A DNA stretch of 64,000 bases, taken from the NCBI GenBank assembly GCA_013360675.1, contig JABWBB010000007.1, forward strand, positions 1 through 64,000, written 5' to 3'. Positions 1 through 64,000 of this stretch are shown piece after piece (position 1 is the stretch's first letter; the number at the start of each line of letters is the position of its first letter). The notes below the pieces were generated by a model. It did not search any database. It was not told where the DNA came from and worked only from the letters and a program-made list of their open reading frames with translations. This stretch comes from Phycisphaerales bacterium (GTDB taxonomy: Bacteria > Planctomycetota > Phycisphaerae > Phycisphaerales > UBA1924). Made by a program: the position numbers and the translations under genes.

Positions 1-1
1 G

Positions 2-1231
2 ATGGGGGGCCAGCAGTTCGCGGCGGACGCGCTGCTCATGGACACGCGCGGCCTGGACCGCGTGATTGGGCTGGATGCGGAGCGGGGGCTGCTCACGATC
101 GGGGCGGGAGCGCAGTGGCCGGCGATCATCGCCGCGACGCGGGCGGGCGATGACGCGGGCGTGCCGGCGTGGGCGATCCGTCAGAAGCAGACGGGCGCCG
201 ACGAGATCACGCTGGGGGGCTCGATCGCCTGCAACGCGCACGGGCGGGGCCTCACCATGGCGCCGATCGCCGACGACATCGAACGTCTGAGCGTGGTGAC
301 GGCGACGGGCGAACGCGTGGAATGCTCGCGCGAGCAGAACGCGGAACTCTTCTCGCTGGTGATCGGCGGGTATGGGCTGTTCGGCGTTGTCGTCGATGCG
401 ACGCTGCGGCTGTGCCCCCGGCGCAAGATGCGGCGGCTGGTGGACATCATCGACGTGGATGACGCCCTGAACGCGGTCTATCGGCGCGTGGCCGAGGGGT
501 GCGTCTATGGCGATTTTCAGTATGCCATCGATCCATCGGACGATTCGTTTCTGCGGCGGGGGGTGTTCGCCTGCTACAAGCCGGTGGAAGAGGGCGAGGT
601 GAGCGACGACGGGGCGGACCTGCCGCGCGAGCAATGGCTGACGTTGCTTGACCTGGCGCACCGCGACAAGCACAAAGCGTTTTCGCTCTATGCCCGGCAC
701 TACCTCGAAACGCATGGGCGGGTCTACTGGGCCGACACCATGCAACTCTCGACGTATATCCCGACCTATGCGGAGTATCTGGCTCAGGCGGGGCGCGGCG
801 GGCCCGAGTCGCTCATGATCGGCGAGCACTATGTGCCGCCGGATCGGCTGGCGGATTTTCTGCGGGCGGCGCGGGGCGTGCTGCGCACGCACGAGGTGGA
901 GGACATCTACGGGACGATCCGGGCGATCCGCCCGGATACGACATCGTTTTTGGCGTGGGCTTCGAGCGCCTTTGCGTGCGTGATCTTCAACCTCAGAACA
1001 GCGCACTCGCCCGAGGGGCTGGCGCGGAGCGCGGCGGCCTTCCGCGGCTTGATCGACGCCGCGGCGGATCTTGGCGGTTCGTACTTTCTGACGTATCACA
1101 CGTGGGCCAGCATGGAACAGGTGCTGCGCTGCTACCCGCGGTTTGGCGAGTTTCTGGCGAAGAAGCGCGAGTATGACCCGGGCGAGGTCTTTCAGAGCGA
1201 GTGGTACCGGCACTATCGGGGTTTGCGGTGA
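2..1231 (+). CDS. FAD-binding oxidoreductase, vanillyl-alcohol-oxidase type, 5' end missing
   Basis: The visible 409 residues begin inside an FAD-binding type 4 (PCMH) domain. MGGQQFAADALLMDTRGL near the window edge resembles the usual GGxHxMGGQ segment, and a glycine-rich FAD-contact stretch (LGGSIACNAHGRG, about residues 71-83) follows. The C-terminus has the P-G-E-V-F-x-S-x-W-Y pattern seen in sugar-lactone and related oxidases. The first 50-80 residues should lie upstream of the window, so the first Met here is probably internal. The substrate cannot be told from sequence. The gene converges on the SDR/SRPBCC gene, leaving a 93-bp gap without an obvious terminator. Confidence 0.85.
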   Translation: MGGQQFAADALLMDTRGLDRVIGLDAERGLLTIGAGAQWPAIIAATRAGDDAGVPAWAIRQKQTGADEITLGGSIACNAHGRGLTMAPIADDIERLSVVTATGERVECSREQNAELFSLVIGGYGLFGVVVDATLRLCPRRKMRRLVDIIDVDDALNAVYRRVAEGCVYGDFQYAIDPSDDSFLRRGVFACYKPVEEGEVSDDGADLPREQWLTLLDLAHRDKHKAFSLYARHYLETHGRVYWADTMQLSTYIPTYAEYLAQAGRGGPESLMIGEHYVPPDRLADFLRAARGVLRTHEVEDIYGTIRAIRPDTTSFLAWASSAFACVIFNLRTAHSPEGLARSAAAFRGLIDAAADLGGSYFLTYHTWASMEQVLRCYPRFGEFLAKKREYDPGEVFQSEWYRHYRGLR

Positions 1232-1324
1232 GTGGGATTGTGCCGTCGCCAAGCAACGTTGAAGACACGGGGTGCCTGATGACGCGAGGGCAAGGCGCGG
1301 GCATGGTCGTGAGCCCGGCGGGCA

Positions 1325-3286
1325 TTATCCCGGTGGCGGCGACTGGGCGAGTTCTCGCGCGAGCGTCTGGGCGCGGTAGGCGAAGATGCGATTGACATCG
1401 CGCGAGACCATGAGCGGGTGCGAGATCCAGTGCAGCGGCGCGCGGTATTCCACTTCGTCGATGATCCTGGTGCCCTCGTCGCAGGGCTCGAAGCGGTGCT
1501 CGTGATGCCACCAGCGGTAGGGCCCGCTCACCTGCTCGTCGATGAAGCGGTGAGGAGGGTCCCACGCGGTGATCCGCGAACGCCAGCGCATCGGCACCCC
1601 CCGGATCTTGATGCGGTAGTCGATGAATGCGCCCGCGTGCATGCGGATGGGCAACGACGTGAGGATTCTGAAGGCAACCCAGGGCGGGGTGATCCGGTCG
1701 AGATTGGCCGCGTCGGAGAAGAATGCGAACGTCTCGTCGAGTGGGCGTGGGATGATGGTTTCTGCGCGGAAGAACCGCAGCCCCCGCGCCGGGCGTGAAG
1801 GGGGAGGTCCATCGCCGAGGGATTCCGCGGTGCGGCATAAGCCGCGGAGCATCCCGCCGAAGACGATGGCGTGCAGGGGCAGGACCGACCACCAGTACAC
1901 AAGCCCGAGCAGGCCCTTGGGCCTGAAGGTGGCGTGCTGGACCACCAGCGTGCGGCCGTCGGCGCGGGGCTCGAGCGACCACTCGAGCATGGCCTTGCCC
2001 GGGAGACGCATCTCGGCGGTGAGTTCGAGGCGTCGCCCTGGTTCAAACCCGGTCACGCGCCAGAAGTCGACGGCGTCGCCGAACTGAAGCTGTGTGCGGT
2101 TGCGTCGTCCACGTCGCAGGCCGGGCCCGCCGACGAGGCGATCGAGCACGCCGCGGATCCGCCAGAGAAGGCTGGAGCCGAAGTAGCCGTGCTCGCCGCC
2201 GATCTTGTTGAGGACCTGCAGGACGTCGTGCGGGGGGGCCCACGCGATGCGTTCACGCCGGTCATGGAACACCTTGCCGCCCGACCAACTCGGATCTCCG
2301 GGCATCGGGCCCGCGTCGCTCCAGGAGGAAGGTGGGGCGCCCGTATTGATCTCGGCGACGGCCTGTGCGATGGCGGCCTGCGCGGAAAGGAGCGGCGAAG
2401 GCATGAGTCTGGACGCGTCGTCGTTGCGGCAGACCGCGCGATTGCGCAGACCCTCGGCGAGCGGGCGAGCCAGGCGGTGGCTGATGGGGGTGATGAGGTG
2501 GATCCAGCGGCTGCTCAGCCCCGGCGTGAGCACACCGACGGGGATCACCAGGCGGCGTCGGAGGCCCAGTTGCTCGGCGGTGATGCGCATGAGCCGGTCG
2601 TAGCTGAGCACGTCGGGCCCGCCGATGTCGAGATTCCTGCCCGCGGTTTCGGGGGTCTGGAGGCAGGCGACGAGATAGTGGATCACATCGCGGATCGCGA
2701 TGGGCTGGCTCAGCGTGCGGACCCAGCGCGGTGTGATCATGATGGGAAGACGTTCGACGAGGTAACGGAGAATCTCGAAACTGGCGGAGCCGGAACCGAT
2801 GATCATCGCCGCACGGAGCGTGGTGACGGAAACTCCGCCTGCGCGGAGCGCGGATTCGACGTGGCGTCGGGAGGCGAGGTGATCGCTGAGATCCTGGGAT
2901 TCATCGCCGAGGCCGCCGAGATAGATCAACCGCCGGACCCGGGCCCGTGCCGCCGACTGGCCGAAGGTCGTGGCGAGATCCTGGTCGGCATGGGCGAACG
3001 TGGAGCCCGCGGAGACCATGGTGTGAACGAGGTAGTACGCCGCATCGCAGCCCTCGAGCGCGCGGACCACATCGTCGGGGCGATCGAGGGAACAGGCGAC
3101 GGTTTCGAGCCTTGGGTTTCCGGCCCAGGGCCGGGCGTGGATCTTGCGTGGCTCGCGCACCAGGCAGCGCACGGAGTAGCCCGCCTCGAGGAGCGCGGGG
3201 ACGAGCCGGCCGCCCACGTATCCCGTAGCGCCGGCCACGGCGAGTCGTGCTCCGGGCGGGATGGTGTCGGTGGTGGTGATCGTCAT
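1325..3286 (-). CDS. SDR-like NAD(P)-binding protein fused to DUF2867 and SRPBCC domains
   Basis: The 653-residue protein has three parts. Residues 15-300 form an atypical short-chain dehydrogenase/NmrA-like Rossmann fold with the nucleotide motif AGATGYVGG (about 18-26). Residues about 340-500 match DUF2867. Residues about 510-650 are an SRPBCC (START-like) lipid or ligand-binding domain with paired-Trp segments (YRWWHHEH). The ATG at 3286 is chosen because the Rossmann fold begins shortly after it; a GTG at 3361 would add 25 unconserved residues. DUF2867 fused to an NAD(P)-binding domain is a known architecture, but its reaction is not established. It lies 141 bp downstream of the SOUL gene on the same strand and may share its transcript. 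Confidence 0.85.
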   Translation of the reverse strand: MTITTTDTIPPGARLAVAGATGYVGGRLVPALLEAGYSVRCLVREPRKIHARPWAGNPRLETVACSLDRPDDVVRALEGCDAAYYLVHTMVSAGSTFAHADQDLATTFGQSAARARVRRLIYLGGLGDESQDLSDHLASRRHVESALRAGGVSVTTLRAAMIIGSGSASFEILRYLVERLPIMITPRWVRTLSQPIAIRDVIHYLVACLQTPETAGRNLDIGGPDVLSYDRLMRITAEQLGLRRRLVIPVGVLTPGLSSRWIHLITPISHRLARPLAEGLRNRAVCRNDDASRLMPSPLLSAQAAIAQAVAEINTGAPPSSWSDAGPMPGDPSWSGGKVFHDRRERIAWAPPHDVLQVLNKIGGEHGYFGSSLLWRIRGVLDRLVGGPGLRRGRRNRTQLQFGDAVDFWRVTGFEPGRRLELTAEMRLPGKAMLEWSLEPRADGRTLVVQHATFRPKGLLGLVYWWSVLPLHAIVFGGMLRGLCRTAESLGDGPPPSRPARGLRFFRAETIIPRPLDETFAFFSDAANLDRITPPWVAFRILTSLPIRMHAGAFIDYRIKIRGVPMRWRSRITAWDPPHRFIDEQVSGPYRWWHHEHRFEPCDEGTRIIDEVEYRAPLHWISHPLMVSRDVNRIFAYRAQTLARELAQSPPPG

Positions 3287-3427
3287 GACGGCGTCTGCTT
3301 CATGTGGAGCGTACGGGATGGGGACCGTTGCTGAGACTTGGTGCCGAGAAAGTGTCGGCACTCAGCCCTGCCAGGCGGGAATGATGCGCGGGCGAAGGTG
3401 CGCGCATGTGGCTTTTACAACTGGGCC

Positions 3428-4270
3428 TTACATGCGGTCGGGCGCCGATGTCGCGGGCTTTGCGTCGACTGGACGAACGGGCAACTGCACCTCGGCCCAC
3501 TTATTCCAGAAGAGGAGCGAGGGGCCGTTGTAGTACAAGGTGCGCCAGGACCCGTCGGCCACCCAGGTCGGATTGGCGGCGAGCCAATCCTCGATCTGGC
3601 GCATGCCGCGCTCGACGAGCGACATGGAGTAGTCGCCACGGAGACCCACGGCCAGCACGGTGATCGGCTGGGCGTCGCGCACGGTGATGTCGCCCTCGAC
3701 GCCGGTCGTGTGCATGTCGGGTGTGCGATAGAGGAAGGCCATGGACCACTGCTCGGAGGACTTGGCCGGGCGTTCATCGAGATCGTCGAAGTTCATCTCG
3801 ACGGGGGAGGTCATGGCGATGCCATGGCTCTTGATGTGGTTGAAGAGCGGCCAGAATGCCCGGTTCATGCCGCTGTCGGGTGAGCCCTTGCCAGAGACCT
3901 CGGCCATGCGCACGAGCGGATACGTCTTGATGTCGATCGCACCGGGCGGGGTGGGGGGCGGATATCCCTCGGGGAGTGGTGTGTCGATGCGGCTTGGACC
4001 ACTGCGGTAGTCCCCCTTCACGTAGGTTGCCTCCGCCGTGAGATCGCCCCCAACGCGGGCGGTCTGCCCCGGCGGCAGTGGATGGGCGGGGAGATTGACG
4101 TTGGGGGCGTTGGACAAGGCGCCTTCTCCGTGAGTGCGTAAGGAATGAGTGCCGTCGTGTGTATGGGAAGGGTTGGAGCCCGGGCCATGGCAACTTGCTG
4201 CCGTGACAGCAACGGCCGCCAGGGGCAGGTAACGACGGAGCAGGGGAACAACGGCAAGATTCACGGGCAT
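3428..4270 (-). CDS. SOUL-family haem-binding lipoprotein
   Basis: The 280-residue protein starts at an ATG preceded by an excellent ribosome site (AAGGAGG, 5-base spacing). Longer upstream starts run through the promoter region. The N-terminus is a lipoprotein signal: RR near residue 12, a hydrophobic run, then TAASC with the lipidation Cys at 27. The mature part holds the SOUL fold (about residues 90-270), with conserved segments such as AMTSPVEMNFDD and VGLRGDYS. SOUL/HBP proteins bind haem or tetrapyrroles in characterised cases; here haem binding is inferred from family only. The gene is divergent from the fasciclin gene, with its promoter and an operator-like element in the intergenic region. 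Confidence 0.88.
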   Translation of the reverse strand: MPVNLAVVPLLRRYLPLAAVAVTAASCHGPGSNPSHTHDGTHSLRTHGEGALSNAPNVNLPAHPLPPGQTARVGGDLTAEATYVKGDYRSGPSRIDTPLPEGYPPPTPPGAIDIKTYPLVRMAEVSGKGSPDSGMNRAFWPLFNHIKSHGIAMTSPVEMNFDDLDERPAKSSEQWSMAFLYRTPDMHTTGVEGDITVRDAQPITVLAVGLRGDYSMSLVERGMRQIEDWLAANPTWVADGSWRTLYYNGPSLLFWNKWAEVQLPVRPVDAKPATSAPDRM

Positions 4271-4288
4271 GATGGCCTCCTTCACAAT

Positions 4289-4305
4289 ACGTTCAAAACG
4301 TGCAT
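4289..4305. repeat. Operator-like element, SOUL-proximal copy
   Basis: CGTTCAAAACGTGCAT (4290-4305) matches the fasciclin-proximal copy at 14 of 16 bases. It contains a perfect 5-bp inverted repeat, ACGTT-CAA-AACGT (4289-4301). It sits just downstream of the predicted -10 of the SOUL promoter, where bound protein would block initiation. The MerR-type protein encoded at 5612 is the obvious candidate ligand, but that is inference. Confidence 0.55.
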
Positions 4306-4307
4306 CA

Positions 4308-4335
4308 ATCATACACTCTGAGAGCGCGGTGTCGA
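4308..4335 (-). promoter_or_regulatory. Predicted housekeeping-sigma promoter for the SOUL gene
   Basis: Read on the minus strand, TCGACA (4335-4330) and TATGAT (4313-4308) are separated by 16 bases, one and one mismatch from TTGACA and TATAAT. The -10 lies about 38 bases upstream of the SOUL start codon. The operator-like element follows it directly. Confidence 0.55.
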
Positions 4336-4390
4336 GCGATGAATCAAGACAATGGGAAATAATCCATGGAAAATAAGCCGATGGTTTGAC

Positions 4391-4418
4391 TTGACCGAAC
4401 CGCCGGGCGTGGTAAAAT
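4391..4418 (+). promoter_or_regulatory. Predicted housekeeping-sigma promoter for the fasciclin gene
   Basis: TTGACC (4391-4396) and TAAAAT (4413-4418) are separated by 16 bases. An adjacent TTGAC starts at 4386. The region is clearly richer in A+T than its surroundings. The second copy of the 16-bp element begins at the base after the -10, mirroring the arrangement at the divergent SOUL promoter. Confidence 0.6.
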
Positions 4419-4434
4419 CGTTCAAACCGTTCAT
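4419..4434. repeat. Operator-like element, fasciclin-proximal copy
   Basis: CGTTCAAACCGTTCAT repeats the SOUL-proximal element with two mismatches. Its half-sites CGTT and (imperfectly) ACCG flank CAA. It abuts the predicted -10 hexamer of the fasciclin promoter, the position expected for a repressor site. Confidence 0.55.
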
Positions 4435-4548
4435 TGCTACGGACATCGTCGTCTGTGCGGATGAGCGGGTCACCCGCCTGCTGATGCAACGAAGTCGCCG
4501 GGGTGGCGGCGGGGGAACGAGATTTACCCGGACTCAATGGGAGTTGAA

Positions 4549-5526
4549 ATGAACACGTCTATGAAGATCGGATCGGTCGGCCTGCTCGTGGCGTTAACGG
4601 GTGGTGCGTTTGCCCTGGCGAGCACCTTGAGCGAGGAGACCAAGGGCGTTGCGGAAACCCGCGAGATCGAAGCCGCGGAGCAGACGGCGGGCGGTGACAT
4701 CGTGGACACCGCGTTGGCCGCGGGCTCGTTCAATACGCTGGCCACGGCTTTGAAGGCCGCCGGTCTGGTGGAGACACTCAAGGGCAAGGGCCCCTTCACG
4801 GTCTTTGCGCCGACGGATGAGGCCTTTGCCAAACTGCCGCCCGGCACGGTCGAGAGCCTGCTGAAGCCGGAGAACAAGGCTCAACTGGCGGCGATTCTGA
4901 CGTACCACGTGGTGCCCGGGTCGGTCCTGGCGTCGAAGGCGATCACGCTCAGCAATGCCGGCAGCGTCAATGGCCAGCGGATCGACCTCGCCGTCAAGGA
5001 TGGGAGGTTGATGCTCGATGGGAAGGCGATGGTGACCAAGGCGGATATTTCCTGCAGCAACGGGGTGATTCACGTGATTGACACCGTGATCCTGCCCGTG
5101 CAGAAGGACATCGTGGACATCGCCGTCGAGGCGGGTTCATTTAATACCCTCGCGGCGGCGCTGAAGGCCGGCGGACTGGTCGAAGCCCTCAAGGGCAAGG
5201 GCCCATTCACGGTGTTCGCTCCCACGGATGCGGCCTTTGCCAAGCTTCCCAAGGGCACGGTGGAGAATCTGCTCAAGCCGGAGAACAAGGACCGGCTCGT
5301 GTCGATCCTGAAGTACCACGTCATCCCCGGCTCGGTGTACGCCGACCAGGTGATGACACTCAAGGAGAGCGCCCCGACACTGCAGGGCTACACGCTTCAG
5401 GTCAACGTGAAGGATGGCGTGGTCTCCCTGGGCAATGGTGTGGCGATGGGCAAGGTTGCGAGCGCTGATATTGAAGCGTCCAACGGCGTCATCCACGTGA
5501 TCGATACCGTGCTGCTGCCCGAGTAA
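4549..5526 (+). CDS. Secreted protein with two fasciclin (FAS1) domains
   Basis: The 325-residue protein has an N-terminal signal peptide (about residues 1-24) followed by tandem FAS1 domains at about 48-185 and 188-325. Both carry the family signatures: [15 protein letters not shown] and YHVVPGSV in the first, [15 protein letters not shown] and YHVIPGSV in the second. The two domains are close internal duplicates. The ATG at 4549 is preferred over the one at 4537 because of the GGGAG upstream and the better signal peptide. FAS1 domains act in adhesion or ligand binding outside the cell. The gene is followed 85 bp later by the MerR/CarH-like regulator on the same strand, probably one transcript. 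Confidence 0.92.
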
Positions 5527-5611
5527 TCGGCGACGAGGCGTGCCATTCAGTACGATCGGCTCTTCCGGACACGGGAGAGCCGGTCTTTGGATCAGGAGTG
5601 GTCGGAGCATC

Positions 5612-6529
5612 ATGGCATTGCCCCATCAACTTCTCACGACACGTCAGCTCGCCCAGGCCCTGGGCGTGAGCGAATCGTCCGTCAAGCGTTGGATCGATGG
5701 CGGCGAGATCGAGGCACACCTCACGAGCGGCGGGCACCGGCGCATCGAGGTCGAAGCGGCGATCCGGTTCATCCGTCGTCAGCGGATGCAGCCCGTGGCC
5801 CCTCACCTGCTCGCGCTTCAGACGACTCCGATTCTGGGCGAGTCAGATCCGAAGACGGCGGATCTTCTGTACGACGCGCTGTATGTGGATGACGCCTCAC
5901 AGGCTCGCGCCATCATCAGCGGACGTATCTTGTCCGGCGCGGATATCGCGACGGTCGGCGACATGCTGATCCGCCCGGTCATGCATCGCCTGGGCGAGCT
6001 CTGGAAAAATAATGCGGAGGGGATCCTGCTCGAGCATCGGGCGGTGGAGACGTGCATCCATGTGCTGGCCGAGGTGGCGACATGGTTGCCGATTCCCTCG
6101 GCAGATTCGCCCGTGGCGATCTCTGCCGCCGGCCCGGGGGATGTGTACCTGCTCCCCCCCATGCTGGCATTTCTCGTGCTTCGAGAGTGTGGCATGCGGG
6201 CGTTGAACCTGGGCCCGATGACGCCGTATTCGACCACGACGATGGCGATTCAGCGCTATGGCGCCAGGCTGTGCTGCCTCAGTCAGAGCATCGCGCTTGA
6301 TACTGGCTCTGCCACCGAGTTTCATGGATTGCTCGACACGGCGCACGACGCGGGTTGCCAGGTGATTGTGGGCGGGCGACGCGCAGAGACGATTCCGGCT
6401 CGGGTGCGCGAGCAGGTCTATGTGGCGGGCTCGATGGTTGAGTTGTCAGCCTTTGCCAGGGGTCTGGCCACGGGGGCGGCCGCCAAGTCTCGTGAATCTT
6501 CGAGACGCGGACGGGGGCGAGTGTCCTAG
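5612..6529 (+). CDS. MerR-type regulator with CarH-like cobalamin-sensor fold, axial ligands lost
   Basis: The 305-residue protein has a MerR/excisionase-type winged helix (residues about 8-55, with GVSESSVKRWIDGGEI and SGGHRR). A four-helix cap domain (about 75-160) and a Rossmann-like B12-binding-type domain (about 165-295) follow. This is the CarH/LitR light-sensor architecture. The cap keeps the Wx9EH signature as W131, E141, H142. The residue after the Trp, His132 in Thermus CarH, is Lys132, and the lower-axial ExHxxG motif reads DVYLLP (177-182), so the His is Tyr179. Adenosylcobalamin binding in the standard way is therefore doubtful. It follows the fasciclin gene and probably acts on the two operator-like elements upstream. 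The start at 5612 is set by the HTH and a GGAG upstream; an ATG at 5540 would add 24 residues. Confidence 0.85.
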   Translation: MALPHQLLTTRQLAQALGVSESSVKRWIDGGEIEAHLTSGGHRRIEVEAAIRFIRRQRMQPVAPHLLALQTTPILGESDPKTADLLYDALYVDDASQARAIISGRILSGADIATVGDMLIRPVMHRLGELWKNNAEGILLEHRAVETCIHVLAEVATWLPIPSADSPVAISAAGPGDVYLLPPMLAFLVLRECGMRALNLGPMTPYSTTTMAIQRYGARLCCLSQSIALDTGSATEFHGLLDTAHDAGCQVIVGGRRAETIPARVREQVYVAGSMVELSAFARGLATGAAAKSRESSRRGRGRVS

Positions 6530-6681
6530 TTCGTTTGGTGTGTGGTTCGTTGGTGTCCTGCCGCAGCGCCCAGCCTGAGTGTTGTCTATTGGCCCGCGTT
6601 CACCCTGCCAGGATCACGTTGCGACGCCCGGAGAATCACAACCCAAGGTGGCCCGCGATGCGATTATCGTGAGGCGGGTCA

Positions 6682-9588
6682 TCAGGGTCTCGGGGTGGAA
6701 GTCTCTGCTTCCACTTGTATTGAATCATCAGTGGCGGTCTGCGGCACGGCGAAGGGGTCGAACCGAGCGCTCCAAGCGGCGATGGCGTTGGTATCCTCCA
6801 GGGCCGCGGCCGCGGCGAGTGCGTCGCGGATCACCGCGATTCGCCAGGGGAACGCCGTCGGAGATCTCTCATAGGCGAGCGGCCAGACGCGGTCGAAGGC
6901 GGCCAGTGCCTGGGCATGCTTTCTGGCCTTGGCCAGCACGAGCCCGCGTGCGGCGATGATGTGCGCGTGCTGGTCGGGGTTGATCGAGGGGGAGCGATCG
7001 GCCAGCTCGATCGCGTCACCCGACAGGGTCAATGCCTCGTCAAGACGATCGCGGTGCGCGAGCGCATAGGCGAGACAGGCGCGGGTGAAGGCCACGAGAT
7101 AGTGACGCTCGCCCAGCAGTGCGACAAGATCCTTCTCGGCCTTGCGTCCGGCGGCGATCGCTTCGTCGTGGCGATCGGCGAGCGTGAGGCAATAGGCCAG
7201 GAAGCGTTGGGAGTTGGCGGCGGCGAGAGGATCGCGGGCGTCGCTCCGGGTGGCCGTTTCGATATCGATCACGGCCTGCGTGGTCTTGGCCGCGTCGGCG
7301 GCATGACCGGCATACATCTGCGACATCGCGGCCTCCTCAAGCCAGGCGATGGCGGCGGGGTCGTGAGCCCCACGTGTGCGACGCACCAAGGCCGAGGCCC
7401 GGAGCGCGGCGTCGATCTTTTCTTCGATGAATGTCTCAGAAGTGGCGATCTGGTGGATGGCGATGAGCATATTGACCTGGCTAGGGTCGTCGTGGCCCAG
7501 GAGGTGTTCGTGGAGTGTGAGCAAGCGGCCCAGCGACTGCATGCGTTCGCGGGCGACCTGTGGCGCATCGGCCGAGAGGCGGGCGCTGCCCTCCCCAAGG
7601 CGTCGCAGATCCTCACGCAAGAGTGAGAGATCGGCGATCTCGGGGTTACCCCACGCACGGCGCAAGGCGAGGGAGAGAGTGGAATCGGCATCCACCTCGG
7701 CGACGCGCGAGGCGACCTCCAGCGCGTGCAGAAGGTCGGGGTCGTAGGGCCAGCAACGGCGAAGCCGTCGCCGCAGGGCTCGCTCGGCGTAGGGGAGGGC
7801 CTCGAGTGCGCGGCCTTGGGTGTTGAGCGCGTCGGCGATGAGGACTTCCATCGCGTCGAAGATGGGGTCGGTGTCCTCGTGGGTCTTGCGTGCGTCACGG
7901 AGGACCTGGCGTGCAAGGATGATGCCCCCCGCCGGGTCGCTGCGTGCGGTGCGGATGCGGGCGAGCAGCGCGGTGGCCTCTTGCACACCCGGGCCACGGG
8001 GGTCGATCGCTCGCCACATCTCGATGGACTCGCGGCAGAGGGCCTGGGCCTCGTCGGGACGCTGGCGATAGAAAACGACTCCGGCCAGATCGAGAAGCGT
8101 GGTGGCGATCGTGGGGCTGCGCGGGCCTTCCTGCTCGCGCAGACGGGCCAGGCCATTGCGCAGCGAGACCTCGGCATATTCGACAAACTGGCGCCTGGGG
8201 AGGCCAAAGCCGGTGTAGACGCGGGCCCACAAGCGTCGGATGGCCTGATCGACGAGCGGGTCATCGGCGAACGCCCCCGATTCAAGCCGCAGGTACAGGC
8301 GTGACAGGCCTGCACGCTGCGCCAATGCCAATTCGCTGTTGCCGGCTTCGAGGATCGGGAAGGCCTCGTGGAGCAGCGTCGTGACGGCCTGCGCCCTCGC
8401 CCGTTCGTCACGGGCGAGTTCGCGCTGACGCGAGGCTCGCGCCATGCTTGTGATGACGGCGGCCCCCGCGCCAAACACCACCAGCGCGATCAGCCCCGCC
8501 ATGGCCAGTCGACGACGGTTGAGCGAGACGGCCTTGCGCAGCACGTACCAGCCGGATTCGCTGCGCGCGTCGACGGGCTCGCCGCGGAGGAACCGCTCAA
8601 GATCGCGCCCGAGGCTGGCGGCGGACTGGTACCTGCGCGGCTTGTCCTTGCGGAGGGCCCGCAGCACGATCGCCTGAAGATCGTGCGGGATGGTGGGGTC
8701 GATCGAGCGAGGCGGGGTGGGTTCGGCCTCGGCGATGGTGCGTGCAATCTCGAAGAGCGAGCCGCTCACGTCATAAGGCAGCCGCCCGCAGAGCAGCACA
8801 TAGAGGATGACACCCAGGGAGTACACGTCGGTCAGGGCGTCGACATCGCCGGGCCTCCCCGCGGCCTGCTCGGGCGAGGCGTAGGCAGGCGTGCCGGCGA
8901 ACTCGCCGGTTTGCGTGGTGCGGATGCCACCGGCCTTGGCGACGCCAAAGTCGAGGATCACCGGTCTGGCCTCGGCGGTGACGAGGATGTTCTCGGGCTT
9001 GAGATCGCGGTGGATCACGGCGTTGAGGTGCGCGTGGTGCGTCGCGGCGCACACGTTGCTGAAGACGCGAAGGATGGCGCGACGCGTCTCGGCGGGTGTG
9101 GTGGGGGCCGGACGCCACACATCCAGCGGCACGCCCTCGACGTATTCCATTACGACGGCGAAGCGCCCGTCGGGCAGCACGCGCGATTCGTAGACGCTCA
9201 CGATGTTGGGGTGGCGCAGGCGGGCGGCGATCTCGGCCTCTCGAGCGGCGCGAAGGCGCTGACGCTGGCTGGCCGCATCGCCCGCCGTGAGCACCTTGAT
9301 GGCGACGGGGCGTGCGGTGGTCTCCTGCACGCCGCGATAGACCGTGCCCTGCGCGCCCGCGCTGATGACGCCCGCGATGCGATAGCCCGGCAGACGCGGC
9401 GCGCCGATGGGCGAGAGTTCTTCGCGGACGATCGGGGCCACGCGGTCAAGGAAGGCCGCGTCATGCCGGGCTTCGTCCAGGCGATGGCGGCAGGCGGCGC
9501 ACGTGGCCAGGTGCGCGGCGATGTCCTCGGGCGTGGGGTCGCCTTGGGCGATGCTCTCGAGGATGACGCTGGCCGGGCAGGGGCGCAC
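6682..9588 (-). CDS. Membrane Ser/Thr kinase with N-terminal zinc finger and TPR region
   Basis: The 968-residue protein begins with an anti-sigma-type zinc finger (H26, C30, C33 in HLATCAAC). A Hanks-type kinase domain spans about 68-335: catalytic Lys98 in VAIK, HRDLKPEN with Asp195, DFG at 213-215, and APE-like SPE. The glycine loop reads ISAGAQGTVY, with Ser in place of the first Gly. One membrane helix (about 361-382) follows, then a long helical TPR-type region to the C-terminus, predicted outside the membrane. It starts with GTG one base after the TAG of the upstream ECF sigma gene, so the two are translationally coupled. This suggests the kinase controls that sigma factor; the sequestration or phosphorylation mechanism is inference. 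Confidence 0.9.
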   Translation of the reverse strand: MRPCPASVILESIAQGDPTPEDIAAHLATCAACRHRLDEARHDAAFLDRVAPIVREELSPIGAPRLPGYRIAGVISAGAQGTVYRGVQETTARPVAIKVLTAGDAASQRQRLRAAREAEIAARLRHPNIVSVYESRVLPDGRFAVVMEYVEGVPLDVWRPAPTTPAETRRAILRVFSNVCAATHHAHLNAVIHRDLKPENILVTAEARPVILDFGVAKAGGIRTTQTGEFAGTPAYASPEQAAGRPGDVDALTDVYSLGVILYVLLCGRLPYDVSGSLFEIARTIAEAEPTPPRSIDPTIPHDLQAIVLRALRKDKPRRYQSAASLGRDLERFLRGEPVDARSESGWYVLRKAVSLNRRRLAMAGLIALVVFGAGAAVITSMARASRQRELARDERARAQAVTTLLHEAFPILEAGNSELALAQRAGLSRLYLRLESGAFADDPLVDQAIRRLWARVYTGFGLPRRQFVEYAEVSLRNGLARLREQEGPRSPTIATTLLDLAGVVFYRQRPDEAQALCRESIEMWRAIDPRGPGVQEATALLARIRTARSDPAGGIILARQVLRDARKTHEDTDPIFDAMEVLIADALNTQGRALEALPYAERALRRRLRRCWPYDPDLLHALEVASRVAEVDADSTLSLALRRAWGNPEIADLSLLREDLRRLGEGSARLSADAPQVARERMQSLGRLLTLHEHLLGHDDPSQVNMLIAIHQIATSETFIEEKIDAALRASALVRRTRGAHDPAAIAWLEEAAMSQMYAGHAADAAKTTQAVIDIETATRSDARDPLAAANSQRFLAYCLTLADRHDEAIAAGRKAEKDLVALLGERHYLVAFTRACLAYALAHRDRLDEALTLSGDAIELADRSPSINPDQHAHIIAARGLVLAKARKHAQALAAFDRVWPLAYERSPTAFPWRIAVIRDALAAAAALEDTNAIAAWSARFDPFAVPQTATDDSIQVEAETSTPRP

Positions 9589-9589
9589 G

Positions 9590-10258
9590 CTACGCGTCCT
9601 CCTCGAATGCCGCGGTCATCTGCTCGACCAGATCGCGCAGCCGTCGGGTGAGGCGACTTTTGGCGACGTAGACCTGCTCGACGCTCATCGTGCATTGGGA
9701 GGCGACTTCCGGTGCGGGCACGCCGCGGAGCGCGACCAGCTCGAACGCGAGCAGCGTCCGATCGTCAACGCTCGATTCATCGCGGAGGATGCCCATCGCG
9801 CGGGCGAGCACGGCCCGGTCACGCTCGCGCGTCCAGAGTTCGTCCATCTGTGCGGGGTCGGCGGCGGCCTCGATGCGGTCGCTGTCCGAGGCGGCGTGTC
9901 GCCGGGCATTACGGCGCAGCGCCAGAGCCGTGTGCTGCGCGATGCCCAGGATCCAACTGCTCAGGCGGCCCTTGCCCCGGTCGTAACGACCCTCGCGATA
10001 CGCGCGGACGAACTCGGCGAGCGTCTGCTGGGCAACCTCGTCGGCGTCGGATTCAGAGAGCCCAAAGCGACGCGCCAGCCCGGCGATCACCGGGCGATAC
10101 CGGGCGTCGATCGCCTCCCACGCGGGTTCGTTGGCCGGCTCGCGCAGCGCATCGAGCAACTTGGTGGTGGTCCGCAACGCAGGATTGGGGTCGGGCGGAC
10201 GCACGCATGGGTTCCGGGCGGGGGGCTTCTGCAAGTGTAATCGCGGCGAACCGGGCAA
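9590..10258 (-). CDS. ECF-type RNA polymerase sigma factor
   Basis: The product has sigma region 2 (about residues 50-120: FGLSESDADEVAQQTL, then GRLSSWILGIAQHTAL) and region 4 near the C-terminus (about 165-215: VPAPEVASQCTMSVEQVYVAKSRL). The region 2.2 contact motif is DADEVAQQ rather than the usual DAEDLAQE. The start is uncertain: the longest frame starts with TTG at 10258, but conserved sequence begins near residue 28, so a GTG at 10204 or a TTG close to 10177 is possible. It is directly followed by the zinc-finger kinase, an arrangement known for kinase-linked ECF groups in Planctomycetota. Confidence 0.88.
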   Translation of the reverse strand: MPGSPRLHLQKPPARNPCVRPPDPNPALRTTTKLLDALREPANEPAWEAIDARYRPVIAGLARRFGLSESDADEVAQQTLAEFVRAYREGRYDRGKGRLSSWILGIAQHTALALRRNARRHAASDSDRIEAAADPAQMDELWTRERDRAVLARAMGILRDESSVDDRTLLAFELVALRGVPAPEVASQCTMSVEQVYVAKSRLTRRLRDLVEQMTAAFEEDA

Positions 10259-10319
10259 CCATGATTCAACGCGGGCGGCCTGCGGTTATCACGATGCACC
10301 GGCGTGCAACGCGTTCCGT

Positions 10320-10375
10320 GGCCTTTGCGGACGGGCGTGTCCGCTCGCAAAGGCCCGGTTACGGGACATGCCCGT
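10320..10375. other. Pair of strong inverted repeats downstream of pntB
   Basis: ACGGG/CCCGT (10361-10365 and 10371-10375) lies directly next to the pntB stop. GGCCTTTGCG/CGCAAAGGCC (10320-10329 and 10346-10355) forms a 10-bp stem with a further GAC/GTC pairing inside. There is no T-run on either side, so a simple intrinsic terminator is not supported. An mRNA 3'-end stabiliser or a factor-assisted terminator for the pnt operon are alternatives. Confidence 0.5.
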
Positions 10376-11803
10376 TTAATGCATGCCCGACCCGCCCGAA
10401 AGGTGCTTGACCAGTTCGCCCACCACCGCCTTGGCGTCGCCGAAGAGCATCCAGGTCTTGTCGAGGAAGTAGAGGTCATTGTCAATGCCCGCGAAGCCCG
10501 GGTTCTTGCTGCGTTTCACGGCGAAGACGGTCTTGGCCTTGTCGGCGTCGATGATCGGCATGCCGTAGATGGGGCTTGTCTTGTCCGAACGGGCGGCGGG
10601 GTTGACGACGTCATTGGCCCCGAGCACGAGGCAGACATCGCACTGGGGCATGTCGGCGTTGATCTCTTCCATCTCGACAAGGTCGGTGTAGGGGATCTCG
10701 CACTCGGCCAGCAGCACATTCATGTGCCCGGGCATGCGACCGGCGACGGGGTGGATGGCGAATTTGACGCTGATGTTGCGCTTGCGGAGCTGGTCGTACA
10801 ACTCGCGCACCTTGTGCTGGGCCTGGGCGACGGCCATGCCGTAGCCGGGCACGATGATGACGCTCGCGGCCTGCTCGAGGATCTGGGCTGCGCTCTCGGT
10901 TGTCTCGGGCTTGTATTCCTTTTGTTCCGCGCCGGTCTTGGCCTGCTGCACCTGGCCGAACGCGCCGAAGAGCACATTGGCGAACGAGCGGTTCATCGCC
11001 TTGCACATGATGATGGAGAGGATCAGCCCGCTCGCGCCGTCGAGCGCGCCCGCCGTGATGAGCAGTTTATTGCCCAGCACAAAGCCCATGGCGACGGCGG
11101 CGAGGCCCGCGTAGGCATTGAGGATGGCGATGACCGTGGGCATGTCGGCCCCGCCGATCGGGATGACCAGCATCCAGCCGAAGTTGAGCGCGAGGACGAC
11201 GATGACGCCCAATGCCCAAGGCGACCACCACGCCTTGGCGCTAAACATCAACGCAGTGCCCAGGATGACGGCGACGCCAAAGGCGCAGATATTGACGATA
11301 TTCTGCCCGCGATAGGTCCAGGGCCGCTGCGGGACCCACTTGACCTCCTGGAGTTTGCCCGCGGCGATGAGGCTGCCGGTGAAGGTCAGAAAGCCCAGCA
11401 GCACCTCGAGCACGATCGCGCCCATGCGCAGGGGCGTGAGCATGTCGGGCTCGTCGTGCAGCCAGTGGAAGTATTTCGCGACGCCCACAAGACCCGCCGC
11501 GAGCCCGCCAAATGCGTGGGAAAGCGCCGTGCGCTGCGGGACGGCGGTCAGCGGCACCAGCGAGAGCCAGATCCCGGGCCAGATCGCCAGCGCGATGGGG
11601 ATGATCACCCACAGATGGCGCTGTACGTCGGTGTGCGCCGAGACATCGGGGCGGGCCCAGGTGGCGAGGACCGCGGCGATCATACCCGCGATGCCCGCAT
11701 AGACGCCGCGCCGCGCGGTCTTGGGATCACTCATCCAGTGCAGAGACAGGATGAAGAGGGCCGCGGCGCCGAGGTAGGCCAGTTCGATCAGCGTGAGGCT
11801 CAT
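10376..11803 (-). CDS. pntB: NAD(P) transhydrogenase subunit beta
   Basis: The 475-residue protein has an N-terminal membrane region of about eight helices (to about residue 270) and a C-terminal NADP(H)-binding domain (about 295-475) with the conserved VIIVPGYGMAVAQAQH segment. Together with PntAA and PntAB it forms the proton-translocating transhydrogenase, moving hydride between NADH and NADP+ across the inner membrane. The ATG at 11803 is fixed by a 4-base ATGA overlap with pntAB. A longer frame upstream only runs antisense-like through pntAB/pntAA. Confidence 0.95.
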   Translation of the reverse strand: MSLTLIELAYLGAAALFILSLHWMSDPKTARRGVYAGIAGMIAAVLATWARPDVSAHTDVQRHLWVIIPIALAIWPGIWLSLVPLTAVPQRTALSHAFGGLAAGLVGVAKYFHWLHDEPDMLTPLRMGAIVLEVLLGFLTFTGSLIAAGKLQEVKWVPQRPWTYRGQNIVNICAFGVAVILGTALMFSAKAWWSPWALGVIVVLALNFGWMLVIPIGGADMPTVIAILNAYAGLAAVAMGFVLGNKLLITAGALDGASGLILSIIMCKAMNRSFANVLFGAFGQVQQAKTGAEQKEYKPETTESAAQILEQAASVIIVPGYGMAVAQAQHKVRELYDQLRKRNISVKFAIHPVAGRMPGHMNVLLAECEIPYTDLVEMEEINADMPQCDVCLVLGANDVVNPAARSDKTSPIYGMPIIDADKAKTVFAVKRSKNPGFAGIDNDLYFLDKTWMLFGDAKAVVGELVKHLSGGSGMH

Positions 11804-12186
11804 GCCTTGCCTCCGCCCTGGGTCTTGAACATGCGGAGCATGCGGTCGGTGATGAGGAACCCGCTGATGATGTTGGTCATCGAGGCGAAGAGCGCGATCG
11901 CGCCCAGCAGGCGGATGGGGGTGGAATAGTCCTCGCCCCCGGCGACCATGATCGAACCGACGACGGCGATCGCCGCGATGGCATTGGTCAGCGACATGAG
12001 CGGCGTGTGGAGCAGGCGCGAGACGCGCCGGATCACGCCCAGCCCAATGAACGCCGCCAGCAAGAGAACGAAGAGCATCGAGACCAGGTCGCCCTGCGGG
12101 GCGGCGTGTTTCTCGACGACGTGTGGGGCGGCGATCTCGCTTGTGGTCGCGGTGGGTGGCGGCGTCTGGGTCTGCGGATTCAGCAT
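11800..12186 (-). CDS. pntAB: NAD(P) transhydrogenase subunit alpha, membrane part
   Basis: The 128-residue protein has a Pro/Thr-rich N-terminus and three to four membrane helices (from about residue 35), ending in LITDRMLRMFKTQGG, typical of the membrane segment of transhydrogenase alpha. The split alpha1/alpha2/beta organisation is known from Rhodospirillum and others. It overlaps pntB by four bases and follows pntAA by 42 bp. Confidence 0.93.
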   Translation of the reverse strand: MLNPQTQTPPPTATTSEIAAPHVVEKHAAPQGDLVSMLFVLLLAAFIGLGVIRRVSRLLHTPLMSLTNAIAAIAVVGSIMVAGGEDYSTPIRLLGAIALFASMTNIISGFLITDRMLRMFKTQGGGKA

Positions 12187-12228
12187 GGCGATGGTCCTCT
12201 GCGGGCGAGTCGTTCGGCGCGGGCGTTC

Positions 12229-13383
<1,155 letters not shown>

Positions 13384-13445
13384 GGCGTGGACACCCCCGC
13401 GTGCGGCATGCGAAGGCCCATCCTACCGGATCGGGTTTGGGCGTG

Positions 13446-14477
13446 TCACTCGCCCGCGCGGGTGTCGAGGATGAGGCGGTCGATCTCGTCCTTCCCCGCA
13501 GCGAAACCCATGCTTAGACACGGGCGCACGACCGGGCAGGGCCACGCCTCGGGGCGCACCTGGGCGAGTTTGGACCAGTCCTTTTCGGTGATGACGATGG
13601 CCTGGGCGTCGAGGCTGCGCGACATGTCGATGAGGCGGCGCACCTGGGCCGCGGCGAACGGGTCGTGATCGCGCAGCACGAGCGTGCCGGCGCAGGGGGC
13701 CCCAATCGCGCCGGCGAGTTGATCGAGGAACGCCCCGGGGTTGCCGATCGCGCACGCGCCCACGATGCGCTTGCCCCGCAGCCAGCCCACGGGCAGCGAG
13801 TCGCCCGCGGCTTGGCGCAGCGATTCCCACTCGTGACGGCATTCGGCGATTGTTGCTACTGGCGCGAACGACGCGATGGCCTGTCGCAGATGGCGGACAT
13901 CCTCGGCCGTGACCGACTCGGTGTGAGTCAGGATGATGGCGTCCGCACGCAGCAGGCTTTCGACGGGCTCACGCAGGTGGCCCGCGGGGAGCAGGCGGTC
14001 GTCGAAGAGGCCGCGGGTGGCGTCGATGAGCACAAGGTCGAGGTCGCGGGCGATGCGCCGGTGCTGGAAGCCATCGTCGAGCACGATGACGTCGACCTTT
14101 TCTCCCTCGTCGGTGGCGAAGAGTTCAAACAGGCCTGCGACGCGATCGGCCTGGGCCACGACGGGCACGTCAATGAGCAGGCGTCGATATTCGTCGGCCT
14201 CGTCGCTCAGCCCGCGGCGCGAGGCATAGCCGCGCATCGCGATGCAGGGCGTGCGGCCATGATCGCGGAGCGTGCGCACGACATGGGCGACCATCGGGGT
14301 CTTGCCGGTGCCCCCCACGCAGAGATTGCCCACGCTGATCACGGGGCGGTCGAAGCGAGTCACGCCGCGCCCCGCGTCGTAGCGGCGGTTGCGCAAGGCC
14401 ATGACCGAGCCATAGACGCGGGCGGCGAGCCTTCCGATCGGGCCTGGGATGGGGGGGCGCCTCCGCGACGTCGCCAT
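13446..14477 (-). CDS. lpxK: Tetraacyldisaccharide 4'-kinase
   Basis: The 343-residue protein carries the LpxK Walker A segment SVGNLCVGGTGKTP (about 48-61) and the diagnostic LDDGFQHRR (about 133-141). It phosphorylates the lipid A precursor at the inner membrane, so the organism makes lipid A and has an outer membrane. The ATG at 14477 lies 17 bp after the stop of the upstream small membrane protein. Confidence 0.93.
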   Translation of the reverse strand: MATSRRRPPIPGPIGRLAARVYGSVMALRNRRYDAGRGVTRFDRPVISVGNLCVGGTGKTPMVAHVVRTLRDHGRTPCIAMRGYASRRGLSDEADEYRRLLIDVPVVAQADRVAGLFELFATDEGEKVDVIVLDDGFQHRRIARDLDLVLIDATRGLFDDRLLPAGHLREPVESLLRADAIILTHTESVTAEDVRHLRQAIASFAPVATIAECRHEWESLRQAAGDSLPVGWLRGKRIVGACAIGNPGAFLDQLAGAIGAPCAGTLVLRDHDPFAAAQVRRLIDMSRSLDAQAIVITEKDWSKLAQVRPEAWPCPVVRPCLSMGFAAGKDEIDRLILDTRAGE

Positions 14478-14494
14478 GCGGCGGATGGTATCGG

Positions 14495-14899
14495 TCAGGC
14501 GTTGGCCTCGGTGTCGGCGCCGGGCGGCTGCGGATCGGGTCGCGCGCTTCGCAGGATGCGCCGTGTTTCAAGGGCGTGCAGGCGCAGGCTGTTGAGCGCG
14601 TCAAGGATGGCCAGCAGCAGAATGATGAGCAGCAGCCCCGCCGTCAGCAGCCAGGCGAACTGGAACAACCCCGCGTGGGCGGGGGTGACGATGCCAAAGG
14701 CGTAGGTCGCGATGGGGATGGCAAAGAGCATGATCAGCCCGTTGAAGAGGCGGATGCGCCGACGGCTGGGGTGCATGGTCGAAGACCAGAGCAGGAGAAC
14801 GTGCGACGCGACGGCGAGCATGGCCAAGAGTGCCAGCGGCGCGACCAGCCAGAGCGGCGCCAGGGGTGTGTAGGTGATGGCGGTGGAGGTGCCGCTCAC
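14495..14899 (-). CDS. Small integral membrane protein, unknown function
   Basis: The 134-residue protein has about three hydrophobic segments (about 12-32, 45-67, 72-97) and a charged, Pro-rich tail. The GTG start at 14899 overlaps the maf stop as GTGA; the longer frame upstream is out-of-frame maf sequence. No family was recognised. It sits between maf and lpxK on the same strand, so it probably belongs to that transcript. Confidence 0.7.
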   Translation of the reverse strand: MSGTSTAITYTPLAPLWLVAPLALLAMLAVASHVLLLWSSTMHPSRRRIRLFNGLIMLFAIPIATYAFGIVTPAHAGLFQFAWLLTAGLLLIILLLAILDALNSLRLHALETRRILRSARPDPQPPGADTEANA

Positions 14900-15540
14900 A
14901 ACGGCCCCGTGGCGCCCGCGGCACGAAGGGCAGTCAGGCGGTTGCCGAGTTTGCGCATGGGCAGGCCCATGATGGTGCCCTCGTCGCCCTCGAAGGTGAT
15001 GGGCCACCCCGCGTCGAGGCGTTCGCGCAGGTTGTACCCGCCAGCCTTGCCTTGCCAGTGCCCAGTCGCGACATACTGCTCGATCATCGCCTCCGTGAGC
15101 GGGCCCATATGGACGCAGGCCTGGTCAACAAAGACGTGGCGCCGCCCGGTGGTAGTATCGATCAACGCAACCCCGGTGAGCACCTCGTGCGTGCCCCCGG
15201 AAAGGGAACGCAGGATCGTGGCAGCCTCCTGGGCCGAGTGGGGGGTGCCCAGCATCACGCCATCCTTGACGCAGAGGGTGTCCGCGCCGAGGACGATGGG
15301 GCCGTGCCCGGCCTTGGAGAGCCCCGCGCTGGCCTTGAGATAGGCCAATGCGGCGACCCACTGGCGGGGGGTGCAGCGCCCGGGTTCGAGGATGGCATCG
15401 TCGAAGCCTGGGTGGGCGGCGGTGTGCTTGATGCCGTGTTTGTCGAGGAGTTCACGCCGTCGTGGTGAACGGCTGGCGAGAAAGACGGGCGCGGCCGACC
15501 CCGTGTCTTCCGTGGTGCTCATCGCGATGTCGCGAACCAT
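14896..15540 (-). CDS. maf: Maf-family nucleotide pyrophosphatase
   Basis: From the ATG at 15540 the protein has 214 residues. It shows the Maf signatures LASRSPRRRELL (about 20-31), VLGADTLC, the EAMIEQYVATG segment and GKAGGYNLRER. Maf proteins hydrolyse non-canonical or specific NTPs and are housekeeping enzymes. The start is chosen from an AGGGGGG ribosome site five bases upstream; ATGs at 15609 and 15522 are possible. It is divergent from the amidase gene at 15649. Confidence 0.88.
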   Translation of the reverse strand: MVRDIAMSTTEDTGSAAPVFLASRSPRRRELLDKHGIKHTAAHPGFDDAILEPGRCTPRQWVAALAYLKASAGLSKAGHGPIVLGADTLCVKDGVMLGTPHSAQEAATILRSLSGGTHEVLTGVALIDTTTGRRHVFVDQACVHMGPLTEAMIEQYVATGHWQGKAGGYNLRERLDAGWPITFEGDEGTIMGLPMRKLGNRLTALRAAGATGPL

Positions 15541-15648
15541 GCCGCCCCCCTGACGCTCCGCGTCGGTCGTGATCATCGGCCGACGCGTCCCTGCCGCGAC
15601 CGTTTTCATCGTTGGTGACTCCCGTCTTTTTCCGCTACTGTGTGAGGC

Positions 15649-16509
15649 GTGAAGGCGCACCTGGTTCAACCCGCGATCGCCTGGGAGGACAAGCAGGCTA
15701 ACCGCCTGCAGGTGCGAGAGTTGCTGCGCGGAGCCAAGGTCGAGGCCGGCGATGTCATCCTTCTCCCGGAGATGTTCGACACCGGGTTTTCCTTCACTAC
15801 TTCGACCACCGCCGACGCCGACGGTTCCACGATCGCGTTTTTACGAGAACTGGCGCAGGCCACGGGGGCCTGTGTGCTGGGCGGACGCACGCGTCCGGGC
15901 GAGCGTGCCGCCAATGTCATGAGTGTGGTTGCCCCCGGGGGCGATCTGCTCGCCGAGTATCAGAAGATCCATCCTTTTTCTTACGCAAATGAAGACGCGA
16001 CTTTCGCGGGGGGTGACGGGCTGGCGCTCTTTGAATGGGGCGGGCTGCGATTCTGCCCGGCGATATGCTACGACCTGCGGTTTCCCGAACTCTTCCGCAT
16101 GGGGCTGCTGGCGGGGGCGCAGGCCTTCGCGATCGGGGCCTGCTGGCCCAGGCCCCGCCACGAGGCGTGGCGCACGCTGCTGATCGCTAGGGCCATGGAG
16201 AACCAGGCCTGGGTATTTGGGTGCAACCGCACCGGGAACGACCCCAAACTCGAATATGCCGGGGGTTCGATGGTGATCGATCCCAAGGGCATGATCCGTG
16301 GTGAGTTGGACAATCGGCCAGGAGTGCTGAGCATGCCCATCGATCCCGACGCGGTGGGGGCCTGGCGTGCGGCGTTCCCCGCGTGGAAGGACATCCGCCT
16401 GATCCGCGAAGCCCCAAGGGCCGGCATGGGGGCTGGGGTCACGCTGGGGCCTTCATCTTCGCGCAATGTTCACGATTCCAGAACCCGAACCCGCCCGAGC
16501 GGTGGGTAG
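15649..16509 (+). CDS. Carbon-nitrogen hydrolase (nitrilase superfamily), omega-amidase-like
   Basis: The 286-residue protein has the complete nitrilase catalytic set: Glu41 (LLPEMF), Lys106 (YQKIHPF) and Cys140 (AICYDLRFPELFR). Short loops and the HPFSYANED segment place it near the YafV/omega-amidase branch, which removes the amide from alpha-ketoglutaramate-type substrates; that specificity is inferred. It starts with GTG, and the C-terminal 40 residues are unconserved and Arg/Pro-rich. The pstS gene starts 58 bp downstream. Confidence 0.88.
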   Translation: MKAHLVQPAIAWEDKQANRLQVRELLRGAKVEAGDVILLPEMFDTGFSFTTSTTADADGSTIAFLRELAQATGACVLGGRTRPGERAANVMSVVAPGGDLLAEYQKIHPFSYANEDATFAGGDGLALFEWGGLRFCPAICYDLRFPELFRMGLLAGAQAFAIGACWPRPRHEAWRTLLIARAMENQAWVFGCNRTGNDPKLEYAGGSMVIDPKGMIRGELDNRPGVLSMPIDPDAVGAWRAAFPAWKDIRLIREAPRAGMGAGVTLGPSSSRNVHDSRTRTRPSGG

Positions 16510-16567
16510 CCTTCCCCGCGTCGAACCGGTCGGAAACCAGAAGGTTCCTCGAACAGGGAGAAGCACG

Positions 16568-17569
16568 ATGGCCTTGATGAACAAGTGTGCGGCGGTGATC
16601 GGCGGGCTCGGGATCGCGGCGAGCGTGGCCATGGGCCAGACGAGCACGATCCGCATCGATGGGTCGAGCACGGTCTATCCCGTCACCGAGGCGGTGGTCG
16701 AGGAGTTTTCCGCCGCATCCAGGGGCAAGGTCAAGCTCACCATCGGAGTCTCGGGGACCGGCGGTGGCTTCAAGAAGTTTGCCCGAGGCGAGATCGACAT
16801 CTCGAACGCCTCGCGCCCGATCTCGACGGGGGAGATGGAAGAGGCCGCCAAGAACGGTGTTGAGTATCTCGAACTGCCCGTCTGCTTCGATGCCCTGACG
16901 GTGGTGGTCAACACGCAGAACGACTGGGCCAAGACCATGACCGTCGCCGAGCTCAAGAAGATCTGGGAGCCGGGCGCCCAGGGCACGATCACGAAGTGGA
17001 ACCAGATTCGCCCCGAGTGGCCCAACGAAAAGATCGACCTCTACGGCCCAGGGACCGACTCGGGGACGTTCGATTACTTCACCGAGGCGGTCTGCGGCAA
17101 GGCCAAGGCCTCGCGGGGTGATTACGCCGCCAGCGAGGACGACAACGTCCTGGTGCAGGGGGTCGAAGGGTCGAAGTATGCGCTGGGCTACTTCGGTTTC
17201 TCGTACTACTCGGCGCACGCCAAGCGACTGACCGCGGTGGCGATCGACAACGGGAAGGGGGGCATTCTCCCCTCGAACGAGGCGGTGATCGCGGGCACCT
17301 ACAACCCGCTCTCCCGCCCTCTCTTCATTTATGTGAACAAGAAGGCGCTTCAGGAACGCCCCGAGGTGAAGCAGTTCGTCGAGTTCTACCTTGAGAACGT
17401 GAAGGAGCTGGCGGCGGAGGTGAAGTACACGCCCCTGCCCGACAGCGCTTACGAGGCCGTCAAGAGCCGCTTCGCCAAGCTGCAGGCGGGGACGGTCTTC
17501 GGTGGTCACTCGGAGACGGGGCTGACAATCGATGACATCGTGAAGCGGGAGACGAAGACGGGCAAGTGA
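16568..17569 (+). CDS. pstS: Periplasmic phosphate-binding protein
   Basis: The 333-residue protein has a signal peptide (about residues 1-24, ending AMGQ) and a PBP-like domain. GSSTVYPVTEAV, GTGGGFKKF and GPGTDSGTF are the phosphate-contacting loops of PstS. It delivers phosphate to the PstCAB importer. The ATG at 16568 is preceded by GGGAG; an upstream frame from 16466 runs through the end of the amidase gene. The stop overlaps the pstC GTG. Confidence 0.95.
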   Translation: MALMNKCAAVIGGLGIAASVAMGQTSTIRIDGSSTVYPVTEAVVEEFSAASRGKVKLTIGVSGTGGGFKKFARGEIDISNASRPISTGEMEEAAKNGVEYLELPVCFDALTVVVNTQNDWAKTMTVAELKKIWEPGAQGTITKWNQIRPEWPNEKIDLYGPGTDSGTFDYFTEAVCGKAKASRGDYAASEDDNVLVQGVEGSKYALGYFGFSYYSAHAKRLTAVAIDNGKGGILPSNEAVIAGTYNPLSRPLFIYVNKKALQERPEVKQFVEFYLENVKELAAEVKYTPLPDSAYEAVKSRFAKLQAGTVFGGHSETGLTIDDIVKRETKTGK

Positions 17570-18534
17570 GCCAGGACGCATCCAACGCCGCGGGTCGGGG
17601 TTCCCGTCTGGCGCGTGCCGACGGGAGCCTTGGCGCGCGCGGCCTGCTGAGCGTCATGATCGAACGAGGGATCGAGTTCGGTCTGCTGCTGGCGGCGCTG
17701 GCGTCGGTCGCGGTGACGCTGGGGATCGTATTCGTGCTGGTGCGGGAATCGGCCCCCTTCTTCGCGCACGTTTCGCTGGGCGAGTTCCTTTTTGGAACGG
17801 AGTGGACGCCGCTCTTCTCCGATCCCAAGTATGGCATCGGGCCGCTGCTGTCGGGCACGTTCGTTACGACGACCATCGCGCTGTGCGTGGCGATGCCCGC
17901 GGGAACCATCGTGGCGATCTGGCTGAGCGAGTATGCCCCGCATCGCATCCGCGAGATGGTCAAGCCCGTTCTCGAGCTCATCAGCGCGGTGCCCACGGTG
18001 GTCTTTGGGTACTTCGCATTGACGGTCGTGACACCGATGCTGCAGTCGGTGCTGGCCCGGATCAACGTCGACCTGCCCACCTTCAACATGCTGGGCCCGG
18101 GGATCGTGATGGGCATCATGATCGTGCCCTACGTGAGTTCACTGTCGGAGGACGCGATGCGGGCGGTGCCCATGCTGCTTCGCGAGGGGTCGTATGCGTT
18201 GGGGGCTGGGCGGCTCACGACGGCGCTGCGTGTTGTCTTTCCCGCCGCCCTCTCGGGCATCGGGGCGGCGTACACGCTGGCAATGTCGCGCGCGGTGGGC
18301 GAGACGATGATCGTCGCCATCGCCGCTGGGCAGAAGCCCACGCTCACCGCCAACCCGCTCGAGTCGGCGGCGACGGTGACGGCGTACATCGTGCAGGTGG
18401 CGGGGGGCGACGTACCGCACGGCTCGATCGGGTATCAATCGATCTTCGCCGCGGGGCTGGCCTTGTTCGTGGTGACGCTCGGGTTCAACCTGGTGGGGGC
18501 GGCGCTGCGGCGTCGATTCCGCCAGGCGTACTAG
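17566..18534 (+). CDS. pstC: Phosphate ABC transporter permease
   Basis: The 322-residue inner-membrane protein has six predicted helices and the ABC-permease EAA loop (EGSYALGAGRLTTALRVV region, about 207-224). The GTG start overlaps the pstS stop as GTGA. It pairs with PstA to form the phosphate channel. The N-terminal 25 residues are Ala/Gly/Arg-rich and cytoplasmic. Confidence 0.94.
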   Translation: MSQDASNAAGRGSRLARADGSLGARGLLSVMIERGIEFGLLLAALASVAVTLGIVFVLVRESAPFFAHVSLGEFLFGTEWTPLFSDPKYGIGPLLSGTFVTTTIALCVAMPAGTIVAIWLSEYAPHRIREMVKPVLELISAVPTVVFGYFALTVVTPMLQSVLARINVDLPTFNMLGPGIVMGIMIVPYVSSLSEDAMRAVPMLLREGSYALGAGRLTTALRVVFPAALSGIGAAYTLAMSRAVGETMIVAIAAGQKPTLTANPLESAATVTAYIVQVAGGDVPHGSIGYQSIFAAGLALFVVTLGFNLVGAALRRRFRQAY

Positions 18535-18550
18535 GGAGGCGATTTCAGGC

Positions 18551-19513
18551 GTGGATATCGAACGCATCATCCGCAGACGTCGGCGCAACGATGTGCTCTT
18601 CGCGCTCACGGGCGCGACGATCACCGCCGCGGTGCTGCTGGTGCTGGGTGCCCTGGCCTTCACGCTGGTGCGCGAGGGGGTCTCGCGGCTGGACCTTGAT
18701 TTTCTGCGGTCGTACCCGTCGCGCCGGGCCGAGCGGGCGGGGCTGCTTCCGGCGTGGGTGGGGTCGCTGCTGGTGATGTTGGTGACGGGGCTCACGGGGA
18801 TCCCGCTGGGGATCGCCGCTGGGGTGTACCTCGAGGAATACACGCGCAAGGGGTGGTTCGCGTCGATCATCGAGTTGAACATCACGAATCTGGCGGGTGT
18901 GCCGTCGATTGTCTATGGGTTGATGGCGCTGGGGCTTTTTGTGTACCGGTTTCATTTGGGGCCCAGCGTGATCGCCGCGGGGCTGACGCTGGCGCTGTTG
19001 GTGCTGCCGATCGTGATCGTGGCCACGCGCGAGACGCTCAAGTCGATCCCGCAGAACATGCGCGAGGCGGCGTACGCGCTGGGGGCGACCCGCTGGCAGG
19101 TGGTGCGCCATCACCTGCTGCCCTATTCGGCGGGGGGGATCTCGACGGGCGTGATTATCGCGATGAGCCGCGCCATCGGCGAGACTGCGCCCCTGATCGC
19201 GATCGGCGCAGTAGCCTTCGTGGCCTTCCTGCCCCCGGTGCCGTACAGCGCGGACGCCTTTGCGGTCGCGCGGGAATGGGCGGGGTCGGAGCAACTGAGC
19301 GTGGTCGAGGCGGCGGTCTATCCGGGCGTGGCCTGGCTGGGCACGTCGTTCACGGTGGTGCCGATCCAGATGTTCAACTGGATCTCGCGGCCGGGGGACG
19401 ATTTCCGCGCGAACGTGGCGGCGGCGGGGATCGTGCTGATCGTCGCCACCATCGGGCTCAACGCGGTCGCTATCCTGATCCGTCACCGGATGCGGAGGCG
19501 CATCAAATGGTGA
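18551..19513 (+). CDS. pstA: Phosphate ABC transporter permease
   Basis: The 320-residue inner-membrane protein has six predicted helices and the EAA loop around [19 protein letters not shown] (about 178-196). The GTG start is preceded by GGGAGG. Its 3' end overlaps the pstB start by seven bases. It is the second permease of the Pst importer. Confidence 0.94.
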
Positions 19514-20370
19514 TCGGGAGTCCCGCCCTCATGCACGCCCAGCCGCGCGATGCCAGCGCCGACCACCGCCATGGGCCTGATGCGCCCGATGCGGCGATGC
19601 CCGCCCAGGCGTCGATCAAGGCGCAGGTCAAGGACTTCAGTTTCTACTACGGGCAGTTCCAGGCCGTCAAGAACGTGAGCATGACGATCCGCGAGCACAA
19701 GGTGACGGCGTTGATCGGCCCCTCGGGCTGCGGCAAGACGACGCTGCTGCGATGCTTCAACCGGATGCACGACCTCTACCCCAACACGCGCTACGCGGGC
19801 GAGATCCGTCTGCTGCCCGACGGGTTCAACATTGTGGATCGACGGGTCAACCCCATCGAGATGCGCATGCGGATCTCGATGGTCTTTCAGAAGCCCAACC
19901 CGTTCCCCAAGTCGATCTTCGAGAACGTGGCGTATGGCCTGCGCCTGCGGGGCGTGTCGTCACGGTCTGAACTGGCCGGGCGGGTCGAGCACGCCCTGCG
20001 CGGGGCCGCCCTGTGGGAGGAAGTGAAGGACCGGCTCAAGAAGCCCGGGTTTGACCTGTCGGGCGGGCAGCAGCAGCGTCTGTGCATCGCCCGCGCGCTG
20101 GCGGTCGATCCCGAGATGATCCTTTTCGATGAGCCCACCAGCGCGCTCGATCCGATCGCCACGGCGAAGATCGAGGAACTGGTGCACGAACTCAAGGGAC
20201 GCGTGACCATCCTGATCGTCACCCACAACATGCAGCAGGCCGCCCGTGTCAGCGACGAGACGGCGTTCATGTACTTGGGCGAACTGATCGAGATGGACCG
20301 CACGTCGAAGATCTTTCAGAATCCTTCCAAGCAACTCACCGAGCAGTACATCACCGGGCATTTTGGGTGA
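19507..20370 (+). CDS. pstB: Phosphate ABC transporter ATP-binding protein
   Basis: The 287-residue ATPase has Walker [10 protein letters not shown] (about 78-86), signature LSGGQQQR and Walker [13 protein letters not shown]. It has the PstB-specific [11 protein letters not shown] segment. An N-terminal extension of about 40 residues (His/Pro/Ala-rich) precedes the domain, so the ATG at 19531 is an alternative start. No phoU follows inside the window; the next gene is a porin with its own regulatory region. Confidence 0.94.
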
Positions 20371-20441
20371 TCCCATGACTCGGCGGGTATTGCACAACCG
20401 GGCATCCCCGGGCTTGGCGGTTTCGGACCTTGTGGACCCAA

Positions 20442-20490
20442 TTGTCTGTATCTTGTCGAGGCCTTGGCACGATCTTGACACAGCATCGTC
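20442..20490 (+). promoter_or_regulatory. Five direct repeats at 11-bp period, Pho-box-like array
   Basis: TTGTC (20442), TTGTC (20453), TTGGC (20464), TTGAC (20475) and TCGTC (20486) start exactly 11 bases apart. This spacing is typical of PhoB/PhoP response-regulator sites, and the units resemble the 5' part of the enterobacterial CTGTCAT box. A weak -10 candidate, GATCAT (20501-20506), lies 10 bases further on. The array sits between pstB and the phosphate-type porin. No equivalent array was found directly before pstS. Confidence 0.55.
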
Positions 20491-20616
20491 GAAACTCGGT
20501 GATCATTTCGCGTCGCACCCTCGCGGTCGCCGCGGCTGTCCGGGTCGAGTGACTTCGGATTGCGGGTGAGAATCAACCGGGCGGCATGAGGCCGCCCTCA
20601 ATGAGGAGGCTTTCTC

Positions 20617-21861
20617 GTGAAGACCAGCTTGTTCATGACGTTGGCGGCGGGCACGTTGTTCCCGGCGCTTGCGCTGGGTCAGTCGTCGGACAGCACCGAT
20701 CGGGCCTACGCGGCCGAGTTGCTGGCCGATGCCAATGCCCGCACCAGCATGCTCGCCGCCGCCGGGAACGCCGGCTGGGAGAAGGGCAAGTTTTTCATCT
20801 CCGATGCCACGGGCAACAACAGCCTGTGGATGGGCGGCACGATCCAGTTCCGCTATGTGGCCAACGTACGCCAGGATGTCGCCGCCCCCGACGAAGACTT
20901 CACGCACGGCTTTGAGAACCCGCGCACGCGAATCCGCGCGGGCGGGAGCATCTATGAGAAGGCCCTGACCTACAAGTTCGAGGCCGACTTCTCGCGCAAT
21001 GGCGGCGCGCCGACCCTGCTCGATGCCGAGGGCAAGTACACCTGGGACAACGGCGTCGCCGTCCGCTGGGGTCAGTACAAGGCCCCGATGATGCGAGAGG
21101 AGCTCGTCAGCGACAATCTCCTGCTCGCGGCGGATCGCTCGGCCTATCACGCGGCGTTCACACTCTCGCGCACCCAGGGCGTCGAGCTCTCGTGGCAGGG
21201 TGAATCGTTCCGCATCGCGGGCATGATCAACGATGGCGCGGGCGCGCTCAATACGCCCTTCAACGCGACGGGCGAGGCGGACTTTGGCATCACCGGACGC
21301 GCCGAGTGGATGTGGGCCGGCAACAACTGGAAACGTTTCGACGACTTCACCAGCTGGAAGGGTGAAGAGGGCTACGCCGGTATGGCCGGGTTCGCGGCTC
21401 ACTACCAGAGCGGCGGCGAGACCGGCGGGCCCACCGCCGACATGGACATGGTCCAGGTCAGCGGCGATGTCTCGGTCGAGGGCAACGGGTGGAATGCCCA
21501 CGCGTCGGCCACCTACCGCAACACCGAGGCCGCCGGCTCGCCCGACCTCGACGCCTGGGGCGTGCTCGTCCAGGCCGGCGTGTTTATCAGCGACCAGTGG
21601 GAGCTCTTCGCCCGCTACGACGGCGTCTTCGCCGACAACGGGGGCGCGGGCGATGACGGGTTCAATACCGTCACCTTCGGCACCAACTATTTCGTCTCAC
21701 CCAACAGCCACGCGGCCAAGTTCGTCGCCGACGTCTGCTACTACCTCGACGACGTGGCGGGTTCGTCGGCGATGATTTCGCCCAACGGGCGTCTGGGCCT
21801 CCTCTCCGATGCCGAGGGCGACCAGGTGGCCTTCCGCGCTCATTTCCAGATTATCTTCTGA
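20617..21861 (+). CDS. Phosphate-selective porin (OprO/OprP-like) outer-membrane protein
   Basis: The 414-residue protein has a signal peptide (about 1-22, ending ALGQ), a short helical stretch, then a predicted 14-18-stranded beta barrel ending in Phe (AHFQIIF), the usual outer-membrane insertion signal. Segments such as WMGGTIQFRYV, GFENPRTRIRAGG and WGQYKAPMMREELVS match the porin O/P family. GTG is the start, with AGGAGG upstream. Its place after pstSCAB and behind an 11-bp-periodic array supports phosphate uptake across the outer membrane. A perfect terminator follows. Confidence 0.88.
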   Translation: MKTSLFMTLAAGTLFPALALGQSSDSTDRAYAAELLADANARTSMLAAAGNAGWEKGKFFISDATGNNSLWMGGTIQFRYVANVRQDVAAPDEDFTHGFENPRTRIRAGGSIYEKALTYKFEADFSRNGGAPTLLDAEGKYTWDNGVAVRWGQYKAPMMREELVSDNLLLAADRSAYHAAFTLSRTQGVELSWQGESFRIAGMINDGAGALNTPFNATGEADFGITGRAEWMWAGNNWKRFDDFTSWKGEEGYAGMAGFAAHYQSGGETGGPTADMDMVQVSGDVSVEGNGWNAHASATYRNTEAAGSPDLDAWGVLVQAGVFISDQWELFARYDGVFADNGGAGDDGFNTVTFGTNYFVSPNSHAAKFVADVCYYLDDVAGSSAMISPNGRLGLLSDAEGDQVAFRAHFQIIF

Positions 21862-21901
21862 TCCATCCCCTCCTTGGGGGAAGGGCTGATGAACACAACC
21901 G

Positions 21902-21937
21902 GCGACGCCCCCGTGGTGCGGGGGCGTCGCTCTTTTT
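21902..21937 (+). terminator. Rho-independent terminator of the porin gene
   Basis: A perfect 11-bp stem, GCGACGCCCCC (21902-21912) with GGGGGCGTCGC (21920-21930) around a 7-base loop, is followed by TCTTTTT (21931-21937). It lies 41 bases after the porin stop. It also rules out translation starts of the next gene that lie before it. Confidence 0.93.
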
Positions 21938-22044
21938 GCAGGAAGCATCTCATCACGCGTATCGAATGCAGCCCCGGCGGCGTAGGTGTGGTACACATGG
22001 GTCGTGCGCGTGGCATGGCGAGGGCGCACCCGGGGGACACGTCG

Positions 22045-23079
22045 ATGCGAAGATCGGGCATCATGCACGTGACGGCCCTGGCGCTGTCTTGGAATGCAGC
22101 AATCGCGGGTCCGCTGGATGAAACGAGCATCCCGTCCGAGGCCGCGTGGATTCTGCACGTCGACATGGAACGGATGCGAGCGTCGCCGCTGGCGACCCCC
22201 TTGCGAACGCTGGCCCCGGATCGCCCTGTCCGCGCGATGGAAAGCGTTCTGCGTGGGCTCGGGCTCGACCCGGATAAGGAGGTACTCGGGCTCACCCTCT
22301 ATGGCGAAGATGCCTCAGACGGTGTCACCGTGGTGACCTGCACCCCCGCGGCGGACACTCTGGCCAACCCATTGACTGCCACGTCGCTGCCCGATTATCT
22401 CCACGAGACGATCGAAGGATTGGGTGTCCACTCGTGGGGGCCGAAGGAATCCCGGTGGGTGGCGACGCTCGCGACGGTGCCGGGGGCTGCACATCAGCGA
22501 ATCATCGTCATCGCCTCGGGAATGGCAAGCCTGCGCCAAGGGATCAGGGTCCTTAAGGGCCAGCGATCCAGGCCGGGCGATGATGCGACCGCTCCCTTGG
22601 CCTTAGCGCCACGAGCCCATTCGTTTGTCGTTCTACGGCTTGAGTCCGAGAAACTGCGTCAGGCCCAGGAAGGGCTCTTTCGATCCGAGCTCTTCCGAAG
22701 TGCCTCGCGGGTCTCGCTCGACCTGGGCCTGATCCCCAACGAGCCGCAAGGCGACGCGCCCGCGGGTCACGGCGTGGTCTTTGTCGAGGGGCTGGTGCTG
22801 ACGGAATCGGCCGAGGCGGCGGCCCAGTGGGAAAGGGCCATGAAGGTCCTGCTGGGGCTGGGCGGAGCCGCCGAACGCTCAGAGCGATGGGCACACGCCG
22901 CCCGTATGGCGAGCGTGTGGGCCGACGGGACCAAGGTTCACCTGTCATTTCGTCAGGATTTTGATCGGGTTGCTTCGTCGCTCGGGGTGAAGGATACTGG
23001 GGTAACGGGGACCCACCCCAGATCGAGCGGATCCGCGACGGGCAGTTCCGCGAATGTGGATGTCAGCGAGGGGCGTTAG
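22045..23079 (+). CDS. Putative secreted protein of unknown function
   Basis: The 344-residue protein begins with MRRSGIMHVTALALSWN, a short signal peptide with cleavage near AIAG. The mature part is alpha/beta with the pattern of a DUF3352-like Planctomycete protein (AWILHVDMERM, then RAHSFVVLRLESEKL), but no family was firmly recognised. An open frame begins at 21874, but a strong terminator at 21902-21937 lies inside it, so a start at 22045 (or 22063) is chosen. It ends nine bases before the ECF sigma gene. Confidence 0.7.
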   Translation: MRRSGIMHVTALALSWNAAIAGPLDETSIPSEAAWILHVDMERMRASPLATPLRTLAPDRPVRAMESVLRGLGLDPDKEVLGLTLYGEDASDGVTVVTCTPAADTLANPLTATSLPDYLHETIEGLGVHSWGPKESRWVATLATVPGAAHQRIIVIASGMASLRQGIRVLKGQRSRPGDDATAPLALAPRAHSFVVLRLESEKLRQAQEGLFRSELFRSASRVSLDLGLIPNEPQGDAPAGHGVVFVEGLVLTESAEAAAQWERAMKVLLGLGGAAERSERWAHAARMASVWADGTKVHLSFRQDFDRVASSLGVKDTGVTGTHPRSSGSATGSSANVDVSEGR

Positions 23080-23088
23080 GAAGGTACG

Positions 23089-23730
23089 TTGCAGGACACT
23101 CCCACAGACAATCGTGGCGATTCGCGCTGGGTCGGCCTGACCGCGGAGGATCTGGCGATTCTTGCGCAGGGTGGCTCGCTCGATGCCTATGCCGAACTGG
23201 TGACCCGTTTTCAGGGCCGGCTGTACAACTTTCTGCTTCGGCGGACGCGTCGGGCTGTAGACGCGGAGGACCTGGCGCAGGAAGCCTTTGTGCGGGCGTG
23301 GCAACGCCTGCAGAGTTACGACCCTCGTTGGCGGTTCTCGACATGGCTCTTCACCATCGCCCAGCGGTTGGCGGTGAGCAACCACCGTCGCCAGCGGCGT
23401 GAGGTGGAGCTGAGCTGCCCCGAAAGCCTGACGGGGGTGCGACCCGAGTCGGCGATGGAGCGAACGGAGGCTCGCCTGAGCGCGGGCCGGATCTGGCGCT
23501 TGGCCGAGCGGGTCTTGAGTGAAGACCAGCGAACGGCCTTGTGGCTGCGCTACGCCGAAGATCTGGCGATCGCCGAGATCGCAACGGTCATGGGCAAATC
23601 GCAGGTGGGGATCCGGGTGTCGCTCTTCCGGGCCCGCCAGACGTTGGCGTCGGCGGTCGAGCCGGGTATGGTCGTCGATGGGATTGGGATGGGCCGGGTG
23701 TTGTCCCAAGGGTCGCTCGAGGGGGCCTGA
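23089..23730 (+). CDS. ECF-type RNA polymerase sigma factor (RpoE-like)
   Basis: The 213-residue protein has region 2 (about 30-100) with the canonical DAEDLAQEAFVRAW motif and STWLFTIAQRLAVS, and region 4 (about 130-190) with LWLRYAEDLAIAEIATVMGKS. The TTG start is preceded by GGAAGG. It is the middle gene of a three-gene unit: a secreted protein before it and a single-span membrane protein immediately after. No zinc-finger anti-sigma gene is adjacent. Confidence 0.9.
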   Translation: MQDTPTDNRGDSRWVGLTAEDLAILAQGGSLDAYAELVTRFQGRLYNFLLRRTRRAVDAEDLAQEAFVRAWQRLQSYDPRWRFSTWLFTIAQRLAVSNHRRQRREVELSCPESLTGVRPESAMERTEARLSAGRIWRLAERVLSEDQRTALWLRYAEDLAIAEIATVMGKSQVGIRVSLFRARQTLASAVEPGMVVDGIGMGRVLSQGSLEGA

Positions 23731-24219
23731 GTGCGGTACTCGTTCAAGACATACTTGCGACGCTGGCGTCTGTCGAACGCGATGGACACGCGGAGCGTGC
23801 GTCAACCCGTGGCGCGTCGGACGCGCGCGGGGCGGGATTCATTCCTGAATGTGCACAGCGCCCTGTCTGATTCCGGGCACCTGCCCTGGGCTGATCCGGG
23901 TCGGGCGATCGGCCAGCGGGCGGTGCGCACGATTGCACGGCGCGGGGTTCGCCAGCGTTCGTACCTTGGCTTTGGGCATGCGGTCGCCGCGTGCATGGCC
24001 CTGGCCGGGTGCCTGACCGCGTGGAACGCGTACGACACGCACTTCCGGGTGCCCAACGCCCCGGTCGCCGTCACGGCGGCGAGCGATACGAATCTGATGG
24101 TGGTCGATGTTCCGCTCGCGCAGCAGGCTCGGCTGCTTCGAGAAGACACGCGTACGGCGGCGGAGATCATGACCTCCCGCATCCCGATGGGGGTGCCCGA
24201 GGTCGACGAGCCGCGCTGA
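23731..24219 (+). CDS. Single-span membrane protein downstream of ECF sigma, possible anti-sigma role
   Basis: The 162-residue protein has an Arg-rich cytoplasmic N-terminus (about 1-80), one hydrophobic segment (about 82-98, HAVAACMALAGCLTAW) and an exported C-terminal tail. The GTG start directly abuts the TGA of the sigma gene. The position and topology fit an anti-sigma or accessory protein, but no conserved anti-sigma motif is visible, so this is inference. Confidence 0.55.
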   Translation: MRYSFKTYLRRWRLSNAMDTRSVRQPVARRTRAGRDSFLNVHSALSDSGHLPWADPGRAIGQRAVRTIARRGVRQRSYLGFGHAVAACMALAGCLTAWNAYDTHFRVPNAPVAVTAASDTNLMVVDVPLAQQARLLREDTRTAAEIMTSRIPMGVPEVDEPR

Positions 24220-24261
24220 CGCCGCGGTTTCACCCATGACCCATTGGCGAGATGGCACCGT

Positions 24262-24278
24262 GGCGACCGATGGTCGCC
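24262..24278. other. Perfect inverted repeat between convergent genes
   Basis: GGCGACC-GAT-GGTCGCC lies directly next to the stop of the DUF1444 gene and 43 bases after the stop of the convergent gene. There is no T-run, so a bidirectional terminator is only a possibility. Confidence 0.4.
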
Positions 24279-25091
24279 TCAGGCGGCTTCGCCCTGCGCG
24301 GTGCTGGTGCGTGTGCCGGCGACTCCATCGCGGGTGACGTAATAAAAGTCGGGCGTGATGGGGTAGGGGAGGCGCTTGAAATCCGTTTCGACGCGATCGC
24401 GCAGGCGGGAAACGAACGCGTTGGGGCCTGGAGAGAAGGCGACGAACATGTCGCGGGCGGGGACGGCGACGAGGAAGTCGCCGCCCAGCTGGGGCGCGAG
24501 GCGATCGAAGAGGCCCGAGAGGAGCAGGCGGGCGGCGTCGTAGCCGTCGTGCTGCGAAACGATGGCGGCACGCCCGCCTTCCTTGGATTCCACGAGCTGG
24601 ATCTCGAGATCGGGGGCGTAGTCATCGAGGTTGGTGCGCGCGAGTTCCTCGACATCCTCGACGGTCAGGCGCCAGCGAACGAGCTGCTCGGTGGTGATGC
24701 TGACGGTCATGTGGGGCAGATCGGTGACGAAGACGATCACGGTGTCATTGACGTAGGGCACGTGCGCGACCTGGTCGCGGGAGAGGTGATTGAAGATCGA
24801 TTCGGGCTGGATCCGCGGCATGATGCGGGCGCGGGCAAAGTCGAGCGACATCGACATGAGCTGTAGAGAGTCGGTAGCGAAGAGCTGGTCGAGGTAATGC
24901 TCGACGATCTCCGAGCCGCGGCCGGGTTCGTGATTGACCATGCGGTAGAGATTCTCGAGGTCGAGGCGACGCCCGTTGACGAGGAGTTCACGCGGGCCGA
25001 CGAGTTCGACGGCGTACTCGGGCTGGATCTGGCGGAGCATGGTCGCGACCGCTTCGGCGAAGGCCTCGGGCTCGTGTGGCATGGCGGTCAT
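24279..25091 (-). CDS. DUF1444 (YtpQ-like) family protein
   Basis: The 270-residue cytoplasmic protein matches the DUF1444 pattern: an N-terminal EAFAEAVATMLRQ segment, a central YLDQLFATDSL, the RIMPRI and VAHVPYVNDTVIVFVTDLP segments, and a C-terminal domain with DFLVAVPARDMFVAFSPGP. The family is widespread but has no defined biochemical function. The ATG at 25091 has AGGAG eight bases upstream. It is divergent from the acyl carrier protein gene. Confidence 0.82.
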   Translation of the reverse strand: MTAMPHEPEAFAEAVATMLRQIQPEYAVELVGPRELLVNGRRLDLENLYRMVNHEPGRGSEIVEHYLDQLFATDSLQLMSMSLDFARARIMPRIQPESIFNHLSRDQVAHVPYVNDTVIVFVTDLPHMTVSITTEQLVRWRLTVEDVEELARTNLDDYAPDLEIQLVESKEGGRAAIVSQHDGYDAARLLLSGLFDRLAPQLGGDFLVAVPARDMFVAFSPGPNAFVSRLRDRVETDFKRLPYPITPDFYYVTRDGVAGTRTSTAQGEAA

Positions 25092-25428
25092 GTTCCGTGC
25101 CTCTCCTGCCGGTCGACCGGGTGGGGTTCACGCCCCGGACGACGGCTCACCAAACGGTCGGGCTGAATCGCCCGGAATGAACCCGCGGTGCACGTATCGT
25201 CAGTCGATCCGCCGGGGGCAAGCGAGTGTTCCCTGTTTCCAGGCGGGTCAGGCCGCACAGGTGGAATCGTCGGACTGCGCGGGCGGGCGAGGGGTGGGAT
25301 TGCTCAGGATGAGGAGCGGCTTGGCTGGGGCCGGGCAGGGCGTATAATCGGCCCGCTGTGGGGTCGCGGCCTTGGCCGTGGTGTCTTGGCCCCCGCGAGG
25401 TTCTGAACACGCCAACGGAGACCGCATC
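25092..25428. other. 337-bp intergenic region between divergent genes
   Basis: The region separates the DUF1444 gene (minus) and acpP (plus). The only element supported is the acpP promoter at 25321-25348. No ORF with coding character, RNA gene or strong hairpin was seen in the rest. Confidence 0.6.
25321..25348 (+). promoter_or_regulatory. Predicted housekeeping-sigma promoter of acpP
   Basis: TTGGCT (25321-25326) and a perfect TATAAT (25343-25348) are separated by 16 bases. The predicted transcript start lies about 75 bases upstream of the acpP GTG. Confidence 0.7.
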
Positions 25429-25677
25429 GTGACCGAGCAAGAGATTGAAGCAAAGGTGATCGACATCGTGGCGCAGAAAATGGGTCACGACAAGGCCAAA
25501 ATCACGCGCACCATGAGCTTCACCGAGGACCTCAACGCCGATAGCCTCGACCTGGTCGAACTGGTGATGGAACTCGAAGAGGCCTTCGAGACCGATATCC
25601 CCGACGATCAGACCGAGAAGATCAAGACCGTTGGCGATGCGGTGTCGTTCATTAAGCAGCACTGCGGCGCGGCCTGA
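25429..25677 (+). CDS. acpP: Acyl carrier protein
   Basis: The 82-residue acidic protein has the four-helix ACP pattern and the phosphopantetheine site DLNADSLDLVEL, with the modified Ser in DSL (about residue 38). It carries acyl intermediates in fatty-acid synthesis. The GTG at 25429 follows a GGAG; the longer frame starts inside the promoter region. FabF follows 80 bp downstream, the common acpP-fabF order. Confidence 0.95.
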   Translation: MTEQEIEAKVIDIVAQKMGHDKAKITRTMSFTEDLNADSLDLVELVMELEEAFETDIPDDQTEKIKTVGDAVSFIKQHCGAA

Positions 25678-25757
25678 GCCATGCCGGTGCCCCAAGGCTC
25701 GGATAAGCCCGCGGGCGCAGGATCTGCGCCCGCGCCGGGGCCAATGAGGTAGCACGA

Positions 25758-27032
25758 GTGAGCGGAAAGACCCCGCGCGTGGTGATCACCGGTTTCGGCG
25801 CCCTTACACCCCTGGGGCTCGACGCCTCATTGTGCTGGGCGGCCATGCGCGAGGGGAGGAGCGGGATCCGCCCGATCCCCGAGGGGTTGCTCTTCCCCAG
25901 CCCCAACTGGGACGTGAAGATCGGCGGGCACGTCGATGGGTTTGACCCATTGACGGTGGTGGACGCCCGCGAGGCCAAGCGGCTGGACCGTTTCAGCCAG
26001 TTGGGGCTCGCCGCCGCCGCCGAGGCCATCCGTCATTCCGGCATCGACTTCTCGAAGGAGAACTCGGAACGATGCGGCGTGGTGGTGGGGTCGGGAGTGG
26101 GCGGGATCAAGACGATCGAGGACGGGGACCGGCTGATCACCGAAAAAGGTCCGCACCGGGCCAGCCCATTCACGGTGCCCCGCCTGATGGTCAACGCCGC
26201 CTGCGGGAATATCTCGATCAAGTATGGCCTGCGCGGGCCCGCATCGGCCCACGCCACGGCGTGCGCCAGCAGCGGGCACGCCATCGCCGACGCCATCCGC
26301 CACCTTCAGCGTGGCACCGCGGACGTGATCGTTGCGGGCGGGGCCGAGGCGGCCCTGACCAGCCTGTGCGTGAGCGCGTTCATGGTGATGAAGGCACTCT
26401 CGACGCGCAACGACGATCCCGCACGGGCCAGCCGCCCGTTCGATCGCGATCGCGACGGGTTCGTGCTTTCCGAGGGTGCGGCGATGATGGTCCTCGAGAC
26501 CGAGGAGCACGCCAAGGCCCGCGGCGCGACGATCCACGCCGAGCTGCTGGGGAGCGGGAACACCTGCGACGCGGGGCACATCACTGCCCCCGACGAGCAG
26601 GGTGACGGGGCCGGGCGCTCGATGCAGCAGGCGCTGCGCGACGCGGGGCTCAACGCCAGCGACATCGACTACGTCAACGCGCACGGCACGTCGACCCCCC
26701 TGGGCGACAAGGCCGAGGTGAACGCGGTGCTGCGGGTCTTTGGTCAGCATGCCCGCAAGAGCGCGGGCGGCAAGCTGATGATGAGCAGCACCAAGTCGGT
26801 GCACGGGCATTGCCTGGGGGCGAGCGGCGCGGTCGAGATGATCGCCTGCATCCACGCGGTGCGCGACGGGATCATCGCGCCGACGATCAACCTCGAGAAC
26901 CCCGATGAAGGGTTCGACATCGACCTCGTGCCCCACGAGGCTCGCGAACGCCGCGTGAAATACGCGATGAACAACACCTTCGGGTTCGGCGGGCACAACG
27001 TGACGCTGATCGTCGGGGCTTACCGGGGCTGA
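25758..27032 (+). CDS. fabF: 3-oxoacyl-ACP synthase II
   Basis: The 424-residue thiolase-fold condensing enzyme carries Cys in TACASSGHAI (about 169), His in NAHGTSTPLGD and His in KSVHGHCLGASG, the Cys-His-His triad of FabF/FabB. The C-terminal NNTFGFGGHNV is also conserved. It elongates acyl-ACP with malonyl-ACP. It starts with GTG. Its last 13 bases overlap the convergent kinase gene. Confidence 0.95.
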   Translation: MSGKTPRVVITGFGALTPLGLDASLCWAAMREGRSGIRPIPEGLLFPSPNWDVKIGGHVDGFDPLTVVDAREAKRLDRFSQLGLAAAAEAIRHSGIDFSKENSERCGVVVGSGVGGIKTIEDGDRLITEKGPHRASPFTVPRLMVNAACGNISIKYGLRGPASAHATACASSGHAIADAIRHLQRGTADVIVAGGAEAALTSLCVSAFMVMKALSTRNDDPARASRPFDRDRDGFVLSEGAAMMVLETEEHAKARGATIHAELLGSGNTCDAGHITAPDEQGDGAGRSMQQALRDAGLNASDIDYVNAHGTSTPLGDKAEVNAVLRVFGQHARKSAGGKLMMSSTKSVHGHCLGASGAVEMIACIHAVRDGIIAPTINLENPDEGFDIDLVPHEARERRVKYAMNNTFGFGGHNVTLIVGAYRG

Positions 27033-29611
27033 TCCACACCCCGCAGGCGCTGCGCCTCTTCGGGGCGGCCCATCTTGTCATACAACGCGGCGAGCCGCTG
27101 GCGCGAGGCCTTGGTCCGCGCGTGCGATTCGCCAAAGAACGTGGCCAGGGTCGCGTGGCTCTGGGTGAGCTGGCGGTGGGCGTCGTCCAGCCGCCCCGCG
27201 TCGGTCAGCATCATCCCCAGGTTGTTGCGCAGAATCGCGGTGAGATAGTGCTCGGCGGAGAGGCTGGCCTGGGCGAGAGTCGCGGCCTCTTCGAGCAGGC
27301 CGATGGCCTCATCCAGCGTGCCCTTCTTGTGAAGCAGCATGGCGAGGTTGTTGATCTGGGGGAGTGATTCGGGGTCGGTCAGTCCGCCACGCCGGCGTGC
27401 CGCCACGACTTCGCGGAAGAGCGATTCGGCCTCGTCGAGTCGCCCTGAGTCCTCGAGGAGGTAGGCCAGATTGCCCATCGCGATGAGCGTCTTGGGGTGA
27501 TCGAGCCCGAGTTTCTCGCGCTGGGCGTTGACCGATTCGCGCAGCAGCGTTTCGGCCTCGGTGATTCGGTTCAGTCCGATATAGGCGACTGCCAGGTTCG
27601 AGAGCGTGATGAGCGTGCTGGGGTGCCCCGGCTCGAGGCGTTCGCGGCGGATCTTGAGCACGCGTTCGAGGAGCGTGACGGCCTCCTCGTTATTTCCCTG
27701 CTTTTGCAGCACGTTGGCCAGGCTGGTGAGCGTGTACGCGGTGATCGGGCTGTCGAGCCCGTGGACCGTCTCGCGTGCGGCGAGCGTGGTGCGCAGCTGC
27801 GCCTCGGCCTCGGCGAAACGCCCCTGGGAAGTGAGAAGTGTGCCCAGATGGTCCATGCTGACGAGCGTGGATTCATCGAGCCTGCCCGCCGCGGCGGTGC
27901 CCAAGCGGATGGCTTCGCGAATCAACGGTTCGGCCTTGGCGGCGTCGCCCTGTTCGAAGTACACGCGGGCCAGCTCGCCCGTCGCCGCGGCGAAGGCGGG
28001 GTTGGTCGGATCGTGCGCGAGCGACTCGACGCTGTGCTGAAGCAGGGGCAGGGCCTGATCGAACTGGGCGAGCTCCGCGTGGGTGATCGCCAGATTGCGT
28101 TCCGCGTCGATCGTGTCGGGGTGGTCGGGACCTAGGGTGGCGCGGGCCAGCTCGACCGCCTTGAGCGCGTGGGGAAGGGCTGTCGAGGGCATCCCCAGCG
28201 AGCGATACGACCCCGCCAGCGTGTGACGGATCGTCACCTCGACGCGGGGCGTGTCCACGCCCGAGGCGTCCACCGTTGCGGCGGCGCGGTCGATCATCTC
28301 TCGCACGGTCACTTCACGCGGGTTGTTCTGGTCGGGGTTGACCGCCTGCAGCATGTCGCGCAGGAAGATCGAGACCGCCCGGGCGTTTGCGGCCTCGGTC
28401 CGGGCCAGGTTGCGTTCACGCGTGGCGGCGAAGGCCTGCCAGGAGATTCCCGCCGTCGCCACCACCAGCAGCAGCAGCGCGAGGACCGACGCGGCGACGA
28501 GCCCGCGGTTGCGCCGCGCGAACTTCGAAAACTGGTACAGGCGGGTGGGCGGTCGTGCGGTGATGGGTTCATCACGCAGATACCGCTCGATGTCCTCGCC
28601 CAGGTCAGCGGCGGACTGGTAGCGCCTGGCCCGCTCCTTGTCGAGGGCCTTGCCCACGATGGTCTGGAGATCGCCTCGGAGGGCTCGATCGATCGAGCCC
28701 AGGGCGACGGGCTCTTCCTGGCCGATGATGCGGACGGCTTCGGGCAGCGTTTTATCGCTGACACGGTGGGGGAGTTGCCCCGAGAGAAGTTCATAAAGCA
28801 CCACGCCCAGCGTGTAGACGTCCGAGCGCGTGTCGAGATCGCCCGTATCGCCGGCGATCTGCTCGGGGCTCATGTAGGGCACGGTCCCCACGAGCTGTCC
28901 GACTTCGGTCATCAGCGTCGCCGAGCGCACATCGGCGTCGGCGGCGCGGGCCACGCCAAAGTCGAGCACCTTGGGCTGCCCCGAGGCATCGACCATGATG
29001 TTGGCCGGTTTGAGGTCGCGGTGGATCACGCCCTTCTGGTGCGCGTGCTCGACGGCTTCGCAGACACGGACGAACAGGCGCAGCCGATCGGGTAGTGGCA
29101 GATCATGAGAGTTGGCGTGCACCGTCAGCGGCAGGCCGCGGACGAGTTCCATCGCGAAATAGGGCTGCGGGCCCGAGCCCGTATCCGCCGTCGCGGCCTC
29201 GTAGACCTGCGCGATCCCCGGGTGCTGGAGTCGCCCGAGCACCAGCGATTCGTGCTCGAAGCGTCGGAGCAGGCGCGGCGTGACAAGGCCGGGGCGCAGC
29301 ACCTTGAGCGCCACCGACCGACGCGGGCTTTCCTGCTCGGCCAGGTAGACCGTGCCCATGCCACCCTCGCCCAAGACATCGAGCAACGTGTAGCGGCCCA
29401 GCGTGCGAGGGAAGGCCGACGGATCGGTGGGCGTGTGTGCAGGTCCCGCGGGGCGATCGACGAGGGTCGCCGCGCTCTGCAAGGCCAGGGCCTCGTCGAT
29501 GGCGGTGCGGAGGTGCTCGTCGTTCTCGCAGACGCTGCACAGAAATTCCTCGCGCTCCGCGGGCGGAAGGTCGGTCGCGTGGCGCAGGATCTGGGTCAGG
29601 TCCTTCTTCAT
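27020..29611 (-). CDS. Membrane Ser/Thr kinase with C-terminal TPR array
   Basis: From the ATG at 29611 the protein has 863 residues. The kinase domain spans about 74-345: glycine loop LGEGGMGTVYL, Lys103, HRDLKPAN with Asp199, DFG 217-219, SPEQ. A membrane helix lies at about 369-390. The rest holds many TPR units of the Kinesin-light-chain type (repeated LxxLAxxLxxxGxxxEAExLxR patterns), predicted outside the membrane. This is a standard Planctomycete kinase architecture; the signal sensed and targets are unknown. No zinc finger is present, unlike the kinase at 6682. Confidence 0.92.
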   Translation of the reverse strand: MKKDLTQILRHATDLPPAEREEFLCSVCENDEHLRTAIDEALALQSAATLVDRPAGPAHTPTDPSAFPRTLGRYTLLDVLGEGGMGTVYLAEQESPRRSVALKVLRPGLVTPRLLRRFEHESLVLGRLQHPGIAQVYEAATADTGSGPQPYFAMELVRGLPLTVHANSHDLPLPDRLRLFVRVCEAVEHAHQKGVIHRDLKPANIMVDASGQPKVLDFGVARAADADVRSATLMTEVGQLVGTVPYMSPEQIAGDTGDLDTRSDVYTLGVVLYELLSGQLPHRVSDKTLPEAVRIIGQEEPVALGSIDRALRGDLQTIVGKALDKERARRYQSAADLGEDIERYLRDEPITARPPTRLYQFSKFARRNRGLVAASVLALLLLVVATAGISWQAFAATRERNLARTEAANARAVSIFLRDMLQAVNPDQNNPREVTVREMIDRAAATVDASGVDTPRVEVTIRHTLAGSYRSLGMPSTALPHALKAVELARATLGPDHPDTIDAERNLAITHAELAQFDQALPLLQHSVESLAHDPTNPAFAAATGELARVYFEQGDAAKAEPLIREAIRLGTAAAGRLDESTLVSMDHLGTLLTSQGRFAEAEAQLRTTLAARETVHGLDSPITAYTLTSLANVLQKQGNNEEAVTLLERVLKIRRERLEPGHPSTLITLSNLAVAYIGLNRITEAETLLRESVNAQREKLGLDHPKTLIAMGNLAYLLEDSGRLDEAESLFREVVAARRRGGLTDPESLPQINNLAMLLHKKGTLDEAIGLLEEAATLAQASLSAEHYLTAILRNNLGMMLTDAGRLDDAHRQLTQSHATLATFFGESHARTKASRQRLAALYDKMGRPEEAQRLRGVDQPR

Positions 29612-29697
29612 CGGATCGCTCGCCCAAGTATTGACCGCGCACACCCGCGGCGAGGGCGAGCGGCGGCCTTCCCGAGGAACAGGGCTTCCCTCCGGCA

Positions 29698-29726
29698 CAG
29701 AGTGCAGGATGCAAGGGCAGAGTGCA
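29698..29726. repeat. 9-bp direct repeat upstream of the TPR kinase
   Basis: CAGAGTGCA occurs at 29698-29706 and again at 29718-29726, starts 20 bases apart. It lies about 87 bases upstream of the kinase start on the minus strand. Two helical turns of spacing is compatible with a regulator site, but chance cannot be excluded. Confidence 0.35.
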
Positions 29727-29845
29727 ACCCGACGCCGGGTTTCGGCTGTGGATCGCGTCGCGCAGGTCAGATCCGTGGCGCCGATAAGGCGCGTCCACCC
29801 TGAAGACTGGGGCGTATACCGGGTGGGGGAAGGAGCTTCGAATGA

Positions 29846-30472
29846 TCAGGTCGTGAGTTCGACGATCAGCGAGCCGGGCGGCTCCTGCGGCAGTTTGACC
29901 CCCACACGCTCGCACGCCTCGTTGGCGTGAGATACGTCGGCAACACCGGCAAAACCGGCTTGGCGGGCGAAGAGATCCATGATGTGGAAGCAGTAGGCGT
30001 ACTTGTGCTGCCCGTCGCAGAAGAGATAGTTCACGCTCGCCGCCACCGGGTCGGTGAAGTTGCGGGGCCAGTCGAGGTGGGCCTTGCCCTGCGCCATCTC
30101 GAGGGCGTGGCTCATGCTCGGCGTGGCGATGCGGGCCAGCCCGCCCGGGCGGAGGATCCGTCGGATCTCGCGCAAGACTTCGATGCATTCGTCGGGGTAG
30201 AGGTGCTCGAGCGTGTGCGAGCAGGTCACCAGCGCGCACGAACCATCGGGAAAGGGCAGACGGTTGCGGAGGTCCAGCCAGCAATCGGGGCGGCGGAACA
30301 GGTTGCCGTCGCAGTTGATCATGCCCGCGACCGGGTGCCCGCCCGAGCCGAGGTTGACGAAGTAGCCCTGTTGTGGCGGGTGGGCGTAGTGCCAGCGCTT
30401 GACCAGCGTGTTGGGCCAGACCGCGAAGCGGTTCAGGGCGAAGAGAATGTCCTTGAACGATTGCTCAACCAT
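29846..30472 (-). CDS. Class I SAM-dependent methyltransferase
   Basis: The 208-residue protein has the methyltransferase-11 pattern: NLGSGGHPVAGMINCD (motif I and the acidic loop, about 44-60), ALVTCSHTLEHL (about 85-96), and LREIRRILRPGGLARI. The HTLEHL motif is typical of enzymes acting in surface-polysaccharide or small-molecule pathways; the substrate is unknown. The ATG at 30472 fits the domain start; 30517 is an alternative. It is divergent from the GT87-like gene. Confidence 0.82.
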   Translation of the reverse strand: MVEQSFKDILFALNRFAVWPNTLVKRWHYAHPPQQGYFVNLGSGGHPVAGMINCDGNLFRRPDCWLDLRNRLPFPDGSCALVTCSHTLEHLYPDECIEVLREIRRILRPGGLARIATPSMSHALEMAQGKAHLDWPRNFTDPVAASVNYLFCDGQHKYAYCFHIMDLFARQAGFAGVADVSHANEACERVGVKLPQEPPGSLIVELTT

Positions 30473-30569
30473 GGCGAAGCGTCGGGCCGATTCAGGAAGG
30501 CCGCCGCACAGTATCATCGGCGATTCGAGGGCGTGGCCTTGGGCCCGTCTCGCAGGCACGGAGGCGGGC

Positions 30570-31856
30570 ATGACGCGTGACAACCAGCGGCTCAAGTTCC
30601 GTGCCCTTGTCGCGTTGTGGATGCTCTGCTGCCTTGCCATTTTTCTGTGGCGTGGTGCGATCCCGGCGTTTGAGTACGGCAAGGACGGCTTGCTGGTCTA
30701 TACCGAGGCGCGGGCCTGGCTCGAGGGCGTCAGCCCCTACGACGCCCTGGGCTTGGATGCGGTTGCCAGCCGTGCGAGGGGCGATCCCGCGTGGCCGCCC
30801 ACGAGGCGGGGCAACGCGGATCTGCTCTATCCCCCGACGACTTTTGTCGTTCTTACCCCCATTGCAGTCTTTGACTGGCCCGTGGCAAGGGTCGTGTGGA
30901 TCGGGGTCAATATCGCGCTGGTGCTGGTGATGGCCTGGTGCCTGTGCGCGCTCACGGGGCTGAAGCGCGATGAGTGGGGGGCGTGGCTTCTGGTCGGGGC
31001 GTGCCTCGTCTTTGCCCCGGTGCTCACGTCGATCAAGCATGGGCAGACGGCGGTGCTGGTCTTTGCGCTCGCCGCGGCGGGCGAGGCGATGCGCGTGAAG
31101 GGGCAAGGTCGATTCGGCGGCGTGTTGCTGGGGCTGTCGGCGTGCGTGAAGCCACAGATCGGCCTGCCGCTGCTGGCGCTCGAGGGATGGCGTCGGCGTT
31201 GGGGTGTACTAATCCCCGGGCTGATCATGATCGGTGTGGTGGGCGCGATCGCGGTGGCTCGTCTGGGCGGGCTGGCGTGGGTGGACGAACTGCGGGCCAA
31301 CGTGGCGGCGTTTACCGCCACGGGCGCGGGCGACCCGAGTCCGCTCAACGCGATCCGCTATCAGATGGTCAACCTGCACCCGCTGGTGGTGGATCTGCTG
31401 GGCTCGAGCGTCCCGGTGGGGCTGATCGTGTGGGGCATCGTCGGGGCCTTTGGTGTGGCGTATTTTCTGATGCCGCGGCGGACGCAGGAGCACCCGAGCG
31501 ATCTGCTGGCGATGACGATGGTCAGCGCGATGGGGCTGATGCTGGTCTACCACCGCAGTTATGACGCGATCGTGCTGCTGATGGGCATTGCGTGGGCGAT
31601 TGGTGCGTGGCGCCATGGGCTGCGCGTCCCCGCGATCGGCGTGGCCCTGGGGTGCGGTGTCTTCGCACTGCCGTTCACCGGGTTGTTCGCCACGCTGGTC
31701 GAGAAGGGTGTCATTCCCGAGACGCTGGCCTCGACATCGTTGTGGCGTGTGATGATCATGGGGCATCAGTCGTGGGCTTTGCTGCTGCTGGGTCTGGTAC
31801 TGGTTCTATGCCGTGGTCATGATGTCGACGTGAAAACGGATACCCAAGGCGTGTGA
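30570..31856 (+). CDS. DUF2029/GT87-like polytopic membrane glycosyltransferase
   Basis: The 428-residue protein has about ten membrane helices and an early exported loop with DGLLVYTEARAWLEG and YDALG, like the acidic catalytic loop of GT-C/GT87 mannosyltransferases. LLYPPTTFVVLTP and KHGQTAVLVF are also typical of the family. It probably uses a polyprenyl-linked sugar donor on the periplasmic side; the acceptor is unknown. The ATG at 30570 has GGAGG just upstream. Confidence 0.8.
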   Translation: MTRDNQRLKFRALVALWMLCCLAIFLWRGAIPAFEYGKDGLLVYTEARAWLEGVSPYDALGLDAVASRARGDPAWPPTRRGNADLLYPPTTFVVLTPIAVFDWPVARVVWIGVNIALVLVMAWCLCALTGLKRDEWGAWLLVGACLVFAPVLTSIKHGQTAVLVFALAAAGEAMRVKGQGRFGGVLLGLSACVKPQIGLPLLALEGWRRRWGVLIPGLIMIGVVGAIAVARLGGLAWVDELRANVAAFTATGAGDPSPLNAIRYQMVNLHPLVVDLLGSSVPVGLIVWGIVGAFGVAYFLMPRRTQEHPSDLLAMTMVSAMGLMLVYHRSYDAIVLLMGIAWAIGAWRHGLRVPAIGVALGCGVFALPFTGLFATLVEKGVIPETLASTSLWRVMIMGHQSWALLLLGLVLVLCRGHDVDVKTDTQGV

Positions 31857-31916
31857 ATCGGGCGGGTGGCGGCCCTACGCTGCGACGCGGCAAATTCACC
31901 GCGGAGGACCGACACC

Positions 31917-32498
31917 ATGGCGTACACGCCTCAGATTCTGGCCTTTTCGGGGAGCCTGCGCGAGGGCTCGTTCAACACGCGTCTGGTGAAGCACGCCGCC
32001 GAGGGGGCCTTGGCCGCGGGGGCGAAGGTGACCCTGCTCAACCTGCGTGAACTCGACCTGCCGATGTTCGATGAAGATTGCGAGGCGAAGATCACGCTTC
32101 CTCCAGGCGGCAAGCGTCTCAAGGATCTGATGCGGGCCCACGACGGGATGCTGATCGCATGCCCGGAATACAACGGCTCGATCTCGGGTGCGCTCAAGAA
32201 CGCGATCGACTGGGCCTCTCGCCCGGAGCCGGATCACCCGTCGCTGTCCTGCTTTGCGGGCAAGGTGGTGGGGCTGCTGAGCGCTTCGCCCGGGGCCCTG
32301 GGCGGCTTGCGTGGCTTGGCGCACGTGCGGGCGATCCTCAGCCACGTGCAGTCGCTGGTGCTACCCGAGCAATACGGCCTGATGAAGGCGCACGAAGCCT
32401 TTGATACCCAGGGCAACCTGAAGGATGAAAAAGCCCGTGGCTCGGCTCAGGCCGTGGGCAAGGCCGTGGCCAGCGTGATTGGCCGGCTCCGGGCCTGA
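31917..32498 (+). CDS. NADPH-dependent FMN reductase
   Basis: The 193-residue flavodoxin-like protein has the phosphate-binding loop SGSLREGSFNTRL (about 10-22) and the flavin segment CPEYNGSISGALKNAIDWASR (Tyr/Asn-rich loop, about 82-102), both diagnostic of the FMN-reductase/chromate-reductase family. It reduces flavins or quinones with NAD(P)H in the cytoplasm. The ATG at 31917 has GGAGG ten bases upstream. Confidence 0.9.
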   Translation: MAYTPQILAFSGSLREGSFNTRLVKHAAEGALAAGAKVTLLNLRELDLPMFDEDCEAKITLPPGGKRLKDLMRAHDGMLIACPEYNGSISGALKNAIDWASRPEPDHPSLSCFAGKVVGLLSASPGALGGLRGLAHVRAILSHVQSLVLPEQYGLMKAHEAFDTQGNLKDEKARGSAQAVGKAVASVIGRLRA

Positions 32499-32501
32499 AA
32501 T

Positions 32502-34454
32502 CTATGCGGCCTGACGTGGCTGTGCCAGATCAACGATCCGGCTGAGCCACTGCTCGACGTTCATGCAGAGGTCCGTCTTCTCGATGAAGAGGGACGCGCC
32601 GGCATCCTTGGCGGCGAGCTGCGTCTGAGCGTCACCCGATGCCGTCACCATGATGACGGGGATCGCCGCCGCCGCGCTGGCGCGGAGTTTTCGGATCATG
32701 TCGAGCCCCGACATGCCGGGCAGGTTGAGATCGGTAACGATGATGTGCGGGCGCGGCATTCCGCTGCCGAGGACCTGCTCGATGGCGTTCTCGGCGGTGG
32801 GGACGATGCGGATCTCGGTGTTGCCCCTCTTGGCCAGCAGCACGCTGAGGAGCTTCGACGCCAGCGGGTCATCCTCGACGATCAACAGGCGGAGCTTGTC
32901 AGATGCCCCCTTGTCGGTGACGGGCGTCGGAGCGGGCTTGGCGGGCTTGGGAAGGGGGTTGGCGGCATCGTTGATGCGGACGCAGTTTCGTCCGGCGTGC
33001 TTGGCGGTGTAGAGAGCCTCGTCGGCGAGACGCACGAGCGTATCGAGATCGGGCACCATGTCGGCGTTGCCATTCTCGATCGCCGAGGCGCCCACGCTGA
33101 TGGTCACGCGGATCGCATCGGCCTTGCCTCCGCTCCCGGCGATCGAAACCGCGCGGGCCTCGACGGCGCGTCGCACGGTGTCGCCGATCTTGGCGACATC
33201 GACGAGCGTGCCGCCGGGCACGATGACGGCGAACTCTTCCCCGCCGTAACGACAGACGATGCCGACTTTCCCGGCGGCCTCGCGCAGTCGCTTGGCGAGC
33301 TCGACCAGGACCATGTCGCCGGCCTTGTGCCCATGGGTGTCGTTCACGGACTTGAACTTGTCCGCGTCGAGCACGAGGACGCCAAAGGGCGAGCGATTAC
33401 GCTTGGCCGTCTCGAAACCGGAGCGACCCTGGGCGTCGAAGTGGGCGCGGTTGAATGCCCCCGTCAGCGCGTCGGTGATGTTCTTGCGTGCCAGTTCGTC
33501 GTTGGTGCGGCGGAGCGTGACGGATTCGGCCTGCATCTGCTCCTGCGTCTGGAGCATCTGCTCGTGAGCCTGTCCGAGGATCGTCGCGGCATCCAGCGCC
33601 GCCCCCGCAGGGACTTCGAGAATCTTGCCCAGCTCGCGACCGCCCTCGGCGGTCTGGCGCAGGGCCTCCTTCATCGCCTCACACGTAAATCCGAACCAGC
33701 GCTCGCCCGACTGGTACAACGCTCCGAGGTGTCGAGCGGGCTCGGCCGCGAGCAGGGCCTGTGAGGCCATGCGGCCCAGCGCCACGAGTCGGACGATCTT
33801 TTGATTGGCCGCGCTGGCTCTATCCGGGGCGTGATGGTGAGCGATGCATTCGATGTGCTGCGAGGGGAGCTTCCACTTCTCGGCCAGCTGCTTACCGATC
33901 AACATGTGATCGGCCCCGATGAACTCCTTCTCGAGCAACGGGAGAGCCTCGTGGTCCTCGCCCGCGGCTTCGAGCACGCCAATGACGTAGTCGTCCTTCA
34001 GCGCCGCCACGCAGGCCAGGATCCCGATGTCCTGGAGCAACGCACCAAGAAAGACTTCTTCCGCGTCGATCGATCGCGTTGCGGTCGCCAGGGCGCGAGC
34101 CCCGGCGGCGGCGTAGACGGCCTGCCGCCAGAACCGAGCCAGGTCGAACGCGCCGTTCCCCAGTTTCTTCGTCAGGTCCGCGAGGCTGAATCCCAGCACG
34201 ATCGCCTTCACGGCGTTGATGCCCAGGAATGTCATCGCGCGGCTGATTGTCGGGCAGGGCGACGACAGGCCGTAGTAGCTCGAGTTCACCGTCCTCAGGA
34301 CCTTCGCTGCGAGGGCCGGGTCGTTCTGCACCGTCTGGGCGATGGTGGCCAGTGAGACACTGGGCTTGCTCGTCAGATCGAGCACTCGAACCGCCACACC
34401 CGGGAGCGTGGGCAGCGATGGACACGAAAGAACTTTATCGACCATCGAGCTCAT
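32502..34454 (-). CDS. HDOD-GGDEF-REC signalling protein, diguanylate cyclase
   Basis: The 650-residue protein has an HDOD domain (about 10-210; CPSLPTLPGVAVRVL, NSSYYGL), a helical linker, a GGDEF domain (about 325-490) with active-site RYGGEEF, and a C-terminal receiver domain (about 520-645) with VEDDP, phospho-acceptor VTDLNLPG and IEKTD. An intact GGEEF predicts c-di-GMP synthesis. The I-site RxxD is absent (GKVG in that place), so product inhibition may be missing. A REC at the C-terminus, rather than the N-terminus, is less usual. The start at 34454 is supported by GGGGAG upstream. Confidence 0.9.
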   Translation of the reverse strand: MSSMVDKVLSCPSLPTLPGVAVRVLDLTSKPSVSLATIAQTVQNDPALAAKVLRTVNSSYYGLSSPCPTISRAMTFLGINAVKAIVLGFSLADLTKKLGNGAFDLARFWRQAVYAAAGARALATATRSIDAEEVFLGALLQDIGILACVAALKDDYVIGVLEAAGEDHEALPLLEKEFIGADHMLIGKQLAEKWKLPSQHIECIAHHHAPDRASAANQKIVRLVALGRMASQALLAAEPARHLGALYQSGERWFGFTCEAMKEALRQTAEGGRELGKILEVPAGAALDAATILGQAHEQMLQTQEQMQAESVTLRRTNDELARKNITDALTGAFNRAHFDAQGRSGFETAKRNRSPFGVLVLDADKFKSVNDTHGHKAGDMVLVELAKRLREAAGKVGIVCRYGGEEFAVIVPGGTLVDVAKIGDTVRRAVEARAVSIAGSGGKADAIRVTISVGASAIENGNADMVPDLDTLVRLADEALYTAKHAGRNCVRINDAANPLPKPAKPAPTPVTDKGASDKLRLLIVEDDPLASKLLSVLLAKRGNTEIRIVPTAENAIEQVLGSGMPRPHIIVTDLNLPGMSGLDMIRKLRASAAAAIPVIMVTASGDAQTQLAAKDAGASLFIEKTDLCMNVEQWLSRIVDLAQPRQAA

Positions 34455-34520
34455 CGGTCTCCCCACGGATGCGTCGGCTCCTGCGTGCTGCGGCTTTCTA
34501 TCGACAAACCGCCGGTAGGT

Positions 34521-34537
34521 ATTCACCCTGTGTGAAT
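34521..34537. repeat. Perfect inverted repeat in a divergent promoter region
   Basis: ATTCAC-CCTGT-GTGAAT is a 6-bp palindrome with a 5-base spacer. A related GTG-N5-CAC (GTGTGATTCAC) lies at 34564-34574. Both fall between the HDOD-GGDEF-REC gene (minus, start 34454) and the small ORF at 34694 (plus). A dimeric regulator site is plausible but unproven. Confidence 0.4.
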
Positions 34538-34693
34538 GTCTCACGTCATGGAATCAGAACTGGTGTGATTCACTCGGCGTGATGCAAGCCTGAGCAGCTG
34601 GGTGTCCGAAAACTCGGCGATGAGTGGATCCGCGCACGCCCAGGATCCGGATGAACCACAGGGCTGTCCCGATGGAATACAGGGGAGGCAACG

Positions 34694-34909
34694 ATGGCCA
34701 GACGCAAGCACATGGAACCGGACCGGCTAATCGCGGCGGCGGAGATCGTTCTGGGGGTCTTGCGCTCCCTTGGTGGCGGCCTCAGCCCCCAGCCTGTCGG
34801 GATACTGCACAGCCCGACCCGTCCACCCATCTTGAACGAGTTTTCGGACGATGAGATTGATGAGGCCTGCGCGTTTCTGCGGCGACTGGGTGTTGTCAGC
34901 ATTTCATGA
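34694..34909 (+). CDS. Small hypothetical protein
   Basis: The 71-residue protein starts at an ATG with GGGGAGG seven bases upstream. Two helical segments (about 9-27 and 50-66) flank a Pro-rich middle; the second has an acidic DDEIDEACAFL pattern. No family was recognised. The ribosome site and protein-like composition support it as real. Confidence 0.55.
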   Translation: MARRKHMEPDRLIAAAEIVLGVLRSLGGGLSPQPVGILHSPTRPPILNEFSDDEIDEACAFLRRLGVVSIS

Positions 34910-34952
34910 CGGCACAAACGCCTAGTGAACCAGGCCGAGGATTCCTCGTCAA

Positions 34953-35348
34953 CTACTTGGATTTGGGTTTCGAATCGGGTCGCTGAACCTGGATGTGCAG
35001 TCGCTGCCCGGTCTGCTGGTTCATGCCGCAGTTCACGCAAATCTTCGCTTCGTCCATCACGGGCTTGGCGCAGTTCGGGCAGGCATGCTGACCCGCCTTG
35101 ATCGCGGGCTTGCCAAGGTCGAGCAAAAAGGCATTGTTCGCCACAGGCTCATCGGCGTTCTTGGGAGAAGAGGCCGCGGGTGCCTTTGGGGGCGCCTTGG
35201 CCTGTTGCTGAGCGGCCTTGGCCTTGAGCGCCCGATCGAGGCACTCCTTGCACGTGTAGCGTCCTTGGGCATCCTTTACCCGGGGCTTATCCGAGACATC
35301 CAGGCCGCAGATCAGACAGGTCTTTGCAGGTGCGGGAGTAGAAGACAT
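34953..35348 (-). CDS. Double zinc-ribbon protein
   Basis: The 131-residue protein has two Cys4 clusters: CLICGL with CKEC near the N-terminus (about 10-35), and CPNC with CVNCG near 95-112. An Ala/Lys/Pro-rich linker joins them. The C-terminal ribbon followed by MNQQTGQRL is a pattern common in Planctomycete zinc-ribbon proteins. It probably binds Zn and a protein or nucleic-acid partner; function is unknown. It is transcribed divergently from another zinc-ribbon protein 120 bp away. Confidence 0.75.
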   Translation of the reverse strand: MSSTPAPAKTCLICGLDVSDKPRVKDAQGRYTCKECLDRALKAKAAQQQAKAPPKAPAASSPKNADEPVANNAFLLDLGKPAIKAGQHACPNCAKPVMDEAKICVNCGMNQQTGQRLHIQVQRPDSKPKSK

Positions 35349-35467
35349 CGACGGGGACTCCAGAAACACAAAGTGTACCTCGCAGCCCTGTGCCGTGGAA
35401 AGCGAACCTGACTGAACCCCGGGAATCGCCCGGCGGTACACTCCCGCGCTGGCATCAGGAGGCACTC

Positions 35468-36322
35468 GTGGGCGGGGAACAACGGGTCAAACTCTGTTTC
35501 CATTGCGGGGCGAGCGTCGCCGGCCAGCCCCGGGCCGCCGATGGCGCTGGCCGCCCGCTCTGCCAGAACTGCGCGATCCTCGAAACGGAGACCGACGGCA
35601 CGATCCCGCTCGCGCCCGCGGAGGAGGCCCCATCGACACGTCTTCCCTGCGATGTATGCGGCACGCCGCTGCCCGTAGGGTCGAACACGTGCACGGCCTG
35701 TTCAAGGGTCTTCGTGCCTGAAACGACGACGACGCGATCTTCTCGACTGAGTCGGCCGGGGGACAACGCGCCAACGAGGAAATGCCGTCATTGCGGCTAT
35801 GACCTAGCGGGGCTGTTCGGCGAGGTGTGCCCGGAATGCGGCGAGCGAATCCCGCGCACGCGGAACGAAAAACTCGAAGCCCAGGCACAGGATGTCGCGA
35901 GGGAGGCATTTCGGCGCCCGTTGATTTATCTGGCGATCGGCACCACGCTCACCATGCTCTTTCTCCTGGGTAATGCGTGGCAGGCGTCGTTGCTCTACCC
36001 CGTGTTCCTGCCGGTGCGCGTCGGCGTGTGCCTGATCGCGTACGTTTTCCTCGGCCTGGCCTGGCTGGGGTTCGATTATTCGTGGCGATTGGTGGCGCTG
36101 AGCCTGGCCGCGGCGATGTCGTTTTCCGATGCGGTCTATGCGCTGCTGTCGCTGCTCATCCCATTCTCGTTCTTGTTCAAGGCGATTCCGTCGTTGATCG
36201 TCTTCGCCGCGATCCTCAACGAGCTGCTCGATTGGGAGATCCGCGACGCGATCATTCTGGGTGCATTGGGGTGGCTGTTCGGAACTGTCGTGGCGGCGGT
36301 GGCCTTTGCGTTGATTTTCTGA
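35468..36322 (+). CDS. Zinc-ribbon membrane protein
   Basis: The 284-residue protein starts at a GTG with AGGAGG five bases upstream. Its cytoplasmic N-terminus holds three zinc-ribbon-like units: CFHCG/CQNC (about 10-40), CDVCG/CTAC (about 62-80), and CRHCGYDLAGLFGEVCPECG (about 107-126). The last is the CGYDL ribbon frequent in Planctomycetota. Four to five membrane helices follow (about 155-284). Function is unknown. Confidence 0.78.
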   Translation: MGGEQRVKLCFHCGASVAGQPRAADGAGRPLCQNCAILETETDGTIPLAPAEEAPSTRLPCDVCGTPLPVGSNTCTACSRVFVPETTTTRSSRLSRPGDNAPTRKCRHCGYDLAGLFGEVCPECGERIPRTRNEKLEAQAQDVAREAFRRPLIYLAIGTTLTMLFLLGNAWQASLLYPVFLPVRVGVCLIAYVFLGLAWLGFDYSWRLVALSLAAAMSFSDAVYALLSLLIPFSFLFKAIPSLIVFAAILNELLDWEIRDAIILGALGWLFGTVVAAVAFALIF

Positions 36323-36352
36323 GTGTGCCGTTGTGGCTCAAGGAGCAGAGTG

Positions 36353-37294
36353 ATGATGATCACGCGACGTGAAGCGATGAAGACCGCCGCATTCTGCGGC
36401 CTGGCCCTCGCGGGCGGGGGTCTGGTGCGGCTTGGCGGTGCGTCCCGCCCCTTCGATATCTCGCTCGCTCAATGGTCGCTGCATCGGGCGCTCTTTGGCG
36501 GCACGCTCACCAACCTGGATTTCCCGAAGGAAAGCCGCGACAAGTATGGCGTGGACGCCGTCGAGTATGTCAGCGTTTTCTTTGGTGGGCGCACCGACGA
36601 AGCCTACCTGAAGGATCTCAACACGCGTGCGAATGACGCCGGCGTGAGGCAACTGCTCATCATGTGCGACGGCGAGGGTAACCTGGGCGACCCGAACGAG
36701 GCTTCCCGCATCAAGGCCGCCGAGAACCACCGCAAGTGGCTTGATGCGGCCAAGGCTCTGGGGTGCCATTCGATCCGTGTCAATGCCGCCAGCACGGGCT
36801 CGTTCGAGGAGCAGCAGCGTCTGGCGGCCGACGGGCTGCGCCGGCTCTGCGAGTTCGCCGCCCCGCTCGAACTCAACGTGATCGTCGAGAACCACGGCGG
36901 GCTTTCATCAAATGGGGCATGGCTGGCGGGGGTGATGCGGATGGTCGGGCACCCGCGCGCGGGCACGCTTCCCGACTTTGGCAACTTCCGCATCAGCGAC
37001 AAGGAAACCTACGACCGCTACAAGGGGATCGGCGAACTCATGCCCTTCGCCAAGGGGGTCAGCGCCAAGAGCCACGAGTTCAACGAGGCGGGCGACGAGG
37101 TCCACACCGAATACCGGCGGATGCTGGGCATCGTCCTGCGCGCGGGGTACAAGGGCTATATCGGCATCGAGTACGAAGGCTCGAAACACCCGGAGCCCGA
37201 GGGGATACGTCTGACCAAGGCCCTGCTCGAAAAGGTGCGTGACGAATGGCAAGCCCAGCCATGGGACGAGGCCCCCGCGCCGAAACTGCCCTGA
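36353..37294 (+). CDS. Tat-exported sugar phosphate isomerase/epimerase-like TIM barrel
   Basis: The 313-residue protein begins with a twin-arginine signal ([11 protein letters not shown], then a hydrophobic run to about 38). The mature part is an AP-endonuclease-2/xylose-isomerase-like TIM barrel with metal-ligand candidates in VIVENHGG (Glu), LPDFGNF (Asp), KSHEF (His) and IGIEYEG (Glu). Such proteins isomerise, epimerise or cleave keto sugars. AGGAG precedes the tandem ATGs at 36353/36356. It converges on the CxxCH gene and is probably part of the sugar-redox locus. Confidence 0.88.
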
Positions 37295-37297
37295 GCC

Positions 37298-38056
37298 CTA
37301 GGCCTGCGGGCTGGCCTTGCCCGGTCGCAGGGCGTCGATGATGACGCACAAGAGGCAGAGCACGCCGAGCACGTTGAACGCCCCCCCGGCCACGATGATG
37401 ACATAGACAAACTCGATGGCGTAGCGGGAGAGCCACCATGCACCAAGGTCAATAAAGAGCCCCAGCAGCGCGAGCGAGGGCAACCATTGCCGCATGATGC
37501 GGGGCCAACTCGTCGCCAGCATCAGCACGCCGATGACGAAAAACACGCACCCCAACGCCAGGGCGTGCGCGTGCGTGCTCACCAGCAGGATCGGCGCGGG
37601 CACGGGGTTGATCCGGCGGCTGAAGGCGATCTTCTTCACGTCGTCGAAGTAATCGAGGGGGATCTTCTTCGCGACCGGATCGCTCGCGTTGCGTGCATGG
37701 CACGAGACGCAGTTGGCCGCGATGATCTCGGAAGGGGCGTTGTCGCCCAAATCAAGGTTGTCATAGTCCTCGACGATCCGCGTGCCCTCGAGCCATGCCT
37801 TCAGCGCGGATCGCTGCTCGGCCTTGAGCGTCTCGGGATGTCCGGCGTTGAGCGCCTTGAGGAGCAGAGAGGGGTTGTCCACGCCGTGGTACGCCCCCTG
37901 CAGATCGATCAGCGTGAGACCGGGCTGTTCATCCTTTTTCTCGTGGTGCTGGTAGAGGTAGAAAGCAGAAGCCACCAGCCCGCCCAGCAGCACGAGGCAG
38001 AGACAGATGACGCCCAGGCGCCCGGGGAAAGGGAGCGATCGGATAGTGCCGTGCAT
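37298..38056 (-). CDS. Membrane protein with one c-type haem motif
   Basis: The 252-residue protein has an N-terminal anchor (about 13-34), an exported domain with a single CVSCH haem-attachment motif (116-120), then three membrane helices (about 155-240). His residues in VSTHAHALALG might bind a second haem. It looks like an electron carrier or quinone-facing cytochrome subunit. It starts 10 bases after the stop of the upstream Tat-exported Gfo/Idh gene, so it may take electrons from that enzyme; this is inference. Confidence 0.78.
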   Translation of the reverse strand: MHGTIRSLPFPGRLGVICLCLVLLGGLVASAFYLYQHHEKKDEQPGLTLIDLQGAYHGVDNPSLLLKALNAGHPETLKAEQRSALKAWLEGTRIVEDYDNLDLGDNAPSEIIAANCVSCHARNASDPVAKKIPLDYFDDVKKIAFSRRINPVPAPILLVSTHAHALALGCVFFVIGVLMLATSWPRIMRQWLPSLALLGLFIDLGAWWLSRYAIEFVYVIIVAGGAFNVLGVLCLLCVIIDALRPGKASPQA

Positions 38057-38066
38057 CGAATATTCC

Positions 38067-39305
38067 TTACGAGGCTTTGAGAGTGGAGTCGTCGATGGAG
38101 ATGGTCTGGCCCGTGCGCACGGCCTGGTTGGCGAGGATGCCCACGATCGTCGAGCGCAGGGCCTCCTCCGCCGAACAGGCCGGCGGCTGTGACTCGATCA
38201 CGCTCGTGAGGAAATCGGCCAGGGCGTAGTAGAGGGGCGAGTGGGGCAGGCCCACGCCCTCCTTGAGTTTGCCCTGCTCGGCGAGCTTGGTCGCGCCGGC
38301 GATGAGGGTGATGCCCTCGTCGTTATGGAACTGCTGGCGGTTGGCGTAGACCTCCCAGCCCTGGGTGGGGGCGTCGGCCTCCTTGAACATCCATCCGTGA
38401 GACCAGCCGAGTTTGATCGAGGCGTTGCTCCCGCAGAAGAGTTCGTATCGCCCCTCGAACGAGTTGGCGAGGGTGGCGTCATACTGCAGCACGACGCCGT
38501 CGGCGAACTCGAGATCGACGCGGACGGTGTCGGCGACCTCGCGGCCGTCGTGGTGGAAACGGACGCCGCCGCTGCCGCGGATCTTGGCGGGATAGGCCGA
38601 GCGGTACCAGTGGATCACGTCGAACTGGTGCGATCCCAGTTCCCCGGCGAGCCCGATCGAGAGTTCTTTGTCGAGGCGCCAGTTGAAGGCTCGTTCACGC
38701 TCGGGGGTATTGGCGGGCACGCGCCACGAGTTCTTCATGTGGTGCTGGGCCCGCATGGTGATAAGGTCGCGCACGCTGTCGGAGCGGAAGAATGATCGGG
38801 CGAGCTTGTAGACCGGGTTCGAGCGACCCTCGAAGCCCGCCGCGAAGATGCTCGACCCGGCGTTGCGGGCCGCCACCGCGATGGCGCGGCAATCCTCGGG
38901 CGTGTGCGCCAGCGGGGTTTCGCAATACACGTGCTTCCCGGCGGCCAGCGCCGCGAGGGCGATCTCCTTGTGCTCGTGCGTGGGCGTGGCGATGATCACG
39001 CCGCCGATGTCCTTGCGTGTATCGAGCAGGCGGCGGTAATCGGTGAACCCTTCGGCTCCCTGCAGGCGACGCATCGCGCGATCGATGCGACCCTGGTCCA
39101 GGTCGCACACGCCCGCGATGCGGCAAGCGTCGAGTTTCTGCAGTTCCGTCACCGCCGCCAGCCCCTGACGCCCCGCCCCGATCACCGCGAGCAGCAGCGG
39201 ATCGGCGCTGCGCGGGGCGGCGGGCAGGATGTCGGGCAAGATGGCCAGCGCGGCCAACGAACCGGCGGCTCCGGCGAGAAACTCACGTCGATCCAAGGTC
39301 GGCAT
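38067..39305 (-). CDS. Tat-exported Gfo/Idh/MocA oxidoreductase with altered EKP motif
   Basis: The 412-residue protein has a Tat signal (DRREFLAGAAG) and a Rossmann motif VIGAGRQGLAAV (about 41-52). A Gfo/Idh C-terminal domain follows, with HQFDVIHWY. The usual EKP, whose Lys is catalytic in characterised members, reads ETP (129-131). The start at 39305 has GGAG upstream and overlaps the end of apbE by 23 bases. These enzymes usually carry tightly bound NAD(P) folded before export. The sugar substrate is unknown. Confidence 0.88.
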   Translation of the reverse strand: MPTLDRREFLAGAAGSLAALAILPDILPAAPRSADPLLLAVIGAGRQGLAAVTELQKLDACRIAGVCDLDQGRIDRAMRRLQGAEGFTDYRRLLDTRKDIGGVIIATPTHEHKEIALAALAAGKHVYCETPLAHTPEDCRAIAVAARNAGSSIFAAGFEGRSNPVYKLARSFFRSDSVRDLITMRAQHHMKNSWRVPANTPERERAFNWRLDKELSIGLAGELGSHQFDVIHWYRSAYPAKIRGSGGVRFHHDGREVADTVRVDLEFADGVVLQYDATLANSFEGRYELFCGSNASIKLGWSHGWMFKEADAPTQGWEVYANRQQFHNDEGITLIAGATKLAEQGKLKEGVGLPHSPLYYALADFLTSVIESQPPACSAEEALRSTIVGILANQAVRTGQTISIDDSTLKAS

Positions 39306-40251
39306 CGTCTTCTCCTTCAACCTTCCAGGCGGCAGGTCCCGCCATAAACGTACGGCACGTGGGCGAGAGTCGGGGGCGATACCCCAGCACCAACATCGCC
39401 GTCGAACCGATTTCCGCCTCAACCCCACTCGGCGCCACTACACACGCGGCGTGCGACCCCTCGACCGGCCCACCTCGGCGCGGATCGATCACATGGGCCC
39501 GCCCATCTCGCGACAGCCTGCCGCTCGGGGCCGAAACCGACAGCGAAACGTTGCGCAGGTCGACGTCCATGGGCGGCAGATCAAGCCCCGGGGGCGAAGG
39601 CAGGCGCACGCGCCACGCGGGCTGGTCCGGGGGAGTACCGATGGCCAGCACGCTGCTCGTCCCGCCGTGCACGAAGGCCCGGGTGACTCCCGCCTCTCGC
39701 AAGAGCAAGGCGACCGAGTCGAGGGCCGCCCCCTTGCCCACGCCGCCCAGGTCGAGGCGGACCCCCTGGCGGGCGAAGCGAACTGTGCCCGCCGTCGCGT
39801 CGAGCTCGACCTGGTGCATGCCGGTGCGGGCTCGGGCTTCGTCGAGGCTCAGGGGCGGTTCGCGCAATCCCCAAGCGTGCAGCAGCGGGCCGACGCTGAT
39901 GTCGAAGGCACCGTGGCTGTCCTCCCAGGCGCGTTGGCAGGCCAGCAGCAGGCGCATGAGTTCGGGCCCCACGCGCACGGGGGACTGGGCCGCCGCCTCG
40001 TTCACGCGCGCAATCTCGCTCCCCTTGTCAAAGCACGAGAGCATGGCGTGCCAGCGCAGGATCTCGTCGATGGCCGCCTCGCCCGCGCCACGCAAGCGGA
40101 TTGGGTCTTCGCCGCCCAGCAGCAGTTCGAAGCGAGTGCCCATCGCCGCCACGCCCAGGCGCACGCACGCTCCCTCGCGACCGTCCCACCCGGGGAGCAC
40201 GGCGCGGTCGAGATCGAGAACATCAGCGGGCGGCATAATCGCCTCGATCAC
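39283..40251 (-). CDS. apbE: FAD:protein FMN transferase
   Basis: The 322-residue protein matches ApbE: MGTRFELLLGG near the start, GAFDISVGPLLHAWG, RLDLGGVGKGAALD and the HVIDPRRGGP segment (about 252-261). ApbE attaches FMN covalently to Thr/Ser of exported flavoproteins. The GTG start overlaps the stop of the upstream Gfo/Idh gene as GTGA. No obvious signal peptide is present. No neighbour carries the flavinylation motif DxxSGAT, so its target is elsewhere or non-canonical. Confidence 0.9.
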   Translation of the reverse strand: MIEAIMPPADVLDLDRAVLPGWDGREGACVRLGVAAMGTRFELLLGGEDPIRLRGAGEAAIDEILRWHAMLSCFDKGSEIARVNEAAAQSPVRVGPELMRLLLACQRAWEDSHGAFDISVGPLLHAWGLREPPLSLDEARARTGMHQVELDATAGTVRFARQGVRLDLGGVGKGAALDSVALLLREAGVTRAFVHGGTSSVLAIGTPPDQPAWRVRLPSPPGLDLPPMDVDLRNVSLSVSAPSGRLSRDGRAHVIDPRRGGPVEGSHAACVVAPSGVEAEIGSTAMLVLGYRPRLSPTCRTFMAGPAAWKVEGEDDADLGST

Positions 40252-41564
40252 ACGCGCAGGGCCTTCATCGTGGCGGGGTCAAACTTGTACGCGTGCCCGT
40301 CCCACGCCGAGCGCGTGGCCAGGTCGACCGCGACCATGACCTTGGTGCTCAGCACGACGTCGGCGATGGGCTTCTCGCGCGTGCGGATCGAGCGCAGCCA
40401 GCCCAGGCGGTGCTGGTCCTGGTCGTTGCCGATGTCATCGCACTGGATGGTCTTCGATTCGAGTTCCTCGCTGAAGATCCGCTCGGGGCGCACCACGCAA
40501 TGCCGCCCGCCGAGGTAGACGTTGCCCTTGTGCCCGCGGATAAGCACCTCAAGCCCTGTTTCGTTGTTGGTCGAGCCGGCCACGATCATCGTGTGCCCCT
40601 TCTCGAACTCGATCGTCATGTTGATCGTGTCGTGGTTCTCCATCACCTTGTCCACGTAGTGCCCGCCCGCGCACGTCACGCGCGTGGGCCAGCCCGCATC
40701 GACCGCGTACATCAGCGGCGTCAGCACGTGCACCAGCAGGTCGCCGATGATCCCCGTCGAGAATGCCCGGTAGCGGCGCCACCGCGCGAAGAACTGCGGA
40801 TCCCACGGGATCTTCCCCAGCGGGCCGCACCATGCATCCCAGTCCAGGTTCTTGCCCGGCTCCCACGCGGGATCGATCGCGTAGTAAAGCCACTCGCCCT
40901 CCTTGTTGTTGCGGCAGTAGGAGGTCTGGCTCATGGTCGGCGTGCCGATCATGCCCTGGGCGATGAGCTTCTGCGCCTCGATGAACTTGGGCAGGCGAAC
41001 CTGCTGCGTGCCGATCTGCACGATGGTGCTGGGGTTGGCCAGCGCCGTGTCGTGCAGCGTTACCGCCTCCTCCAGGCGGAGCGTCATCGGCTTCTCGATG
41101 TAGACGTCCTTCCCGGCGGCGATGGCGTCGATGGCCATCTTCGAATGCCAGTGCTCGGGCGTGGCGATGAGCACGCCGTGGATGTCTTCGCGTGCCAGCA
41201 CCTTGCGGTAATCGGTCGTGCGCTCAACCGCCACGTCCTTCTGGCCCTTGACGCACTTGTCGTACGCCCGGTCCAGGTGCGACTGGCAGACGTCGCAGAC
41301 CGCCACGATCTGCACCTTCTCCGCCCCGGCGTTGGCCGAGTTGATGAAACCGTCGCAGTGCCCCGTGCCCATCCCGCCCGTTCCGATCACGCCGATCTTG
41401 ATCACGCCGCCCTCTTCGAGCGGCGGTCGCGACAGACCCTTCACGGGGACCGGCCTGGCATGAGACGTCCCCGCGGCGGCGACCAGCGCCCCAGCGCCCG
41501 CCAAGGCGGCGGTCTTGGCCAGGAACGAACGACGGGACTCGACATGGGCATCGGAATTGAACAT
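40248..41564 (-). CDS. Tat-exported Gfo/Idh/MocA oxidoreductase
   Basis: The 438-residue protein has a Tat signal (SRRSFLAKTAALAGAGALVAA, about 10-30) and a Rossmann motif GVIGTGGMGTGH (about 58-69). A canonical EKP follows in DVYIEKPMTL, then a C-terminal domain with DLLVHVLTPLMYAVDAGWP. This resembles the large Planctomycete/Bacteroidetes exported Gfo/Idh group linked to oxidation of sugars. It is the first gene of a four-gene minus-strand operon (this gene, apbE, a second Gfo/Idh, CxxCH protein) and is divergent from the isomerase at 41675. Confidence 0.9.
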   Translation of the reverse strand: MFNSDAHVESRRSFLAKTAALAGAGALVAAAGTSHARPVPVKGLSRPPLEEGGVIKIGVIGTGGMGTGHCDGFINSANAGAEKVQIVAVCDVCQSHLDRAYDKCVKGQKDVAVERTTDYRKVLAREDIHGVLIATPEHWHSKMAIDAIAAGKDVYIEKPMTLRLEEAVTLHDTALANPSTIVQIGTQQVRLPKFIEAQKLIAQGMIGTPTMSQTSYCRNNKEGEWLYYAIDPAWEPGKNLDWDAWCGPLGKIPWDPQFFARWRRYRAFSTGIIGDLLVHVLTPLMYAVDAGWPTRVTCAGGHYVDKVMENHDTINMTIEFEKGHTMIVAGSTNNETGLEVLIRGHKGNVYLGGRHCVVRPERIFSEELESKTIQCDDIGNDQDQHRLGWLRSIRTREKPIADVVLSTKVMVAVDLATRSAWDGHAYKFDPATMKALRV

Positions 41565-41674
41565 CGCGCAACTCTCCAAAGGGCCGCAGTGGCGGCAATT
41601 CTCCCCAGCATACAGAATCCACGCGACGGGGCAACCCCTGTGAGCCCGGGCGAACAATCCGCTAAACTCAACGA

Positions 41675-42523
41675 ATGAACGTACTTGGCGTGTGTTCCTG
41701 GTCGCTGCGTCCCGCCTCGCCGGGCGATCTGGCGGATTCTCTGATGGCCTGCGGCGTTTCGAACGTCCAACTCGCCCTCGAGCCCTTGCGCACGGGTGCC
41801 TGGACCAGGCGCGATCTGGATGCGGCCCTGTCCAAGGCCGGCGTGCGGCTTCTCTCGGGCATGATGGCCATGCACGCCGAGGATTACTCCACGCTCGAAT
41901 CCATCCGCAAGACCGGCGGCGTGCGCCCCGACGCCCACTGGCCCTCCAACCTCAAGGCCGCCCGTGCCGCCGCCGGTCTCGCCTGCGATCTGGGCCTCTC
42001 GCTGGTCACGTTTCACGCCGGCTTTCTCCCCGAGCGTCCCCATCACCCCGAGCGGGCCACGATGCTCGAGCGGCTGCGCACGATCGCGGACTGCTTCGCC
42101 GACCAAGGGGTGGAGGTCGCCCTCGAGACCGGGCAGGAAGATGCCCAGACCCTGCTCGCCGTACTCGATGAGTTGGACCGCCCGCGCGTGGGCGTCAACT
42201 TTGACCCGGCCAACATGATTCTCTATGGCATGGGCGATCCGGTCGACGCCCTGCAGCGGCTCGCACCGTACGTCAAGCAGATCCACATCAAGGACGCGAT
42301 CCCCGCGGGGGTTCACGGCGAGTGGGGGACCGAGGTCGTCGTCGGCACGGGCGCGGTCGACTGGGATGCCTTCCTGGCGGTGGTGGCCTCACGTCTGCCC
42401 GGCGTGCCCATGGTCATCGAACGCGAGGCGGATGAAACACGCGTCGACGACATCCGCGCCGCTGTCGCCTTCCTCCATTCGCGCGGCGTTGTGGACGACC
42501 CCCAACCTACCATGGGCGCATGA
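41675..42523 (+). CDS. Cytoplasmic sugar isomerase/epimerase-like TIM barrel
   Basis: The 282-residue protein has no signal peptide. It is a xylose-isomerase-like barrel with metal-ligand candidates VALETGQE (Glu), VGVNFDPANM (Asp/Asn), QIHIKDA (His) and MVIERE (Glu). It probably isomerises, epimerises or retro-aldol-cleaves a sugar produced by the divergent oxidoreductases; inferred from context. Its stop overlaps the start of the methylisocitrate lyase gene as ATGA. Confidence 0.85.
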   Translation: MNVLGVCSWSLRPASPGDLADSLMACGVSNVQLALEPLRTGAWTRRDLDAALSKAGVRLLSGMMAMHAEDYSTLESIRKTGGVRPDAHWPSNLKAARAAAGLACDLGLSLVTFHAGFLPERPHHPERATMLERLRTIADCFADQGVEVALETGQEDAQTLLAVLDELDRPRVGVNFDPANMILYGMGDPVDALQRLAPYVKQIHIKDAIPAGVHGEWGTEVVVGTGAVDWDAFLAVVASRLPGVPMVIEREADETRVDDIRAAVAFLHSRGVVDDPQPTMGA

Positions 42524-43413
42524 GCACGACGTCATCCATGACCCCCGGCCAGCGCCTGCGTTCGGCTATGAATGACCGCTGCGTGATGGCCCCGGGCGCC
42601 TTCAACGCCCTGTGCGCCCGTGCCATCGCCCGCGCGGGTTTCGAGGCGTGTTATGTCTCGGGGGCGGCGACAAGCGTGAGCGCGGGCGTTCCGGACGTGG
42701 GCCTGCTGACGCTCGAGCACTTCTGCCGCGTCATCCGCGAGGTCGCCGACGCGGGGGGCCTGCCGGTCATCGCCGACGCCGACACGGGCTTTGGCGAGGC
42801 CGAGATGGTGCGGCGGACGGTGATCGAGTACACCCGCGCGGGGGCCGCGGGGCTGCACCTCGAAGACCAGAAGTTTCCCAAGCGGTGCGGGCACCTTGAT
42901 GGCAAGGAGCTTGTGCCCACCGATCACATGGTCGAGAAGGTGCAGTGGGCCTGCCGCGCTCGCGACGAGATGGGCGAGGGGTTCATCATCTGTGCGCGCA
43001 CCGACGGGCGCGGGGTCGAGGGCTACGACGCGGCGGTGGCGCGGGCCCGGGCCTACGCCGCCGCCGGGGCAGACATGATCTTTCCCGAGGGTTTGTCGAG
43101 CGAGGATGAATTTGCGAAGTTCGCCGTCGCGCTGCGGGAGAAGGCGCCCGCGTGCCTTCTCCTGGCGAATATGACCGAGTTCGGCAAGACGCCGCTGATC
43201 CCTGCATCGAAGTTCGCCGCGATGGGCTATCAGTGCGTGATCTATCCCGTGTCGATGCTGCGCGTGGCGATGGGCGCGGTGAGCAAGGCCCTGACACAAC
43301 TCAAGGCCGAGGGGAACGTGGAAGGGTTCCTGGGAGCGATGCAGACGCGCCAGGAACTCTACGACCTGGTGGGCTACAAGCCTGGCACACCCTGGAACTG
43401 GCCAGTTCGCTAG
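42520..43413 (+). CDS. prpB: Methylisocitrate lyase / isocitrate lyase superfamily
   Basis: The 297-residue PEP-mutase-fold protein has YVSGAATSVSAGVPDVGL, VIADADTGFGEA (metal-binding Asp pair) and HLEDQKFPKRCGH, with the catalytic Cys in KRCGH as in PrpB. It would split 2-methylisocitrate into pyruvate and succinate. The 2-step pairing with the citrate-synthase-family gene downstream supports the methylcitrate cycle. Other lyases of this fold, such as carboxyphosphonoenolpyruvate mutase relatives, are less likely. Confidence 0.88.
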   Translation: MSTTSSMTPGQRLRSAMNDRCVMAPGAFNALCARAIARAGFEACYVSGAATSVSAGVPDVGLLTLEHFCRVIREVADAGGLPVIADADTGFGEAEMVRRTVIEYTRAGAAGLHLEDQKFPKRCGHLDGKELVPTDHMVEKVQWACRARDEMGEGFIICARTDGRGVEGYDAAVARARAYAAAGADMIFPEGLSSEDEFAKFAVALREKAPACLLLANMTEFGKTPLIPASKFAAMGYQCVIYPVSMLRVAMGAVSKALTQLKAEGNVEGFLGAMQTRQELYDLVGYKPGTPWNWPVR

Positions 43414-43450
43414 ACCCACGGCGCAGACATTCGCGCGCGATTCGTCTACC

Positions 43451-43472
43451 CTTGTGAACACGAACACACAAG
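43451..43472 (+). other. Inverted repeat overlapping the ribosome site of prpC
   Basis: CTTGTG (43451-43456) is complementary to CACAAG (43467-43472), which runs into the ribosome site AAGGAG of the next gene. In RNA this would form a 6-bp hairpin close to or over the ribosome site. It may also be a DNA operator. Confidence 0.35.
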
Positions 43473-43481
43473 GAGTCCCCG

Positions 43482-44654
43482 ATGTCCGCGACCGCTTCCG
43501 CCGCCAGTTTCGCCAAGGGTCTTGAGGGGATCGTCGCCGGAGAGACGACGATCTGCTCGATCGAGCAGGGGGGGCTCTTCTACCGCGGGTATGAGATCCA
43601 CGATCTCGCCCAGAATGCCACGTTCCTCGAGGTGGCCCACGTGCTGCTCGTCGGGCATAAGCCCACGTCGCAGGAACTGACCGCCTTCAAGGCCGAGCTT
43701 GTCTCCATGCGGGCCCTGCCCGCGATGGTGATCGACTTCCTGAAGAGCGCGGGCCCCTCGCTCAAGGCCGGGTCCGCCGTCCCCATGGACGTGCTGCGCA
43801 CGGGCGTGTCGATCCTGGCCCACCTCGACAAGGACTGCCAGGACAACTCCGCGGCGGCGAATCTCCGCAAGTCCAAGCGCCTGCTGGCCCAGGTGCCCAC
43901 CATCATCGGGCACATGCAGAACATCATCGACGGGAAGGAGATCGTCGGGCGTGAGAAGGGGGGCGATCCGTCGCTCGATCACGCGGCGAACTTTCTTTAC
44001 ATGATGACCGGCACCAAGCCCACCGCCGAGGCCGCCCACGTGCTCGATGTCTCGCTCATCCTCTACGCCGAGCATGATTACAACGCCAGCACCTTCACCA
44101 GCCGTGTGATTGCCGGCACGCTCAGCGACATGCACGGCGCGGTCTGCGGCGGGATCGCCGCGCTCAAGGGCCCGCTGCACGGCGGGGCCAACGAGGCCGC
44201 CATGGAGATGCTCAAGGAGATCCGCACCTTCGTCGAGGCGGGCAAGGGCAGCGTGAACGACTTTATGCAGAAGGCCTTCGCCGAGAAGCGCAAGCTGATG
44301 GGCTTTGGCCATCGCGTGTACAAGAACGGCGACCACCGCGCCCCGATCCTCAACAAGCTCGGGCGAAAGCTCGCCCAGGCCCGCGGAGCCACCTGGCTCA
44401 AGTGGTTCGAGATCGGCGACGAGGTCGAGAAGATCATGCTCCGCGACAAGAGCATCCATCCCAACGTCGACTTCCCCTGCGGCATGACGTACTACACCAT
44501 GGACATCCCCGTCCCCCAATACACGCCCATCTTCGTCGCGTCGCGCGTCAGCGGCTGGTGCGCCCACGTCATGGAGCAGCATGCGAACAACCGCCTCATC
44601 CGCCCGCTGAGCATCTATGTCGGCGAACCGCGGCGCAGTTGGAGCGGGTCGTAA
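43482..44654 (+). CDS. prpC: Citrate / 2-methylcitrate synthase
   Basis: The 390-residue protein is of the short (type II-like) citrate synthase class. It has catalytic His in GPLHGGANEAAM and GFGHRVYKNGDHR, and Asp in PCGMTYYTMDIP. The N-terminal segment TTICSIEQGGLFYRGYEIHDLA is typical of the PrpC/CitZ group. Placement directly after prpB favours 2-methylcitrate synthase (propionyl-CoA plus oxaloacetate), but plain citrate synthase activity cannot be excluded. AAGGAG precedes the ATG. Confidence 0.88.
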   Translation: MSATASAASFAKGLEGIVAGETTICSIEQGGLFYRGYEIHDLAQNATFLEVAHVLLVGHKPTSQELTAFKAELVSMRALPAMVIDFLKSAGPSLKAGSAVPMDVLRTGVSILAHLDKDCQDNSAAANLRKSKRLLAQVPTIIGHMQNIIDGKEIVGREKGGDPSLDHAANFLYMMTGTKPTAEAAHVLDVSLILYAEHDYNASTFTSRVIAGTLSDMHGAVCGGIAALKGPLHGGANEAAMEMLKEIRTFVEAGKGSVNDFMQKAFAEKRKLMGFGHRVYKNGDHRAPILNKLGRKLAQARGATWLKWFEIGDEVEKIMLRDKSIHPNVDFPCGMTYYTMDIPVPQYTPIFVASRVSGWCAHVMEQHANNRLIRPLSIYVGEPRRSWSGS

Positions 44655-44736
44655 CGCCCTCGACGCCACTGTCCCCGGCGTCGTTGCCCGTCGCCCCCGC
44701 CGCCGCGCAGGGGCGCGCGAAGGGTTTCATCGAGGC

Positions 44737-44756
44737 CGCCCCGGTTGTCCGGGGCG
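44737..44756 (+). other. GC-rich hairpin in the otsA leader
   Basis: CGCCCCGG-TTGT-CCGGGGCG is a perfect 8-bp stem 11 bases upstream of the otsA GTG. There is no T-run, so it is not a canonical terminator for prpC. It could slow entry to the otsA ribosome site. Confidence 0.4.
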
Positions 44757-44767
44757 AAGGGGGTATC

Positions 44768-46150
44768 GTGGCGCGAAAGCGTGGGCTGATCACGATCGCC
44801 AACCGGCTCCCCGTCCGCCAGGTGGGCAAGGGGCGTGCCGCCCGCTGGCAACCCAGCGAAGGGGGGCTGGTCACCGCGCTCACGCCCATCGTGCGCGAGA
44901 GCCGCGGGGCTTGGGTGGGGTGGACTGGCGTCCCCGGACGAGCCCCGCGAGCGTTTGAGCACGACGACATCCGCATGCGCCCCGTGGCATTGACCAGCGA
45001 CGAGGTCGATGGTTTTTATCACGAATTTTCGAACCGCACGCTCTGGCCCCTCTACCACGACGCGATCCGCACGCCCGAGTTCAACCATCAGGCCTGGGCT
45101 CCTTTCGTCAGCGCGAACATGAAGTTCGCTAAGGCCGCGGCGAGCGTCGCGAGCAAGGGCGATCTGGTCTGGGTGCACGATTACCACATGCACCTCGTGC
45201 CCGCGATGCTCCGGGCGATGCGGCCCGACCTGCGCATCGGCTTCTTCCTGCACATCCCTTTCCCGCCCGAGGAACTCTTCGCCTGGCTCCCGTGGCGCAA
45301 GGCGCTGCTCGAGGGCCTGCTGGGTGCCGACGTGGTCGGCTTTCAGACCGGCGCGGGCGCGCGCAACTTCTCACGCGTGGTCCGCGAGTTCACCGAAGCG
45401 CAAGGCACCGACACGCACCTGCGCTATCAGGGGCGTGACATCCAGGTCAACGCCTTCCCCATCTCGATCGACGCCGACTGGTTCGAGACCACCTCGCTGT
45501 CCGAGTCGACCATAACCCGCGCCTCGGAGATCCGTGAGCGCGTGGGCGCGGGGCGGCGCATTCTCCTTGCCGTCGATCGCCTCGATTACACCAAGGGTAT
45601 CGATCACCGCTTGCGGGCCTTTGAACTGCTGCTCAAGCGGGGCGACGCGAGCGTGGATGATTGCGTGCTGATCCAGGTCGCCGCCCCCAGCCGCGAACGC
45701 GTCGCCGAATACGCCACCATGCGGACGCGGATCGAGCAACTCGTGGGGCGGATCAACGGCACCTACAGCGAACCGGGGCGCGTCGCGGTGCACTACTTCC
45801 GGCGCGGGCTCTCGCGCGAAGAGGTCGTCGCCTTCTATCGCGCCGCCGATGTCATGATCGTCACGCCCCTGCGCGACGGGATGAACCTCGTCGCCAAGGA
45901 GTATCCCGCGTCGCGGAAGAACGCCGGGGGCGTGCTCATCCTCAGCGAGTTCGCCGGGGCGGCGGCGGAACTCCGGCGCGCCATCCTCGTCAACCCACGC
46001 GACCTCGAAGGCATGGCCGACGCCATGCGCGACGCACTCCGCATGCCCGACGACGAAGCCCGCCACCGCATGGGAATCCTGCGGGTCCAGGTCAAGCGCC
46101 ACGACGTCTACGACTGGGCCCGATCATTCATGGAGGCATTGAAAGGTTGA
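44768..46150 (+). CDS. otsA: Trehalose-6-phosphate synthase
   Basis: The 460-residue GT20 enzyme has ANRLPVR at the start, GWTGVPG, the donor/acceptor segments [15 protein letters not shown] and [20 protein letters not shown], and the C-terminal [11 protein letters not shown]. It makes trehalose-6-phosphate from UDP-glucose (or another NDP-glucose) and glucose-6-phosphate. The GTG at 44768 is set by the conserved [10 protein letters not shown] start and GAAGGGGG upstream. Its stop overlaps the TTG of the next gene. Confidence 0.93.
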
Positions 46151-48687
46151 ACGCACTCGAGACCGCACTCCGCGAAGCCGCACGCACGCCCGTTCTGCTG
46201 GTCGCCAGCGATTTCGACGGCACGCTCTCCGATCTCGCGCCCAAGCCCGATCTGGCGCGTCCCGACGCCGCCTGCCTAGCCCTGCTCAAGTCGCTGGCGT
46301 CGATGCACCATACCCACGCCTCGATTATCTCCGGTCGAACCATGGCCGAGCTCAAGAACTTCGTCGGCGAGCAGGACGGCGGCGGCCCCGGGCGACCGCG
46401 ACTGGTCGGCAGCCACGGCGTCGAGATCCCCGGCGGGCTCTCGATCGGCATGAGCCATCGATGCCGCGACAACCTCCACGCGGTTCGCAAAGTCGTCGAT
46501 CGCCTCACGGCCAATGTCCCTGGCACGCTGATGGAGGCCAAGCCCGCCTCGGTCACATTCCACTTTCGCGGGGCGGAGAAGGCCGCCGTCGCCCGCGCCC
46601 TCGACAACCTCCGCGACGAAACCCGCGCACTCGAAGGCCTCCACGTGCTCGAGGGTGACTGCGTGATCGAGTTGTGCGTCTTCCCGCCCGACAAGGGGGC
46701 GGCTCTCGACGCCGTGCGCCAGCGCACCGGGGCCGGGCGCGCGGTCTTCCTGGGCGACGACGTCACCGACGAGCACGCCTTCGAGGTGCTCCGCCCCGGC
46801 GACGTGGGCGTGAAGGTGGGGCCCGGCGCCACTCGCGCCAACCACCGAGTCGAGAACCGTTCCATGGTCGAGTGGTGCCTGCGCGTCCTGGTCGAGGAAC
46901 GCACCGCCTACCTCGCTTCGCGTCGCATCGTGCCCATCGAGCGGCACAACTTGCTTTCCGACCAGCGCACCGTCGCGCTGATCGATCCGCGCGGATCGCT
47001 CGCATGGCTCTGCCTCCCTCGCATCGACTCGGCCGCCATGTTCTCCTCGCTTCTTGGGCATGGTCGCGGCTCATGGGAGATCATTCCCGAGCACCCAGGC
47101 GACCCTGTGCAGGAGTACGTCGGCGACACATTCATCCTCCGCACCCGCTGGGAGCGCATGAGCGTCACCGATTACTTCGACTGCGCCGCGGGGCGGGCCT
47201 ATCAGCGAGCCGGGCGCACCGAACTCATCCGCGTGATCGAGGGCGCTGGGCGCGCCACCATCCGCTTTGCGCCGCGACTCGACTTCGGCCGCGCCGCCAC
47301 GCGACTGGTCAGGCGCGAGGGCGGCCTCGAGATCGAGGGCTGGTCCGACCCTGTCGTGCTGATCGCCCGCGGGGTGTCGTGGCGGCTCATCGACGACGGG
47401 CCCCACCAGACCGCCGTCGCCGAGATCGACCTCGCCGAGGGGCCAGTCACCCTCGAACTGCGCTACGGCACCGCGTCGATGCATTCGAACGCGCCCGAGG
47501 GCCAACGCCGCGAGCAGGCCCACAAGTTCTGGTCGGGCTGGGCGTCGGCCCTCAAGCTGCCCGCGCTCAAGCGGGATCTGGTCCGTCGATCCGCGCTGGT
47601 GCTCAAGGCCCTGGCGCACGGGCCCACCGGGGCCATCGCCGCCGCGGGCACGACCAGCCTCCCCGAACATCTGGGCGGCGAGCGCAACTGGGATTATCGT
47701 TTCTGCTGGCCGCGCGATGCCTGCCTGGCCGCTTCGGCGCTCATCCGCCTGGGCAACACGGGCATCGCCATGAAACTGCTCGACTGGATGGCCGGCATCG
47801 TCGAGCGGGCCGAGTCACCCGATCGAATCCACCCCGTCTATACCGTCGCCGGGACGCACCTGGGCTCTGAAGCCGAGATCAGCGACATGCCCGGCTATGG
47901 CGACAGCCGCCCCGTCCGCGTCGGCAACGCCGCGGCGAACCAGGTGCAGCTCGACGTCTTTGGCCCGATCGTCGAGCTCGTGGCGCTGCTGGCCGAGAGC
48001 GACGCGCCCATCACGCCCGAGCACTGGCGGCTGGTCGAGGCCATGGTCCAGGCCGTCGCGCTGCGCTGGCAGGAGCCCGACCACGGCATCTGGGAGATCC
48101 GCGGGCCCAAGCGCCACCACGTCCACACCAAGGCCATGTGCTGGCACGCCGTCGATCGGGCGATTACCGTCGCCGAGCGCGGCATGGGCCGCACCCGTTC
48201 CGACTGGGAACGCCTGCGCGAGGCCATCGGCGCCGATGTGCTCGCCAACGGCTGGGACCCGCACATCGGGGCTTTCACCGCGGCGTATGGCGAAGACGCC
48301 CTGGATGCGTCGGTGCTGGCCGTCGGCCTCACCGGTCTCATCGACCCGCGCGACGACCGGTTTGTGCGCACCGTCGAGGCGATCGAAAAGGGCTTGCGCC
48401 GCGGCCCGACGGTGTACCGCTATCTCTGCGACGACGGGCTCGCCGGCGAGGAGGGCGGGTGGCTCATCTGCACCGCCTGGCTGATCGAATCCATGGTCAA
48501 GTGCGGGCGCAGCGACGACGCCCGCTCGCTTTTCGACCAGATGTGCACCTGCGCCGGGCCCACGGGCCTGCTCGCCGAAGAGTTTGACCCGCCCACCGGC
48601 ATGGCGCTGGGCAACTTCCCCCAGGCCTATTCGCATCTGGGCGTCATCAACGCGGCACTGGCGCTCGAGAAGGCCGGCATCGTCTGA
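46147..48687 (+). CDS. otsB: Trehalose-6-phosphatase fused to GH15 trehalase-like hydrolase
   Basis: The 846-residue protein starts with a TTG overlapping the otsA stop (TTGA). Residues about 14-245 are a HAD-type OtsB: nucleophile pair in SDFDGTL (Asp22/Asp24), SGRTM, GSHGVEI and FLGDDVTDE. Residues about 260-846 are a GH15 unit with the trehalase-like N-terminal domain (DQRTVALIDPRGSLAWLCLP) and an alpha/alpha barrel (RNWDYRFCWPRDA, HTKAMCWHAVDRA). The two halves predict dephosphorylation of trehalose-6-phosphate and hydrolysis of an alpha-glucoside, possibly trehalose itself. The frame is continuous. Confidence 0.92.
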   Translation: MNALETALREAARTPVLLVASDFDGTLSDLAPKPDLARPDAACLALLKSLASMHHTHASIISGRTMAELKNFVGEQDGGGPGRPRLVGSHGVEIPGGLSIGMSHRCRDNLHAVRKVVDRLTANVPGTLMEAKPASVTFHFRGAEKAAVARALDNLRDETRALEGLHVLEGDCVIELCVFPPDKGAALDAVRQRTGAGRAVFLGDDVTDEHAFEVLRPGDVGVKVGPGATRANHRVENRSMVEWCLRVLVEERTAYLASRRIVPIERHNLLSDQRTVALIDPRGSLAWLCLPRIDSAAMFSSLLGHGRGSWEIIPEHPGDPVQEYVGDTFILRTRWERMSVTDYFDCAAGRAYQRAGRTELIRVIEGAGRATIRFAPRLDFGRAATRLVRREGGLEIEGWSDPVVLIARGVSWRLIDDGPHQTAVAEIDLAEGPVTLELRYGTASMHSNAPEGQRREQAHKFWSGWASALKLPALKRDLVRRSALVLKALAHGPTGAIAAAGTTSLPEHLGGERNWDYRFCWPRDACLAASALIRLGNTGIAMKLLDWMAGIVERAESPDRIHPVYTVAGTHLGSEAEISDMPGYGDSRPVRVGNAAANQVQLDVFGPIVELVALLAESDAPITPEHWRLVEAMVQAVALRWQEPDHGIWEIRGPKRHHVHTKAMCWHAVDRAITVAERGMGRTRSDWERLREAIGADVLANGWDPHIGAFTAAYGEDALDASVLAVGLTGLIDPRDDRFVRTVEAIEKGLRRGPTVYRYLCDDGLAGEEGGWLICTAWLIESMVKCGRSDDARSLFDQMCTCAGPTGLLAEEFDPPTGMALGNFPQAYSHLGVINAALALEKAGIV

Positions 48688-48705
48688 ATCGAACGAGCGG
48701 GATCG

Positions 48706-50283
48706 TCACGTCCCCTCGGGGCGCATCAGCGGGAAGAGCACCACGTCGCGGATCGTGCGCTGATTGGTCAGCAGCATGACCAGCCGATCGATGCCAAGGC
48801 CCATCCCGCCCGCGGGGGGCATGCCCACCTTGAGCGCGCGCAGGAAGTCATCGTCCATCGTGCGGAACGTGTTTTCTTCGGCGGTCTTGGCGTCGTCGAT
48901 CCCGCGCAGCTGCTCGCGGAACTTGGCCTCCTGAACGTCGGGGTCGTTCAGCTCGGTGTAGTGGGGGGCCAGTTCCATGCCCGCGATGAACAGGTCCGCC
49001 CGGTCGGCCAACGACGGGTCGTCGCGCTTGGGGCGCGTCAGCGGGCTGATCGCGCTGGGATAGTCCGTAATGAACGTAGGGCGCGAAGGGTCCAGCAGAC
49101 CCTCGGCCTTTTCTTCGAAGAGTTCATTGATGATCAGCGTCGGGTCCATCGCGTCGATCGCCGCACTCTGGGCGCCGTGGCGTTCCTTGAAGATCGCGCG
49201 GGCTTTGGCGTGATCGGTCATGGGGAAGCCCCACGCCTTCTCGAAGAGTGCGCCAAAGGTCACGCGTTCGAAGGGGCGTGAATAGTCGATCTGCAGATCG
49301 CCAAAGGGCAGCACCGCGGGCGTGCCCTTGGCCCCGCCCGAGCGCTCGTGCACGTATTCCGCCGCATCGCGTACGAGCGATTCGGTCAGTTCCATGACCG
49401 TCAGCACGTCGCCGAAGGCGTGATAGGCCTCGAGCATGGTGAACTCGGGGTTGTGCTGCTTGTCGAGCCCCTCGTTGCGGAAGTTGCGGTTGACCTCGAA
49501 GACCCGGGGCATCCCGCCCACCATCAGCCGCTTGAGGTAGAGTTCGGGCGCGATCCGCATGAACAGGCTGATGTCCAGCGCGTTCATGTGCGTGACGAAC
49601 GGACGGGCCGCCGCCCCGCCCGCGAGCGTCTGCAGCATCGGCGTCTCGACCTCGAGATACCCCCGCGCCTCCATGAAGGCCCGGATCCGCGAGACGATCT
49701 TCGCGCGCAGCTGAAAAACCTCCATCGTCTGCGGGTTCGCCCACAGGTCCACGTACCGCTGGCGATAACGCAGCTCGACATCCTGCAGCCCCGCGTGCTT
49801 CTCGGGCGGGGGCACGAGGCACTTGGCCGCCGGGCGCAGATCCGTAGCCCAGAGCGTGATCTCGCCCAAGCGCGTCCGCATGACCCGTCCCGAGGCGACG
49901 ACCACGTCGCCCAGGTCGGTGAGCTTCGCCAGGTCAAAGCCCGCCGATGCACAGTCTTTCTGACTGACGGCGACCTGGATGTCCCCGCTGTAGTCGCGCA
50001 GTTTCAACCACAGCAGCTTGCCATTGTCGCGCAGCAGCACGACCCGCCCGCCCACGCGTGCCTCAGGCCGTGGATCGACAAACCCGGGCTCCTTGCCCTT
50101 GGCGTCGAACTCGGCGGCGGCGGCTTCGTCAAAGAGCCCGCGGGCCTGCTCGATGGCGATCAGCCCGTCGATCCGCTCGCCGTAGGGCTCCATGCCCTTG
50201 GCGCGGAGCGCGTCGCGATTGTCGCGCCGGGCGGCCTCGAGGCGGTGCGAACCGGAAATATCCTGCGGGGGCGTCTCGCTCAT
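48706..50283 (-). CDS. lysS: Lysyl-tRNA synthetase, class II
   Basis: The 525-residue protein has an OB-fold anticodon-binding domain (about 60-165) and a class II catalytic core. The core has motif 2 in RNFRNEG with HNPEFTMLE and motif 3 in GGMGLGIDRLVML. It charges tRNA-Lys. The ATG at 50283 fits the family start; the longer frame passes through a terminator hairpin. It is about 20-30 residues longer at the N-terminus than many homologues. Confidence 0.95.
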   Translation of the reverse strand: MSETPPQDISGSHRLEAARRDNRDALRAKGMEPYGERIDGLIAIEQARGLFDEAAAAEFDAKGKEPGFVDPRPEARVGGRVVLLRDNGKLLWLKLRDYSGDIQVAVSQKDCASAGFDLAKLTDLGDVVVASGRVMRTRLGEITLWATDLRPAAKCLVPPPEKHAGLQDVELRYRQRYVDLWANPQTMEVFQLRAKIVSRIRAFMEARGYLEVETPMLQTLAGGAAARPFVTHMNALDISLFMRIAPELYLKRLMVGGMPRVFEVNRNFRNEGLDKQHNPEFTMLEAYHAFGDVLTVMELTESLVRDAAEYVHERSGGAKGTPAVLPFGDLQIDYSRPFERVTFGALFEKAWGFPMTDHAKARAIFKERHGAQSAAIDAMDPTLIINELFEEKAEGLLDPSRPTFITDYPSAISPLTRPKRDDPSLADRADLFIAGMELAPHYTELNDPDVQEAKFREQLRGIDDAKTAEENTFRTMDDDFLRALKVGMPPAGGMGLGIDRLVMLLTNQRTIRDVVLFPLMRPEGT

Positions 50284-50331
50284 GGTGGTATCCGAGGGTC
50301 GAGCCCCAGTGTAGACGTCCGCGTCCGGCCC

Positions 50332-50365
50332 AAAAAAGAAGCCGGCCCGGACGCGCTCCGGGCCG
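50332..50365 (-). terminator. Rho-independent terminator, minus strand
   Basis: Read on the minus strand, CGGCCCGGA-loop-TCCGGGCCG (50365-50343, 9-bp perfect stem, 5-base loop) is followed by a T-rich tail containing TTCTTTTTT (50340-50332). It lies 54 bases after the stop of the coiled-coil gene and before lysS, so lysS should have its own promoter. Confidence 0.9.
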
Positions 50366-50418
50366 ACTCGCATGCTGCCTCATTCCCGGGGGAGTCTCCC
50401 GGGCGGATTCGAAGGCAT

Positions 50419-50703
50419 TTATTCCTTGGCGTCGTCGTCGTTCGCGCCGCCCTGGGCGTCGATCAGTTTGCGGAGGTAATCGTTCTCGCGCCGGGTCGCT
50501 TCGAGATCAAAAACGAGGTACTTGATGCTCAGGCGCAGGTAATCGAGTGATTCCTGCAGGTCGGCGATCGTGCGCTTCATCTTGTCATGGCGGTCGCGGG
50601 TCTCGGTGGCCAGTCGCTCCAGATCGCCCCGCTGATCCTCGGGAAGGGTGTCGATCTGGCTGATGAGGTCGCCGAGTTTCTGTTGGAAGTCACGCTCGTT
50701 CAT
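50419..50703 (-). CDS. Small coiled-coil protein, conserved-looking hypothetical
   Basis: The 94-residue protein starts at an ATG with GGGAGAG upstream. It is nearly all helical: a first amphipathic helix (about 3-20), then a long coiled coil (about 25-80; KMKRTIADLQESLDYLRLSI, then DLEATRREN), ending in an acidic tail DDDAKE. I do not recognise a named family. The strong terminator after it shows it is a separately transcribed gene. Confidence 0.72.
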   Translation of the reverse strand: MNERDFQQKLGDLISQIDTLPEDQRGDLERLATETRDRHDKMKRTIADLQESLDYLRLSIKYLVFDLEATRRENDYLRKLIDAQGGANDDDAKE

Positions 50704-50936
50704 GGGGCACTCTCTCCCGTGTCTTGCGCCTACGCCAGTCCATGGCGCGGGCATGTCGTTGAGCAACTTTGCCCCGCATCTCGCTCGCATGCCAGCCGGA
50801 TCGTGATGTTGCCGTACGGGGGCGTGTGGGTCCCAGAAAAGTATCGTCCCGGGCTCGCATTCAAGGGTCGGGAGCGTTTGCGCGGATCGATCACGTTCCG
50901 ACACGTGTGCGGCTTGGGCCGGCATGTTGCCGCTCG

Positions 50937-51548
50937 TCAACGCCCCGCATCAGCCCGACGCAGCGCCTGCTTGGCCGCGGGGCCGGCCTGGGCCGTCAGG
51001 TCGGCCAGGATCCCGGGCTCGGTTCGACGCGCATCCTTCAGGAGCTTCCGCAGGTGCGTGTCCACTTCCATCTTGAAGCGGGAGAACCACTGCTCGAGCT
51101 CGTGCCGGTTGAACCGTGATAACGGATCTCGCAGCCCGGTCTGGGCCGTGGCCCATTCCAGCAGCGACGCCCCCGTGTCGCTGTACTTATACAGATTCAG
51201 CGTGGCCTTGAGGCGTCCGGTCAGCGAGATGAATGGATCGGTGGCCGCTTCGGGCAGGCGGGTCATGACCTCGTCCACGGGCTCCGCGTTGAGTGCCGCC
51301 GCCAGGGCATCCGCCTGGGGTTCGGGTTCCTTGGGGATGGCGGAGGCCTCGGAGGCGGGCCTGAGGTCGGCGAACGCGGTCGAGAGGGTCTTGATTCCCG
51401 CCCGGTCAAATCGGACGCCCAGTCGCTGGCAGGGGGCTCCCTCGTGAATCACGGGCTCGGCGGTGACGATCACTCCCCAGCCCCATTCGGGGCGTCCGGA
51501 GTGGACGACGCGTTCCCCGATTGTCCAGGTCCGTGCGGGCATGAGCAT
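50937..51548 (-). CDS. DUF3553 domain protein
   Basis: The 203-residue protein has an N-terminal SH3-like DUF3553 module (about 5-65: ERVVHSGRPEWGWGVIV, then RLGVRFDRAGIKTLS). A charged linker leads to a helical C-terminal part (about 125-200). DUF3553 is also found as the C-terminal module of some UvrD-type helicases, but here it stands alone; function is unknown. Start could be the ATG at 51548 or 51542. Confidence 0.75.
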   Translation of the reverse strand: MLMPARTWTIGERVVHSGRPEWGWGVIVTAEPVIHEGAPCQRLGVRFDRAGIKTLSTAFADLRPASEASAIPKEPEPQADALAAALNAEPVDEVMTRLPEAATDPFISLTGRLKATLNLYKYSDTGASLLEWATAQTGLRDPLSRFNRHELEQWFSRFKMEVDTHLRKLLKDARRTEPGILADLTAQAGPAAKQALRRADAGR

Positions 51549-51626
51549 TGTCTCGCCGCGATCCCGGCAGCGGCATCGAGGTGAATCGGGATCGGGCGGC
51601 CAGAGTTGCGGCCCGGGAAACCCGGT

Positions 51627-51655
51627 TTGTCGCGCTGGTGTGGCGAGAATACTAT
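51627..51655 (+). promoter_or_regulatory. Predicted housekeeping-sigma promoter of rpoZ
   Basis: TTGTCG (51627-51632) and TACTAT (51650-51655) are separated by an ideal 17 bases. This would give a leader of about 95 bases before the rpoZ ATG. Confidence 0.6.
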
Positions 51656-51758
51656 CTTCGCCTCACCGGGTCATCCTACGCGGTCCGCGGGCGCCCCTGC
51701 CGGGGGGGCGTGCGTCAGGGTCGGGAAACCCCCGGGTGGCGTTCCGAAAGCAGGCACG

Positions 51759-51980
51759 ATGATCGAAGCACTCAAGAGCGAGAAGGTTGTGGAGAAGGCG
51801 GGCGGTCGCTTCAAGTTGTGCTCACTGATCCAGCGCCGTCTGGTGCAGTTGATGGAAGGGGCTCGCCCCCTGGTCGACCGCAACGGCCGCACCGACCTCG
51901 AGATCGTCATCGACGAGATCCTGCAGGACAAGATCACCCTCGATTTCGACGAGGCGAAGGTCCTGGCCGGCGAGGCCTGA
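51759..51980 (+). CDS. rpoZ: RNA polymerase omega subunit-like protein
   Basis: The 73-residue protein has the omega pattern RFKLCSLIQRRLVQLMEGARPLVDR (first helices and the conserved basic/hydrophobic stretch) and a C-terminal segment EIVIDEILQDKI. Omega stabilises the beta' subunit. Its position directly before a CoaBC-type flavoprotein gene matches the widespread rpoZ-coaBC order and supports the call. The ATG at 51759 is the first in-frame start near the conserved sequence. Confidence 0.85.
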   Translation: MIEALKSEKVVEKAGGRFKLCSLIQRRLVQLMEGARPLVDRNGRTDLEIVIDEILQDKITLDFDEAKVLAGEA

Positions 51981-52002
51981 GCCCCGCACGGGTTCCCCCT
52001 CC

Positions 52003-52632
52003 ATGGGCACACCCGCCCAGCCCAGTTCCGAAGCCCAGCGCACGCTTGCGTCAAGCGTGTGCGGCCGTCACATTCTCGTCGGCATCACCGGCGGGATCGC
52101 CGCGTACAAGGCCTGCACCGCGGTCAGCCGCCTTGTTCAGGCGGGCGCGACGGTGACCGTGGCGATGACTCAGGGCGCGACCAAGTTTGTCACGCCGCTG
52201 ACCTTCGCGGCGTTGTCCGGGCGCACCGTCTATTCCGATCCCTGGGATCACGTCGAAGCCGGCGACCCCCAGCATGTGAATCTCGGGGCGATGATCGACC
52301 TCGCGGTGATTTGCCCATGTTCGATGGACTGCCTGGCGAGGCTGGCCACGGGGCGCTGCGACGACATCGTCACCCTCATCCTGGCGACGATCGACCGATC
52401 GAAGACGCCCGTGCTGCTCGTACCCTCAATGAATGCAGCGATGTGGGGACAACCCTCGACCCAGCGAAATCTCGCTACGCTCGCCGCGGATGGCTTTGCC
52501 TTCATCGGCCCCGAGGCCGGGTGGCAGGCCTGCCGCACGCTGGGCATGGGACGCATGAGCGAACCCGAAGCCATTCTCTCGACGATTGCCGAGCGTCTCT
52601 CGACGCGGCGCGGCGACACACCCCGTGCGTAA
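52003..52632 (+). CDS. coaC: Flavoprotein, phosphopantothenoylcysteine decarboxylase (CoaC) domain only
   Basis: The 209-residue protein has the Dfp/CoaC signatures: HILVGITGGIAAYKA, the active-site His in QHVNLG, PSMNAAMW and the GWQACRTLGMGRM substrate clamp. It decarboxylates phosphopantothenoylcysteine in coenzyme A synthesis. In most bacteria CoaC is fused to the CoaB ligase; here the CoaB half is missing and the next gene is unrelated, so CoaB must be encoded elsewhere. Confidence 0.88.
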   Translation: MGTPAQPSSEAQRTLASSVCGRHILVGITGGIAAYKACTAVSRLVQAGATVTVAMTQGATKFVTPLTFAALSGRTVYSDPWDHVEAGDPQHVNLGAMIDLAVICPCSMDCLARLATGRCDDIVTLILATIDRSKTPVLLVPSMNAAMWGQPSTQRNLATLAADGFAFIGPEAGWQACRTLGMGRMSEPEAILSTIAERLSTRRGDTPRA

Positions 52633-52674
52633 GGCCTCAACACCCTGACGCCCGTTTCTTGGAAAGGCGGATCC

Positions 52675-54564
52675 ATGGGAGGCACAAGCGGCGGCGGTTC
52701 GAGCGGAAACACGGGCGGGGGCGGATTACTCGGTGCATTTCTTACGGGCGTGGAATGGGTCGGCAACAAGCTGCCCAATCCGGTCATGCTCTTTATCCTG
52801 GCCACGGTGCTGATCATCGGCCTCTCCGCCGTCGGTACGGGCATGCAGTGGTCCGTGCAGCCCCAGCGACCCAAGATCGTGATGGAGCAGGCGACCGACG
52901 CCACGGGCGCGGTGATCGAGCGCAAGAAACTCGACGCGACGGGACGCCCGGTGATCGAACTCGTCGACGACGGCGCGCCCGTCTCGCCGCGCAGCGTGCT
53001 CACCTCAGACGGCATTTACTGGCTGACCGCCAATCTGGTGCGCAACTTCATTAACTTCGCCCCGCTGGGCGTGGTGCTGGTCAGCATGTTCGGGATCGGC
53101 GTCGCCGAGAAAGTGGGGCTCTTCGGGGCCTTCATGCGTGCGGTCGCCAGCGTGGTCTCGTCGCGGATGCTCACGCCCACGGTGATCTTCCTGGGCGTGA
53201 TCTCGAACACGGCGAGCGACGCGGGGTACATCATCCTGCCCCCGCTCGCCGCGGGCTTGTACGCGGTCTTCAAGCGACCTCCGCTCGCGGGGATCGCCGC
53301 GGCGTTTGCGGGCGTGGCGGGCGGGTTCTCGGCGAACCTGTTGATCGCCTCGACCGACGCGCTGGTCGCCCCGCTGACCGAACGCGGCGCGCAGGTGCTT
53401 GATCCGTCATACTCGGTGCTGGTGACCTGCAACTGGTGGTTCCTCGCCGCCTCGACGTTCCTCCTGCCCGTCATGGGCTGGGCGGTGACGGCGTGGATCG
53501 TCGAGCCCCGCCTCGCCCGCCAGCAGCAGGAGAACCCCATCGTCGATCCCGTCGGCGTCACGACGGACCAATCGCTCAGCCCCAAGGAGAAGAAGGGCCT
53601 CTGGTGGGCGCTGGTCGGCGTGCTCGCGAGCGTGGGGATCATCGTCGGCAGCATCGCCATTCCCGGCGCGCCGCTGCACGGCACCATGCCCGCCGCATCT
53701 CCCGCCTACGGACCCATCCCGCTCGCGTGGTCGGGCGAGGGCGCGTTCACCCCCGCGGGTGAGGCCACGCGCGGGCCGACCAAGGGCACGCTCAACGTCA
53801 AGCCCGGCGTCGCCCTCGACGCGGGCTGGACCGCCAACGAAGAAACCGTCCGCGGCACGTTCCGCACCAGCCAAGGGGTCGAAGTGGAGGGACGCTTCGA
53901 GCCCGCTCCTCCGCTCCAGCCGCGCTGGTCGCAAGCGATCGTGCCGTTCATCTTCGTGGCGTTCCTGATCCCCGGGCTGGCGTACGGCTTGGCCACGGGC
54001 ACGATCAAGAAGGCGGGCGACGTCGCGACGGCGTTCATCCACTCGATGTCGACGATGGCCCCGATCATCGCGATGGCCTTCTTCGCGGCTCAGTTCATCG
54101 AGTGCTTCAAGTTCTCGCAACTCGACCGGATGCTGGCCTTCGCGGGCGGCAAGACGCTCGTGTCGCTGGGGCTGCCCACGCCGCTGCTGCTGGTGGGCGT
54201 GATCGTGCTGGTGATGATCGTTAACATTCTGATGTCGTCGATGAGCGCGAAGTGGACGGCCCTGGCGCCGATCCTGGTGCCGATGATGATGATGGCCGGG
54301 CTGAGCCCGGAACTGACGCAACTGGCCTATCGCGTGGGCGACAGCGTGACCAACTGCGTGACCCCGCTGAACACGTACATCATCGTGGTGCTGGTGGCGG
54401 TGCAGCGGTACAAGCCCGACGCCGGGCTGGGCAGCCTGATCGCCATGATGGTGCCTTATTCGATCATCTTTGCAATCATCTGGACGGCGTTCCTGCTGGC
54501 CTGGGTGGCGTTGGGCATCCCGATCGGGCCGTCGGCCCCGCTCTGGTACGCCCCGGGGCACTAA
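52675..54564 (+). CDS. AbgT-family transporter with two extra domains
   Basis: The 629-residue inner-membrane protein has AbgT core segments: NKLPNPVMLFILAT, SVLTSDGIYWL, GVISNTASDAGYIILPPLAA, and the C-terminal MSSMSAKWTALAPILVPMM with VGDSVTNCVTPLNTYI. AbgT members export sulfonamides or import p-aminobenzoyl-glutamate. The usual length is about 500-550. The extra length comes from a soluble insertion after helix 1 (about 62-100) and another in the middle (about 330-420, rich in Gly/Pro/Thr). GGAAAGG precedes the ATG. Confidence 0.9.
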   Translation: MGGTSGGGSSGNTGGGGLLGAFLTGVEWVGNKLPNPVMLFILATVLIIGLSAVGTGMQWSVQPQRPKIVMEQATDATGAVIERKKLDATGRPVIELVDDGAPVSPRSVLTSDGIYWLTANLVRNFINFAPLGVVLVSMFGIGVAEKVGLFGAFMRAVASVVSSRMLTPTVIFLGVISNTASDAGYIILPPLAAGLYAVFKRPPLAGIAAAFAGVAGGFSANLLIASTDALVAPLTERGAQVLDPSYSVLVTCNWWFLAASTFLLPVMGWAVTAWIVEPRLARQQQENPIVDPVGVTTDQSLSPKEKKGLWWALVGVLASVGIIVGSIAIPGAPLHGTMPAASPAYGPIPLAWSGEGAFTPAGEATRGPTKGTLNVKPGVALDAGWTANEETVRGTFRTSQGVEVEGRFEPAPPLQPRWSQAIVPFIFVAFLIPGLAYGLATGTIKKAGDVATAFIHSMSTMAPIIAMAFFAAQFIECFKFSQLDRMLAFAGGKTLVSLGLPTPLLLVGVIVLVMIVNILMSSMSAKWTALAPILVPMMMMAGLSPELTQLAYRVGDSVTNCVTPLNTYIIVVLVAVQRYKPDAGLGSLIAMMVPYSIIFAIIWTAFLLAWVALGIPIGPSAPLWYAPGH

Positions 54565-54685
54565 GGCCGGGGTACGGACGCCCCTTCGCGAGCGCTCGCC
54601 GGGCATGAATCCGCCCCGCCTGACCGAGAACCGGTTTGACGTGGGGGGGCGGGCGGTCAACGATGCTGCCTGCCGCGAGACCTTC

Positions 54686-54772
54686 GGAGAGGTGCCAGAG
54701 CGGTTGAATGGGCTAGTCTCGAAAACTAGTAACGGGTTCGCCCGTTCGGGGGTTCGAATCCCCCCCTCTCCG
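54686..54772 (+). tRNA. tRNA-Ser (anticodon CGA)
   Basis: The acceptor arm GGAGAGG pairs with CCTCTCC. The anticodon stem CTAGT/ACTAG encloses the loop CTCGAAA, giving anticodon CGA (codon UCG). A long variable arm (AACGGG/CCCGTT) marks it as type II, and the T-loop is TTCGAAT. The 3' CCA is not encoded. It is followed directly by a terminator. Confidence 0.97.
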
Positions 54773-54776
54773 CTTC

Positions 54777-54811
54777 AACAGCCCTTGCACTCGCAAGGGC
54801 TGTTTCGTTTT
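54777..54811 (+). terminator. Rho-independent terminator of tRNA-Ser
   Basis: A perfect 12-bp stem, AACAGCCCTTGC (54777-54788) with GCAAGGGCTGTT (54793-54804) around ACTC, runs into TTTCGTTTT. Confidence 0.9.
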
Positions 54812-54891
54812 GGTGTGTGTGAGGGGTACGCCCGCCGCGAGTCTCGGACGAGCCCTCGCAAGGGCTGGCAGTGATCGTGCGGAGGATGGAA

Positions 54892-55665
54892 TTAGGGGCT
54901 GGGTCGAGTCCCGAGGAATAGGTCCGAACCGATCCCCTCGTCCGCGAGGGGCAAAAGACGCGTGGTGAAGCCCGCCGCCTGCAGCATGGCGAGCCACTCA
55001 TCCCGAGAGAACAACCCCAGGCGCAGGGTTTCATGCTCCACCCTAACCGGCTCGCCCGGCGCTCGCAGGATGTATGTCATATGCGAATGAAACTCCGTGT
55101 CGCCAGGGTCGGGGTCCCAGGTCCACTCGACAAGGCGGGCCTGTAAACCCGGCGGTGCGTGTGGCGTGGCGTCGTCAAGCTCAGGCGCAGCCGCCGGGCC
55201 CCCGCAGAGGGTTGCGCCCGGTTGGAACGTCTCTTTGGTCCAGTCGGGGAGGACCATCGCCAAGCCGCCCGGCGCGCAGTGGGCGTGCGCGGTAGCGATC
55301 GCCGCCCGAAGGTCGGGCGCGGTGTTCATGTGCATCACGGCGTCGTGGATGAGCACCAGGTCGAACGTGCGCCCCAGGCGGAGGGTTCGCATGTCGCCCG
55401 CGATGTGCTCGCACCCGGGGTTGAGCGTGCGCGAGAGGGCGAGCATCTCAGGCGAGAGGTCCGTGAGGGTCATGCCGGCCTGCGAGACGCGAGCGAGGTG
55501 GTGCGAGAGATGTCCGCCGCCGGCGCCGAGTTCGAGGATGGTGCGGATGGGGCGCGTGGCGTGAGCCTGGATCAGGCTCCAGCAGCGCTGCGCATGAGCG
55601 GCGTATTCCTCGTGCGGCGAGAGGATCGGCCACCAGGCGGCGAGTTCGGAGTAGAGGAGCACCAA
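54892..55665 (-). CDS. Class I SAM-dependent methyltransferase
   Basis: The 257-residue protein has motif I ILELGAGGGHLSHHLA (about 43-58), TLTDLSPEMLALSR (acidic loop), and DLVLIHDAVMHM (about 100-111). The LYSELAAWWPILSP start resembles methyltransferases of small molecules. The start is TTG (55665) or GTG (55662). The substrate is unknown. The 207-bp region upstream holds no recognisable gene. Confidence 0.82.
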   Translation of the reverse strand: MVLLYSELAAWWPILSPHEEYAAHAQRCWSLIQAHATRPIRTILELGAGGGHLSHHLARVSQAGMTLTDLSPEMLALSRTLNPGCEHIAGDMRTLRLGRTFDLVLIHDAVMHMNTAPDLRAAIATAHAHCAPGGLAMVLPDWTKETFQPGATLCGGPAAAPELDDATPHAPPGLQARLVEWTWDPDPGDTEFHSHMTYILRAPGEPVRVEHETLRLGLFSRDEWLAMLQAAGFTTRLLPLADEGIGSDLFLGTRPSP

Positions 55666-55872
55666 AGAGGATAGGAAAGCGCGTTGTCATGGGCTCTCAT
55701 ACTTGTCGAGCATGGCGCGTCTGCAGCGTGGGGCTATAGCGATTGAGCCTTCATGTGCTCATGAACTTGGTCTTCAAAACTACGCGGTAACGGCGGGGTG
55801 CTCGATTCGGGTGAATACGTCTTGCGAGAATCGCCATGGTGCCGGGGGGTGAGGACGATGTTCACCCGATTG

Positions 55873-56331
55873 CTATCCAGCCCTCACACACTGCGCGCAC
55901 CGCCCAAAGAGCACCAGTTCGTGCCCCTGCAGTTTAAAACCCTTGGGCGTGAGGCGATCGAGATCGCCCGGGCAGGCATCGACCTCGAAGACCTTGCCGC
56001 AGCGACGGCAGTGGAAGTGGTGGTGGTGGCCCTTGCCGGCCCATTCAAACCGCGGTGAATCGCCCGGGATCTCGACCACCTCGACCTGCCCCTCGCCCAC
56101 CAGGCGCTTGAGCGTGCGATAGACCGTGGCCAGCCCCATCGCGCCCAGACGTTTGCGGGCGTCGGCGTGGATCTCGCCCGGCGAGAGCGGGCGTGCCGCG
56201 TGCGTCAGCACGTCGCGGATGGTCTGGCGCTGGCGGGTGTTGCGTTCGGGGGGCACGACGCAGGGTAGGGGCGTGCACGCGCTGTCAGCGAAATTGGCGG
56301 CGGGGCCGTGCACGCGGTTCGTGTGTGTCAC
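55873..56331 (-). CDS. Fur-family metal-responsive regulator
   Basis: The 152-residue protein has a winged helix (about 32-95; RQRQTIRDVLTHAARPLSPG and GLATVYRTLKRLV) and a dimerisation domain. The metal region is KGHHHHFHCRRCGK (100-113); a second pair, Cys145/Cys148 (CAQC), completes a structural Zn site. The His cluster fits Fur/Zur/PerR, and the metal cannot be assigned. The GTG start overlaps the stop of the GCS2-type gene (GTGA), so it is the last gene of a four-gene operon. Confidence 0.88.
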   Translation of the reverse strand: MTHTNRVHGPAANFADSACTPLPCVVPPERNTRQRQTIRDVLTHAARPLSPGEIHADARKRLGAMGLATVYRTLKRLVGEGQVEVVEIPGDSPRFEWAGKGHHHHFHCRRCGKVFEVDACPGDLDRLTPKGFKLQGHELVLFGRCAQCVRAG

Positions 56332-57608
56332 ACGCCGAACAGGCGGTTCTGGCCCAGACACGCGGCGAGTTCGGCGTAGACCTCGTGGATCTTCCCCTCG
56401 CCGGGCGCGGGGCCCAGAGCCCTGGTGATCCGACGCGCCAGGCACCCGTGATCGAGGATCGCCATGAGCGTGACGCGGGCGGGGGCGGCGATGAGATCGG
56501 GCGTGGCCTGTTCGATGAGGTGGTGCCAGAACTCCGCCGACGTGGTGGGCCCGCCGCGCCAGCCCAGGGCGTGCAGATAGCGCGTGTTGGCGATGACCGC
56601 TTTGTCGGCGTCGCGGATGTGGTCGAGCAGGATCGTGTGCAGCGGCTCGACATCCCACGCGCGGAGTTCGCCCAGATCACCCAAGCGGCCCTCGATGATC
56701 GCACGCGTCACGCCCGCCACGCCGGCGCAGATGGCGAGGTCGGCGGCGGGGCATTCCTGCACGTCGAGCGTGCGCACCTCGATCGTGCCGCGGGTGAAGC
56801 GGGCGATGCACCCGCGCGAGTTGGCCCACTCGTGGCGGAGCACGCCGCCGGGGTCGTGCGGGGCGTAGGCGTCGTAGATGGGCGCGAAGATGCGTTCTTC
56901 GTACGCGCCCCGCGTGTAGACGGGCTCGGGGATGACGCGCCCCGTCGCCGGGGGGATGCGTGCGCTGTTGGTGCGGTACACCTCGAGGCGCGTGTCCATT
57001 AGGCCCGTGGGCGTGCCTTCGCGCAGGGGCGAACTCGCCGCCAGCGCGGGCAGGATGGGCAGCAGCACCCGCAGCGCGGCGTGTAGACGCCCAAACTCGT
57101 CGGTGTCAGCCGCGTCGCCGTGGAAGGGCAGGTTCAAGTGCGCAGATTGCAGGTTGGACCACCCGTGCCCGCGGCAGTCAAAGATTCGGTGGAAGGCCTC
57201 GTACACCTCGCTGTACCCATGCGGCCAGACCTGAAAATCGCGGTCGGGCAGCATCGTCGGGTGCATCCCCGTAGGCATCAGCATGCAGCCCAGCGGCGAG
57301 AGCAGTTCGTTGGCCTTGGCCACGTGACGCGCAAAGGCGTCGGCGAGGCCGTCGAACGACCGGGCCGGGTCCGACGTCTTGAACTCGATCACGTGCAAGG
57401 CCAGTTCGTTCGACCACGTCACCTCGCCCAGCGTGACGCTTCCCGGCCAGCCGGGCGAGTCTTCTTCGTCGCCCACCGCGCCGGGCAACGCCGCGGCGGC
57501 CTTGAGCAACTGATCGGCGATGGGTCGAACCCGCAGCGTGGATGTGTCCACGATCGCGTGCTCGAGTTCGACGCCGACGGCCTGGAATAAGTGGATGGGT
57601 GTGATCAT
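56328..57608 (-). CDS. GCS2-type glutamate-cysteine ligase-like carboxylate-amine ligase
   Basis: The 426-residue protein fits the GCS2 branch of glutamate-cysteine ligases: GVELEHAIVD near the start (ATP/Mg Glu residues), TWSNELALHVIEFKT, SAHLNLPF, the NSRGCIARF and TIEVRTLDVQECP segments. Members join the carboxyl of an amino acid to an amine. The partner substrates are unknown. It starts 15 bp after the RimK-like gene and overlaps the Fur-family gene. Confidence 0.82.
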   Translation of the reverse strand: MITPIHLFQAVGVELEHAIVDTSTLRVRPIADQLLKAAAALPGAVGDEEDSPGWPGSVTLGEVTWSNELALHVIEFKTSDPARSFDGLADAFARHVAKANELLSPLGCMLMPTGMHPTMLPDRDFQVWPHGYSEVYEAFHRIFDCRGHGWSNLQSAHLNLPFHGDAADTDEFGRLHAALRVLLPILPALAASSPLREGTPTGLMDTRLEVYRTNSARIPPATGRVIPEPVYTRGAYEERIFAPIYDAYAPHDPGGVLRHEWANSRGCIARFTRGTIEVRTLDVQECPAADLAICAGVAGVTRAIIEGRLGDLGELRAWDVEPLHTILLDHIRDADKAVIANTRYLHALGWRGGPTTSAEFWHHLIEQATPDLIAAPARVTLMAILDHGCLARRITRALGPAPGEGKIHEVYAELAACLGQNRLFGV

Positions 57609-57623
57609 GCGCGACGCGGGGGC

Positions 57624-59081
57624 TTATCGCCCGCGGCTCTCCAGACGCTTGAGGAAGACCCGCATCACCCGCAGGTAGACCTCGTCGCCGAGCACCTTGT
57701 CCTCGACGCCCGCGTCGATGTTGGGGTTGTCGTTCACCTCGACCACGTAGGCCTTCCCGTTAATCTCCTTCAGGTCCACGCCGTAGAGACCATCGCCGAT
57801 CAGGTTCGCCACGCGGACGGCGGTCTTGACCACGTCGGGCGGGGCGGCCTGCACGGGCCAGGTCTCGAACTCGCCCATCGAGTCCTCGCCCGACTTGGTG
57901 TTGTCGTAGATCTGCCAGTGCTCGCTGGCCATGAAATACTTGCAGGCGTAGAAGGGCTCGCGGTCGATCACGCCGATCCGCCAGTCGTAGGGCGTGGGCA
58001 TGAAGGCTTGCGCGATCAGCAGGTCCGACGTGCGGAACAGCCGCTCGACCTCGGTGCCGAACTCCTCGGGCGTGTCCACCTTGATCACGCCCAGGCTGAA
58101 CGAACTGTCGGGCTGCTTGAGCACCAGCGGCAGGCCCAGGATCGCCGGGGCCGATTCCCAGTTGCCCTTGTGCATGATCAGCGTCGGGGGCATCGCGATG
58201 CGATGACGCTGCAGCAGTTCGGCCAGGTACACCTTGTTCGTGCACTTGACGATTGAATCGGGGTCGTCGATGACGATCAGCCCCTCGGCCTGGGCGCGCT
58301 TGGCGAAGCGGAACGTGTGATGGTTCACGCCCGTCGTCTCGCGGATGAAGAGCGCGTCAAACTCGGCCAGGCGCCCGTAATCGTCTTTCTCGACGAAATC
58401 GACGCGAAAGCCCATCGATTCGGCGGCCTTGGTGAACTTGCGCAACGCCTTTTCGTTGCTCGGGGCGTTTGGCGCGTCCTTGGCCGTCAGGATCGCCAGG
58501 TCATAGCGGGCCTCGGCGGTGCGGGAACGTTTGCGGGGCGACGTGAAATAGTGCGTGGCGAAGTTGAGCACATCGAGGAAGTGATCCGGCGGGATCTCAT
58601 TGGCCGCGATCGTCCGCAGCCCCTCGAGCACCCAGGTCTCCCCGTCGTGGCGGAACTGCGCCCGTAGGAAGGGCGCGGGGAACTGGTTGAACAACGCCTG
58701 CGCCAGCCGGTCGTACTGCGGCTCGAGGTTCCGCCCGAAATAGATGCTCAGCGGAAACACATCGCCCTTGGGCGCGGCCTTCAGGCTCGACTGGATCAGT
58801 TCCTCGAGCTCCTCGCCCGTCAGCCGCACCAGCTCGGTCAGTTTCAGATCCTGGATCGTCGCGATGTCGGGCAGAGGCTTGTGCCCGCGGGCGGCGGCCA
58901 GCAGCGAGACGTAATACCCCAGGCTCTGATAGCGGTAACTCTTGCAGAGATTGAAGACCTTGGCGTTGCGACGATCCGAGAAGGACGGGTCCGTCAGGTA
59001 CCGCCGCGCGGAGACGACCTCCACCCCCTCCAGGTTCAGAGGCCAATCTTCCGGGCGATCGATCACCAGCAGAATCGACAT
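57624..59081 (-). CDS. RimK-like ATP-grasp ligase with N-terminal RimK-associated domain
   Basis: The 485-residue protein has an N-terminal domain (about 1-190) of the RimK-associated type and an ATP-grasp core (about 195-485). The core has ALFIRETTGVNHHTFRFA, DPDSIVKCTNKVYLAELL, LPLVLKQPDSSFSLGV and the Mg-binding VVEVNDNPNID. The family forms amide bonds with amino acids, often glutamate. Its ATG shares one base with the stop of the C39-type gene (TGATG), indicating translational coupling. Confidence 0.88.
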   Translation of the reverse strand: MSILLVIDRPEDWPLNLEGVEVVSARRYLTDPSFSDRRNAKVFNLCKSYRYQSLGYYVSLLAAARGHKPLPDIATIQDLKLTELVRLTGEELEELIQSSLKAAPKGDVFPLSIYFGRNLEPQYDRLAQALFNQFPAPFLRAQFRHDGETWVLEGLRTIAANEIPPDHFLDVLNFATHYFTSPRKRSRTAEARYDLAILTAKDAPNAPSNEKALRKFTKAAESMGFRVDFVEKDDYGRLAEFDALFIRETTGVNHHTFRFAKRAQAEGLIVIDDPDSIVKCTNKVYLAELLQRHRIAMPPTLIMHKGNWESAPAILGLPLVLKQPDSSFSLGVIKVDTPEEFGTEVERLFRTSDLLIAQAFMPTPYDWRIGVIDREPFYACKYFMASEHWQIYDNTKSGEDSMGEFETWPVQAAPPDVVKTAVRVANLIGDGLYGVDLKEINGKAYVVEVNDNPNIDAGVEDKVLGDEVYLRVMRVFLKRLESRGR

Positions 59082-59944
59082 CAGAGACTCCGGGTGCGCC
59101 GTCGCGGCATGGACGTGTCTTTAGGCCTGAAGGCATGAGCACCGGCGGGCTTGGCCTTGGCGTCGGCCGCGGGCTTCTTCTTCGCCTTCTTCTTCGCCGC
59201 ACGCCCCATGGGCGCTATCTCCGGGCCGGGTTCGAGGACCAGCAGATTGGCGTCGTAAGTCAGGATGCCAAGAAGGATGGCGTTGAGGATGCGCGAGATG
59301 GGCAGGCGATACTTTGCCGTGTGGAACGGCGGGTTGGTGTCGAGCGGGTCGGCGACCAGCACTTCCTTGGACTCGTTGTCATACCCCACGAGCATGACGA
59401 AGTGGCCCTGCGGCTCGCCGCGCACGTCGTCATCGATGTTCTCCTCGCCGATCTCGCGTGATGTTCGATACAGGAACGTCGATGACAGCCCAGCGATGAT
59501 CGGCGTGCCCTTGGCCAGGTATCCGCGGATCAACGCGGCGTTGAGGTCCACCATCTTGAGTTCCCCGCCCAGCGAGAGAAACTCTTTGAATGCCCGCGTC
59601 GATACCTTCAGCCGCTTATCGCCGCGCTTGACCATCGCCTGCTGATCAAGACGAGCGGCAAGGTCCGCCGGGTCATGCGCCAGCCCGTCGCTGGCGAACC
59701 AGGTGGGATCGAACATCTGCAGGTGGAAGGTGTAGATCGTCGCCTTGAACCCGCGCTTGAGCGCGTGGCAAGCCAGGATCTCCGCGAGTGTCCCGCCCGA
59801 GTCCAGGCGGTGGATCTGCGAGATCACCTTCTTGAGCGTGACCCCGCGCACGCCGTAGTGGCGATACAGCGAATACAGACACGTCGGGCCGCATGTCTCG
59901 TCGTCGGGCTGCGCGCGGATGTCGAGTTTGATCTCGGTCTTCAT
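59081..59944 (-). CDS. C39-like cysteine peptidase with basic C-terminal tail
   Basis: The 287-residue protein has a papain/C39 core: QPDDETCGPTC with catalytic Cys18, GHFVMLVGYD with His181, and VADPLD with Asp199. No signal peptide or membrane helix is visible, so it is predicted cytoplasmic. The last 40 residues are unusually rich in Lys, Ala, Pro and Arg (AAKKKAKKKPAADAKAK), like a histone-H1 tail. The ATG at 59944 is chosen over 59992 from the conserved start. It is the first gene of the operon and is divergent from the MATE exporter. Confidence 0.85.
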   Translation of the reverse strand: MKTEIKLDIRAQPDDETCGPTCLYSLYRHYGVRGVTLKKVISQIHRLDSGGTLAEILACHALKRGFKATIYTFHLQMFDPTWFASDGLAHDPADLAARLDQQAMVKRGDKRLKVSTRAFKEFLSLGGELKMVDLNAALIRGYLAKGTPIIAGLSSTFLYRTSREIGEENIDDDVRGEPQGHFVMLVGYDNESKEVLVADPLDTNPPFHTAKYRLPISRILNAILLGILTYDANLLVLEPGPEIAPMGRAAKKKAKKKPAADAKAKPAGAHAFRPKDTSMPRRRTRSL

Positions 59945-60074
59945 ATCGCCAACGTGCGGGCGCGGCGCGCCAAGAGGTGCGATCAGGGCCATCGAGTGTA
60001 TCGGCCCTCAATCCTTCGCGTTGCTCGAACAACGCTGCGAACGCGACACTCCGCTCCGGCGTACGCTCGACCCC

Positions 60075-61640
60075 GTGAGCCATTCCCCGGTTCAACCCGC
60101 CAAGCCCGCCAGCACGCCCGCCGCGGGCGACTCTCATCCACGGGTATTGGTCACGCCAGACGGTCGCCTGACCGCTGGGCGTCTGGCCGGGCTCTCCATG
60201 GGGTCGGCGATCCTGGTGCTTTCCTGGCCGATCCTTGTCGAGAGTTTCCTCCAGTCGCTTGTGGGGCTGACGGACACGGTCTTTGCCTCGGGCCTGAGCG
60301 ACGCGGGGGCCGGCACCGACGCCGTCGGCGGGGCGGCTTACATCCTCTGGTTCATCGGGCTGGTGGTTCAGGCGATCGGCGTGGGCGCGACGGCCCTCAT
60401 CAGCCGTGCCGTGGGCGGGCGGAGCATCGGCGTCGCCAACGCCGCCGTCGGCCAGACCCTGCTCCTTGCGCTCCTGGCGGGTGTGGTGGTGGGGGTGGTC
60501 ATCTTCCTGGCCGCCGCTCCCGCCGCAGCCCTGCTCAACCTCACCCCGTCGGCGAGTGCGGCGTTCCGCACCTACGTCATGATCAACGCCTTCGGCGTGC
60601 CCTTCAGTTCGATCCTCTTCTCGGGGATCGCCTGTGCTCGAGGCGCGGGCGAATCACTGCGTCCGCTCTGGTCGATGGTCGCCGTCAACACCGTCAACGT
60701 CCTGGCGAGCTGGGTGCTGGCGGGCGTGGATCTGACCGTGGCCCGCGTTGAAGAGGGCGAGATCGTCCGGCGCACGCTCCTGGCCAATCCCTTCCCCTTT
60801 GACCTCGGAGTCTCGGGGATCGCCTGGGGCACGGTTCTTGGGCACATGGTGGGGGCGGCGATCGTCATACGCATGCTCGCGCGGGGCACGGGTGGGGTGC
60901 GACTGAAACGTTCACGCCTGCGCCCGCACTGGCCCACCCTGCACCGACTGATCCGCATCGGCGTTCCCAACTTCTTTGAAACGCTGGGCATGTGGGCCGG
61001 CAACTTCCTCGTCATTCTCATCGTCGGGCTGATGGGCGGGGCGGGCGGGGGAACGGTCGGCGCCCACTTCATCGCGATCCGCATCGAGGCGTTCAGTTTC
61101 CTCCCGGGTTTCGCCTTCGGAGCCGCCGCGGCCACGCTCGCCGGTCAATATCTGGGTGCCGGTTCACCCGCGTTGGCGGCCCGCGCCGTCTGGATCTGTA
61201 CCTTCGGCGCCAGTCTTCTGATGGGCCTGCTCGGGGTGGTCTTTGTCCTTTTCCCGCATGAACTCACCGGGCTGGTCAGTCCGCAGGCGGTGCATCTTGA
61301 TCTGGTGCCGCCGCTGCTGGTCGTCACGGGGTTTGTGCAGGTCCCCTTCGCGGTTTCGATCGTGCTGCGACAGGCTCTGCGCGGGGCCGGCGATGTGCGC
61401 GCCGCGATGTGGATCACCTGGGCGATGACCTACGGCGTGCGCTTGCCGCTGGTGTATCTGCTCTCGGATGTCGCGATCCCGCTGCCGCAGGCGTTGGGGG
61501 GTGGGCAGATCGAACACCCGATCGGGTGGGGCTGGGGCCTGACGGGCGTGTGGGTCGCGCTCTGCGTCGAAATCCTGGCCCGCGCGATCGCGTTCCTCGT
61601 CCGCTTCAGCCGCGGTCGATGGCAGCAGGCCCGCGTCTGA
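60075..61640 (+). CDS. MATE-family efflux transporter
   Basis: The 521-residue protein has twelve predicted helices in two homologous halves. MATE segments include SWPILVESFLQSLVGLTDTVFAS, GATALISRAVGG, INAFGVPFSSILFSG and the second-half PNFFETLGMW. MATE proteins export cationic drugs or natural products with Na+ or H+ gradients. The start is taken as GTG at 60075, without a clear ribosome site; later starts are possible. It shares a 130-bp intergenic region with the C39-RimK-GCS2-Fur operon. Confidence 0.9.
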   Translation: MSHSPVQPAKPASTPAAGDSHPRVLVTPDGRLTAGRLAGLSMGSAILVLSWPILVESFLQSLVGLTDTVFASGLSDAGAGTDAVGGAAYILWFIGLVVQAIGVGATALISRAVGGRSIGVANAAVGQTLLLALLAGVVVGVVIFLAAAPAAALLNLTPSASAAFRTYVMINAFGVPFSSILFSGIACARGAGESLRPLWSMVAVNTVNVLASWVLAGVDLTVARVEEGEIVRRTLLANPFPFDLGVSGIAWGTVLGHMVGAAIVIRMLARGTGGVRLKRSRLRPHWPTLHRLIRIGVPNFFETLGMWAGNFLVILIVGLMGGAGGGTVGAHFIAIRIEAFSFLPGFAFGAAAATLAGQYLGAGSPALAARAVWICTFGASLLMGLLGVVFVLFPHELTGLVSPQAVHLDLVPPLLVVTGFVQVPFAVSIVLRQALRGAGDVRAAMWITWAMTYGVRLPLVYLLSDVAIPLPQALGGGQIEHPIGWGWGLTGVWVALCVEILARAIAFLVRFSRGRWQQARV

Positions 61641-61644
61641 GCGA

Positions 61645-63594
61645 TCAGCCGACGGGGGCGGCGTCAGGGTCCGTATCGGTGGGGCGCTTGTTTTCGCGCA
61701 TCTTGAAGTTCAGGCGCTGCCTGAGCGACGCTTCGCTGAAGGGGCCCGAGGGCTCGGGAACCGCCCGCTCGTATTCGTCGTGGCGCAGCGTCAGCAGCGT
61801 CTGCTGGTCGAGCATCCTCACATTTTCCTTCGACATCTGACGCTGGGCGACGATCTGCGCCACGACCACGCTCAATGTCTCGGGTGTCGCCACCGCGAAC
61901 GACCGCAGCACGGCGTTGTCGGGCGAAGGGGTGAAGCGAGGGTCGAGCGAAGCGACACGCGACAGCACGGCATCACGCAGCGACTGGCTGTCGAGCGCGG
62001 GCGTGCGGGGGTCTGAACGCGTCCGCGTGAGCTGACGCTGACGCACGATCTCGAGCGGCGCGGGAACGCCTCCCTCGCCGGGCGTGGCGAACTCGCTCGC
62101 GATGGCCGCCAGCCCGTCGGTGACGGCCTTGAGCGCCAGCGCATCGGCCTGGGCCTTGATCTGGTCATACGCCCACAGCAGGCGGCAGTCGCGGGCAACC
62201 GCTTCCCGCACGGCGTCAATCGTCTCGGGCGCACCCGCCTGGGCCGCCTCGACGATGTGCACCACGTACCGATTCCCCGCACGGTCCTGGATCGTCGCGC
62301 TCGTGAGCGGGATGCCCACCTGCGCATCGATGCCCGGCGTGGGCGACAGTTCCTTGCAGGCGCCGATCAGTTGCGAAACCGTCCCGCGCAGCGTCCCAGC
62401 CTGGAACGTGCTCTCGCCAAGCCCGGGGATCGCCGACACCTCCGCCAGCGGCACAAAAGCGTCGGTCCGCATCGACACGATCGGGGCCGCGACTTCAAGC
62501 CCGCTCTGGGCGGCCATCTCGACGATGCTGCCCGCCAGGTCGACCAGGCGCGGACGTTGCGCGTCCCAGTCCGCCGGGAGAACCTTGTACGAGCCGTCCG
62601 CGGTCAGTTTCCGCGTCGCGGTCCGGACCTTGCCCTTGAGCATCCGGTCGATGTCGGCCATCAGGACGTCGGCCTCCCGCTCGCGCAGCGAGGCTTCGAC
62701 GCGCTTCTGTTCCGCCGTGAACTCGCCCTGGTACAGATCGCGATTCGATTGCCAATGCCGGTAGACGTTGACCGGATCGAGCTTGACCGCCGCGGCGAGT
62801 GAGGCCCGGTCGATCATGAGCCATTCGAGCTTCACCCGCGCCGGGAGTTGATACCCAAAGCCGTGCTCGCCCTGACCGGGCGCCACGTCCTTGTATTTTT
62901 CGAACTGGGCGGCCAACTGCTCGGGCGTGGGCTCGGGTGCCTGCCCCGCGGCGACCGAAGCCGGGATCACCACCGCGTCGATGAAGGCGCTGTCGACCAG
63001 GTGCTTGGCATCGATGATCGCCCGCCGATCCGAGTAGCGTGATGCGGTCTCGTAGGCCATGATCATCCGGCGCACGCCGCGAAGCTTCGCCAGCGCTTCA
63101 TTGAACTGCTCGGAAGTGAGGCGTGCCTTCTGACGGGCCTTCTGGATCTCGCCCTCGAGGAGCATGACGACCTGATCAAACCCGCCCAGTTGCTGCATCA
63201 GGCGCTGCGCGGCCATGGGATCGGCCTGCAGTTGCAGCATCGTCTCGGCGCGGGTGACCTCGGGCAGCCAGTCCTCCCCGTCACGGGCGTTGGCCACGAA
63301 CCCGGCCCGCCGCGCCTCGTGCACCAGCAGGAACCAGTGATCGCGCGAGGCGATGCCCGTCTGCGCGATCATCACGCGGGGCAGGGCATCGCGCAGCGCC
63401 TGGTACTCATAGTCGGCACGCTCATAGTTGCTCAACGTGACAGGCTCGTCGCCGAGCCCCATCGTCGCGACCACCTGATCACCCGGATCAGGCTGCCACT
63501 GCGACAAGGTGCCCTGCACCAGGAAGACGATGAGCAGGAAGGTACCCCCGACAACCAGGAGCCACTTCTTGTTCTTGCGGAAGATCTTGAGCAT
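61645..63594 (-). CDS. SurA/PpiD-like membrane-anchored protein without clear PPIase domain
   Basis: The 649-residue protein has a short cytoplasmic Lys-rich start, one anchor helix (about 11-28, WLLVVGGTFLLIVFLVQG) and a SurA_N-like helical domain (about 40-215). A long alpha/beta remainder follows. The parvulin PPIase signature was not seen, so it is probably a chaperone-like relative of PpiD rather than an isomerase. The ATG at 63594 is preferred over 63648 because it precedes the anchor directly. rpsD lies upstream on the same strand. Confidence 0.75.
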   Translation of the reverse strand: MLKIFRKNKKWLLVVGGTFLLIVFLVQGTLSQWQPDPGDQVVATMGLGDEPVTLSNYERADYEYQALRDALPRVMIAQTGIASRDHWFLLVHEARRAGFVANARDGEDWLPEVTRAETMLQLQADPMAAQRLMQQLGGFDQVVMLLEGEIQKARQKARLTSEQFNEALAKLRGVRRMIMAYETASRYSDRRAIIDAKHLVDSAFIDAVVIPASVAAGQAPEPTPEQLAAQFEKYKDVAPGQGEHGFGYQLPARVKLEWLMIDRASLAAAVKLDPVNVYRHWQSNRDLYQGEFTAEQKRVEASLREREADVLMADIDRMLKGKVRTATRKLTADGSYKVLPADWDAQRPRLVDLAGSIVEMAAQSGLEVAAPIVSMRTDAFVPLAEVSAIPGLGESTFQAGTLRGTVSQLIGACKELSPTPGIDAQVGIPLTSATIQDRAGNRYVVHIVEAAQAGAPETIDAVREAVARDCRLLWAYDQIKAQADALALKAVTDGLAAIASEFATPGEGGVPAPLEIVRQRQLTRTRSDPRTPALDSQSLRDAVLSRVASLDPRFTPSPDNAVLRSFAVATPETLSVVVAQIVAQRQMSKENVRMLDQQTLLTLRHDEYERAVPEPSGPFSEASLRQRLNFKMRENKRPTDTDPDAAPVG

Positions 63595-63688
63595 GGATTC
63601 GTCCCGCCCGAGCGATGCCCATAGGGCGAACCGCCGGGCGCTTCCCACCCCTGGGACCAGCGCCCGGCCCGTGTCCGACCACGCGTGT

Positions 63689-64000
63689 TTAGCGATAGAA
63701 CTCGATGATCAGGTTGGCGTTCACGTCGAAGGGGATCTGGTCGACGCTGGGGGCGGCGACCACCTTCAGCGTCAGTTCGCTGGGGTTGAGATCCAGCCAG
63801 CCGGGCACCTCGTACCCCGCCAGCGATTCCATCGCCTCGCGGGCGATCTTCTGCGCCTTGGGCTTGAGCGTGATCGTGTCGCCCACGTTGATCAGCGCGC
63901 TGGGCTTGTCCAGCTTGCGCCCGTTGAGCAGCACGTTCCCGTGCACCACCATCTGGCGGGCCGCCCAGATCGTCCGGGCCAGCCCGGCGCGGCGAACCAC
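63689..64000 (-). CDS. rpsD: 30S ribosomal protein S4, 3' part
   Basis: The 103 visible residues are the C-terminal half of S4: RRAGLARTIWAARQMVVHGNV is the S4 RNA-binding start (about 1-21), followed by LLNGRKLDKPSALINVGD and the C-terminal IPFDVNANLIIEFY. The gene continues past the window end. It is followed by the SurA/PpiD-like gene 95 bp downstream. Confidence 0.92.
   Translation of the reverse strand: MVRRAGLARTIWAARQMVVHGNVLLNGRKLDKPSALINVGDTITLKPKAQKIAREAMESLAGYEVPGWLDLNPSELTLKVVAAPSVDQIPFDVNANLIIEFYR

Follow-up and report, generated by a model that had tools for sequence, protein, structure and literature searches.

How a CarH-like sensor could work when the residues at both axial cobalamin-ligand positions are replaced is the question raised by a regulator gene in the window, the 64,000-nt stretch of Phycisphaerales DNA analysed here. 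The lower His of CarH is regarded as indispensable if B12 is to bind: Thermus CarH H177A neither binds AdoCbl nor forms tetramers, and the equivalent change in M. xanthus abolishes function (PMC4557120). Nevertheless, a family with a conserved Tyr at this site is still attached to light-protection genes. Such a family would point either to a new design for a light sensor based on B12 (or another tetrapyrrole) or to a third path along which CarH-like repressors gave up their dependence on B12. The fold, the ligand motif, the conservation of Tyr, the operator and the gene context are direct results of computation; a literature search for a Planctomycete CarH gave no match in the collection of papers searched.

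Architecture and ligand motifs of the regulator

The regulator gene and its elements are located as follows.

5612–6529, + strand: regulator gene, 305 aa; BldC/HTH_17-type wHTH, four-helix bundle and B12-type Rossmann fold
5630–5782, + strand: wHTH, residues 7–57 (HTH_17, E 9.7e-10)
6002–6037, + strand: Wx9EH motif (W131, E141, H142), with K132 and N133 replacing the upper-ligand His
6140–6376, + strand: B12 motif with Tyr for His, D177-x-Y179-x2-P182-x41-S224-x-S226-x27-G254G255

In Pfam the regulator matches HTH_17 (9.7e-10) and, weakly, B12-binding_2, with PF02310 absent from its matches. The AlphaFold2 model (pLDDT 94.3, pTM 0.91) has CarH (8e-13), CtMerR (1.1e-12) and photocobilins as its best Foldseek matches, and the sequence aligns to CtMerR (8JBS) and Thermus CarH without gaps through the ligand motifs. 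W131, E141 and H142, visible in both the ORF translation and the alignments, reproduce the adenosyl-contact motif Wx9EH of CarH and class I LitR at the numbering of Thermus CarH, as a preliminary description of this DNA had reported. Both replacements that it had pointed out are also borne out. Lys132 (codon AAA) occupies the site of CarH His132, the upper ligand of the bis-His light state, where CtMerR has Arg; Tyr179 (TAC) aligns with the lower-ligand His of CtMerR and Thermus CarH (His177 in CarH). Position 133 is Asn (AAT), and residues 177–182 include no His. Measured against the CarH motif of a Myxococcales study, D/ExHx2G/P-x41-SxT/V-x22-27-GG (PMC9304148), the regulator has Tyr for His and a conservative S-x-S, with every spacing right. 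Pro182 was considered as a further anomaly and dropped, since CarH motifs permit G/P and SasPcob also has Pro there.

In sequence and in the predicted model, the regulator is a CarH-like fold without canonical axial histidines. This part of the earlier interpretation stands, but the weight it gave to the loss of His132 does not: the equivalent position is Arg in CtMerR, Gln in SasPcob and Tyr in AbDPcob, all still light-responsive (PMC11796333). Proteins that lack this His are thus known to photoswitch with AdoCbl, so that the lower-ligand Tyr is the unusual part of what is, by its sequence, a BldC-headed CarH-like family. The recognition region, SESSVKRWIDGG, is of the HTH_17/BldC type, and the DNA-binding domain is classified as BldC/excisionase-like rather than as the MerR type with an RxWERRY recognition helix that CarH has. 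The score against the NCBIfam CarH equivalog is 57.4 bits (cutoff 400). We do not class the regulator as CarH, since defining features of CarH were tested and not found; it probably works like CarH.

A scan of the genome contigs with the regulator alone gave a single weak locus. The same genome encodes a second B12-fold protein on another contig (L003:1381-2274, contig C9; 297 aa, PF02607 + PF02310), which lacks the ligand His (GPSQSEELAAQ) and is flanked by a UbiE-like methyltransferase on one side and an ECF sigma factor on the other.

Conservation of the sensor among relatives

The preliminary description had proposed aligning homologues at positions 132 and 179. We drew homologues from relatives, 301 genomes of the order and 392 genomes of the phylum, and aligned 118. 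Position 132 is variable, and position 179 is Tyr in 97, His in 10 and another residue in 11, so that 107/118 have Tyr or His. The order-level tree requires seven changes for the His label at 179, six of them forced by well-supported branches, and a larger tree built without column 179 gives six Tyr/His switches. Retention as Tyr or His with repeated interchange is expected of a cofactor-facing residue, not of a decaying one. As judged from these alignments, Tyr179 is a family-wide feature and not a defect of one protein. Linkage between Tyr/His179 and Pro182 (Fisher p 0.015) was dropped as unsupported on the tree, which holds four independent pairs.

The surroundings of this site are strongly kept. 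Among the 118 homologues, E141 is present in 114, D177 in 113, P205 in 117, and G201 and G255 in all. Expressed for the family, the elements with adenosyl-contact roles in CarH/CtMerR (PMC11796333, PMC9304148) reach 90% (W131), 99% (E141), 100% (G201) and 99% (P205); GG is conserved at 98–100%, and R26, W27, T38, G40, H42 and R43 of the wHTH are invariant. The Tyr/His version of the B12 motif, with x41 and x27 spacing, occurs in 85/115 relatives vs 0.25% of shuffled sequences.

Position 133 bears on the possibility of a different tetrapyrrole. A His beside the lost one, at 133, is frequent among the homologues (63 of 118; Cys in 17, Asp in 13), but the regulator itself has Asn133 in a gap-free alignment. 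A sensor of haem, a porphyrin or a bilin could use 133 (His/Cys) and 179 (Tyr/His) as axial ligands, with the regulon answering photosensitising tetrapyrroles, and the residues most frequent at these sites are ones that commonly ligate haem. The regulon repeatedly includes SOUL genes, and a haem-binding variant of the B12 fold exists in AppA SCHIC, which resembles the regulator as a domain of this fold whose tetrapyrrole ligand has changed. Trp222, two residues before S-x-S, is found in 107/115 relatives; it may affect or crowd the nucleotide-tail pocket, or occupy it, and so would fit a different tetrapyrrole and count against AdoCbl, though the regulator has Cys here, as does CtMerR. Asn133 speaks against the haem-type reading, as do the retained GG and S-x-S, which line the nucleotide-tail site in B12 proteins. 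Moreover, corrinoid proteins dominate the matches of the regulator, AppA SCHIC and its haem His are not recovered at E<=1, and the Trp cap is replaced in SCHIC whereas W131 is kept in the regulator. We regard another tetrapyrrole as quite unlikely to be the ligand here. Cys222 of the regulator is encoded at 6275–6277 of the window; the three closest relatives have Ser there.

Other variants occur within the family. E-R replaces E-H in 18 relatives. In one subfamily (L208-L227; e.g. L212:5000-5881, L215:5042-5920) this change is accompanied by Cys133 (WxCGxxxxYQERRACEI), Tyr179 is retained, and the neighbours are FAD oxidase, DUF1365 and CFA genes. Two convergent paralogous regulator genes lie side by side at one locus (L190:4450-6287), and a tandem pair has a second copy without the motifs (L227:5078-7046). 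Several genomes of the order also have other B12-fold proteins with a canonical His (L026-L033; e.g. GNHHQIG), so both types occur in the group.

Putative operators and the probable light regulon

Upstream of the regulator, the window contains the following features.

1325–3361, − strand: SDR/NmrA + DUF2867 + SRPBCC fusion; recurrent neighbour, probable regulon member
3428–4270, − strand: SOUL haem-binding family lipoprotein-like gene (PF04832, E 2.4e-7); divergent, probable target
4289–4304, + strand: operator 2, ACGTTCAAAACGTGCA, one mismatch, ~19 bp upstream of the SOUL start
4308–4335, − strand: promoter-like TCGACA-16-TATGAT, which would drive SOUL; operator 2 begins 4 bp past the −10
4391–4418, + strand: promoter-like TTGACC-16-TAAAAT, which would drive FAS1 and the regulator; operator 1 abuts the −10
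4418–4433, + strand: operator 1, an exact direct repeat of two units, TCGTTCAAACCGTTCA; the only exact match in the 2.9-Mb genome
4537–5526, + strand: two-domain fasciclin (FAS1) protein; lies 85 bp ahead of the regulator, with which it probably forms an operon

The SOUL gene had been described as adjacent to the regulator and as a hint of haem sensing. The fasciclin gene stands between the two, and SOUL looks rather like an operator-carrying target gene.

Upstream regions of the family contain a strong tandem motif with a 9-bp period, CGTTCAAAW (unit also written AAAWCGTTC). Arrays precede 56/77 order-level sequences (shuffles: mean 4.4, maximum 9), and a match with <=2 mismatches was found in 17 of 42 independent phylum loci that were not used in motif discovery (shuffles 0.07, random genomic stretches 0.5). 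The unit AAAW-CGTT-C matches the format of the BldC operator, 9-bp direct repeats AATTxxxxC (PMC5859096), in line with the BldC-type wHTH, and the 9-bp direct-repeat organisation of BldC-type DNA binding is thereby found at the level of sequence. Operators 1 and 2 lie 114 bp apart, both within the SOUL/FAS1 divergent region. Operator 2 is one of two one-mismatch sites in the genome; other near-matches lie mostly within coding sequence, none in a divergent promoter like this one. The regulator gene has no operator immediately in front of it; the operator precedes FAS1 instead, and autoregulation would proceed through a FAS1–regulator operon, given that the regulator follows FAS1 by 85 bp. The position of the putative operators next to the −10 elements of predicted divergent promoters suits repression.

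Family regulators are usually divergent to, or among, a recurrent set of neighbours: in raw counts of relatives, SDR-DUF2867 (36), fasciclin-type (28, a mixed cluster with a CIA30 protein among its members), photolyase (25), FAD oxidase (17), DUF1365 (16), CFA synthase (15), FolE (12), SOUL (10) and desaturase (6). A core light gene lies within 5 kb of 67/115 family members. In P. putida, the genes under light-dependent control of LitR include PhrB, UfaM and FolE (PMC9758184), a set that the family's neighbours match. The light-regulon context of LitR/CarH-type regulators is thus found at the family level, and the window locus has the SDR-DUF2867 gene. The two-domain fasciclin gene (4537–5526) recurs beside these regulators phylum-wide.

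From these data, the regulator very probably acts as a light-regulon repressor. It might instead be degenerate, or an ordinary stress regulator with no tie to light whose locus was kept by chance synteny. Some subclades (L101, L102, L110, L113) do sit in non-light contexts and the window locus has no photolyase, but operator and light-regulon context are shared across the phylum, pocket and wHTH are strongly conserved, and the gene has no stops and a high-confidence fold. We consider a regulator of this kind very unlikely.

Association with core light genes is similar for all ligand classes (6/10 with His179, 49/84 with His or Cys at 132/133, 12/21 with neither), and the regulatory task therefore appears independent of the axial His. 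This independence, together with the loss of AdoCbl binding in CarH H177A, would suit a light-regulon repressor that does without B12, its vestigial pocket kept for oligomerisation and its repression lifted by a separate photoreceptor or antirepressor. There are precedents in class II LitR with its short LOV partner and in M. xanthus CarA with CarS, B12-independent relatives that control light genes. However, the LOV signature GRNCRFLQ is missing from the genome (97% complete) at <=2 DNA mismatches, no conserved partner gene lies beside the regulator, where the recurrent neighbours are of target type, and the Rossmann B12 motif is strongly constrained, unlike the drifted C-terminal domain of class II LitR. 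We judge B12-independence possible but unlikely.

AdoCbl as the candidate ligand and comparison with known systems

Of the three readings, we favour AdoCbl held without a lower His. Conservation within the sensor is among its highest at the adenosyl-contact elements and the nucleotide-tail motif, a cobalamin adenosyltransferase is encoded in the genome, and the nearest relatives of solved structure are B12 photoreceptors. Co-occurrence with the adenosyltransferase was discarded as evidence because 289/301 genomes have that gene. On the other side stand CarH H177A, the 18 E-R relatives, the photolyase locus of the genome, at which there is no operator, and HaAI-2E, which has Arg at the lower-ligand site and binds OHCbl but not AdoCbl or MeCbl (PMC11796333). 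AdoCbl as the ligand therefore remains tentative, somewhat short of an even chance.

The explanation that we put forward is an autoregulated, AdoCbl-based CarH/LitR-like repressor of a light/photo-oxidative protection regulon; we infer that it represses transcription, controls its own expression, responds to light and has cobalamin as its ligand. In the repressing state, the regulator would bind head-to-tail to the 9-bp AAAWCGTTC repeats, located where transcription from the divergent SOUL and FAS1-regulator promoters would begin, and would block RNA polymerase. The signal would be sensed by the helix-bundle/Rossmann cobalamin pocket, in which Tyr179 would pack against, or weakly ligate, the cobalt of AdoCbl, while W131, E141/H142 and G201xxxP205 would hold the adenosyl group in the way known from CarH. 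Light would then break the Co–C bond, the adenosyl group would depart and the regulator oligomer would loosen. Taken as a whole, this explanation falls only just below an even chance. The chances are evenly balanced that a phylum-wide class of light-responsive repressors has moved to a tetrapyrrole chemistry with Tyr/His at the lower and His/Cys/none at the upper axial position, by His-off AdoCbl photolysis or with a different tetrapyrrole chromophore housed in the CarH fold. For comparison, the family already offers natural members with Tyr and with His that share gene neighbourhoods and have related operators, and the operator is a direct substrate for DNA-binding assays.

Among known systems, Myxococcus CarA is also a CarH paralogue with an altered cobalamin-pocket motif, but it keeps the His motif and misses the Trp of Wx9EH, the reverse of the regulator (PMC9304148). 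Class II LitR (Pseudomonas PplR/PmlR) shares PhrB-, FolE- and UfaM-type light genes and has no canonical B12 ligand; its similarity to the B12 Rossmann domain is gone and a short LOV protein serves as its partner, whereas the regulator keeps fold and motif. BldC has the same wHTH type and head-to-tail operator format (PMC5859096), but no sensor domain, and its repeat, AATTxxxxC, differs from AAAWCGTTC. Thermus CarH and class I LitR share the fold, Wx9EH at identical numbering, GxxxP and GG; the regulator lacks their His132 and His177 equivalents and has another wHTH class and another operator. The best match is CtMerR of Chloracidobacterium thermophilum (8JBS/8JBT; 2e-24, profile 8.5e-45), which forms an AdoCbl tetramer in the dark and is monomeric in the light (PMC11796333). 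CtMerR resembles the regulator in architecture, HTH_17-like wHTH, Wx9EH, the non-His residue at 132 (Arg) and a Cys before its S-x-T, but it keeps the lower-ligand His204 where the regulator has Tyr.
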